A program made the position numbers and the translations under genes. A stretch of DNA of 34,492 nt, taken from IMG/VR virus record IMGVR_UViG_3300044695_004531, positions 1 through 34,492 of that record. One strand, written 5' to 3'. Numbering within the stretch: the stretch's first letter is position 1; the number at the start of each line of letters is the position of its first letter. Source of the DNA: a virus. Shown here piece by piece: positions 1 through 34,492 of this stretch. The notes under the pieces are model-generated. The model was not told the DNA's origin and did no database searches. It saw only the letters and a program-made list of their open reading frames with translations.

Positions 1-40
1 CAAAGCGGCTTCGTTAAATCGATGTTGCATTGATTGTCGT

Positions 41-310
41 TCACGCCTTCGGCTCCGATTCTTTCTTCTCAACAAACAAACGGGCGGCGGCCGTCCGTGC
101 CGCCTTCGCGCCTTCCTCGTCGCCCGTGCCCTCAAAATGTTCGATCAACTGGCGAGACGCCACAACGAGCGAAAGGAATTTCTTCTCTCCGCTCGCTGTA
201 GCGTCTTTCCCCCAGATGCCCCCAACAAGGGAGCGAATGCGATCGCCAAAAAGGATGGCAACCGCGACCGCGGCTAGCAGTGCCGGTATGTATTTCTCAA
301 GATAGCTCAC
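41..310 (-). CDS. Small membrane-anchored protein
   Basis: This 89-aa protein is not recognised. Residues 7-22 form one hydrophobic segment (IPALLAAVAVAILFG), followed by a soluble, Ala/Glu/Lys-rich tail that is probably helical. The start overlaps the stop of the upstream 63-aa gene by 4 bp (ATGA), so the two are translationally coupled. Together with that protein it could belong to a lysis or membrane cassette (holin, antiholin or spanin-like), but there is no lipobox or other diagnostic motif. It is the last complete gene on the left side of the window. Confidence 0.7.
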   Translation of the reverse strand: MSYLEKYIPALLAAVAVAILFGDRIRSLVGGIWGKDATASGEKKFLSLVVASRQLIEHFEGTGDEEGAKAARTAAARLFVEKKESEPKA

Positions 311-498
311 GGCTTCGGCTCTTTGTTCTCAAGTGCCTTGCGGGCGATGTTGATCGCAACCGACGCGAAAGCGGCCACCATCAACAGCGTCGCGTTTCCG
401 CTTGCCTGCATCGCCGGGATGAGCACCGTCGAAGCATAGGTTAACGCAGCCCCGCCGATCGCTATTGCCGCACCGCGGCCGATTGATGCCCAATCCAT
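307..498 (-). CDS. Small double-hydrophobic protein, possible holin
   Basis: This 63-aa protein has two hydrophobic stretches, at about residues 9-30 and 36-54, and a short charged C-terminus (ALENKEPKP). That is the usual layout of small phage holins: two membrane passes and a charged tail. It starts on a TAATG overlap with the upstream gene and overlaps the downstream membrane protein by 4 bp. No endolysin gene is seen beside it, so holin is only an inference from size and topology. Other small phage membrane proteins look the same. Confidence 0.65.
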   Translation of the reverse strand: MDWASIGRGAAIAIGGAALTYASTVLIPAMQASGNATLLMVAAFASVAINIARKALENKEPKP

Positions 499-905
499 TA
501 CTTGCCCTCAAAAAGTTCGCGGATGTCTGCCACGCTTCCAAACGGGCTGCCGTCGCTAAGCAGCCCGTTTTCCTTGGCCCACTGGTAAGCTTTCCAAATC
601 AGGATCACCAACTGCACCAAAAGATAAATGGTCGCCGGATCGAGATTGTATCGGCCCGCGACCTTTTCCTGGAGGCTTGATTGAAGCTGCTCAAGCCCGA
701 AAAATTCACCGATTGCAATCGTCTCGGCGGCAAGCTGATAAGCAAAATCGACTTGCTCTTGCGTCAATCCCTCTCGAACGCATTCGGCCCGCTTGCGACG
801 CACCTTGGCAAGCTCAATAGATTTTTTTAAGCGTTCAAGCACTTCGGCGACTCCGTGAAGAAAAGAGAGTACGCCGGATTCTAGCAGGCTGGCAAGCTTT
901 GTCAA
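498..905 (-). CDS. Hypothetical protein, helical, hydrophobic C-terminal segment
   Basis: This 135-aa protein is not recognised. The N-terminal half is predicted helical and basic (ERLKKSIELAKVRRKRAE). A hydrophobic stretch at about residues 94-107 (IYLLVQLVILIWKA) could be a membrane-associated or buried helix. The stop overlaps the next start by one base. Its place directly upstream of two small membrane proteins makes a membrane or lysis-associated role possible, but nothing diagnostic is visible. Confidence 0.7.
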   Translation of the reverse strand: MTKLASLLESGVLSFLHGVAEVLERLKKSIELAKVRRKRAECVREGLTQEQVDFAYQLAAETIAIGEFFGLEQLQSSLQEKVAGRYNLDPATIYLLVQLVILIWKAYQWAKENGLLSDGSPFGSVADIRELFEGK

Positions 906-909
906 GCGG

Positions 910-1173
910 TTAGCGTTTCGGGCGGCTGTTCAGCAAATCAATTTCCTCCCGGAACGTCTTTACTGTCTCGACGTGCCCTATCGCCACCGCCGACGCGTTG
1001 CAAAGCTCGGCCCGCAAATGCCGGATCGTCGCTTCCTGCTCTTCAAGCCGACCGGCAACCGCAACCAGTAGCTTATGCAATTCTCCGCCAGAAACTCCGA
1101 TTACGGCTTCTACCGCGTCAATTAGCACTGCCGTTTCAATTCGTGGTTGTGTCATCACTTTTTTTTCTTGCAT
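910..1173 (-). CDS. Hypothetical coiled-coil protein
   Basis: The open frame extends to 1209, but the start at 1173 is preferred because it follows a strong GGAGG Shine-Dalgarno sequence with 8 nt spacing. That gives 87 aa. A second in-frame ATG at 1155 overlaps the stop of the upstream 57-aa gene. The protein is mostly helical, with a heptad-like region in the middle (LLVAVAGRLEEQEATIRHLRA). Function is unknown. It overlaps the upstream gene by 19 bp, and the coupling suggests co-expression. Confidence 0.65.
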   Translation of the reverse strand: MQEKKVMTQPRIETAVLIDAVEAVIGVSGGELHKLLVAVAGRLEEQEATIRHLRAELCNASAVAIGHVETVKTFREEIDLLNSRPKR

Positions 1174-1328
1174 CGCTCTGCCTCCTCCAATTGTTTTTGC
1201 TCGTACCACAACAACCCTTCAATCGCCCACGTCGTAAACGGCACGCCAGCCCGAGCGGCCGCGGCCTTGAGTTGCCGCCAAATCGCATCCGGGACGCGGC
1301 CAAGTTGTCGGCAAGGATCGTAGCTCAC
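1155..1328 (-). CDS. RHH-like small DNA-binding protein, GTG start
   Basis: This 57-aa gene begins with GTG at 1328, in a GTGA overlap with the stop of the upstream 69-aa gene. The layout fits a short ribbon-helix-helix fold: a short strand (LGRVPDAIW), helix 1 (RQLKAAAARAG), the turn VPFTTW and helix 2 (AIEGLLWYEQKQLEE), then a Lys-rich tail. RHH proteins usually bind DNA as dimers and repress transcription. The assignment rests on pattern only. It is a candidate for the protein that binds the repeated operator modules elsewhere in the window. Confidence 0.6.
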   Translation of the reverse strand: MSYDPCRQLGRVPDAIWRQLKAAAARAGVPFTTWAIEGLLWYEQKQLEEAERCKKKK

Positions 1329-1534
1329 TTTTTCACCATAAACCTTTCGCTGTCAAAAGACTTTTTCCCTTTAGCTTTAGCCGCTTGAATCTGCTCAACG
1401 TAGTGCTCAAATCCTTCGACTGATTTAATCGCTAAATCGATCTGCATTTTTAATCGACGCAAATCAATAAGCAGATTTGCAAATCGATTTTTGGCACATT
1501 GTTCATGCCATTCAATCGGGTGTGTTGTCTTCAC
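1325..1534 (-). CDS. Hypothetical helical protein
   Basis: This 69-aa protein is not recognised. It is rich in Lys, Gln and Glu and almost entirely helical by eye, with a central amphipathic segment (LLIDLRRLKMQIDLAIKSV). It overlaps the genes on either side by 4 bp. It could be a small structural or regulatory helical-bundle protein. Confidence 0.65.
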   Translation of the reverse strand: MKTTHPIEWHEQCAKNRFANLLIDLRRLKMQIDLAIKSVEGFEHYVEQIQAAKAKGKKSFDSERFMVKK

Positions 1535-1881
1535 TTCGGGGCCTCGGTGGAAAATGAAATATTGCCCTTGTACTTAATTTGCATAGTTTCGGTGTCTTCA
1601 ACAACTGCCGGGTTGTCGCCCCCAACCCAAGCACGCAAAACGCCACGTTTCCAGACGTGACGCTTGGCGTCATCGCACCAATCAAAGCACCAACACTCAT
1701 CGCCCACCCTGTCGGGCCGGCTTGCTTGGGCGGCGTTGTAGCGTTGCATTTCGTTAATCGCGTACAGCAAATCTTCTAGCGCACCTGCTATTTCATTTTT
1801 CCCGGTCGCCCTGTACCGGTCGGCTGACTGGCTAATTGCTCCGGTTAAATTTCTAACATCCGCCGCCGTTAGTCCGTTCAT
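1531..1881 (-). CDS. Hypothetical protein with Cys/Trp cluster
   Basis: This 116-aa protein is not recognised. The N-terminal 45 residues look helical. The middle carries the unusual cluster CWCFDWC followed by Trp-rich strands (HVWKRGVLRAWVGG). Three Cys within seven residues could bind a metal or be structural, but no standard zinc motif is complete. It is coupled to both neighbours by 4-bp overlaps. Confidence 0.65.
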   Translation of the reverse strand: MNGLTAADVRNLTGAISQSADRYRATGKNEIAGALEDLLYAINEMQRYNAAQASRPDRVGDECWCFDWCDDAKRHVWKRGVLRAWVGGDNPAVVEDTETMQIKYKGNISFSTEAPK

Positions 1882-2168
1882 GCTGTCACCTGTTGTTGGA
1901 GTTGCGAAAGCGCTAACTCAAGTTGTCGCGTCAGTTCCGTTTCATTGTCGCCGCACTCCATAAGGAAATCTCCGACGCTTGGGTAAATTTCGCTGACGTT
2001 GGCACATAGCCAAAGGGAGCCATCCGAGTAAACTGAAATTGAATTGCCGCTTCCGTCGGTCACGTAAGTCTTTGGCGTTTCGTCGGCTTCCCCTAGATAA
2101 GCAAGCCCTGCTACTCCGACCATGCGGGCGTCGTCGGCTGTCGTTATGTTGCTTGGCAATGCATTCAT
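1878..2168 (-). CDS. Hypothetical protein, first gene after an operator module
   Basis: This 96-aa protein is not recognised. The central part reads as short beta strands with Gly/Ser turns (YVTDGSGNSISVYSDGSLWL), and the C-terminus is a Gln/Leu-rich helix. It is the first gene downstream of the regulatory module at 2220-2274, so it probably opens the leftmost transcription unit of the window. Confidence 0.65.
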   Translation of the reverse strand: MNALPSNITTADDARMVGVAGLAYLGEADETPKTYVTDGSGNSISVYSDGSLWLCANVSEIYPSVGDFLMECGDNETELTRQLELALSQLQQQVTA

Positions 2169-2212
2169 TGTGTCACCTGTTGGAGTTGTTGCTGCTGTTA
2201 ATTATTGTCCGC

Positions 2213-2274
2213 ACATTAGTTGTATCGACAATCGCCAGCCGATGCAATAGCCATGTCGGGCATTTTTTTGGGAA
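2213..2274 (-). promoter_or_regulatory. Terminator-operator module, copy 1
   Basis: This gap follows the RusA stop. It holds a 12-bp motif, TTGTATCGACAA (2220-2231), with inverted TTGT and ACAA ends, and a CGGGCAT7GGGAA block (2257-2274). The same pair of elements is present at 13869-13913 and 17758-17800. On the minus strand the second block gives an A-tract and a short hairpin-like GCC..GGC, so it may end RusA transcription. The 12-mer is likely an operator for the 1878-2168 unit. No confident -10 box is visible here. Confidence 0.55.
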
Positions 2275-2655
2275 TTATTCTAGCGGCCAAATGCTGACGA
2301 CGATCCGGTCGCTGTCGCCCCAGTGCTTTTCTACGTCCTGCTTTGCCACCTGCCTATCGTCGACCCACGCGACGCGGTTTAGCCCGTCCTCGATCGCTTT
2401 GACGATGTTGGACGCATCGCCGGGATTCGTGTGCCAGTAGCCTTTTTCAACCGTCTTCGGCCGCCGAAACTGAATATCGACCGACATGCCAACCGGCCCT
2501 GTAAAAAGCTCATGGAACGGATGTTGAGCCCGAAACTCGCACTTAACTAGCAACTCAAAGTTGACTGTTCGGTCGGGCGTTCGCCTTTTGCCGCGGCCGA
2601 TTGAATACGGCCGCTCCTTCGGTTGCGGTCGGGTGTTGATCGTAAATTTAATCAC
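2275..2655 (-). CDS. rusA: RusA-family Holliday junction resolvase
   Basis: RusA enzymes are phage endonucleases that cut four-way DNA junctions during recombination and replication. This 126-aa protein has the usual length. It shows the N-terminal strand with the PxPKERPY motif and the central signature GDASNIVKAIEDGLN (residues 79-93), then WVDDRQV (97-103). By the E. coli RusA pattern, D80, N83, K86 and the D99-D100 pair align with catalytic or conserved positions. The second Asp of the usual PDxDN motif is Ser82 here. The start overlaps the upstream HTH gene by 4 bp. It lies at the end of the replication and recombination operon, a common position for rusA. Confidence 0.88.
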   Translation of the reverse strand: MIKFTINTRPQPKERPYSIGRGKRRTPDRTVNFELLVKCEFRAQHPFHELFTGPVGMSVDIQFRRPKTVEKGYWHTNPGDASNIVKAIEDGLNRVAWVDDRQVAKQDVEKHWGDSDRIVVSIWPLE

Positions 2656-3368
2656 GGCGACACCTCAAAAAACTTAACTTCGGAACCGCTCACGGAAAAA
2701 AACGCCGACACAATTTCGCCCGATCGCTTGTTTCGAAATCGGCGGCCTAGCGCGTAGGCTTGCGGTCTAGCCTGTACGATCGGCTCAGCCGCTTGCTCTC
2801 TTGCTTTTCTCGCCTCATAGACGCTCGTCATCTCTTTCTTTGGTGGTGTTTTGCGTTTCAGTATCCTGACCGGCAGCCCGCGTGCTAGTTTCCAGTTTGT
2901 AATCGTGTCCCAGCTACATCCGACAAGATACCGCAAGTCTTCGCGTAGCAAATTGTCGTCGCCTTTTTCCGCCCTGATCGCGTCAAGCTTCGCGAATTGC
3001 ATTTCGTTATGCCTTGCCGCCTTGATGCGGCCGATGTCGGTTGGCAAATTGTGACGCGATATTGCCGCGTCTCGATGTCGCCTTGAAAGAGCCGAGCCTA
3101 GGCCGAATTTCTTGCCGATCGCGTCCGCTGACATTGGCCAGTTCTTAACAACGTGCTCGATGATTCCTGCGTCTATCTCGACCTTTTTAACGCCGCCCTT
3201 GAGCCTCAACGCCTCTTCGCCGCGACTGTCTGCAATCGAGTCGCGAATCCGTGCCGCCGTGCGTTCGTCGCAATCGCAAATGCTCGCGATCTGCGAAGCG
3301 GCTACCGGCCAAACGGCCTCAACTTTCTCGATCCACTGCTGCCAAACTGTTTTTGATCTCGCATTCAT
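2652..3368 (-). CDS. Helix-turn-helix DNA-binding protein
   Basis: This 238-aa protein contains what look like three successive HTH-like units. One is near residues 19-42 (PVAASQIASICDCDERTAARI), one near 76-105 (WPMSADAIGKKFGLGSALSRR), and one near 142-165 (LREDLRYLVGCSWDTITNWKLARG). The C-terminus (ALGRRFRNKRSGEIVSAFF) is beta-like. Family membership is not recognised. It sits between csrA and rusA in the replication operon, so it may be a regulator or a replication accessory protein. Inference is from motif shape only. Confidence 0.6.
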   Translation of the reverse strand: MNARSKTVWQQWIEKVEAVWPVAASQIASICDCDERTAARIRDSIADSRGEEALRLKGGVKKVEIDAGIIEHVVKNWPMSADAIGKKFGLGSALSRRHRDAAISRHNLPTDIGRIKAARHNEMQFAKLDAIRAEKGDDNLLREDLRYLVGCSWDTITNWKLARGLPVRILKRKTPPKKEMTSVYEARKAREQAAEPIVQARPQAYALGRRFRNKRSGEIVSAFFSVSGSEVKFFEVSP

Positions 3369-3586
3369 TCTTTCACCTCTCGCCTTGCTTGTGTCAAATC
3401 TTGCTCAGTCGCTCGCCCGCTGTCGATTAGTTCCTGCCGTAAAATCCTAGTGCCCTCCGGTGCTTTGATTGCCAGCCGTGGTGTTTTTCCTGATCGTGCC
3501 ACAACCACGCAAATGTCCGGGCCGATTCGCACCGCTTCGCCCGACTTGAGAGCGACGACCAGCCAGCCATCTTTTGCGGTTGTCAT
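3365..3586 (-). CDS. csrA: CsrA-family RNA-binding regulator
   Basis: CsrA proteins are small dimeric RNA-binding regulators that recognise GGA motifs in hairpin loops near ribosome binding sites. Residues 9-53 of this 73-aa protein align with the whole CsrA fold: LVVALKSGEAVRIG corresponds to LILTRRVGETLMIG, then ICVVVARSGKTPRLAIKAP, then TRILRQEL corresponds to VHREE. The key Arg44 is conserved as Arg50. The Arg6 position is Leu13, although Lys14 follows. A short N-terminal extension and a charged C-terminal tail are present. It is coupled to both neighbours in the replication operon. It is a plausible regulator of phage or host mRNAs. Confidence 0.82.
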   Translation of the reverse strand: MTTAKDGWLVVALKSGEAVRIGPDICVVVARSGKTPRLAIKAPEGTRILRQELIDSGRATEQDLTQARREVKE

Positions 3587-3873
3587 GTTGGCACCTCATC
3601 ACGCTTGCATGCTTCGACAACGTAGATCGATTCGCCGCTTGTGCAGACGACATAACGCATCGTGCCGGGTTTGCAAAATGCCGGCAAGTTGGCAAAGCCA
3701 GAGCAATAGGCCCCAGTCACGCTGCACTGCTCACGGTCTTTCTTAGGGTCTGTTTCGAGTAGCGTCGTCGGGTACCAGTTTGATCGATTCGTTAACCAAA
3801 GGTCGATAACGTCCTGCTTGCATCCGTTGAAGACAAAATCGGTTTGCAATCGCTGTTCGAATTCGTCGCTCAT
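3583..3873 (-). CDS. Hypothetical Cys-containing protein
   Basis: This 96-aa protein is not recognised. It has six Cys residues scattered through a mixed alpha/beta sequence (GCKQDVIDLW, REQCSVTGAYCSGFANLPAFC, YVVCTSGESIYVVEAC). The spacing does not match a standard zinc ribbon. It overlaps the helicase-loader-like gene upstream and csrA downstream by 4 bp each. Confidence 0.65.
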   Translation of the reverse strand: MSDEFEQRLQTDFVFNGCKQDVIDLWLTNRSNWYPTTLLETDPKKDREQCSVTGAYCSGFANLPAFCKPGTMRYVVCTSGESIYVVEACKRDEVPT

Positions 3874-4562
3874 GTCGGCACCTTCCTAAAAGTTACTGGA
3901 TATCGTTCACGCCACGCCGGGCCCATAATTGGATGGGCCGCGATTGATTCGTCTACGGCTTGGCAAGCAATAGATAACCGCTGCCTATACTCAATCGCGG
4001 TCCGCCGCTCCGGGCTGTCGCATTCGATCCGCACAACCGGGTCGACCATCTTGCCGGCGACGCAAGTTTTCTCGCCAAGCCCAATCAGTGGTCGGCAAGC
4101 TTCTGGCGATAGCCTATCTCCCACCGCCGCGTAGGCTTTTAGGAAATTATGCCGTGCCCACTTTTCGGATTCGGCATCGTTAAACGACTCGAGAAAGTTC
4201 GGCCAGCCGCCCATGCTCCGAATCGTCGCGTTAATCCGCTGATCGGCGAAGTCGATCCACTTGTAAGGCCCGATGGCAACCGCTCGCTGTACGTCGCTCC
4301 AAGCCTCAACGGCCTTGGTATCCTCCGCAACGTTGACGCCGGCAAGTTCCCGAAGCTCGGCCGGCTTTGGCATTCGCGGCAATTCGCGGATCGCCCGAAG
4401 TACCGCCGTTTGCATTTGGTCTGGCGTTAGGTCAACCAGGGCCAAGGAGTAAACCTCCAACATCGCCTCCGTCGCTTCGACTTGGTGGGCTTGGAGTAAT
4501 CCCATTAACAGCATTGTAAATCGCTTCGAACTTTCCTGACTCTGCGAATTTTCGGAATACAT
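3870..4562 (-). CDS. Replication protein, helicase-loader-like (DUF6475-like)
   Basis: The start is placed at 4562 (MYSENSQ), where GAGAGGAG lies about 9 nt upstream. This gives 230 aa and a long overlap with the upstream replication initiator gene. The N-terminal part fits helicase-loading phage proteins of the lambda P-like/DUF6475 kind: a helical opening, a YSLALVDLTPDQMQTAVLRAI segment, PKPAELRELAG, and the conserved IRSMGGWPNFLE followed by a WARHNFLKAY motif. Such proteins bring the host replicative helicase to the origin. The order initiator then loader matches lambda O then P. Family membership is by recall of the motif pattern, not by search. Confidence 0.65.
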   Translation of the reverse strand: MYSENSQSQESSKRFTMLLMGLLQAHQVEATEAMLEVYSLALVDLTPDQMQTAVLRAIRELPRMPKPAELRELAGVNVAEDTKAVEAWSDVQRAVAIGPYKWIDFADQRINATIRSMGGWPNFLESFNDAESEKWARHNFLKAYAAVGDRLSPEACRPLIGLGEKTCVAGKMVDPVVRIECDSPERRTAIEYRQRLSIACQAVDESIAAHPIMGPAWRERYPVTFRKVPT

Positions 4563-5526
4563 CTTTTGTGTTCTCCTCTCGAATTTGGGCAAACGTCTTT
4601 GGCTGCTGCGGCTTACGCTCCGCCGCTGTTGTTCGGTCGTTGTTCAGCCAATCGGCTTGGAAGCCCTCCCATTGCCGTTCGGCCGCGGTCCGGATCGCCT
4701 CATCAGCCGACATGCCAGCCTTGGCCGCCTCGCGTCGGATTCGCACCAGGACGGATTCCGTAACCGGCTTGCGTCGGCACGCGGTCCAGTCTCGCCAGTG
4801 GTGTTCGGAGATGTCTTCGGGTCGATCGATTGCTACCGATGGACGCCGCGTTCGCTTTTGAGAGACAAAAACTAGCGGCTCCGCCGCGTATGTATTTTTA
4901 GGATCAGGATTAGGGCTAGGTTCAGGATCAGGGCCAGGGCTAGGATCAGGAATAGGACTAGGGTAGATGGTTCCCCCTGTTTGTCCCCCGATCGTACCCC
5001 CGTTTATCCCCTGATCGTATCCCTGTTTATCCCCCGATCGTACCCCCGATTGACCCCCAATCGTACCCCCATTTATCCCCTCGATTACCCCCCGATCGTA
5101 CCCCTCTTTATATCCCACTTTATACCCCTCTTTATATCCAGCCTTAGGGGATAATGAATCGATCGATTCCTCTATTGGAAGATCGTCCATGTCGTCTAAA
5201 TCAACAGGAACGGTAACCCAATAGAGGCCAGCCGTTCGCTTTCCGCACCCGCGATACTGAAGCCATTGGGAGTCGATAGCCCGCTTCCTTGCTTTGTCAA
5301 ACGTCTCCCATTTGGCGAAGCCTAGTGTCTCCATTAGTTGCGAGTTGAAGAACCGAACCGGCCCTCGGTAGCGTGCCGCGTCTTCGGTGTGAAGGACAAC
5401 CGCGACTAAGCAAAAAGCATCCCGCCCCATGTCCGCCGCCGCACTTGATTTGTGCATCTTGCGGAAGGCCTTGTGCGCGAAAAACTTATCCCGCTTTGGG
5501 TAGTCGATCTGTGGCGGATCGGTCAT
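4432..5526 (-). CDS. Replication initiator with internal repeats (lambda O-like)
   Basis: The start at 5526 (MTDPPQIDY) comes after the structured leader. The frame is open to 5652, but that part lies in the leader and reads poorly. The protein is 364 aa. Residues about 15-110 look like a winged-helix initiator domain (FFNSQLMETLGFAKW, ARKRAIDSQWLQY). A Gly-rich tetrad region (GYKE, GYKV, GYDR, GVIE and so on) and a Pro-x region (PSPIPDPSPGPDPE) follow. The C-terminal third is helical and basic. The repeats are encoded by tandem 12-bp and 6-bp DNA repeats, suggesting an origin inside the gene as in lambda O. It overlaps the loader gene by 131 bp. Confidence 0.7.
   Translation of the reverse strand: MTDPPQIDYPKRDKFFAHKAFRKMHKSSAAADMGRDAFCLVAVVLHTEDAARYRGPVRFFNSQLMETLGFAKWETFDKARKRAIDSQWLQYRGCGKRTAGLYWVTVPVDLDDMDDLPIEESIDSLSPKAGYKEGYKVGYKEGYDRGVIEGINGGTIGGQSGVRSGDKQGYDQGINGGTIGGQTGGTIYPSPIPDPSPGPDPEPSPNPDPKNTYAAEPLVFVSQKRTRRPSVAIDRPEDISEHHWRDWTACRRKPVTESVLVRIRREAAKAGMSADEAIRTAAERQWEGFQADWLNNDRTTAAERKPQQPKTFAQIREENTKDVFRKFAESGKFEAIYNAVNGITPSPPSRSDGGDVGGLLLGPG
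4900..4965. repeat. AGGNNN hexamer tandem repeat (11 copies)
   Basis: On the plus strand eleven consecutive hexamers begin with AGG (aggatc, aggatt, agggct, aggttc, aggatc and so on). On the coding strand they give CCTNNN and encode a Pro-x dipeptide repeat in the initiator protein. They adjoin the 12-bp repeats on one side. They could be a flexible linker, part of the origin, or both. Confidence 0.85.
4983..5139. repeat. 12-bp iteron-like tandem repeat inside the initiator gene
   Basis: About thirteen units of 12 bp are visible. On the minus strand they run as GGGGTAYRATCG or GGGGATAAACNG variants, many with the palindrome CGATCG and all with runs of 3-5 G. Units near the right end are GGGGTATAAAGA. 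The period is a multiple of three and gives four-residue Gly repeats in the protein. Tandem 12-bp units within a replication gene resemble phage origins that bind their own initiator. The regularly spaced G-runs could also allow G-quadruplex formation. Confidence 0.85.
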
Positions 5527-5535
5527 TGCTTTACC

Positions 5536-5623
5536 AAAAAAACACCGCTGCCCGGATGCTTGACCGGCAATCGCAGAACGCGAATGAATCCGGGCAGCGG
5601 CTTGGTTTGTAGGCCGGTCAAGC
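5536..5623 (-). ncRNA. Pseudoknot/terminator leader element, copy 1
   Basis: Two perfect inverted repeats are interleaved. In the RNA, S1 GCTTGACCGGC (5623-5613) pairs with S1' (5568-5558), and S2 CCGCTGCCCGGAT (5600-5588) pairs with S2' (5557-5545). A small hairpin TCGC/GCGA lies between S2 and S1'. S2' is followed by TG and seven U (5542-5536), then nine bases and the ATG of the replication initiator. S2-S2'-U7 alone would be an intrinsic terminator. The S1' strand lies inside its loop, so S1 pairing makes a pseudoknot or a switch. Copies 2 and 3 share this order. Confidence 0.8.
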
Positions 5624-5634
5624 CTATTTCGTAC

Positions 5635-5663
5635 ACTATAGCAAATTGTCAACCTGTTCGCAA
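5635..5663 (-). promoter_or_regulatory. Promoter of the replication initiator leader
   Basis: A -10 box TATAGT (5640-5635) lies 17 bp from a weak -35 TTGCGA (5663-5658). The spacer contains GGTTGACAAT with TTGACA six bases upstream of the -10, as in the promoter at 8174-8201. The predicted transcript start, near 5628, is just ahead of stem S1 of the leader. The sequence TTGTCAAC-CT-GTTCGCAA on the plus strand is an imperfect dyad and may be an operator. Confidence 0.6.
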
Positions 5664-6677
5664 CTAAAAAACGTCGTCGGCTTCGATCGCATCATCGAAC
5701 GGCAGCATCGGGACGTTTTTCTTCTCCTCTTGTGATCGCAGAAAATTGCAACCATGTTGCCAATACGACTCTTTAAGCTCTACGCCCACAAACTTTCGGC
5801 CGCACCTAAGTGACCCTACGCCCTCGCTTCCAACGCCACCGAATGGCGAAAACACAACATCGCCGGGAAGCGTCCATAGGTCAACCGCTCTTTCGATCAA
5901 CCCAAGCTGTAGCGGGCAAATGTGCTTCTCATCGTTTTCCGTTGTCGCCAGTTTGAAGTTTAACACGTCCGTTTGATTGATGTCCCACCAAACCGGCTCC
6001 GCGTATCTTCGCCAAATATCGATCGACGGATCGGCCGCGTTTTTCTTTCTTGAAAACGGAGACGGGTGACTATCGTTTGAGCTTCCAGCCTCACCGATGT
6101 ATCGCGCGAATCCCTTCGGCCTAACGATAGGCTTGTCGCTCATCAAGCCGCTTCCTTCGCTTGGCGGCTTTCGAAAGACGATCAGGTAATCCGCCATGCC
6201 TTGCCGCACCTGCGACGTATCACGCCTAACGGTCTTGTGAAGCAGTCCGTTATTGTTGGTCCGCTCGCGCTCCGTTACGGGGCATTTCCAGATCGTTGCC
6301 CGCGAATGAAAGACCCAACCAGCGGCCTCGAACTCCTGAATACAAGCCCCAGGAAAGTCTATAAGCCCCGTCGTGCCGTATACGTTCGCATATCGCGGCA
6401 AGTCCTTGCAATGGACCGCACAAAGGCGACCCGGAACTGTCAGCCGATAAAGTTCTTTGATTGCGAAAGCGTAGTGCCGAAAGAACTCTTCGTCGTTCGC
6501 TGCGTTGCCCATGTCGTTCTCCGAATCGCTGTAGATGTACAGCGAAGAAAACGGCGGCGAGTGAATGCAAAAGTCGATCGAGTTATCGGGCAAGTCCCGC
6601 ATAAGGTCGACGCAATCGCCGTTGTAAAATGTCCAGTCCGCTCCGTGTTGTTCGTTCATGCAACCCATTTCAAACAC
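5664..6677 (-). CDS. DNA methyltransferase, beta-class amino-MTase
   Basis: This enzyme probably transfers a methyl group from S-adenosylmethionine to an adenine N6 or cytosine N4. Catalytic motif IV is SPPF (residues 40-43, an [SD]PP[FY] variant). The AdoMet-binding motif I, FSPFGGVGSEG, comes near residue 290, so the order IV before I marks the beta class. The N-terminal strand FYNGDCVDLMRDLPDNSIDF is typical. The start could be GTG at 6677, with an 8-bp overlap with the helicase stop, or ATG at 6659. No restriction endonuclease is adjacent, so it looks like an orphan phage methylase that protects phage DNA or alters regulation. Confidence 0.88.
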   Translation of the reverse strand: MFEMGCMNEQHGADWTFYNGDCVDLMRDLPDNSIDFCIHSPPFSSLYIYSDSENDMGNAANDEEFFRHYAFAIKELYRLTVPGRLCAVHCKDLPRYANVYGTTGLIDFPGACIQEFEAAGWVFHSRATIWKCPVTERERTNNNGLLHKTVRRDTSQVRQGMADYLIVFRKPPSEGSGLMSDKPIVRPKGFARYIGEAGSSNDSHPSPFSRKKNAADPSIDIWRRYAEPVWWDINQTDVLNFKLATTENDEKHICPLQLGLIERAVDLWTLPGDVVFSPFGGVGSEGVGSLRCGRKFVGVELKESYWQHGCNFLRSQEEKKNVPMLPFDDAIEADDVF

Positions 6678-8067
6678 CTGCCTTTGATTTTAAGAAACTA
6701 GGAATCGTCGGAACCGCCGACGCCGATAAACCGACCCGCATCAATTCGGCTTGATTGCCCAAGCCAAACTGCCTAACAACTTCCGCCATCGACGCTTGCA
6801 TCAAACCGTGATCGGCACCCTTTCGGGCAATGCTCTTTTCGATGTTTGCGTCCGCGTCGCTGCCGATTATGTGAACCCTGACCGGCCGCGTTTGACCGAA
6901 TCTCCAAGACCTTCGAACCGCCTGATAATACTCTTCAAACGAAAACGAAAGCGACGCGAACACTTGCGTATTGCAAACCTGAAAGTTCAGTCCTACGCCA
7001 GCGATAGACGGCTTTGTCACCAGTACCGGAAACTGCCCTTCGGCGAAGCCTAAGAGCAAATCCTGCTTTTTCTTCTCCGGCATCGACCCGCGAACCTCAA
7101 CAGCTCCGTCGACATGCTTCATTAACTCCGAAGATTCGTAGTCGGTATAACACCAGACAATCGCCGGCCGCTCTGACTCACGCACAATCTCCGCAACTCG
7201 CTTAGCTCGCTCGGTGTTGGTCCGTCGCTTTTCTTCGTGAATGTTTGTCGCCGAAATTCCTTCGACGTCAAATAGAAAGCCATCGGCGACGCCATCGTAA
7301 GCAACGCTCACAATGTGCCGCTCAACGGTCAGCGGTGGCAAGATATATCCGTCGTCGCTTCCGCCAAGATCAGACGGACGCGAAAGACAAACGGCCCACG
7401 AGGTTACCCATCGCCAAAAGTCCTTTTGGGCGTGTTTCTTCAAGCGGTAGCCACCTGCCTTCATGGTGTCGTTGATAAACCACCGCGAAAGCATTTCGTT
7501 TGATGGCATGACTCCAAGAAAATCGGCGTGGTTGCCCAGTTCTTTGTGGTCGTTGGGTGCCGGCGTCGCGGTACATGCCAAGCGGTATGGCGTTTCGCGA
7601 TATGAGTCGATCAACTCCTGCTTGATCTTCCCGGTAAAATTTTTGAGGATCTGCGATTCGTCAAGCACGACACCCGACCAAATCGAAGCGTCAAACTTGT
7701 GAAGCTTTTCGTAATTGATGAGGTTAATACCCTCGACAATTTCGCTTTTCTCATCGACCACAGCAACGGGCGTTTTGATGCCGAATTTTTCGGCCTCTCG
7801 TTTTGTTTGGGCTCGGATGCCAACCGGCGTATGAATCACCACCGGCCGCTGCGATCGCTTGCAAACCGCGTCCGCCCAGGCTAGTTGCTGGATCGTCTTA
7901 CCTAGGCCAGTATCTTCAAACAAAGCCGCTCGGCCACGCTGTAGCGACCACTGGACGCATTTAGCCTGCCAGCCCTTTAGAGCCTTCGGAAGCTCGCCAA
8001 CCGCAACCTCAAAGCCCAGCGGCCTTGCCGATCGCACCTTCGATCGGATGAACTCTTCGTAATCCAT
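6670..8067 (-). CDS. SNF2-like DEAD/DEAH-box helicase
   Basis: This 465-aa superfamily 2 ATPase shows a complete motif set: Walker A DTGLGKT (52-58), motif II DESQ (136-139), motif III TATP (166-169), and a C-terminal helicase domain with WCYTD, AGVGLNFQVC and motif VI QAVRRSWRFGQTRPV. The QxxRRxxRxGQ ending and the DESQ box fit the SNF2 group, as seen in many phage replication modules. It likely translocates on double-stranded DNA or remodels DNA-protein complexes during replication or recombination. Translation starts just after leader copy 2, with TTTTTGG and TGTTTTC before ATG and no clear Shine-Dalgarno. Confidence 0.9.
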   Translation of the reverse strand: MDYEEFIRSKVRSARPLGFEVAVGELPKALKGWQAKCVQWSLQRGRAALFEDTGLGKTIQQLAWADAVCKRSQRPVVIHTPVGIRAQTKREAEKFGIKTPVAVVDEKSEIVEGINLINYEKLHKFDASIWSGVVLDESQILKNFTGKIKQELIDSYRETPYRLACTATPAPNDHKELGNHADFLGVMPSNEMLSRWFINDTMKAGGYRLKKHAQKDFWRWVTSWAVCLSRPSDLGGSDDGYILPPLTVERHIVSVAYDGVADGFLFDVEGISATNIHEEKRRTNTERAKRVAEIVRESERPAIVWCYTDYESSELMKHVDGAVEVRGSMPEKKKQDLLLGFAEGQFPVLVTKPSIAGVGLNFQVCNTQVFASLSFSFEEYYQAVRRSWRFGQTRPVRVHIIGSDADANIEKSIARKGADHGLMQASMAEVVRQFGLGNQAELMRVGLSASAVPTIPSFLKSKAGV

Positions 8068-8076
8068 GAAAACACC

Positions 8077-8164
8077 AAAAAGCCACCGGCGGCGCGGCGT
8101 AGCGGGCCAGCCTGAATAGGCACGAAGGCACCGCCGGTGGTTGTGTTGTTGGTAGCCCGCTACG
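8077..8164 (-). ncRNA. Pseudoknot/terminator leader element, copy 2
   Basis: The order is the same as in copy 1. In RNA, S1 CGTAGCGGGC (8164-8155) pairs with S1' (8107-8098), and S2 CCACCGGCGG (8140-8131) pairs with S2' (8092-8083). A hairpin GCCT-ATTC-AGGC (8121-8110) lies between S2 and S1'. After S2' comes C, then five U (8081-8077), then the helicase start at 8067. L1 is A/C-rich (TACCAACAACACAA), similar to CTACAAACCAAG in copy 1. The stem sequences differ from copy 1 while the pairings are kept, which is covariation-like support. Confidence 0.8.
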
Positions 8165-8173
8165 GCTTGTCAA

Positions 8174-8201
8174 ATCTTACCGCATTGTCAACCGTTGACA
8201 A
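8174..8201 (-). promoter_or_regulatory. Promoter and dyad operator of the helicase leader
   Basis: A -10 box TAAGAT (8179-8174) lies 16 bp from a -35 TTGTCA (8201-8196). The region holds a perfect 8-bp inverted repeat, TTGTCAAC-N-GTTGACAA (8185-8201), which covers the -35 and the spacer. That is a good operator candidate. The GGTTGACAAT portion is shared with the promoter at 5635-5663 at the same distance from -10. The predicted start, near 8167, is just ahead of stem S1. The promoter overlaps the end of the upstream GIY-YIG gene. Confidence 0.62.
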
Positions 8202-8865
8202 CTGCCAAATCCTCTATCGACTCAAAACCGCAAAGAAAAACCATCCAATCAATTTCACGACTAGACAGCTCAAACCATTCGCCGCGCACCCTCTTGTCGG
8301 CAAAAATGCGATGCAAACGAGTCTCAATACTTTTTGGTGCTTGCTTTGTTGCAAACAGTCGCAACCTCGGATCTTCCGCTTGAAGCGTCTTTTCTCTTGC
8401 TTGTGGCGAATGCGAAAATCCTATTTTCGTTAGTCCGTTTGTGTGCCTCATCAAATAAACGTATGAAGTTCGCTTTCCTGTTTCGTATTGGCTTCTATCA
8501 AACTGACCAGGAAAATAATCAACCTGCGGTTTTGGTATTCCGTTTTGTTTGATGATCTGCCTCCGAAGTTCGGAAATCGTTTCACATGCCGCGTCAATTG
8601 CACTTCCGAACTGCTCAACAACAAACTCAAAAATTCTGCCTTGATTGTTTGTCATATTAAAACCATCGCGATTTTCGAAATCGATCATCGCTTTTACAAG
8701 TTCATGAACTCCGCAATATGGGCCGCTCTTGTATCGCCATCTCCTGTCAAGCCTCCAGAATTTTCGATCTCCAACGGTGACAACTACGCTGTGGTAATCG
8801 TCGCCGAAGTCTACGCGCAAATCATTTTTGATAAGCCGCGTCAGGTCTTCCGGTAGTTCGCTCAT
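8188..8865 (-). CDS. GIY-YIG family protein (T5orf172/MUG113 type)
   Basis: This 225-aa protein has a C-terminal nuclease-like domain from about residue 133. It carries SYVYLMRHTNGLTKIGFS (the VYLM..KIG version of GIY-YIG), SPQAREKTLQ with the conserved Arg, KSIETRLHRIFADKRVRGEWFEL with a conserved Glu, and a helical end. That is the T5orf172/MUG113 type, found in many phage and mobile-element proteins. The N-terminal 120 residues are not recognised and may bind DNA. The real substrate is unknown. The start overlaps the upstream 58-aa gene by 4 bp. Confidence 0.8.
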   Translation of the reverse strand: MSELPEDLTRLIKNDLRVDFGDDYHSVVVTVGDRKFWRLDRRWRYKSGPYCGVHELVKAMIDFENRDGFNMTNNQGRIFEFVVEQFGSAIDAACETISELRRQIIKQNGIPKPQVDYFPGQFDRSQYETGKRTSYVYLMRHTNGLTKIGFSHSPQAREKTLQAEDPRLRLFATKQAPKSIETRLHRIFADKRVRGEWFELSSREIDWMVFLCGFESIEDLAVVNG

Positions 8866-9038
8866 AGTCCTCTCGTTTCTTTCATCTGCCTTTCGATCTC
8901 ATCGGTCAGCCTTCCGTAGGCTTCCCGCGTCACCCGTGCCGCGTTGTACTCCGCCAGCCGCCGCGACAATCCGCCGTCGTGCTCTGCGATGGCCGCACGC
9001 TCGCCGAAGTGCTCGGTGATGTCATTATCGGTCGGCAT
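8862..9038 (-). CDS. Small hypothetical protein
   Basis: The start at 9038 (MPTDNDITEH) is chosen because it overlaps the end of the upstream gene. Upstream codons in this frame would lie inside that gene. The 58-aa product is a charged, helical protein with many Arg and Glu residues and no recognised motif. Its stop overlaps the GIY-YIG start by 4 bp. Confidence 0.6.
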   Translation of the reverse strand: MPTDNDITEHFGERAAIAEHDGGLSRRLAEYNAARVTREAYGRLTDEIERQMKETRGL

Positions 9039-9429
9039 TGGCGGCCTCGATCTCTTCTGGGGTGGCAATGCGGCAGAAGTTCCATTTCCGCACTTCGTGA
9101 TCGTCGTTTGGATCTTCAGCCGAAAACCTATACTTGCTCCCTGCTGGCTTCACGTAAACAAGCCTTACAACAAAAGAGGACCAACTTGTTTCTTCGTAGT
9201 CTTTAACCTTGACCCACGGCCGCCGCAGCGCGTCTTCGTCGGTTAGTTCCGGCTCGACCCACGGCTTCCCGTCGGTTGTGCCGTGGTTGGCTTTGTTTTG
9301 AATGCGATTATATATATCTTCCCAAAAATCATGCCCCTCTGAGGTCAGCTTCCAATTAACATTTATCAAAGCGTCTTTCGCTGCTCGCAATCTCCGGATT
9401 AGACCATCGTCCAATTTTCGCTGTGTCAT
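9025..9429 (-). CDS. Hypothetical protein, paralogue of the 17001-17387 gene
   Basis: The start at 9429 (MTQRKLDDG) is favoured by GAGAGAAAT upstream and by a 4-bp overlap with the previous stop. The 134-aa protein shares an ordered set of motifs with the gene at 17001-17387: TTDGKPWVEPELTDED, then RRPWVKVKDYE, a Lys/Tyr-rich strand, and a C-terminal F/H-CRIATPEEIEAA. Family and function are not recognised. The shared C-terminal CR-ATP-EI-AA motif suggests a conserved fold used twice in this genome. Confidence 0.7.
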   Translation of the reverse strand: MTQRKLDDGLIRRLRAAKDALINVNWKLTSEGHDFWEDIYNRIQNKANHGTTDGKPWVEPELTDEDALRRPWVKVKDYEETSWSSFVVRLVYVKPAGSKYRFSAEDPNDDHEVRKWNFCRIATPEEIEAANADR

Positions 9430-9710
9430 TTGATTTCTCTCTTTGTTGGTCCGTTGTTTTGTAAAATCTTCGCCCGTGCTTTTAGTAGCCCGATCGTCCG
9501 CTCTCCGCGTTCTCTCGCTCGCTCCGGTTCGCACCAGCGGCAAAGCCATTCACCTTCGAGCGTTTCGGTAGTCATGTACGATCCGCAATTGCAAAGCGGT
9601 ATCGCGTCCATTTGCTCCGGCCCTATTGTGAAGAACCGGAAGCCCGGCGGCGGCTCCATCGGCTTGATGATCACCGCCGCCGGTTTGTCAGGGTCTCGCT
9701 TAGGCTTCAT
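9426..9710 (-). CDS. Small zinc-knuckle protein
   Basis: The start at 9710 (MKPKRDPDK) overlaps the recT end. The open frame extends further upstream only inside recT. The 94-aa product has a short basic N-terminus and CNCGSYMTTE followed by WLCRWCEPE. Four Cys in a CxC...CxxC pattern form a likely zinc site. The rest is helical and basic. It may bind nucleic acid, given its place beside the RecT gene. It is not assigned to a family. Confidence 0.65.
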   Translation of the reverse strand: MKPKRDPDKPAAVIIKPMEPPPGFRFFTIGPEQMDAIPLCNCGSYMTTETLEGEWLCRWCEPERARERGERTIGLLKARAKILQNNGPTKREIK

Positions 9711-10443
9711 CGCTTGCCAGCAGCCCCGCAAGTTCGTCCGCCGTCGTCGTGGTCGGTCCGCGATGCGTAATCGTGCCTTCGATTTCATCGTCTGCCGCGA
9801 TTGCGTCGCGGATCTCGGCCGAAAGTTCGCACCACTTGGAGGCCCTGCGAAAGACGGTTTTCTTGGCCATCTCGTCAAAGTCTGTAACCCAAGGCCCGGT
9901 CTTTCCTGATCGGCTTCGGTCGCGAATCTTTAACACCTCGTCAACGGTCATGACTTCGCACTTGGTCGCACCGTCTTGCATCTCGATAATACAGTAATAA
10001 CAGTAGACTTCGCCGCGGTCGCCGATGAATATAGGCCGATGCGTTTTGACTTCGCCCAGGTCATAGACAAATTCGTCGTTGACGCAAACCTTGTCCGCGT
10101 GAATCCGCGACACCTTGCCGGTTCGCATCATCAACTGCACAAGGCCCTTGTAGTCGATGATCAACGTGCATTTGTCGCCGTAGGGTATCAGATGGGCGTG
10201 CCGGCCGTCTGGCTCAAGGCCCCACTGCGAAAGCTGCATCATGCAATCGAAGAATGATTGCTGCGTACATTTTGCAAGGCTCGGCGTCCGCCCTAACGCC
10301 GCAATGGCAACTCGGGCCATCCGTTCGGCCGTTACGTGCTTTGGCAGTATCTCCGCGATAGCCGCTCGGAATCCCTCGCCCTGTAGTTGTTCGCGAATCG
10401 TCAGTTGTCGCTTGGGTTGTTCTGTAATTTCGGTCGTCATCAT
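9700..10443 (-). CDS. recT: RecT single-strand annealing protein
   Basis: RecT anneals complementary single strands and works with a 5'-3' exonuclease in phage recombination. This 247-aa protein shows family hallmarks: PKHVTAERMARVAIAAL, LAKCTQQSFFDCMMQLSQWGLEPDGRHAHLIPYG, LIIDYKGLVQLMMRTGKVSRIHADKVCVNDEF, and the C-terminal MAKKTVFRRASKWCELS. It is preceded by the RecE-like gene with a 4-bp overlap, the classic pairing. Confidence 0.93.
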   Translation of the reverse strand: MMTTEITEQPKRQLTIREQLQGEGFRAAIAEILPKHVTAERMARVAIAALGRTPSLAKCTQQSFFDCMMQLSQWGLEPDGRHAHLIPYGDKCTLIIDYKGLVQLMMRTGKVSRIHADKVCVNDEFVYDLGEVKTHRPIFIGDRGEVYCYYCIIEMQDGATKCEVMTVDEVLKIRDRSRSGKTGPWVTDFDEMAKKTVFRRASKWCELSAEIRDAIAADDEIEGTITHRGPTTTTADELAGLLASDEA

Positions 10444-11186
10444 GCTCTCCAGTTTGGTAAAAAGATACTTCGCAAATCATTCTCGCCTTGCTCGCTCCAG
10501 TCGCTTGCAACCTTGCGTCTGGCGTACTCCGTGAGCAGTTCTTCGCGATCTGCTTCGGCTCGCTGTCGGTCTGCGTCGCAAAGTTCGTAGCATCGAACAC
10601 GATACGGTGACGACGTTTCTATTGCGATGAAAATAAAACGGTCGGCCTTTGTGCCGTCAAGGTAATGAACAGCCTGAAGATCATATCTCCGGCTTGCAAT
10701 TTCGCGTGCAAACTGCGTTTCGGTTGCGTCTTGGCAGGTCTTAATGTCTGCCACAATGCCGCCTGATTTCCAGTCGATTTTTGCCCTGCAATCAAGGCCA
10801 AAAGCCTCCCAAGTGTACTCGGCCTCGGATTCTCCAGCCGCGTTGAGAATAGCCGCTGCCGTTTTGCAACGCTGAATGTTCTTCAACGCATACGCTACAG
10901 CCTCCGAATCGCAAGGAGGCAGTGCGATCTTGTGCTCGTTTTCTTTGTGCCATTCTTTGTAAGCCGTCTTTCGCCTGTCGCTGCATTCCTCAGGAATTGC
11001 GACATAGGCTTCGGCGTACTTCTCAGGCTCCAATATCGCCGCGTGGATCGCCGTACCAAGCCGCATCGCGTCGGTTTCCTTTCGCGGTGCCGTCTTCAAA
11101 ATGTGCTCGGCCTCAAACTGTCGCCAGCCTCTCGCCATGCTTTTGAGCATCGTCGCGGAAACTTCTGGCCTGTCGTGGTAATTCAT
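10440..11186 (-). CDS. recE: RecE-like exonuclease (PD-(D/E)XK)
   Basis: This 248-aa protein resembles the C-terminal nuclease domain of RecE, which degrades one strand of duplex DNA to give tails for RecT. It has MRLGTAIHAAILEP (residues 41-54), the catalytic-core strand CRAKIDWKSGGIVADIKT with D138, D147 and K149, and RRYDLQAVHYLDG downstream. The start at 11186 (MNYHDRPEVSATMLKSM) is typical of the family. It is coupled to recT. Confidence 0.87.
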   Translation of the reverse strand: MNYHDRPEVSATMLKSMARGWRQFEAEHILKTAPRKETDAMRLGTAIHAAILEPEKYAEAYVAIPEECSDRRKTAYKEWHKENEHKIALPPCDSEAVAYALKNIQRCKTAAAILNAAGESEAEYTWEAFGLDCRAKIDWKSGGIVADIKTCQDATETQFAREIASRRYDLQAVHYLDGTKADRFIFIAIETSSPYRVRCYELCDADRQRAEADREELLTEYARRKVASDWSEQGENDLRSIFLPNWRA

Positions 11187-11413
11187 TTTTTCACCCTCCT
11201 CGGATCTGTCGGCAGTTTTCGCCGCGGTTCATAAACTTTTTCTAGCTCGTTCATCGTTGACAAGACAGACCTATACGCTGAGCTTTCTTGCCAGCCCGAC
11301 GACGAAATCATCTTGTGTATGTTTTCCCGCAAGCTTTCCCACCGCCGCTCAAGCGGTTCCGTTGCTTGCTTAACTTTAAAGCTGATCAGAATTTGAAATT
11401 GTTCGTCAGTCAT
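11183..11413 (-). CDS. Small helical hypothetical protein
   Basis: This 76-aa protein is charged and helical and is not recognised. It lies between the MazG-like gene and the RecE-like gene, overlapping each by 4-8 bp. Its C-terminus is very basic (EPRRKLPTDPRRVKK), so nucleic-acid contact is possible. Confidence 0.6.
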   Translation of the reverse strand: MTDEQFQILISFKVKQATEPLERRWESLRENIHKMISSSGWQESSAYRSVLSTMNELEKVYEPRRKLPTDPRRVKK

Positions 11414-11732
11414 GCTTCACCTCTTTGACAAACTGCCCGTCGACCATTCGGCCCTTGCGGTCCTTGATTTCGTCATAAGCCGCTGACATGCAATGCCGCA
11501 AACTAAGATCAAGCTTTTCGCAGATCACCGTCAGCACGACGACGCAATCACCGATCGCGTCTTGAGTTTCCTTGCTGTCGTGCTTTGCAATTGCGTCGCA
11601 CAACTCCTGCATCTCCTCGGCAAGCTTCCCTAGCTGCCCTTCGATTGTCGATCCGTCGATTAGGTTGCGTTCCGTCGCCCAACCCCAGATGGCGTCCTGC
11701 CATAGCTCAATTGAATCAAATTGTCTCATCAT
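11406..11732 (-). CDS. MazG-like nucleotide pyrophosphohydrolase
   Basis: MazG-type enzymes hydrolyse nucleoside triphosphates to monophosphates and pyrophosphate. In phages they may adjust nucleotide pools or (p)ppGpp signalling. With the start at 11732 (or ATG at 11729; AACGAGG lies upstream) the protein is 108 aa. The metal-binding pattern is present: KLAEEMQEL with E39, E40 and E43, then TQDAIGDCVVVL with D58 and D62. The ending KDRKGRMVDGQFVKE is typical of phage MazG-like proteins. Confidence 0.85.
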   Translation of the reverse strand: MMRQFDSIELWQDAIWGWATERNLIDGSTIEGQLGKLAEEMQELCDAIAKHDSKETQDAIGDCVVVLTVICEKLDLSLRHCMSAAYDEIKDRKGRMVDGQFVKEVKHD

Positions 11733-11747
11733 TACCTCGTTAGGTTG

Positions 11748-11777
11748 AAAACCCGGCGGGCGGATGGTCCCGCCGGG
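11748..11777 (-). terminator. Intrinsic terminator upstream of the mazG-like gene
   Basis: On the minus strand CCCGGCGGG (11777-11769) pairs with CCCGCCGGG (11760-11752) over an 8-base loop, followed by four U. It separates the chain of very small genes at 11.8-14.9 kb from the mazG-recE-recT unit, either as a partial terminator or an mRNA-stability hairpin. No promoter was found directly after it. Confidence 0.6.
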
Positions 11778-11810
11778 ACGCCGCGACAACGAGCCGCGAC
11801 GGTGGTTGAA

Positions 11811-11909
11811 TCACTGCCCCAACGCATGCGGAACGTACCGCAGCAACGTAAAGAAAAACACGGCCAGCCAAAAGCCGGCCACGATCAGGAAGTCGGCTTG
11901 TTGTCTCAT
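11811..11909 (-). CDS. 32-aa membrane microprotein
   Basis: The ATG at 11909 lies in an ATGA overlap with the stop of the 89-aa gene. The 32-aa product opens with MRQQADF, crosses the membrane once (FLIVAGFWLAVFFFTLL) and ends RYVPHALGQ. Size, coupling and a clean hydrophobic helix support a real gene. Function is unknown. It is the last member of the coupled chain from 13.3 kb. Confidence 0.6.
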   Translation of the reverse strand: MRQQADFLIVAGFWLAVFFFTLLRYVPHALGQ

Positions 11910-12175
11910 GATTGCACCGGAAATCCTTCAACCTGCCATCTGTCTAGCGTTTTGTGTAGCGACCGCGTGTCGCAAAAGATCCACTCTTGCCGATGGTCGT
12001 CGCAGTCGGGAAGCCGAATAAAGATCAGCGGATGCCCGTTCGTTTTCATGCCGGCCGTTTGCTCTGGATCGCTGTATCGCGTTTGCAAAATCTCGCAATC
12101 TGTCTCTGACCATAGTGCGGGCGTCTCGGTTATGTCCCGGCAGCCGCGATCGTAGCGGCGTATCGTGCGGCTCAT
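11906..12175 (-). CDS. Small hypothetical protein
   Basis: The start at 12175 (MSRTIRRYDRG) is set by an ATGA overlap with the GNAT stop. The frame extends upstream inside that gene. The 89-aa protein has short strands and turns (HPLIFIRLPDCDDHRQEWIFCDT) and no recognised motif. It is coupled to the microprotein downstream. Confidence 0.6.
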   Translation of the reverse strand: MSRTIRRYDRGCRDITETPALWSETDCEILQTRYSDPEQTAGMKTNGHPLIFIRLPDCDDHRQEWIFCDTRSLHKTLDRWQVEGFPVQS

Positions 12176-12599
12176 GCTTCCACCTCCTGAGCTTCGAGCG
12201 TGTACGTAAACGTCTTGTGCTTGCCGCCATGAACGGCACAACAAAAAAAGCCAACCGCGAAAAGAAAGTCGACTTGCTCCGCTGTTGGTGCAAGCACGTG
12301 TGCGATCAGAAATTTCCGATCCGCCCGCAATCGTTGCCGACACCACGCCACCGCGGCCCGACCGATGCCACGCCGACGAAATGCCGGATCGATCACCAGC
12401 CGGATGATGCGTGCGTCCTGTGCCGAAAGTTGCACGATCATTAGCCCTACCGTGTGGCCGTCGAGGTCGATCGCCTTGCAGTGTCGACCCAAGACTGCCG
12501 TGAGCTTTTTAAACCCATCGGCGTAATCGCGTCCCATGATTCGTGGATCGCGCACAATCGCCGTAGGTCGTCGTTAGTTGCTGTTCGGATCGTAATCAT
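12172..12599 (-). CDS. GNAT acetyltransferase encoded across a -1 frameshift
   Basis: GNAT enzymes transfer acetyl from acetyl-CoA to an amine. Strand 1 and helix 1 (MITIRTATNDDLRRLCAI) are in one frame, starting at 12599 after AGGAG. The core, with KAIDLDGHTVGLMIVQL and the acetyl-CoA loop RLVIDPAFRRRGIGRAA, is in the -1 frame. The switch point fits a canonical slippery heptamer U UUA AAA (12513-12507), in the right phase. Joining there gives 142 aa (31 + 111), the normal GNAT length. Without a shift the first frame stops after about 50 codons. It could be programmed or could reflect a missing base in an A-run. Confidence 0.72.
12507..12513 (-). other. Slippery heptamer T TTA AAA in the GNAT gene
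   Basis: Read on the minus strand, codons GGT TTA AAA AGC contain the heptamer T TTA AAA in the phase needed for -1 slippage. The new frame continues AAG CTC ACG into the GNAT core. No clear downstream stem was worked out. Confidence 0.6.
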
Positions 12600-12682
12600 T
12601 TTAAAAATCTCCTGACAAATCGAACCGTGACAGAAGACGACACAAACCCAATAAACACGCCGAGCAAAAAATCCTCAATCAC
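12596..12682 (-). CDS. 28-aa membrane microprotein, GTG start
   Basis: The GTG at 12682 overlaps the upstream stop as GTGA and has AAGGAG seven to nine bases upstream. The product is VIEDFLLGVFIGFVSSSV plus a basic end (RFVRRFLK): one short hydrophobic helix and an Arg/Lys tail. The stop overlaps the GNAT start as ATGA. Function is unknown. Confidence 0.55.
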   Translation of the reverse strand: MIEDFLLGVFIGFVSSSVTVRFVRRFLK

Positions 12683-12822
12683 GGCAAGTCTCCTTGATCG
12701 CTGTCGTGGTACTTTGAATCGTCGCGGTCGCAAGTAATGCAAATAAAAAGAATTAGCAAAGCCAACGCAAGCCCTCCAGCAGAAATGCCGACCGCGAATC
12801 CAACCCAAAAAAATACGTTCAC
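12679..12822 (-). CDS. 47-aa membrane microprotein, GTG start
   Basis: The GTG at 12822 overlaps the stop of the 67-aa gene (GTGA) and has GAGGTGG upstream. Residues 3-30 are strongly hydrophobic and Gly/Ala-rich (FFWVGFAVGISAGGLALAL), and a short acidic tail follows (CDRDDSKYHDSDQGDLP). It is a likely single-pass membrane protein. Function is unknown. Confidence 0.58.
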   Translation of the reverse strand: MNVFFWVGFAVGISAGGLALALLILFICITCDRDDSKYHDSDQGDLP

Positions 12823-13022
12823 TTTGCCACCTCGACTTCATCGACTAGAAACTGCACCGCACACGTGATTTCGTCCGCCGTAACGCGATTGACACCAACG
12901 CGACACAACAGCCGCCACAACCGCGACGGCGTCGAAGCTGTGTAAGTTCGCCCGCGTGCCTCATATTCGACCCAACCGCGTCCGGCTCTGACAATGCCTC
13001 CGCGTATTGCTTTCGACTTCAT
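12819..13022 (-). CDS. Small basic hypothetical protein
   Basis: The start at 13022 (MKSKAIRGG) overlaps the upstream stop by 4 bp. The 67-aa protein is basic at the N-terminus, with short strands (GWVEYEARGRTYTAST) and a C-terminal helix (VTADEITCAVQFLVDEVEVAK). It is not recognised. Confidence 0.62.
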   Translation of the reverse strand: MKSKAIRGGIVRAGRGWVEYEARGRTYTASTPSRLWRLLCRVGVNRVTADEITCAVQFLVDEVEVAK

Positions 13023-13177
13023 CGAACGCCCCCGCAAGTGTAGCGGCTCTTGTTCGGTGCGGTCCTAGTCTTGGCTTGTTGCCGCCGCAAATCCTCGCGG
13101 CTCATCCAGCCGCGAACGCTGCCCGATCCGCAAACAAAAGCGGTCCAGGTCATCAACGCAATCAGTATTTCGGTCAT
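13019..13177 (-). CDS. 52-aa protein with N-terminal membrane helix
   Basis: The ATG at 13177 has a strong AGGAG about 8 nt upstream and lies inside the preceding zinc-ribbon gene in another frame. Residues 1-19 (MTEILIALMTWTAFVCGSG) are hydrophobic, and the remainder is basic (REDLRRQQAKTRTAPNKSR). It overlaps the next gene as ATGA. Function is unknown. Confidence 0.55.
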   Translation of the reverse strand: MTEILIALMTWTAFVCGSGSVRGWMSREDLRRQQAKTRTAPNKSRYTCGGVR

Positions 13178-13283
13178 CGTTTCTGCTCCTGGCTTGCTGG
13201 TAAGTTGCTTTGCAATCGTCGCACACATCCCGACCGCCTGCTGTTGTGGTGGCCGCATCGCGGCAGTAATGGCAGAGGCTCAT
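13065..13283 (-). CDS. Small zinc-ribbon protein
   Basis: The ATG at 13283 overlaps the upstream stop as ATGA. The 72-aa protein opens with MSLCHYCRDAATTTAGGRDVC and then DDC, a compact CxxC...CxxC zinc ribbon of about 25 residues. Its 3' third overlaps the 52-aa gene in a different frame by 113 bp, so the C-terminal part may have been constrained by that gene. Function is unknown. Confidence 0.6.
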   Translation of the reverse strand: MSLCHYCRDAATTTAGGRDVCDDCKATYQQARSRNDDRNTDCVDDLDRFCLRIGQRSRLDEPRGFAAATSQD

Positions 13284-13564
13284 GCAGACACCTTAGCTAA
13301 TCGGTTGCGGTGATACTCGTGTTCGCATGATGATTCGTATTCGCCAAACAACCGAGCTTCGATGATCTGCCGCTCGTTCATCCAGTACGGCTGCGGCATT
13401 TCCAACCAGCAACCGTGCGCATCCGAATATCGTGACACAATCCACTGTCCGCCCTGCTTGTGCATCCTAGTATTTTCGTCGGCCGCAAGTGCTTTACGTA
13501 GGTCGGTCAAATTGCGGGTTCCGTTTGCATTGCGTCGGATACTGCTTTTTGCAATTACGTTCAT
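13280..13564 (-). CDS. Hypothetical protein downstream of a hammerhead ribozyme
   Basis: This 94-aa protein is not recognised. Its start at 13564 follows AGGAAC. It has a basic N-terminus (NVIAKSSIRRNANG), strands around GGQWIVSRYSDAHGCWLEM and a His/Arg-rich C-terminal helix. Its mRNA would gain a new 5' end, 31 nt upstream of the ATG, if the hammerhead ribozyme at 13590-13638 is active. It begins the coupled chain that runs down to 11811. Confidence 0.65.
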   Translation of the reverse strand: MNVIAKSSIRRNANGTRNLTDLRKALAADENTRMHKQGGQWIVSRYSDAHGCWLEMPQPYWMNERQIIEARLFGEYESSCEHEYHRNRLAKVSA

Positions 13565-13589
13565 CGTTTTGTTCCTGGGGTGTGTCGTA

Positions 13590-13638
13590 AACCTAGACGC
13601 CTCGCGGCGTTTCGCCCTTCCGGGCTCGTCAGTAGGTT
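13590..13638 (-). ncRNA. Type I hammerhead self-cleaving ribozyme
   Basis: All conserved parts are present on the minus strand. They are stem I 5' strand AACCUA (13638-13633), core CUGACGAG (13632-13625), stem II CCC-GGAA-GGG (13624-13615) and core CGAAAC (13614-13609). Stem III follows, GCC-GCGA-GGC (13608-13599), then GUC (13598-13596), and the stem I 3' strand UAGGUU (13595-13590) pairs with AACCUA. Cleavage is expected after the C at 13596. The ends meet in stem I, so it is type I. It begins at the stop codon of the 56-aa gene. Confidence 0.93.
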
Positions 13639-13807
13639 AGCAACCAGCTAGCTTTTTCTGTAGCATTTCGCGATGGCTGCAGTAAAAGGCCAGCAGTTTT
13701 GTAATGTCGTCAGGTCGCACGCTTGGATTGCGCGGCTCTTCTTTTGCGATAAACGAGTCGCATTCTTTGATCGCTTGAACGATTCGGCTTTTTTGTGATT
13801 CGGTCAT
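13637..13807 (-). CDS. Small hypothetical protein
   Basis: The start at 13807 (MTESQKSRIV) is chosen because upstream codons fall into the promoter and operator module. The 56-aa product is helical, with EECD-like charged segments and LLAFYCSHREMLQKKLAGC at the end. Its TAA overlaps stem I of the hammerhead ribozyme. Function is unknown. Confidence 0.6.
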   Translation of the reverse strand: MTESQKSRIVQAIKECDSFIAKEEPRNPSVRPDDITKLLAFYCSHREMLQKKLAGC

Positions 13808-13856
13808 TTTTGTTTCTCGCTTGCTGGGGTGTTTGTTATCGTTGTCCGACGTGAGA

Positions 13857-13913
13857 ATCTTACCTTGTTTGTATCGACAATAAAAGCCCAGTTTGGCAAT
13901 TATTTCCAAAATT
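13857..13913 (-). promoter_or_regulatory. Terminator-operator module, copy 2
   Basis: It contains TTGTATCGACAA (13869-13880) and a TTTGGCAATTATTTCC block (13892-13907), the same pair of elements as copies 1 and 3. On the minus strand the second block reads GGAAATAATTGCC-loop-GGGCTTTT, a short hairpin with flanking A and T tracts. A -10-like TAAGAT lies at 13862-13857, with no good -35, so the operator would lie between the promoter elements. Confidence 0.5.
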
Positions 13914-13942
13914 TTTCTGCCCCGTAAATTCGTTTGCGAAAC

Positions 13943-14134
13943 TCACTTTCGCGGCCGCCCAGGTCGCGAATTAACCGCCGCCGCCGCTTTTGCCGCTTCG
14001 GATCTGGTGATCAGGATGGCTTGCCCGGATCGCTCGCCAGCGATGCCAGCGACGCGGAGACCACGCCACAGCGTCTTTGCGTGTAGGCCGAGGCGGCGGG
14101 CGTGGGCGGAGATGGATGCTTTAGTCGTTGCCAT
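13943..14134 (-). CDS. Small putative DNA-binding protein
   Basis: This 63-aa protein looks like a single helix-turn-helix unit. SAHARRLGLHAKTLWRGLRVAGI has the spacing of an HTH (helix, turn with Gly, recognition helix with Arg), and SGQAILITRSEAAKAAAAV follows as a short wing and helix. The tail is basic (NSRPGRPRK). It overlaps the upstream gene by 14 bp. It could be a regulator acting on nearby promoters. This is inference. Confidence 0.6.
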   Translation of the reverse strand: MATTKASISAHARRLGLHAKTLWRGLRVAGIAGERSGQAILITRSEAAKAAAAVNSRPGRPRK

Positions 14135-14492
14135 AGTCTCGCGTTTCTTGCACGGCTTGCTGATAGTATCGTTCCGTAATCGCCGACCGCTCGACGTTAG
14201 CTTGCTCGATTGCTGCTAGGCGGTCGTGTAAATATCTCAGTCGGTTTGCTGCTCTGATTACCGCAACGAATTGATCGCCAGTCAGTTCGTCGGCAAGCTC
14301 GTCAAGCTTTTCAATAACCTCCGCCGTGTCGTTTTGTTCGCTCATTTTCTCTCGCTCTCTTTGCTCGATGCTTTCGCTAATCTCTCTGATTGCGTCCGCG
14401 TGTCGGATTGCCGCTTCGCGTCGCTCTTGCTCCGCATCTTCGGCAAACTGTTGCCATGCGTAAATTACCACTTGTGTATTATCTCTGATCAT
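14121..14492 (-). CDS. Coiled-coil hypothetical protein
   Basis: This 123-aa protein is almost entirely helical and rich in Glu, Arg and Gln, with long heptad-like stretches (EQERREAAIRHADAIREI, LRYLHDRLAAIEQ). No family is recognised. It starts on a 4-bp overlap with the nuclease stop. Confidence 0.65.
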   Translation of the reverse strand: MIRDNTQVVIYAWQQFAEDAEQERREAAIRHADAIREISESIEQREREKMSEQNDTAEVIEKLDELADELTGDQFVAVIRAANRLRYLHDRLAAIEQANVERSAITERYYQQAVQETRDYGND

Positions 14493-14908
14493 TTCACCGC
14501 CTCAATTCTTCCCTGCCGTACCAACGATTCGTAGAGTGCAATATGCCAATGTGCTAACCGATCGCGGCTTATTTTTCCGTTGTACGAAACTGCCGGATAG
14601 TCCTGAAGCTCGCCAAAGCAAGCAACGAACCGACCGTATTTATCCCGCTCGTCTCCGGCCTTTGTCTTGTAACTGCTGTAGCTATAGACCTTGCCGACTT
14701 CCAGTTTCGACGCCAGCCATTCCCGCTGATACTTCGCAAGTGCTCTTAGCCGCGGGTCTGGGTCGTTTGTCTCCGCTGCGTCAATGCCGCGAAGCCGAAG
14801 CGGCTCACCGACTTGCCAAAGGCCATAGCCAAGATCGATGTCGACGACGATCGTGTCGCCGTCGACAATGCGAACGATTCGGCAAGTGTATTCGCGAACG
14901 TCTAGCAT
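14489..14908 (-). CDS. Staphylococcal-nuclease-like (SNase) endonuclease
   Basis: SNase-fold enzymes cut DNA or RNA with calcium. This 139-aa protein shows IVRIVDGDTIVVDID (D16, D18, T19), LRLRGIDAAE with R40, D43 and E46, then the KYGRF region with the third catalytic Arg. There is no signal peptide, so it acts inside the cell. AAGGACAAC precedes the ATG, directly after the U-tract of leader copy 3. It could degrade host nucleic acid or process replication intermediates. Confidence 0.88.
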   Translation of the reverse strand: MLDVREYTCRIVRIVDGDTIVVDIDLGYGLWQVGEPLRLRGIDAAETNDPDPRLRALAKYQREWLASKLEVGKVYSYSSYKTKAGDERDKYGRFVACFGELQDYPAVSYNGKISRDRLAHWHIALYESLVRQGRIEAVK

Positions 14909-14922
14909 GTTGTCCTTGTATT

Positions 14923-15010
14923 AAAAAGCCGCTGCCGAATCACACGGAAGATCCCGATTTTTGCCGACGGGTTAGTCGGTATAGGATTCGGCTAGCGGCA
15001 ATCGATCGGG
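14923..15010 (-). ncRNA. Pseudoknot/terminator leader element, copy 3
   Basis: In RNA, S2 GATTCGGCTAGCGGC (plus 14985-14999) pairs with S2' (14928-14941), 14 bp with one bulged base, and five U follow (14927-14923). A hairpin CCGAC-TAACCC-GTCGG (14979-14964) lies between S2 and S1'. S1' (plus CCCGAT, 14953-14958) can pair with S1 (plus ATCGGG, 15005-15010). S1 is part of the acceptor strand of the tRNA-like element next to it, so only one of the two pairings can form. The nuclease ATG follows at 14908. Confidence 0.7.
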
Positions 15011-15140
15011 CTGGAGTCGAACCAGCTAGAAGCTCACGTTACGCTGTGTAATGGCCGCCGTCGCGGTTGTGTCAAGCGTATTGCTCAAGCCTTCAAGCGG
15101 CCCCAAGCCGCCCGCGTGTCACCGTCCACGCCGCCGATCG
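15002..15140 (-). tRNA. tRNA-Pro(UGG)-like element with expanded variable region
   Basis: In RNA the acceptor CGATCGG (15140-15134) pairs with CCGATCG (15009-15003), and A follows as discriminator. The D-arm is GCGTG-GACGGTGA-CACGC. The anticodon arm is GGCGG-CTTGGGG-CCGCT, loop 7 nt, anticodon TGG (15105-15103). The T-arm is GCTGG-TTCGACT-CCAGC, directly next to the acceptor. C1-G72, A73 and GG in the anticodon match bacterial tRNA-Pro. It is unusual in having CG at positions 8-9, a 5-bp D-stem and about 68 nt between the anticodon and T arms, closed by a GAAGCT/AGCTTC stem. No CCA is encoded. It may be a degenerate or specialised tRNA. Confidence 0.55.
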
Positions 15141-15237
15141 TTTGCCGTCTCTCCGGCTGTCAATCCTGTTCCCGCCGATCACTCCGCGCGGACTCCTTGA
15201 TTTCTCAAGGCTTGTCACCGAGGATTCCCGGATCAAT
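15141..15237 (-). other. Structured spacer between the tRNA-like elements
   Basis: No gene is seen. On the minus strand it has a hairpin CCTTGA-GAAA-TCAAGG with a GNRA tetraloop (15215-15200), a short self-complementary TCCGCGCGGA, and GCCG-GAGAGA-CGGC. It is part of the 15.4-14.9 kb RNA block and may contain further folds. Confidence 0.4.
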
Positions 15238-15336
15238 TGGATCGGGCAGGAATCGAACCTGAAAACGAACGTCAAGGCGTTGCCCGCGGGACGCGACCCT
15301 TTTATTTCGTGCGTGTTCCCACCACGCCGCCGATCC
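15238..15336 (-). ncRNA. Second tRNA-like element
   Basis: In RNA the acceptor GGATCGG (15336-15330) pairs with CCGATCC (15245-15239), and A is the discriminator. CG and a D-like arm GCGTG-GTGGGAA-CACGC follow. The T-arm is TCAGG-TTCGATT-CCTGC with a mismatch at the base. The first 14 nt after the first base, GATCGGCGGCGTGG, are identical to the tRNA-Pro-like element, so the two are duplicates. I cannot find a normal anticodon arm. ACGAA/TTCGT may close a long insert there. It is likely a divergent tRNA or a tRNA mimic. Confidence 0.5.
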
Positions 15337-15342
15337 GCAATT

Positions 15343-15370
15343 ACTCTAACACAATCGCCAAGCCTGTCAA
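15343..15370 (-). promoter_or_regulatory. Promoter of the tRNA-like block
   Basis: The -35 TTGACA (15370-15365) and -10 TAGAGT (15348-15343) are 16 bp apart. The expected start, seven bases further, falls at 15336, the first base of the second tRNA-like element. The -35 overlaps the stop of the upstream metallopeptidase-like gene. One transcript would carry both tRNA-like elements, leader copy 3 and the nuclease gene. Confidence 0.65.
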
Positions 15371-15663
15371 TTGTCCGGCCAGCGGACGCCCAGCCGATCC
15401 AGCACATCGGCAAGCTCGGTCGATGTCTGATCGATCCACGCCTCGGCGGCAAAATGAATCTCTGATAGAGCGTGCTGGCATTCGTGAATGAGCGTATCGA
15501 CGATCTCCTTCGGCGGCTGATCGTATCGCACGAGGATCAGACGCTTGTCCCAGTAACACGCTCCGAGGTCACGCGGCAATCGCGATCGCGTCACAAACTC
15601 TATCCGCCATTCCCGGCCGCCGAGAGTGCAATCAATCGGCAGCGGCTTGCGTCGCTTTACCAT
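15367..15663 (-). CDS. Small HExxH metallopeptidase-like protein
   Basis: This 98-aa protein has the zinc-binding helix TLIHECQHALSEIHF, with H-E-x-x-H at about residues 64-68. Strands before it (REWRIEFVT, KRLILVRYDQ) fit a minimal metallopeptidase fold of the SprT or IrrE-like size class. The third zinc ligand is not clear; a Glu or His in the C-terminal helix could serve. The target is unknown. It overlaps the phosphoesterase stop by 7 bp. Confidence 0.7.
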   Translation of the reverse strand: MVKRRKPLPIDCTLGGREWRIEFVTRSRLPRDLGACYWDKRLILVRYDQPPKEIVDTLIHECQHALSEIHFAAEAWIDQTSTELADVLDRLGVRWPDN

Positions 15664-16625
15664 ATCTTGCCTTCGTGAATGCGGATGTTTTGCTCTTTCC
15701 AGTGGCCTCTGCTGTCGAGGTCAAGGATTGCGAAACCCTGACTCCACTGATTGACAAGAGCATAAGCTGGTGCCATGTCGCACAAGCAGCCCGTCGAAAA
15801 GCACACCCACGTTTTACGCTTGTCGCCGCTGGTTTCGATGTGCGTCGACGCTTGATGAAAGTGCCCCGCCATGGATGTCTGTCGCGTTCGCAACCACAAG
15901 CCACGCGCCGGGTTTACCGCTGCTACAAGCCCCTTCGGCAGCTCGTGGCCGTGATAACAATTGAGCGTGCCGAGCGTGTAGAGCTGCTTGCTGGCGATCA
16001 TCTGCCACGATGAATCCAATCCCAGTTGATCGGCAAGCACCTTGCATAAATCCCATTTCGACATGCCGATCATCTGCGGAGCGTTTTCGAATAGATACGA
16101 TTCGATGCGGTCCTCATGATTGCCAATTTTGTAATAGCAGTCGCCCGAGAAGTGCGGCCGAATGTCAGCAAGCCAACCCGCTAGCGTCTTGATTTCGTCG
16201 TCAATGCTTCGAGCGTTCGGATCGCGGACCCATTTCGACTGCTGGTAGGCGTCGAGCATGTCGCCGTTGAGGATGAGGTGATCGCATTGTTCCTCGATGC
16301 CGTGCCGAATTGCCTCGTCAATCGCCGCCGGGCAATGATAAGGAAAATGGGCGTCGCTCAAAATCAGATAACGCCCTGGCTTGCGAATCGCAATTGTCGG
16401 TCGTGTCTTTTTTTTGGCTTTTGGTGCCCGAGGTATGACAGTGTTTTCGTCGCTTCTTTTTTTGTTCGCGTACGTTTCGCCGCGATGATAACGGATTAAA
16501 TCGCGGGTCGATTCAAATGCCGTGAAGAGTGCAGGGTATCGTGCGACAAGATATTTCGCGATCTCCCGCGTCGGGCGGTCGGGTGCCTCAGAAATGGCGG
16601 CCCTGACTATGTCGGCTTTGCGCAT
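15657..16625 (-). CDS. Calcineurin-like metallophosphoesterase
   Basis: This 322-aa protein carries a full dinuclear-metal site: DAHFP (D91, H93), NGDMLD (D122), GNHED (168-172), YHGHE (H225, H227) and AGHFH (H255, H257). An N-terminal 75-residue region looks like a small helical/HTH-type domain (REIAKYLVARYP) plus a basic linker, so the enzyme may bind nucleic acid. Such phage enzymes act on phosphodiesters or phosphoproteins. The substrate is unknown. The start follows GGAGG, with 5-6 nt spacing. Confidence 0.88.
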   Translation of the reverse strand: MRKADIVRAAISEAPDRPTREIAKYLVARYPALFTAFESTRDLIRYHRGETYANKKRSDENTVIPRAPKAKKKTRPTIAIRKPGRYLILSDAHFPYHCPAAIDEAIRHGIEEQCDHLILNGDMLDAYQQSKWVRDPNARSIDDEIKTLAGWLADIRPHFSGDCYYKIGNHEDRIESYLFENAPQMIGMSKWDLCKVLADQLGLDSSWQMIASKQLYTLGTLNCYHGHELPKGLVAAVNPARGLWLRTRQTSMAGHFHQASTHIETSGDKRKTWVCFSTGCLCDMAPAYALVNQWSQGFAILDLDSRGHWKEQNIRIHEGKIW

Positions 16626-16650
16626 TCATGCCTCCGGTGTTGTAGATGAG

Positions 16651-16702
16651 ACCGACGGCCTGTCGGTTGAATCATTATAGCCGGATTGTCGAGAGAGTCG
16701 CC
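16651..16702 (-). promoter_or_regulatory. Promoter and 5' hairpin of the phosphoesterase gene
   Basis: A perfect -10 TATAAT (16679-16674) lies after the terminator at 16722-16755. The -35 is weak (GGCGAC with a 17-bp spacer, or TGGCGA with 18). A TCGACAAT element lies seven bases upstream of the -10, like TTGACAAT in the promoters at 5635 and 8174. The expected start, near 16667, begins a 6-bp hairpin ACCGAC-AGGCC-GTCGGT (16667-16651), and the GGAGG ribosome site follows. Confidence 0.55.
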
Positions 16703-16721
16703 ACCTGTCAAGGGTGGCAAC

Positions 16722-16755
16722 AAAAAAACCCGGCAGGTTTACAAGGCCTGCCGGG
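16722..16755 (-). terminator. Strong intrinsic terminator
   Basis: On the minus strand CCCGGCAGG (16755-16747) pairs with CCTGCCGGG (16737-16729) over a 9-base loop, followed by seven U (16728-16722). It ends the transcription unit of small genes from 17.7 kb, just before the phosphoesterase promoter. Confidence 0.88.
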
Positions 16756-16809
16756 CTTCGGGATCCCATTGCAAAGGGAAGGGTATGCTACCAAATTCGC
16801 CGCGGGAAA

Positions 16810-17004
16810 TCAAGCGTCGGGGGTGGCAGCCTCTGCCTTTGCCTTTGCCGCTTTGTCAAACGCAAGCAGTTTTGCGCGTAGCCTCTCAATCTCAATGTCG
16901 ATCCGCGTAGGATCGTAACGCGATCCCCAACTGCATTGATAAAGAACCCGCCGCGTTTGCAACATTATTTCCAAATCTTTGACGATCTTACCGCGTTCGC
17001 TCAT
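16810..17004 (-). CDS. Small hypothetical protein
   Basis: The start at 17004 (MSERGKIVKD) overlaps the upstream stop as ATGA. The open frame further upstream lies inside that gene. The 64-aa product has two helical stretches, IVKDLEIMLQTRRVLYQ and a second one, RLRAKLLAFDKAAKAKAEA. It is not recognised. It is the last gene before the terminator. Confidence 0.62.
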   Translation of the reverse strand: MSERGKIVKDLEIMLQTRRVLYQCSWGSRYDPTRIDIEIERLRAKLLAFDKAAKAKAEAATPDA

Positions 17005-17387
17005 TCCGCCACCTCCAGCCCTGCCGCGGCGATCTCGGCCGGCGTGGCGCGGCGGCAATGCGTCCACGTTGTAATGGTTTCGCCATCGTTGGACAAAATG
17101 TAATAACGCTTTCTTGTTTTTTGCAATTCAACAGGTGCAAGCCTCCGCGGCCCTGACCATTCGTGATCTTCGCAATCACGCACCATCACCCACGGCCTCT
17201 GCCTTGTATACTCGTCCGTAAGCGGAGGTTCGACGCATGGGAGGCCGTCGGTGGTGTTGTGCGTAATCATTGCCAAAAGTTTTTCTGTTAATTCTGCGCG
17301 ACCAGAAACATAAACATCCAATCTATATAGGGCATAATGGGCTCGCCGAGCTTGCTTCCTTTGGTCATCTGTCAATCGTCTCTGCAT
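17001..17387 (-). CDS. Hypothetical protein, paralogue of the 9025-9429 gene
   Basis: This 128-aa protein shares the motif order of the 9025-9429 product: TTDGLPCVEPPLTDEYT, RQRPWVMVRDCE, a basic strand KRYYILSN, and HCRRATPAEIAAAG at the end. The N-terminal third is helical and basic. The start follows GAGGACAAC. The gene before it ends at 17449, leaving a 60-bp gap with a GCCGG/CCGGC hairpin (17421-17438). Function is unknown. Confidence 0.7.
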   Translation of the reverse strand: MQRRLTDDQRKQARRAHYALYRLDVYVSGRAELTEKLLAMITHNTTDGLPCVEPPLTDEYTRQRPWVMVRDCEDHEWSGPRRLAPVELQKTRKRYYILSNDGETITTWTHCRRATPAEIAAAGLEVAE

Positions 17388-17448
17388 GTTGTCCTCGGGT
17401 GGGGGTTGTGCCGGAGCCTATCCCGGCGGGGGCGTGTTGTGAGTTGTG

Positions 17449-17694
17449 TTACTGAGCGGCTGCCCAGACTTTTTCGACAAGCTTGTCATACTCGCCATCA
17501 CCTAAAACCATGTCGAATGCGTCTTTGACTGGTACGCCAAGCTTAACCAATTGGTCAAACGCCAAAGCAACGACAAACTTTTTAAAATCTTCGACGCTGC
17601 CAAACTCCTTTCTGAGGTCGATTTGGTTTGCGTTTGCAAACTCGATCAACATCTTCTGAATTCCGTTCAACAGTTCGAGGCTTTGGCTTTTCAT
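17449..17694 (-). CDS. Small helical hypothetical protein
   Basis: The start at 17694 (MKSQSLELL) is chosen because it is downstream of the promoter. Codons up to 17769 overlap the promoter and operator. The 81-aa protein is helical and acidic (FGSVEDFKKFVVALAFDQL, FDMVLGDGEYDKLVEKVW). It is not recognised. It is the first gene after operator module copy 3. Confidence 0.65.
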   Translation of the reverse strand: MKSQSLELLNGIQKMLIEFANANQIDLRKEFGSVEDFKKFVVALAFDQLVKLGVPVKDAFDMVLGDGEYDKLVEKVWAAAQ

Positions 17695-17734
17695 TTTTGC
17701 GTTCCGTTGTTTGGGGTAACTGCCTGACTCCCTA

Positions 17735-17800
17735 ACTATAATCGACACCCCGCTGCATTGTCGATACAAGAAATGCCCAATCGGGCAATTTTTTGGGAAG
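17735..17800 (-). promoter_or_regulatory. Terminator-operator module, copy 3, with promoter
   Basis: A -10 TATAGT (17740-17735) and a -35 TCGACA (17764-17759) are 18 bp apart. The -35 is inside the operator-like TTGTCGATACAA (17758-17769). The block CGGGCAATTTTTTGGGAAG (17782-17800) lies upstream and gives TGCCC-GATT-GGGCA with A and T tracts on either side, a weak terminator for the glycosyltransferase gene. A protein bound at the 12-mer would block the promoter. Confidence 0.62.
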
Positions 17801-17846
17801 TTTTTTAGATCGCTTGTCCACCAATTTGCGGTCGCTCGCGAAATGG

Positions 17847-19004
17847 TTAGCCGTCGTCGCGTCGGTCGGCGAAGTACTGCCGAATGTCGGCTGCAAGTTG
17901 CCCAAACGGGTCCCGAAGCTCATAGAGACCGCTGTCGGCGATCGTCAAATCCCGCTGCGGGTCGAAGTCATGCCGCTGCAAAATCTCGTCTCGACTGACG
18001 TACTGCCGGTGCTCTCGATCTCCGTGCCAAAGATGCCGGACAACTCCGGGCACGAAAGCGACGGACGCCCCGCCGACCTGCCGGACGTAGGCTTGGCAAT
18101 CGTCGCGAAGGTGCCGCGTCTGCCTCTCTACGTAGTTCGTCCTGGCTCCCGTCACCGACTCGAAAAACGTAGCGTCTCCGCCTCCGCAGATATTCCGGTC
18201 GTATACGCCGCCAACGCTCCGAAGCCACTCCACGGACGCAATCCAGGCCCCTCCCGGTGCCGTGTTGTCGATCTTGCCGCGACGTTGCCACGATGCCGCG
18301 CTACCGGATCGATCCTCGATCTTGTTGCCGTCTCTATCGTAATAGGCCACCGCGTCGAAGAGCTGCACGCAATCGGCACCGCGGTTGATTAGGTCGGTGC
18401 CGATCTCTAACCAGTCGGCACGCTCGAAAAGCAAATCGTGATCGATCCACGCCAAGTAACGAATATGCGGACTGATGCTCGCCAGTGCCAGATTGATGAG
18501 CCTTTCTTTTTGCCAAATCGCTTGATCGGATCGCAAGTAAACCGAACCCGGAATCTCTTGCCCGCGGTTGCCGACTTCGTAGCATGTGTGGCGACGCCCA
18601 AGCTTCGCCGCCCAGTGGGCGTAGTTCGCCCGCAATCGCTCGCGGTTGTGTGTGTTGAAGTGGTACGTGACAATCTCGGTAGCGTCCGCTACATCAACGC
18701 GATCGCTGCACCCTTCGCACGTCTGCCCGCGGTAAGTGCTCTTGAGCAAGGGACGCACTAGGCATCGTTCATGCTCGCCGCATTGGTAGAGCATTGCGTT
18801 GCCTTCGCAGCCGCAATCTATCTTGCGGATCTCCGGCCCGCGGTAAATGCAAGGAAGTTCAACCATCCGGGATTCCCGGATAGTTCGTGCATCACAAGCG
18901 GCCGCCAGTTCGTCGCCGCTGTACGTCTTGCCGCAACTGCAACGAACCTTCGGACCTTCGACGTAGCCGCCTTTTCGGCAATTGGGGCAGCGGAAATAAA
19001 TCAT
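17847..19004 (-). CDS. Glycosyltransferase with N-terminal zinc-ribbon region
   Basis: This 385-aa protein begins with several Cys pairs (FRCPNCRKG, VRCSCGK, DCGCEG, QCGEHERC, TCEGCSD) that look like two or more zinc ribbons. From about residue 110 it resembles a GT-A glycosyltransferase: IVTYHFNTHNRERL, ASISPHIRYLAWIDHDLLF with a DxD-like motif (188-190), GGAWIASVEWL, CGGGDATFF (274-277) and VRHLWHGDREHRQY. GT-A enzymes move a sugar from a nucleotide donor. It lies at the end of the tail genes, so it may modify a tail protein, host surface glycan or DNA. The target is unknown. Confidence 0.75.
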   Translation of the reverse strand: MIYFRCPNCRKGGYVEGPKVRCSCGKTYSGDELAAACDARTIRESRMVELPCIYRGPEIRKIDCGCEGNAMLYQCGEHERCLVRPLLKSTYRGQTCEGCSDRVDVADATEIVTYHFNTHNRERLRANYAHWAAKLGRRHTCYEVGNRGQEIPGSVYLRSDQAIWQKERLINLALASISPHIRYLAWIDHDLLFERADWLEIGTDLINRGADCVQLFDAVAYYDRDGNKIEDRSGSAASWQRRGKIDNTAPGGAWIASVEWLRSVGGVYDRNICGGGDATFFESVTGARTNYVERQTRHLRDDCQAYVRQVGGASVAFVPGVVRHLWHGDREHRQYVSRDEILQRHDFDPQRDLTIADSGLYELRDPFGQLAADIRQYFADRRDDG

Positions 19005-19819
19005 AGCCGCTCGATTTCCGCGGTGAACGTGCCAGCGGTTTTAAACTCGTCCGTCGCTGTGTCGTAGAAGTCATCGATCCCAACCCAATCAGGATCATCG
19101 TAACCGGTAACGTCGCCCCACGCACCGAATACCGATTTGTAAAATCGTAGGTCGCCGCTGATCGTGTCCGCAATTCTCGGCCCGTCCCAGCCGATGCGGC
19201 TTGTGTTGTACGTGACGCCGACGTCGGTCGCTTCGCCGTATTGTGCCGACGTCGGCACGAACTCGATTCCCAAAACGGGGTGAAGGTCGCCTGCTGGCGG
19301 TGGCGATAACGCCCCAGGATTGAACGCCCCGAGGTCAAGCACTAGGCCAAGCGAAAGTAACGCAAAAAAGTTCGCTTCAATCGCGTTCGTCGGTCGTGCC
19401 GATTTTGCTTCGATGTTCGCGTTTAGCGTGTACGTGTAATCGTACGGAATCGTGTTTTGGTAAATGTTGTAACTGATCTCGACAAGCTCGGAATCGTCTG
19501 CCGTCCAGATGCAACCATATTGCGTTCGGACCACCGATAGATACCAAGTGCCGTTCAACCCGCTCATGCCGGTGATGTCGGTATAGTAGCCGCTCAACTC
19601 AATTGAGTGTGCATCCTGGACGCCAGAGATAACAAGCTTTGCCCGTAGCCCATCGCGATAAGCAGAGTAGTTGACCATTTCGCGGACGCCTGCCGGCGTG
19701 TCGAAAACGTTGGTCCCGTTGTTGAGACCGCCGCACTGGCAGCAACCGCATGAACCATGTCGCGTTGTGCTCGTAAATGACCCAAGAGCTGGCCGCGGCC
19801 CGAACCATCGCTTGGCCAT
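19001..19819 (-). CDS. Putative distal tail or adhesin protein
   Basis: This 272-aa protein is not recognised. It is beta-rich with many Thr, Ser and Tyr residues, and has a CGCCQCGG motif near the N-terminus that could bind a metal. Its position between the tape measure and the glycosyltransferase suggests a tail tip or fibre-like role. It overlaps the next gene as ATGA and the upstream stop by one base. Confidence 0.62.
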   Translation of the reverse strand: MAKRWFGPRPALGSFTSTTRHGSCGCCQCGGLNNGTNVFDTPAGVREMVNYSAYRDGLRAKLVISGVQDAHSIELSGYYTDITGMSGLNGTWYLSVVRTQYGCIWTADDSELVEISYNIYQNTIPYDYTYTLNANIEAKSARPTNAIEANFFALLSLGLVLDLGAFNPGALSPPPAGDLHPVLGIEFVPTSAQYGEATDVGVTYNTSRIGWDGPRIADTISGDLRFYKSVFGAWGDVTGYDDPDWVGIDDFYDTATDEFKTAGTFTAEIERL

Positions 19820-20517
19820 TAGACATAACCCTCTTCGGCATTACATGCGGCTTGAATCGCAAAGTATTCGCCGCCCTGTGCGATGCAATAGCCCTTCGTA
19901 CCTGACGCCATGCCCATGAAGATAGCTTCGGGGTCTTTCAGCGTCGCGCCGCTGGCGAAGGTCGTGCCTGCCATCGTCTTGATTGTCGCGGTGACGCTTG
20001 TGCCTGACGTGTATGCCGCGGTCGTCTCAAAGCGGTAGAGCGTTGCACCGCCGCCGCCACCGCCGCCGATTCTTGCAATTCCGCAATTCAGTTGCGTGTC
20101 ATAGCCAAAAAAAACAAAAGGCCCTTCGCCGTCTTCAATTTCCCAGGACGCATTCTTGGCTCGGCACGACTCGCCAAGCGTTATTCCCGCCTCGGCCTTG
20201 ACTTGCAAAATACCGTACTTGTAACCGCTACCGTATCCGCCTGCCGGTATCACTTGCGGACCATTGACCAAAACCGGATCGCTTGAGGTGTTCGGTTTGG
20301 CGACGGTCACGACCGCCATGTCGTCGCGCATTTCAACGCCAGTAATCCGCATCACGCCAAACGCCGGAACCTCTTCGGCTGTCGTGTTGCGAAATTGGAT
20401 TGCGTCGAAATAGTTCGGCACGTTTGGAACTATTCCGCCGCTGGTGCCCATTAACTGAGCGCGAACGTAGCCCCAAACGATACGCCACTGTTCCGGCGTG
20501 ATGGCCTGGATTTGCAT
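19819..20517 (-). CDS. Putative tail structural protein with Gly-run
   Basis: This 232-aa protein has a beta-rich N-terminal part (FGVMRITGVEMRDDMAVVTVAKP), then a run of seven Gly (IGGGGGGGATLY at about residues 151-163), then a Thr/Ala-rich C-terminal part. The Gly hinge separates two likely domains. It is in the distal tail cluster. Family is not recognised. Confidence 0.62.
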   Translation of the reverse strand: MQIQAITPEQWRIVWGYVRAQLMGTSGGIVPNVPNYFDAIQFRNTTAEEVPAFGVMRITGVEMRDDMAVVTVAKPNTSSDPVLVNGPQVIPAGGYGSGYKYGILQVKAEAGITLGESCRAKNASWEIEDGEGPFVFFGYDTQLNCGIARIGGGGGGGATLYRFETTAAYTSGTSVTATIKTMAGTTFASGATLKDPEAIFMGMASGTKGYCIAQGGEYFAIQAACNAEEGYV

Positions 20518-20906
20518 TATGCCGGTGCCACGATCTTGTAAAGCGTCACAAGTGCCGGCGTGCTCGCTGCGGTCGCTTTGATATAGGTCGATGCCAACGC
20601 ATCAAGCCGCGGAATAACGGCTCGCTGACCGGCTGGTATTTCGATTAGCGGGTAATAAGTTGCCGACACCACAAGCCCCATCGATAGCGTAGCCGACGCC
20701 GATCGGTTTTCGACGATCGCCATAACGTCGTCTGTTTGATCGCCAGCGAATAGCGTTTCTTCCGTCGTGCCGACAAGCTGCGTTACTTGTGCGTGCGTCG
20801 AAGATGTCGTTTCGGTCGCGATCGTTTTTGATTTAACGTCGGGATTTGACGCCGCCGATTCGATCAAGTATTCGACGCGAGTTGTTACTCGAACTGAGTT
20901 TGCCAT
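20517..20906 (-). CDS. Putative small tail protein
   Basis: The start at 20906 (MANSVRVTT) overlaps the upstream stop by one base (TAATG). The frame upstream lies inside the neighbouring gene. The 129-aa protein is beta-rich (TRVEYLIESA, ATLSMGLVVSATYYPLIEIPAGQRAVIPRL). It resembles small tail-tip or decoration proteins in composition only. Confidence 0.6.
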   Translation of the reverse strand: MANSVRVTTRVEYLIESAASNPDVKSKTIATETTSSTHAQVTQLVGTTEETLFAGDQTDDVMAIVENRSASATLSMGLVVSATYYPLIEIPAGQRAVIPRLDALASTYIKATAASTPALVTLYKIVAPA

Positions 20907-21823
20907 TAGAGAAGCCCCATGTCTGCGTAAGTCGAAAGCCCATAAGCCGGACGCAATAACCAAACGGCGTTATTCGGATTATCCTCAACGGTGCCGTCAA
21001 GTTTTAAAAGCGTAGGCGTCGTTTTTCGTTGTCCGGTTCCGTCAAGAATTGGAACGATTTGTGTGTAGGTAATCGTCGGCAACTCTTCGTCGGTGTCAAC
21101 CGGTGCCGGCGTTGGCGCGGCCGTGCTGATATATTTAAACGTCCCTTCGTGCCTAAATCGATGCCACCACGAAAACTGATTATCAACTAAAAACGGTTTG
21201 CGAAACAAAATTGAGACCGTGATATTCCAATATCCTTGATCGTCTGCCTCGCCGCCGCTGAATTGGTTTTGAGCACTAACGCCAGTCACAAGCCCGCGAC
21301 CTGCTGGATAGCCTGCGAACAGGTCTTCGTTAATCGTGTTTTCAAACGAATCCCAAAACAAAGCGTTGTAAGTTTCGTATCTTCGAGTGATCGTCAACTG
21401 CCGATCCGTAATCATCCGCGTTAAGCCCTGCACGGGCTCGCCTACGGCGTTGATTAACGGCCTGCCGTAGTAATCGCGATCGACTGCTTCGTTGCTTACT
21501 ACCGGGCTCCACGAAATCGACGGTCGCGATAGCTCCGGGTCTGGCAGTCCCTCATAGCCGACGTCGACCATGTACACGATCGGGCTAACCCGTCGCGGCG
21601 TAACCGACTTGCATCTGTACTTCGGATTGCCGCGGTAATAGTCGCCGATTTGCGGCACCAGCGAAGACGACTTAACAACCTCCGCGTCGTCATTCGTTAC
21701 ATCATCGACCACGACGAAGTAGCCTTGAGTAATCGCGATCACCGCATCGGCCGGGCTGGCTTTTTCGCTTGTGATTGTCGCACCATGTCGCGACCAAACT
21801 TCGGTAGCGTCTACAACACTCAT
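20906..21823 (-). CDS. Putative distal tail protein
   Basis: This 305-aa protein directly follows the tape measure gene with a 4-bp overlap, the usual place of distal tail or tail-tip hub proteins. It has many beta segments and a Pro/Ala linker near residue 245 (STAAPTPAPVDTDEE). No specific family is recognised. A role at the tail tip is inferred from gene order. Confidence 0.62.
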   Translation of the reverse strand: MSVVDATEVWSRHGATITSEKASPADAVIAITQGYFVVVDDVTNDDAEVVKSSSLVPQIGDYYRGNPKYRCKSVTPRRVSPIVYMVDVGYEGLPDPELSRPSISWSPVVSNEAVDRDYYGRPLINAVGEPVQGLTRMITDRQLTITRRYETYNALFWDSFENTINEDLFAGYPAGRGLVTGVSAQNQFSGGEADDQGYWNITVSILFRKPFLVDNQFSWWHRFRHEGTFKYISTAAPTPAPVDTDEELPTITYTQIVPILDGTGQRKTTPTLLKLDGTVEDNPNNAVWLLRPAYGLSTYADMGLL

Positions 21824-23493
21824 TGAATCGGTGCCGCTAGTTGTGGTGCCTTTGCTAATGCCGCTGCGATATGCGCCCGGCTTGCTGCCTCTTCTCTCGC
21901 CCTCGACTCTTCGGCCATCTTTTGAGCGGACGCACTATTTGCAGCGTCCTGCGTATTGCTTGCGATCTGCCTTAGTATTTCGTTCGTTTCGCTTGCTGGT
22001 CCCATCGTCAACAAACGGCCTGTCTGTGCCTGTAACGCACTGGCCGCCGCAAGCTGGTTCGATGACTTTCCTTGCTCGCCCGATCCTGCGACTAGACCGT
22101 CTTGGCCCGTCATCTTTAGCGCGATCTGTTCGGCTGGCCCGCTAGTCGCTTCGTCAATCCCGATCAGTCGACCCGCAAGCTTCGTGTTGAACTCTTCGGC
22201 AAGGTTAGTGCCAAGCTTCCCGATTCTTGCTTGTAGCTCTTGCTCTCGATCGGTTATTGCCCTTGCTGCAATTTCCGGCAATGCTTCCGCGGTCGCTGTG
22301 AAGCCCTCCAGTAAGCTCCCTGACGCTACTTGCCCGATGTCTGCGGCAAGTTGATCGAAGCCGCCTGCCATGCCGCTAGAAACGAAATCCCAAATCCGCA
22401 TGATGATGCGGCCGATCTTGTCGCCTAAGTTGCTGGCGATCGTCACAACAGCGTTAAAAGCGTCCGACATTAACTTGGTAAAGTTGTCCGCAAACCAAGC
22501 AGCGTAAGCAGGAATCTCAACGGTAAATGCGTGTTTAGTTCCTTCGACAAGTCGGATCAATTGCAATTCCGTAGAATCAACCGCCATTTCCCAAACGGTG
22601 CCGAGGTTGCCGACGATCACCTCGATCATCGTGATCTGCGTGATTGCTGCGTTGATTGCAGCAACTACTTTTTCTTTAAAGTAGTCCATCCACTCGCCGA
22701 TTGATTGAGCCATCGGGCCGATCGACTCAAGGGCCGGCAGCATCACCTCGGTTATTTTTTCGGCAGCAAACCCGATGCCATCTAGTGCAAGCTTCCTAAA
22801 TGGCGATAGGGCCTCGCCTAGTACCTCCATCATATTCCCGACTTTGTTCTGCATCCGCTGGTAGGCATCGGCAGCACTATCGGCCCTCGCCTCTTTTTGT
22901 GCCATGCCGTTATTCGCCAACTGCATCACCGCGGCTAGCTTTTCTTCATTCGTCGCCATGTCTTTAAGCGACGGAATCAATCGGTTAAACGAATCAAAAT
23001 TACCTTCGGTTGCTAGTCGTGCTTTCTTTAACGCATCATCAAGCCCGATGCCCATCGCCTCCGATAACCCGATCGCGGCCTGTGCTACGTCGTCAAGCTG
23101 TTCGTTTTGAACGCCAAGCATCGCCGCCGATTTCATCATCTCGGCAATCGCTTCCGCTTCGATGTTCGTGCGACGCTCTAAGGAATCGGCGAGTTCAATG
23201 TTTTTTTGAACGGCTTCGTCGGTCGCTCCGCCATTAAGCTCCATTGCCTGCCGAAGTGCTCGATTAGCCTCCGCAGCATTGTCGTAATCAGACACGCCCG
23301 CGGAGATTAAGCTGCCTAGCCTTTCGATTCCGCGAAGTGCCGTGTTGATCGTTCCCGATACGAGCGTGAAACCAGCAGCGGTTTTGATGATCGAACCAAA
23401 CGACATTTCGAGACGCGACAGTCCGGCGACTGTCGAGTTGATCGCCTTCGCCGTTTCGTTTTTACCGCCAATCGCGAACTCAACGTCTGGCAT
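21820..23493 (-). CDS. Tail tape measure protein
   Basis: This 557-aa protein sets tail length and carries membrane-active segments. It opens with a helical region rich in Ala and Leu (AINSTVAGLSRLEMSFG), has hydrophobic stretches (IIKTAAGFTLVSGTI), long helices (VGNMMEVLGEALSPFRKLAL) and a Gln/Ala-rich C-terminus. At roughly 0.15 nm per residue it would give a tail of about 80 nm. It follows the tail chaperone gene, as usual. Confidence 0.83.
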   Translation of the reverse strand: MPDVEFAIGGKNETAKAINSTVAGLSRLEMSFGSIIKTAAGFTLVSGTINTALRGIERLGSLISAGVSDYDNAAEANRALRQAMELNGGATDEAVQKNIELADSLERRTNIEAEAIAEMMKSAAMLGVQNEQLDDVAQAAIGLSEAMGIGLDDALKKARLATEGNFDSFNRLIPSLKDMATNEEKLAAVMQLANNGMAQKEARADSAADAYQRMQNKVGNMMEVLGEALSPFRKLALDGIGFAAEKITEVMLPALESIGPMAQSIGEWMDYFKEKVVAAINAAITQITMIEVIVGNLGTVWEMAVDSTELQLIRLVEGTKHAFTVEIPAYAAWFADNFTKLMSDAFNAVVTIASNLGDKIGRIIMRIWDFVSSGMAGGFDQLAADIGQVASGSLLEGFTATAEALPEIAARAITDREQELQARIGKLGTNLAEEFNTKLAGRLIGIDEATSGPAEQIALKMTGQDGLVAGSGEQGKSSNQLAAASALQAQTGRLLTMGPASETNEILRQIASNTQDAANSASAQKMAEESRAREEAASRAHIAAALAKAPQLAAPIQ

Positions 23494-24183
23494 ATCGCTT
23501 TCGCTCTCGCTCTACTTGCTCGATCTGAATTGCGTTTTCTTCGTTGTTCAGAATTCGTCGAAGCTCAAACCACCACGCCGACTGATCAAGTAATCCGCCG
23601 GTCTGCGGCAGCACGCCATCAACACAAGCCGCCGCGACGTTTATTTGGTCGATCATGTCGCGGCCAATAAACGACGACGGACATTCCTTTAGTTCAAAGT
23701 ATCCACCTCGACACCATTCACAACCATGCCCAATACAGGCGGGGCACTCAATTTCGATTCTCTGCTGTTCGTCGAAAAGCTCGTTACATCGCCCGCGACA
23801 TGATTTGCAAAGCTCGCCGCAGCGGACGTAGGCGGCGATGCGGATTTTTTTAGCTCGTCACCGCTTGCCGTGAACGTCGTGACAATCGCGTCGATAATCT
23901 CGTTAATTTCGTTAATTGTCAAAAGGTCTTCGAGTGCTTCGCGGCTAAACTCACGCCCGAAGTTTTCCCATCCGCTCAAGCAAACCATTACCGCATCAAT
24001 CGCCGCGTTTAGCTTGCCCTCCGCGTCCGCCGTTTTCATCGAAGCTAACGCCTTGGAAAGTTGCTTTTGCTTCCCAAGCGTTAGCACGCTGCCGATCAAC
24101 CGCGGCTGTATGTCTCGCGGCTTATCGGCATCGCTTCTGAGAACAAAAACAATTCTGTCGTCACGGTCTAGGCTCTTTGGCAT
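23480..24183 (-). CDS. Tail assembly chaperone, frameshift product (gpGT-like)
   Basis: Long-tailed phages make a minor, longer chaperone by -1 slippage near the end of gpG. Here frame 0 up to K113 uses the slippery run A AAA AAA (23851-23845). The -1 frame then stays open for 121 codons to TGA at 23482-23480, inside the tape measure start. The total is 234 aa. The T-part has two Cys clusters, RCGELCKSCRGRC and ECPACIGHGCEWC, and a later C, so it likely binds zinc, then ends in a charged helix. The open frame, phase and position match the known mechanism. Confidence 0.85.
23689..24183 (-). CDS. Tail assembly chaperone (gpG-like)
   Basis: This 164-aa in-frame product sits between the tail tube and tape measure genes, the classic location of gpG. 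The middle is helical and acidic (DAVMVCLSGWENFGREFSREALEDLLTINEINEIIDAI), the usual feature of these proteins, which keep the tape measure soluble. The start overlaps the tail tube stop by one base. The C-terminal 50 residues after the slippery site look low-complexity. Confidence 0.82.
   Translation of the reverse strand: MPKSLDRDDRIVFVLRSDADKPRDIQPRLIGSVLTLGKQKQLSKALASMKTADAEGKLNAAIDAVMVCLSGWENFGREFSREALEDLLTINEINEIIDAIVTTFTASGDELKKSASPPTSAAASFANHVAGDVTSFSTNSRESKLSAPPVLGMVVNGVEVDTLN
23845..23851 (-). other. Slippery site A AAA AAA in the tail chaperone gene
   Basis: Read on the minus strand, codons CTA AAA AAA TCC hold seven A in the phase X XXY YYZ. Slippage by -1 enters the zinc-cluster frame. 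I did not identify a stimulatory structure. Confidence 0.85.
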
Positions 24184-25133
24184 TATGGCGTTGCATCGAC
24201 GAATTGAATCGTCAATTCCTCATCGTTTGTGGTTCCGTTCTTATTGCACTGCCAAGTGATATCGTCGGTCACGATGTCGTTTCGATTACCTTGAGCGGCC
24301 GTCTGGATCTGTGCTTTCGGTGCCAAGAATACAATCGTTCCCGATCCGGCAGTCGGCAGTTTGTATTCTAGTTCATATTCGGTCGATGCCGTTAGTGCTA
24401 AATACCGGTCGAGCGACGCCACCAAAACGGCCTCGGGGTCTGCCGTGATAACCGGCTGGCGGTTCGTAACAATCGCCGATGCGTAGCCGCTCACGTGCGT
24501 CGTGCATTCCCTCATCACAACGGAATTACCGGCGTCAATCGTTGCCGACGCGACGCAGATGTTCGCGTTGTTGAACTGGAACGTGTCGCCAGCGCATCGG
24601 CTAGGCAAGTCGGTAGGATAAGTCGGTGCGATGATCGCCGAATCCGTCTCCGCTTCCCATTTACCGCTGAATGTCCAGTTGATCCGCCCGAGGTCGCCTG
24701 TCGGCAAATCGATCGAAAACGTGCCCATGCAACCGGATAGCTTTCGATATTTTCCATCAACAAAGCCGCCGATTGTGATTGTTCGCGGGTCGCTGCTAGT
24801 GGTCCCAGGTTTAGCGGTCTTCGGCTTGAACGTGCCTGACGTGTTGACCCAACCGCAAGCCGGAAGAAGTACCGTAGCCCACGGCGGAAGCGATCCGCTG
24901 TCGCCGCCCCAATAGATGTCAGTCGAAAACGTGGCCGTGCCTTGGCGACCGGCGGCGATTGCTGCTAGGTAGTTAAACGCCCCCTGGCCCTCTCGTTGCG
25001 TCATCGAAATGTTGGGCTGAATTAGCAAATCGTAAACGTTGAAAACGCCTTCGCTTGCGGTCAGCGTTTCGGCAGTGCCTACGGTTGCTTCGGCTTTGGC
25101 AGCGAATACTGTGCGGCGTCTGAGTAGCGACAT
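24183..25133 (-). CDS. Major tail tube protein
   Basis: This 316-aa protein is beta-rich and lies directly upstream of the chaperone gene. It opens with SLLRRRTVFAAKAEATVGTAETLTASEG, the common start of tail tube proteins, and has many strands (TATFSTDIYWGGD, GRINWTFSGKWEAE, TITIGGFVDGKYRKLSG). It is longer than the smallest tube proteins and could include an extra surface domain. It polymerises around the tape measure to form the tail. Confidence 0.78.
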   Translation of the reverse strand: MSLLRRRTVFAAKAEATVGTAETLTASEGVFNVYDLLIQPNISMTQREGQGAFNYLAAIAAGRQGTATFSTDIYWGGDSGSLPPWATVLLPACGWVNTSGTFKPKTAKPGTTSSDPRTITIGGFVDGKYRKLSGCMGTFSIDLPTGDLGRINWTFSGKWEAETDSAIIAPTYPTDLPSRCAGDTFQFNNANICVASATIDAGNSVVMRECTTHVSGYASAIVTNRQPVITADPEAVLVASLDRYLALTASTEYELEYKLPTAGSGTIVFLAPKAQIQTAAQGNRNDIVTDDITWQCNKNGTTNDEELTIQFVDATP

Positions 25134-25136
25134 TGA

Positions 25137-25775
25137 TTAAATTCCTATTGGCTTGGCTTTGTTAAAGGCTGTGGCAACCCGAAACCGGATTCGTTCTTCC
25201 ATTTCCTTCTCTAGTCGCTCGTTAATTCGTCGCACTTGTTCAGGTTGGAAGTTTTTGGCAACGTAAACACCCCAGGGCGATGCGGCGTTTAACTTTGTAA
25301 TTGGTTCGCGAATCTTCCCGGCGTATCGGCCTTTTTTCATTTTTCTTGGCTCGCCTTTCCTCTTAAACACATTGCCTTTCCACTGTGCGTTAAGCAGTCC
25401 AGGTATCGGGCCCATAAATGCAGATCTTATAAATGCGTTGCCTTTTGTTTTGCTTATTTTGTATTTAACGCCAAGCTCGTTTTGCTTTGGCTTAAAATGC
25501 CGAAGACTCATTCGGCCCGTTCTGGTCACTCGAACAATTACGCCGGGATTTGTAACTGTCGCTTTTCCAAGCACCTGCAACGCCTTGCCGCCGTATTTGA
25601 TCGCCTTTTGTGTCGTGTTTAATTCTGTTCCGATATCTTTTGCAATCTGACCAAGAGTTGCCTTTGCTGTTTTGTTTATTACAACCGCAAGCTCTTTGTC
25701 TAAGTTTGTCTGTATTCCTTCGATCGCTTTTTTAAGTCGATCAATCTGCTGTCTTTTAATATTAAAAATTATCAC
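25137..25775 (-). CDS. Minor tail protein Z-like
   Basis: This 212-aa basic protein resembles phage minor tail protein Z, which is needed at the tail-head end. It starts with a long helix (QQIDRLKKAIEGIQTNLDKELAVVINKTAKATLGQIAKDI), has TGRMSLRHFKPKQ and a Lys/Arg-rich middle (KGNVFKRKGEPRKMKKGRYAG), and ends in a helix. Its position between the tail tube and tail terminator genes agrees with gpZ. Confidence 0.75.
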   Translation of the reverse strand: MIIFNIKRQQIDRLKKAIEGIQTNLDKELAVVINKTAKATLGQIAKDIGTELNTTQKAIKYGGKALQVLGKATVTNPGVIVRVTRTGRMSLRHFKPKQNELGVKYKISKTKGNAFIRSAFMGPIPGLLNAQWKGNVFKRKGEPRKMKKGRYAGKIREPITKLNAASPWGVYVAKNFQPEQVRRINERLEKEMEERIRFRVATAFNKAKPIGI

Positions 25776-26269
25776 GATCGCACGTTGTACGGATTGCCTT
25801 CGTCGTGCCTGTAGGTCACAAGCAACGGCAAGTTAACGCCACCGATTCCGCCGTCCGATACGATCGCGTCAGCAACGTCGAACTCTGCGTTAATGGCGTT
25901 ACCTCCGAACGTGTGCCACTGGCTCGCGTCGCAAACGGTCTTAACAACGTCTGACTCAAAAATCTCGCAGTATTGATCGATTGGGGTTGTGTCTTTTTCG
26001 CTCGGTAGCACATGGCAGCGAATGTCAAACCTTTGCCGATATGCGATTGCTGGCGGATTGCCAGGGCAATCAAGCTCCGGCATCCGTTCGCGTTCGCCTT
26101 TCACGACGATGATTTGCAAATGCCTCGGCGTGTACTGTGCCAATCGAGTCGGCCTGACTACTTCGTAAACGTAAGTGAAATCGCTATAGCCAGCCGTTAA
26201 CCGATTGAGCCTATCGAAAAGCTCTTCGGTTATTCGCGTTAGCACCGGCAGGGCTGCGGTTATCTGCAT
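25772..26269 (-). CDS. Tail terminator-like protein
   Basis: This 165-aa protein lies between the connector and gpZ-like genes, where lambda-like phages have gpU or another tail completion protein. It opens with a helix (LPVLTRITEELFDRLNRL) and continues as strands (YTPRHLQIIVVKGERER, IAYRQRFDIRCHVLPSE, VNLPLLVTYRHDE). The fold pattern is consistent with tail terminators. The assignment rests mainly on position. Confidence 0.62.
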   Translation of the reverse strand: MQITAALPVLTRITEELFDRLNRLTAGYSDFTYVYEVVRPTRLAQYTPRHLQIIVVKGERERMPELDCPGNPPAIAYRQRFDIRCHVLPSEKDTTPIDQYCEIFESDVVKTVCDASQWHTFGGNAINAEFDVADAIVSDGGIGGVNLPLLVTYRHDEGNPYNVRS

Positions 26270-26625
26270 TCGAGGACGAGCATTCCGTTATCTTGCGTCG
26301 TGATCTTCAGTATGGCTCGGCGTTCGGCCGCCTTGCCGTCGCGGGCTGGGAACTCTAACTGATCGCCGCCCGTGTCAATCTCCGTGCTACTGATGCCGTT
26401 GGTCGCATCGTTCGCAACGTGTACTTCAAATCGCGGTAGCACGGTCACAACGTCTTCTGCGAAGTTGTCGACCTGTTCGCGAATGACAACCGCCTTGATC
26501 GTTCGCGGTGATCTGATTTCCGACCCGTAGAATCGATGTGGGTGATAGGTCACCGATTCGGCAAAATCGTCACTGTTCAGAAAAACCGCGGTTGCGTCAC
26601 TTGCGATTACATCGCGTAAGGTCAT
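26260..26625 (-). CDS. Head-tail connector protein (FII-like position)
   Basis: This 121-aa protein has the beta-rich make-up of lambda FII-type connectors: VFLNSDDFAESVTYHP, TIKAVVIREQVDNF, PRFEVHVANDA, then ILKITTQDNGMLVLECR. It lies between the small 63-aa gene and the tail terminator candidate. It overlaps the neighbouring gene by 10 bp. It probably sits between the portal or gpW ring and the tail. Confidence 0.68.
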   Translation of the reverse strand: MTLRDVIASDATAVFLNSDDFAESVTYHPHRFYGSEIRSPRTIKAVVIREQVDNFAEDVVTVLPRFEVHVANDATNGISSTEIDTGGDQLEFPARDGKAAERRAILKITTQDNGMLVLECR

Positions 26626-26813
26626 CGTTGGTTTGTCCGTGCCCGTGCTTTCGGTTGCTCTTGCGCCACCGCTGCGGCGATCGGCTCGACGCTTAGGCTG
26701 ACTCTTTGGACCGGCGGCCCGTCGCCCTCGCTGTGTCGCGTCACTCCGTCAACGGTGATCTTTACGCCGGCAACCTCAATGGATTGTCCGGCGTTAATCT
26801 CTACGTTTGGCAT
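26622..26813 (-). CDS. Small hypothetical protein of the head-tail region
   Basis: This 63-aa protein has two short beta hairpins (QSIEVAGVKITVDGV, VQRVSLSVEP) and a basic tail (PKARARTNQR). It starts on a one-base overlap with the upstream gene. It is not recognised. It could be a small capsid-associated protein. Confidence 0.62.
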   Translation of the reverse strand: MPNVEINAGQSIEVAGVKITVDGVTRHSEGDGPPVQRVSLSVEPIAAAVAQEQPKARARTNQR

Positions 26814-27481
26814 CAGCGTTTCGCCTCTACGCTGACGTAATCGACGTGAACAAAGTCGATGTTGGTATCGGCAGTCTTTTGGATCTGCACATAGGGCTGT
26901 AGCGATCCGGTCGCGGCGCTCATGTCAAAGGTCGTGCCGGCAGCAACGCGAATCCCATCGACGTAGAATTTCACGTTTGACTTTCCGCCGGTGAAGTCAA
27001 TCACGAATCGACGGTAGGTCGTGCTGAGGCTCTGGCCGGTCGCCTTGTCGTCAAGGTCTGTCGTTCCGTCATCGGTTTCAACAACAAGCGAATTGGAACC
27101 GATCAGCCGGAAGCTGGCGTGATTCGCGATGCTGTCAATCGCATCGTTTCGAGCCGATGCCAACCCGAACGCAACCGAAGTTGCTGAGTCCAGGTTAGTG
27201 CTTTCCGGCACAACCTTGACGCGGTAGGAAATCGATTGAAGGTTGTCGATGTCGAAACAAAGCTTATCGCCGAATGACAAGCAAACGTTTTGAATTTCGC
27301 TCGTGTTGTCGAAACCCAAGCGGATCTCGCCAGTCGCCGAAGGCGTGACCACGGCGTAAACCGGCGTCCCGCTGCTGGAGGTGTCCGCGATCGCCCACGG
27401 GCTACCCTGACCCGCAGTCGTGAATGTCTCCCCCCCGACGAAGTCATCTTCCCAAGTCAAAAAGTCCTGAATACCTGCCAT
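26813..27481 (-). CDS. Beta-sandwich protein, candidate capsid decoration
   Basis: The start at 27481 (MAGIQDFLTWEDDF) follows AAGGATC. The 222-aa protein looks like a jelly-roll (LamG/concanavalin-like) domain: FLTWEDDFVGGETF, GSPWAIADTSSSG, YRRFVIDFTGGKSNVKFYVDGIRV and IDFVHVDYVSVEAKR at the end. It comes directly after the capsid gene, where decoration proteins (lambda gpD position) are placed, so it may coat the head and bind glycans. The fold is inferred from motif shape. Confidence 0.65.
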   Translation of the reverse strand: MAGIQDFLTWEDDFVGGETFTTAGQGSPWAIADTSSSGTPVYAVVTPSATGEIRLGFDNTSEIQNVCLSFGDKLCFDIDNLQSISYRVKVVPESTNLDSATSVAFGLASARNDAIDSIANHASFRLIGSNSLVVETDDGTTDLDDKATGQSLSTTYRRFVIDFTGGKSNVKFYVDGIRVAAGTTFDMSAATGSLQPYVQIQKTADTNIDFVHVDYVSVEAKR

Positions 27482-27501
27482 CGTTTTGATCCTTGTTTGA
27501 A

Positions 27502-27540
27502 ATTGAAAAACCAACGGCCGCGGCCACTATTGGCCGCGGC
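27502..27540 (-). terminator. Hairpin terminator after the capsid gene
   Basis: On the minus strand GCCGCGGCC (27540-27532) pairs with GGCCGCGGC (27525-27517) over six bases, with CGTTGG and then five T following. The delayed U-tract suggests partial termination or mRNA protection, which would raise capsid mRNA relative to the tail genes. Confidence 0.6.
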
Positions 27541-27557
27541 TAAAACTCAAACTCGGA

Positions 27558-29732
27558 TCATGCCGAGTTGCGATACAGTCCGCGGTAGTCGATCGCCTTA
27601 GCCCCGAACGTCTGGCGAATCTTGTACTTATAGCAGTCGCGATCGAAGTCCCATTCCTGCTCAAGCACCGGCGACTCTTCGCCCTCAAGGAAGGAGATTT
27701 CGACGGTGTCGATCTGTGCCGGATCGGCTGCCAAGTACCAAATCGTGGCGCTGCTAAGATCAAGGTTGGCGTCGGAGACCAACACAAGGTTTCTTCCGTT
27801 TTGCATATTGTAGATGTTTGCAACCCCAGAAGATCCGGCTACGCTACCGCCAACGTCCGGCCTCGCAAACGACCCCAAAAGCTCCATCGCGGTAGCAGCG
27901 TAGGCTTTAGGGACGATCAGGTAAGCCGGCTCAAGATTCAAAACTGAATCCGACGATAGGCCGGTCTGCTTTGCCATCGCCAAGAATCCGGCGTTGAGAG
28001 TCGTCACCGAAGGCGCACCGGCTCCGCTTGAAACGTTGGCGTGAGTCGCGTTGAACAAAGCGACGTTATCGCTTAGCACGTCGTTAGCGGTCAGCACGCT
28101 ATAAACGACTTTGTTCTGCTTGCGTCGCATTGCGTTACCGTGCATCGCCGGCACTCGGCTGATCGCGTCTAGGTCGTCGTTAACGACCGTTTCCCACGAC
28201 ACCGAAAACATCTCCCCATACTTATCGACGGTGTACGATTCTTTCGAATCGCTCATTCGCTTTTCTGGGTAGGGCTGACGCTCCGGCACGATTTCAGGAT
28301 CTGGCGACTCGCTAAACCGAATCCGGTTGATCTGCTTGAAATCAGAGACGCTTGCACCTTGTCGTGCCCAGATGCTCCAGGTGTAAGGAGCTTCGTCGTA
28401 GGCTGCTAACAGCGTTTTGTTTGCAACGTCGGCTAGCAGGTTTGGAAAAGTCCCGGTCGTGTGGTAGGCGGTTCGCTCGATTCCAAACTTGCGGGAAATT
28501 TCTCGATGACCCATCGCGACTTGTGCGATGTCTTTTGGCGTCATGCGATCCGTGTTGACGCCAAAAGATCGAAGGACGATTTCTGCTGCCCTTGAAATTG
28601 GCATCCGTGCAAACTGATCTGAGCCCTGAGAGACTTGCGGCTTTGCTTTGACACGCGCCGCGCTCCATGCTCGCAACACCAATCCGCCACCGATGGCATC
28701 GGTAACGCGATCTTGTTCAGACCCGACGACGCGGGCCGATTCGGCGGTCTGGCCGACGGGCTGAGTTGCCATGCGTTCAAGAATCCTTTTCCGAGCGTCG
28801 TCAAGCGAAACAAAGCCGTCGCATAATTCATCCGCAAACGCTCGGTCAATGCGGTGAAGTGTGCAAAGGCTGGTGATTTCCCTGCGCCGCGACTGATCAG
28901 CCGCCAACGCTCGTTTAATTTGCTCAGATGCGTTTTGCGCTCGCTTGGTTTCGTCCATTGCGTTCTCCAAAACAACCTCTTCGGGCTCTGGCTCTTCGCT
29001 CATCGCTGGCGATGCCGATTCCATTGGCTCTGGCATCTCGACCGATGCGGCCGGCGTTGCCGATCCCATCCTGCCAACAACCCAAGCAAGAATCTGATTT
29101 GGATCGGTCATGCCCTCCGGCATACCCATCGCGGCCAACTGTGCCAATAGCGTTTCGTCCATTCGTTTAACCTCTTTATTCGCGGCGGTGTAAGATCGCC
29201 GAACCGTGCTTCGCTCGTCCGCTCCGGTAGCCACGAGACTCGCATTTATCGGCGTCCATCGCGTAACGATATTCGCCGGACCGTCAACGACTGTGCCTCT
29301 CGGCGTCGTGTACTTTTGGCCGCGTTCGGTCGTCAAGACTTCTCGCGGGATTGCTGTGATCGAAAAGTCGGTAAGGTGCCCGTCGCGAAGCTTCGCTTCT
29401 GCGGCTTGGCTGTCCGGGTCGCTTGCAAAGTAAGGCACTCCGCCGAACTCATCGCCGTTAATCGAAAGATTTCGAAGGCTGCCGAAAATGTTTCGGACGG
29501 TCGATTCGTCGTGACTGTCGACGATCGGGATCTGCGTCTGGCCGGCCCTCATTTCGATGCCGTCCATCTCCAGCACTTCGGCAACCGTCATGCCGCGGCT
29601 TTCGTCGTATCGCATCACGGGCGACTCTGTGGCCGTAACGACGCGAAGCACTTGCCCTTCGGCTCGAATGACAAGCGATCGCATCACAAGCGAATCGGCC
29701 TTGACCGGCGGCAATTTGCCCTTAGTGCTCAC
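27558..29732 (-). CDS. Prohead protease fused to major capsid protein
   Basis: This 724-aa polyprotein joins two head genes. Residues 1-170 resemble HK97-type prohead proteases: IPIVDSHDE with catalytic His74, RNIFGSLRNLSI, GHLTDFSITAIPREV with Ser124. A 160-residue acidic, Pro/Glu-rich and helical linker (about 185-330) may act as an internal scaffold. From about 340 the capsid domain resembles Mu gpT-like major heads (FGIERTAYHTTGTFPNLLADVANKTLLAAYDEAP, DAISRVPAMHGNAMRRKQNKVVYSVL). The protease probably cuts the linker during maturation. It overlaps the portal gene by 4 bp. Confidence 0.85.
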   Translation of the reverse strand: MSTKGKLPPVKADSLVMRSLVIRAEGQVLRVVTATESPVMRYDESRGMTVAEVLEMDGIEMRAGQTQIPIVDSHDESTVRNIFGSLRNLSINGDEFGGVPYFASDPDSQAAEAKLRDGHLTDFSITAIPREVLTTERGQKYTTPRGTVVDGPANIVTRWTPINASLVATGADERSTVRRSYTAANKEVKRMDETLLAQLAAMGMPEGMTDPNQILAWVVGRMGSATPAASVEMPEPMESASPAMSEEPEPEEVVLENAMDETKRAQNASEQIKRALAADQSRRREITSLCTLHRIDRAFADELCDGFVSLDDARKRILERMATQPVGQTAESARVVGSEQDRVTDAIGGGLVLRAWSAARVKAKPQVSQGSDQFARMPISRAAEIVLRSFGVNTDRMTPKDIAQVAMGHREISRKFGIERTAYHTTGTFPNLLADVANKTLLAAYDEAPYTWSIWARQGASVSDFKQINRIRFSESPDPEIVPERQPYPEKRMSDSKESYTVDKYGEMFSVSWETVVNDDLDAISRVPAMHGNAMRRKQNKVVYSVLTANDVLSDNVALFNATHANVSSGAGAPSVTTLNAGFLAMAKQTGLSSDSVLNLEPAYLIVPKAYAATAMELLGSFARPDVGGSVAGSSGVANIYNMQNGRNLVLVSDANLDLSSATIWYLAADPAQIDTVEISFLEGEESPVLEQEWDFDRDCYKYKIRQTFGAKAIDYRGLYRNSA

Positions 29733-31513
29733 TGGCTTGCCTCCGCTGCCTGCAATGTTTCTTGGCTTACGCTTCCGTCTCTTGCGTCATCGATCAACAG
29801 TTGCACGTTCGCTTCGGATAGCCCTTGAGCTGACAACAAAACCTTCGCCCTTGCTTCGCTAATCGCTCCGCTTGCCATCTCGCTAAGCACGTCGGTAATA
29901 GCCTTGGTCGCGTTCTTAAACGCTAGGCGGCCCATTCCTTGCATCTCGCCAGAGCCGGTTTGCGGCGGCTGTTGGCCTTGCGGGTTCTGATTCGCGTTAA
30001 CCATTGCCAATTGCTGCTCAGCCGGCGTCAACAAACCAAGTTGACGACGCAGCCGATCTTCTTTTGCTCGCTGATAAAAAACGTTTTTCCACGACTTGCC
30101 GCGGGCCCCAAGCTCTGTTTGATAGTCGCTCATGTAAGCATCGATCGACGCCTGAGCGGTTTGCTGTTCAACACTTGGGTCGACCCATTCCCAGTCCGGC
30201 ATTTGCCACTCAACCGGCGCGGCCGTGTTGCGATCGTCAAGCAAATCAACCGCAGTAGGAAATCCGACAACGCCAGCCGATGCCGCTTGTTCACAAAATG
30301 CGTTCCAAATCGGTTGGCAAAGGTGATTTCGCAAGTATTGCTGCCAGCAACGAAACCGTCGTCGGTCTTCAAGCTGGCTCGTTCTGCTGCTGCTGTAATT
30401 CGTCTTCGAATAGTCGCGGGCGACCACTTCATAAGATAGGCCAGTGCCAACCGCGATGCCGCGTAGGATTAATTCAATCCACGGGCCAGCGTTTGCGTTC
30501 GGCCTGCCTGGATTAGCCGACTCGATCGACTCGTTCGGCCCGAGGTGCATGATCATGCCGGGCTGCAAGTAGTCGTATTGATTTCCTGACTTATCCGAGG
30601 TGTCGCCGCCGTCTGGATCGGTTAAAGAGTTGATCGGCGTTTCGGTCTTGATTGCCATCGTGAAACAAGATGCAACCGCCGACGCTTGAAGCTCGTTATC
30701 GACGTAGACGCCCAAATCGCGCAGCCATTGCATCGCGGGTGCAAACCACGATACGCCGCGGCTTTGGCCGATGCGGTCGCGTCGGTACAGATGGATAATC
30801 TCAGTCGCCAAAATGCGTTCTGGCGTTCGCCTCAAAACGTATGGGCTGTTCGGGTGCTCTGGATAAATCCAATAGGCGATTGGCTTGCCGAGGTCATCGA
30901 TTTCGACGCCGCGAATGATGCGGTTCTGATCGCTGTTGCGCGCCAAGTATTGATCTTTGTCCGTCGCCAGTCGATCCGCTTCGATTAGCTCAAGAGCAAG
31001 CGGCACCGGCCTTGTAATGCCGCGAAATTCTTTGCCCGACGTTCGGACGATCTTCACCAGCACTTCGCCGGCTTCGACGATTTCGCGTTGACAAAGTGCC
31101 TGCATCTCTTCGAAGGTGTGCAACCCGTTAACGTCGCACACTTCCGACCAATCTTGCCAAGCCTTGTCGCGGATCTCGTTAACGTTTTCAACGTCTTCAC
31201 CGATCGGCGTTTCAAGCGTGCTTTGTGCCTTTATGCCGCAACCGACTACACTCGAGACGATCGTATCGACCACGCCCCAAGCGTAGGCGTTATCGCGTAC
31301 CAGCGCTCTTGCCCATGCCCTCAAAGAGTCGGCACCCTGCGGGCCAAGTAGCTCTTGGTCAGCCGATTGATTTTTTGGCCGCTTGTTGGAGTTGAGGCGG
31401 TTGTTTTCGCCGCCTTGATATGACCGCTCAAATAGCTTTCGAGCGTGTGCGCGACGCAGCGCCCATCGCGGGGCGATAACAGAAATGGCACGATCAAGAG
31501 TTCGCCCGATCAT
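29729..31513 (-). CDS. Portal protein, lambda type
   Basis: This 594-aa portal forms the ring through which DNA enters the capsid. It shows the lambda-family pattern: RAWARALVRDNAYAWGVVDTIVSSVVGCGI near residue 70, then VLVKIVRT, ALELIEADRLAT, RIIRGVEIDDLGKPIAYWIYPEHP, HLYRRDRIGQSRGVSWFAPAMQWLRDL and SYEVVARDYSKTNYSSSRTSQLEDRRRF. A Gln/Gly-rich C-terminal tail (NPQGQQPPQTGSGE) is present. Order and 4-bp overlaps with the gpW-like and protease-capsid genes support it. Confidence 0.93.
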   Translation of the reverse strand: MIGRTLDRAISVIAPRWALRRAHARKLFERSYQGGENNRLNSNKRPKNQSADQELLGPQGADSLRAWARALVRDNAYAWGVVDTIVSSVVGCGIKAQSTLETPIGEDVENVNEIRDKAWQDWSEVCDVNGLHTFEEMQALCQREIVEAGEVLVKIVRTSGKEFRGITRPVPLALELIEADRLATDKDQYLARNSDQNRIIRGVEIDDLGKPIAYWIYPEHPNSPYVLRRTPERILATEIIHLYRRDRIGQSRGVSWFAPAMQWLRDLGVYVDNELQASAVASCFTMAIKTETPINSLTDPDGGDTSDKSGNQYDYLQPGMIMHLGPNESIESANPGRPNANAGPWIELILRGIAVGTGLSYEVVARDYSKTNYSSSRTSQLEDRRRFRCWQQYLRNHLCQPIWNAFCEQAASAGVVGFPTAVDLLDDRNTAAPVEWQMPDWEWVDPSVEQQTAQASIDAYMSDYQTELGARGKSWKNVFYQRAKEDRLRRQLGLLTPAEQQLAMVNANQNPQGQQPPQTGSGEMQGMGRLAFKNATKAITDVLSEMASGAISEARAKVLLSAQGLSEANVQLLIDDARDGSVSQETLQAAEASQ

Positions 31514-31722
31514 CGGCTTACCCTCGACATTCGGCCAAGCCGGATCGCGGTGCCGTTTTCTCTGGCAAGCTGGCGGGTGAGCATGTCCCGCTGCGCCATT
31601 AGCTCGCCTAAATCAAGCTTAGAGACCGACCGATTACCGATTGAATATGACGACGCCCCGCCCGTTAGCAAGGCGCTGATCGCTGCTTCGATTTGGTTCA
31701 ATAATGTGGCGGTCTGCGACAT
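31510..31722 (-). CDS. gpW-like head-tail joining protein
   Basis: This 70-aa protein matches the size and pattern of gpW, which binds below the portal and lets the tail attach. It has helix LLNQIEAAISALLTGG, strand SYSIGNRSVSKLD, helix LGELMAQRDMLTRQLARENG and a basic tail. It lies between the terminase and portal genes, exactly as in lambda. It starts inside the upstream zinc-motif gene. Confidence 0.8.
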   Translation of the reverse strand: MSQTATLLNQIEAAISALLTGGASSYSIGNRSVSKLDLGELMAQRDMLTRQLARENGTAIRLGRMSRVSR

Positions 31723-32011
31723 GACTTAACGGTAAGCCATTCGCGTTCGCTTGCAATGGAATTTCTGGCCTAGTTACTACGCTCGTAGTAACGTTGTCAC
31801 CCATGAAGCTTTGAGCCTGCGCCCAGGTCGCTCCGCAGTATTTGCATTTGCAATACCTGACGCTGCCCTTCGTCGCATAGACTACGCTGTAAGACTCGCC
31901 TTTCGGCCTAATCGCCGCACAACTACTGCACGGACGCGGGTTGAACCGCTTCGGCTCTGGTGGTGCCGACTGTGCCCCTTGCTCTTGCTTGGCTTGTTTT
32001 CGCTTGCTCAT
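31634..32011 (-). CDS. Small zinc-knuckle protein of the head module
   Basis: The start at 32011 (MSKRKQAKQEQ) has AGGAGT upstream and comes just after the terminase stop. The 125-aa product is very basic at the N-terminus, then has PCSSC and YCKCKYCGATW, which together form a CxxC...CxCxxC zinc site. The C-terminal 60 residues look disordered and overlap the gpW-like gene by 89 bp. It may bind DNA or terminase. Function is unknown. Confidence 0.65.
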   Translation of the reverse strand: MSKRKQAKQEQGAQSAPPEPKRFNPRPCSSCAAIRPKGESYSVVYATKGSVRYCKCKYCGATWAQAQSFMGDNVTTSVVTRPEIPLQANANGLPLSHVADRHIIEPNRSSDQRLANGRGVVIFNR

Positions 32012-32024
32012 TGGCTCGATACTC

Positions 32025-34223
32025 CTAGTAACGCCTCTGCGGTATCCATCCACCGGGACGGGTTCTAAATCTTCCGTGCGGTTTCGTCCTGTTTGTGATC
32101 GGCTTCGGTGCGTCTGCGTTGATTTGCCTTGCCGATACCTGCGACTCGCTTTCGCCGATTAACTTCACCTTGCAAACTTCAGTCGCTGCCGATGCCATGC
32201 AAAGAGCATCAAAAAAGTGGTTGTTAGCGTTGACGCAACTCCAAAACGTTTTTGATCCGCGGCCCTCCTTGAACTCGCTAACAAGCTCTTCGGCCGCGAT
32301 GTGTTGAGCAAAGGTCAAGTGCTTTTTGTTGCCGTCTGGATGAAACAACGAAAGTGACCCGCGACGTAGCATGTTATTTTCGTCGAACGTCGGAGTCAAA
32401 AATCGTTCGTGCACCCATTGCTTCCAGTAGTCTACGTCCAATTCGTATAGCCAAACTTTTGACGGTGGCAAAAATTGAGCGTGTAGCCTTTCGCCTGGAA
32501 TGCAAGTCGGCGATGCTGTGCGGCGTGGCTTGTAGTTGGCGAGCCCCTTTGACGGGTGGAACTTGCCGCCAACTTGACGACAAAATTCATAAGCCGCGTT
32601 TGTGAACGTTCCCGAATCGATCAACGTAAAGTCGATCGGCCTTTGCTCGCCTGACGCATCGACAAGCGGACGCGAAAGCATTTCATCACGCCAACGCAAC
32701 AAAGCCTTGTAAATCATCGGCTCGCTTGCTTCGTTGTCGGTCGTGTTGTCAGTCCCTGTCACCTCGGCAATGCCGTAGTCGATCACGACGCCACCGGCAC
32801 CCTTCCACCATCCGCAAATAACCCAGTGACAAGCATACTTCCCGAGGTCGATCGCGGCCGTAACCGAAACCGCGTTTGCCGGCAGTTGTCTCCGTGCTAG
32901 CCCGCTTATTCTGCTTGATACGATGTCGGCCGAAATGCCGTTGCCAACCGGCCCGGTTTCCGGCGGAGGGTCGTTATCGTATTCGGTCGCCACCGCCTTT
33001 TCGCCGTAGTCTGCGACTTTGTTGTAATAGGCTTGGATCGCCGATAGCTCAAGCAGTTCGCCGTCGGCGTGCGGTCTCTGGTCGAAGCTGTAGGGGTTGC
33101 TGATCGCCGCCCCGCGTTCGATGTCGTCTTTGTTGTCTCGCCAGAATCGAAAAGCGTCGCGGGCGTCTGGATCGCTTGACGATCGCTCTTGCCTCATTGT
33201 GATGTATTGCTGCACCAAATCCATCCGATCCGGCTTTTGCACCAGCATCCGAAACCGCTCGCCGCGCCAGTTTGGCTTTAGCTTCGGATCGGTGTACTTG
33301 TACGCAATCGACTTGCGGTTTTGAGTTGTGCAAAGCATTAGCCGCGAAACTCGGCGACCTGAGGCTCCAAGCCCCGATATGTCTTGCTCGATGATTTCTT
33401 CGTTTTTACCGATCAGCGTATCGGATGCCGCCGCCTCTCGATCCTCGATGTCGTCGATAATTGCAAGCGACGGCCGCCGGTCGTAGTAGTTTGTCCCGCG
33501 AATCGATCCATCAACACCAACCGAAGCGACGATCTGGCCGCAGCTTGCTGGCTCGATTTCCTGCGGCCACGATGCCGGTAGTTGATCGCGTTTGATTGTC
33601 GGCAGGATGATATGGTCCGAAGCCATCTCGATGCCCGTAGGCTTACCGCCTGCTGTCTGCATCCTAGCCCGTGACGACCAAGCCCCGACCGCTCGGAACG
33701 GTATGCCGATCTCTGGGTAGTCCGCGATGAACATTTCGGATTGCTGCAACCGTTCGCGAATCGTTTTCAATTCGCCTTCTGATTTCTTTTGGTTCTTGCC
33801 GATCACGATAACGAAAGGCGATAAGCGGCGGACCATTAAATAGAGCCCGCCATACATCGCCAGCCGCGTTTTGCCTTCGCCTCTCGCCCCCGCTATCGCT
33901 TTGTCGCCGCCGTAGATTGCGGCCTCGACAATGGCCTGTAGCATCCGCGAACGGTCTGCGGTGAACGGCTGAAAAAAGGTGTCGGGAAAATAGGTTCGCA
34001 ACCAAACTTCGGCTGACTCTTCAGCGGTCAAGCGGCGGTCGATGCTTGCGGGATTAGGAATCTTGAGGTCGCGGGCGGCGGCGCGTTGCTTGGCTTTACG
34101 CTCCGCGTCATTCGCTAGCTCTTGCTGTCGCGTCAATAATTCCGGTTGAGACTGCAAGCCTAGCAAGCTCTCCAACTGGGAGAGACTTAGCGAGCTCAAG
34201 AAGTCTGGCGCGTCTACGTTCAT
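32025..34223 (-). CDS. Terminase large subunit (gpA type)
   Basis: This 732-aa ATPase-nuclease packages DNA. Walker A is AGARGEGKT (111-119), Walker B is SLAIIDDIED (252-261), with a C-motif-like LCTTQN downstream. The RNase H-like nuclease Asp residues are in AAIDLGKYA (D459), TLIDSGTF (D536) and NNHFFDALCMA (D672). The size and motifs fit the gpA/large cos-type group. The start at 34223 overlaps the small-subunit candidate by 116 bp in another frame, with weak GAAGAA upstream. A later start would lose only an N-terminal helical region. Confidence 0.93.
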   Translation of the reverse strand: MNVDAPDFLSSLSLSQLESLLGLQSQPELLTRQQELANDAERKAKQRAAARDLKIPNPASIDRRLTAEESAEVWLRTYFPDTFFQPFTADRSRMLQAIVEAAIYGGDKAIAGARGEGKTRLAMYGGLYLMVRRLSPFVIVIGKNQKKSEGELKTIRERLQQSEMFIADYPEIGIPFRAVGAWSSRARMQTAGGKPTGIEMASDHIILPTIKRDQLPASWPQEIEPASCGQIVASVGVDGSIRGTNYYDRRPSLAIIDDIEDREAAASDTLIGKNEEIIEQDISGLGASGRRVSRLMLCTTQNRKSIAYKYTDPKLKPNWRGERFRMLVQKPDRMDLVQQYITMRQERSSSDPDARDAFRFWRDNKDDIERGAAISNPYSFDQRPHADGELLELSAIQAYYNKVADYGEKAVATEYDNDPPPETGPVGNGISADIVSSRISGLARRQLPANAVSVTAAIDLGKYACHWVICGWWKGAGGVVIDYGIAEVTGTDNTTDNEASEPMIYKALLRWRDEMLSRPLVDASGEQRPIDFTLIDSGTFTNAAYEFCRQVGGKFHPSKGLANYKPRRTASPTCIPGERLHAQFLPPSKVWLYELDVDYWKQWVHERFLTPTFDENNMLRRGSLSLFHPDGNKKHLTFAQHIAAEELVSEFKEGRGSKTFWSCVNANNHFFDALCMASAATEVCKVKLIGESESQVSARQINADAPKPITNRTKPHGRFRTRPGGWIPQRRY

Positions 34224-34422
34224 CGGTTTCGGCTTCTTCGATTTTTTGATTAGCCGCGTCGGCAGCCATCAACGCCTTAGCGGCTGCGATGATGTCGCGC
34301 GGAGGTGCCACCGGATCGCTAACGATGCGGCATAGCCTTTCGATGATTTGCCGGCGTGTCTCCTGAGTGATCGGCCAGCGATTGTTTAGGGCCTGAATTT
34401 CGAGCTTTTGGAAAGCATCCAC
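34108..34422 (-). CDS. Terminase small subunit-like protein
   Basis: This 104-aa helical protein is upstream of the large terminase gene, the usual site of the DNA-recognition subunit. It has a helix ITQETRRQIIERLCRIV, a turn PVAPPRDI, a helix IIAAAKALMAADAANQKIEEAE, and an acidic/basic coil. This resembles small terminases that begin with a helical DNA-binding part, but no full HTH is obvious. The start follows GGGGGAATT. About 70 bases remain upstream, holding an AT-rich TTATTATAAC that may be a -10. Its -35 would fall outside the window. Confidence 0.62.
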   Translation of the reverse strand: MDAFQKLEIQALNNRWPITQETRRQIIERLCRIVSDPVAPPRDIIAAAKALMAADAANQKIEEAETDERRRARLLELAKSLPVGELARLAVSTGIIDATARASE

Positions 34423-34492
34423 CCAATTCCCCCTACCCCAATCGGTTCAATTTTGGACGGACTTAGTTATAATAAAATGAGGGTCTTTTTGC

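Follow-up and report, generated by a model that had tools for sequence, protein, structure and literature searches.

A complete type I hammerhead ribozyme between two small phage genes as a probable intercistronic mRNA processing site

The minus strand of a viral sequence of 34,492 nt (IMG/VR record IMGVR_UViG_3300044695_004531; this whole stretch is referred to as the window) carries a complete type I hammerhead ribozyme between two small genes. We consider it probable that this cis-acting ribozyme serves as an mRNA processing site between cistrons and thereby separates two mRNAs. Phages and prophages were reported in 2011 to carry hammerheads (PMC3088659), which occur alone or in groups next to small non-conserved genes (PMC3088659, PMC6155905). 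Cleavage in E. coli is documented for some of the A. tumefaciens prophage hammerheads (PMC3088659). The role of phage and bacterial hammerheads has been called unclear or open since their discovery (PMC3088659, PMC6155905), in agreement with a preliminary description of this DNA. Hammerhead insulators normalise 5' UTRs, and uncleaved mRNA has been modelled as faster-decaying (PMC7536230). The window ribozyme itself is a further example of the already known phage hammerheads.

Results

Anatomy of the ribozyme and its surroundings

Read 5' to 3' from position 13638 to 13590, the minus strand runs from the 5' strand to the 3' strand of stem I through the elements listed below, together with the neighbouring features. 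The evidence for each is given in brackets.

13590 to 13638, minus strand: complete type I hammerhead ribozyme (sequence, fold, covariance models)
13633 to 13638, minus strand: stem I 5' strand AACCUA, which opens with the AA of the upstream UAA stop (sequence; pairing kept with changes in relatives)
13626 to 13632, minus strand: core CUGACGA, C3 to A9 (sequence)
13614 to 13625, minus strand: stem II GCCC/GGGC with GGAA loop (fold; compensatory changes in relatives)
13611 to 13613, minus strand: core GAA, G12 A13 A14 (sequence)
13597 to 13610, minus strand: stem III ACGCC/GGCGU with GCGA loop, A15.1 to U16.1 (fold; compensatory changes in relatives)
13595 to 13596, minus strand: predicted cleavage site between C17 (13596) and U1.1 (13595) (established hammerhead mechanism)
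13590 to 13595, minus strand: stem I 3' strand UAGGUU, which would remain on the downstream product (sequence)
13565 to 13595, minus strand: putative 5'-OH leader (31 nt) of the downstream product, in which AGGA precedes the ATG (inferred cleavage)
13637 to 13807, minus strand: upstream ORF of 56 aa with its stop at the 5' edge of the ribozyme (ORF list)
13280 to 13564, minus strand: downstream ORF of 94 aa, whose homolog in locus L015 comes after a different spacer (ORF list, relatives)
13808 to 14125, minus strand: conserved 63-aa ORF with leader/promoter region (~84-88% identical in relatives)

The core consensus (C3 U4 G5 A6 N7 G8 A9, G12 A13 A14, the pair A15.1-U16.1 and H17), for which the positions used in Perreault 2011 (PMC3088659) were taken, is fully present. 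Stems I, II and III comprise 6, 4 and 5 bp, respectively, the last including A15.1-U16.1, and the core-adjacent pairs are U-A (N1.1-N2.1), G-C (N10.1-N11.1) and A-U (A15.1-U16.1). Stems II and III are closed by loops and the ribozyme is of type I, because the strand ends lie within stem I. The minimum-free-energy fold of the region is the expected three-way structure, whereas the folding energy is unexceptional (z = -1.2) and was not used as evidence, since it does not distinguish the region. Neither a second hammerhead in the window (phage-trained covariance model) nor type II or III hammerheads in the window or the newly fetched loci were found.

The preliminary description had proposed a complete type I hammerhead at 13590-13638 that starts at the stop codon of the 56-aa gene and cuts 31-32 nt upstream of the next ATG. 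The core bases, the three stems, the fold and the covariation in relatives (see below) bear out the first claim. The second is confirmed by the TAA at 13639-13637, which shares two bases with stem I, and the third agrees with the predicted cut 3' of C13596, by which the 3' product would begin at U13595, 31 nt ahead of the ATG at 13564.

The 56-aa upstream ORF has no PHROG or Pfam match, and searching with the protein of the 94-aa downstream ORF revealed no relatives by that method, though similar DNA is present in L015. The nucleotide conservation of the region at 13808-14125 in relatives ends at the next start codon. The regulated operon that had been suggested for this locus is weakly supported, by this conserved leader upstream of the ribozyme and by promoter-like matches that are near the chance number.

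Two further observations concern the surrounding DNA. A short inverted repeat in the conserved leader, at 13850-13900 on the minus strand, has an operator-like appearance (TTGT-CGAT-ACAA; TTTGT-CGAT-ACAAA in relatives). The minus-strand ORFs at 17001-17387 and 9025-9549, which flank a variable region, look paralogous and have the motif TTDGxPxVEPxLTDE...RPWV in common.

Covariance models and shuffled controls

At gathering thresholds, an Rfam scan of the window returned nothing. A permissive local Rfam search (251 nt) matched RF00163 with 27.4 bits and E = 6.3e-5, so that the covariance-model check proposed along with the earlier description is locally significant while remaining below the curated cut-off of 34 bits, which is a curation threshold rather than a structural feature. 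Because of this score, a phage-specific hammerhead model was built. A generic pattern search of IMG/VR for hammerheads gave at least 120 loci, and the model was trained on 44 hammerheads of other phages, none of them from the phage group of the window. With this model, the window ribozyme reaches 60 bits (E = 9e-16, 240 kb searched) and the runner-up place in the window 10.8 bits. This independent, phage-specific model takes away most of the doubt left by the Rfam score.

The motif scanner gave 193 strong matches in the real loci versus 0 in 1.45 Mb of mononucleotide-shuffled loci. As the search patterns imposed the core, only the stems and the context count as independent evidence.

Conservation and covariation in related phages

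The same ribozyme is found in five IMG/VR contigs; a nearby phosphoesterase is common to twelve contigs, and the leader likewise to twelve. Its slot lies 0.7-2 kb downstream of the phosphoesterase and is kept in phages in which that protein is only ~33% identical. In L138, stem II is changed to GCCG/CGGC and both loops are altered, and in L186, a locus on the contig of L230 and with a 54% identical helicase, stem I reads AACCCA/UGGGUU and stem III ACCGC/GCGGU.

The window ribozyme belongs to a recurrent subclass in which a GNAA-type loop II of 4 nt is accompanied by U at 2.7 and by UA following stem I. A subclass pattern matched 27 viral loci. In 17 distinct sequences of the subclass, 234 of 238 stem cells are paired, and each of the three stems shows two-sided changes; the covariation count on the A1 set is partly selected, because its members were required to pair, and the unselected generic pattern matches give the fairer figure, with a stem I of at least 5 bp in 134 of 143 without any such requirement and a mode of exactly 6 bp, as in the window. 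Judged by such comparison, the covariation and the conserved location support a real ribozyme. The subclass has no match in the GTDB collection (84,980 cellular genomes), and similar DNA was absent from 50,697 cultured phage genomes.

To be fast at cellular magnesium, hammerheads need loop II to make tertiary contacts with an internal loop of stem I, and such contacts are suggested here only by the co-occurrence of loop features. Two peripheral classes were observed among the phage hammerheads: the first has a 5-nt loop II (UNANU-like), A at 2.7 and CAA after stem I, the second, to which the window ribozyme belongs, a 4-nt GNAA-type loop II, U at 2.7 and UA. Arrays of 7, 5, 4 and 4 type I hammerheads on one strand of a viral contig occur in L036, L072, L115 and L127, respectively, and the copies are much alike within the last three.

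Hammerheads are able to ligate, and the presence of arrays in other phages would suit a role in which ligation rather than cleavage is the point, with circular or spliced RNA as the product. This is extremely unlikely here, as there is one copy per contig searched in the lineage of the window and such products were sought in prophage arrays and none were seen (PMC3088659).

Placement relative to stop and start codons

In 103 of the 174 phage type I hammerheads whose flanks were long enough, the end of an upstream ORF (40 codons or longer) lies between -6 and +4 relative to C3, inside stem I or the core (59%, versus 4.2% at random positions). In 33 the catalytic UGA is the stop codon itself (19%, versus 8.9% for CTGA sites in general), and the median distance from cleavage site to ATG is 28 nt, all of which are estimates because ORF calling was mechanical. 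The window ribozyme is typical in this respect, with a stop that ends at -4 and a leader of 31 nt. The stop-codon rule provides a concrete, general and testable constraint on the encounter between ribozyme and translation. A terminating ribosome would cover the core, and translation may therefore limit cleavage, which counts against the processing-site reading.

Both frequencies would also fit a translation- or condition-gated switch, in which folding depends on ribosomes at the stop in stem I, or on some other signal, and cleavage reports upstream translation. However, the stop overlap may reflect compact packing only, the ribozyme is without an aptamer-like extra domain and its small loops offer little room for a ligand. 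We therefore regard a switch as unlikely.

Exchange of neighbouring genes and broken copies

The ribozyme is 100% identical in the window, L002 and L003 and 90% identical to that of L138, whereas the flanking coding DNA is at the level of shuffled background. After removal of near-identical contigs, 20 distinct junctions (190 pairs) were compared. Both neighbours are common to 0 pairs; the upstream gene alone is common to four clear pairs (L138/L234, L232/L237, L232/L244 and L237/L244) and the downstream gene alone to another four (L060/L234, L231/L240, L232/L233 and L237/L239), with two weak matches of 11-13 residues left uncounted.

The lineage represents a natural experiment: one and the same gene is located behind the ribozyme in one phage and, in a sister phage, behind a different hairpin or a damaged ribozyme, which allows a direct comparison of how cleavage affects that gene. 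The downstream gene starting with MTKTKIQQ follows the ribozyme in L001, L003 and L005 and a hairpin in L009 and L017. The 94-aa gene of the window follows the ribozyme, and its L015 homolog comes after the hairpin, which is joined there to the 5' remnant of a ribozyme, CTGACAAG, whose core G8 has become A. Similarly, a gene starting with M(A/C)ATTKKMI comes after the hairpin in L006, L010, L011 and L139 and after a ribozyme 3' remnant in L138. Because sister phages carry broken ribozymes or a different hairpin before the same genes, the ribozyme is both exchangeable and dispensable, another point against the processing-site reading. The leader after the ribozyme in L002 and the leader of the first gene of the window have 25 nt in common (ACACCCCAGCAAGCGAGAAACAAAA).

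The half ribozymes were located as follows: the 3' remnant, AACGTCTAGGCTTACGACACAC, at the second junction of L138, ~800 nt from the minus-strand start, and the 5' remnants with the G8 to A change, fused to the hairpin, at ~12305 in L015 and ~608 in L139.

Such decayed copies, together with the Rfam score under the cut-off, could point to a catalytically weak or dead hammerhead-like relic. The perfect core, the 60-bit model score and the identity across several phages with different neighbours make this very unlikely.

Alternatively, the element could act mainly as DNA, as a conserved junction for RecT-type cassette exchange by short homology at which cleavage is incidental. An identity island between unrelated genes, the exchange of junction partners and the half ribozymes (fused to the other spacer in L015 and L139, a 3' remnant in L138) speak for such a junction. 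Moreover, genes for RecT (PF03837, E = 3.5e-48) and a PDDEXK nuclease are present in the window, and recombinases of the Rad52-like kind in phages are able to work on short or diverged homologies (PMC3945230). Yet the intact core and the compensatory changes in three stems need RNA selection, and a pure DNA linker would not preserve a 6/4/5-bp hammerhead, which leaves a DNA-only role improbable in our assessment.

A companion hairpin at similar positions

A second recurrent spacer element, a hairpin, occupies the same kind of place. It is located at 17410-17427 on the minus strand of the window and also occurs in L006, L009, L010, L011, L015, L060, L139, L174, L186, L233, L240 and L247, 17-33 nt ahead of an ATG. 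It comprises a conserved octaloop, GAUNGGCU, and a covarying stem (AAUCCGG/CCGGAUU, GCCGG/CCGGC, ACCGG/CCGGU). An upstream GCCN' is able to pair with the loop NGGC, and N changes in step in L186/L240 (A-U) and L174 (U-A), a feature not found in all hairpin copies. The hairpin has no Rfam match and may represent a terminator or else an RNA that has not been described before, possibly a second ribozyme. A permuted pistol ribozyme was considered and rejected, with no supporting Rfam match, and a hairpin match in a Chloracidobacterium contig was taken as chance, as that contig has no homolog of the tested window genes and no spacer context. In the window, the hairpin follows the minus-strand gene at 17449-17769, whose protein looks homologous by eye (FGSVExFKKFVVALAFxQLV) to that of the gene upstream of the L060 ribozyme; the L060 counterpart is followed by a hammerhead.

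Discussion

As an mRNA processing site, the ribozyme would fold as the minus-strand transcript emerges and cut co-transcriptionally after C13596, which would part the message of a small, rapidly exchanged gene from that of the genes downstream. The upstream message would end in the ribozyme's own stem II and stem III hairpins with a 2',3'-cyclic phosphate, and the downstream message would start with a 5'-OH and the 31-nt leader, in which the 94-aa gene has its ribosome-binding site. The two sides would thus be translated and degraded independently of each other and any downstream gene would receive a standard 5' end, which would make cassettes exchangeable around the ribozyme as around a RiboJ-like insulator. 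Natural insulation of this kind would explain why the ribozyme is conserved while the genes turn over. The structure, its conservation and covariation, its fixed position between stop and start codons and the exchange of genes around it are shown here, whereas we infer that the ribozyme cleaves in the cell, alters translation and stability and has an insulator role; by analogy with RiboJ, it perhaps insulates exchangeable cassettes.

More generally, we tentatively propose, as a possible rather than a probable extension, that phage hammerheads are natural insulators and cassette junctions. RNA selection would keep a ~50-nt block with a built-in stop constant at gene borders, providing the same processed 5' end for every downstream gene and also homology for exchange. 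At the DNA level, too, exchange could be favoured by the conserved block, because the window encodes RecT and a nuclease and such recombinases use short homology. A combined insulator and junction would account for the presence of hammerheads in phages whose genes turn over fast.

Comparison with known systems

The main text of PMC3088659 makes no mention of stop codons, and the stop-in-ribozyme rule, the identity island with exchange of both neighbours and the half-ribozyme junctions were not found in the openly searchable literature. The window ribozyme resembles the hammerheads of RF00163 (Hammerhead_1) and PMC3088659 in its core, type I topology and intergenic site by small phage genes, and multi-copy arrangements flanking genes are also described in PMC3088659; it differs from RF00163 by its score under the cut-off. 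The hammerhead of haloviruses HF1/HF2 (HHphage, PMC3088659) likewise lies between phage genes, and a halovirus mRNA 5' end has been mapped within 3 nt of its site. It is located 13 nt upstream of the start codon and has a variant core, whereas the window ribozyme has a 31-nt leader and a canonical core. RiboJ (PMC7536230) is a hammerhead placed ahead of a gene, where it takes off the RNA upstream so that a standard 5' leader is left; for a putative similar role of the window ribozyme, its anatomy and the exchange of its neighbours are what is shown. RiboJ is engineered and adds a hairpin, whereas the phage element lies between cistrons and overlaps a stop codon.
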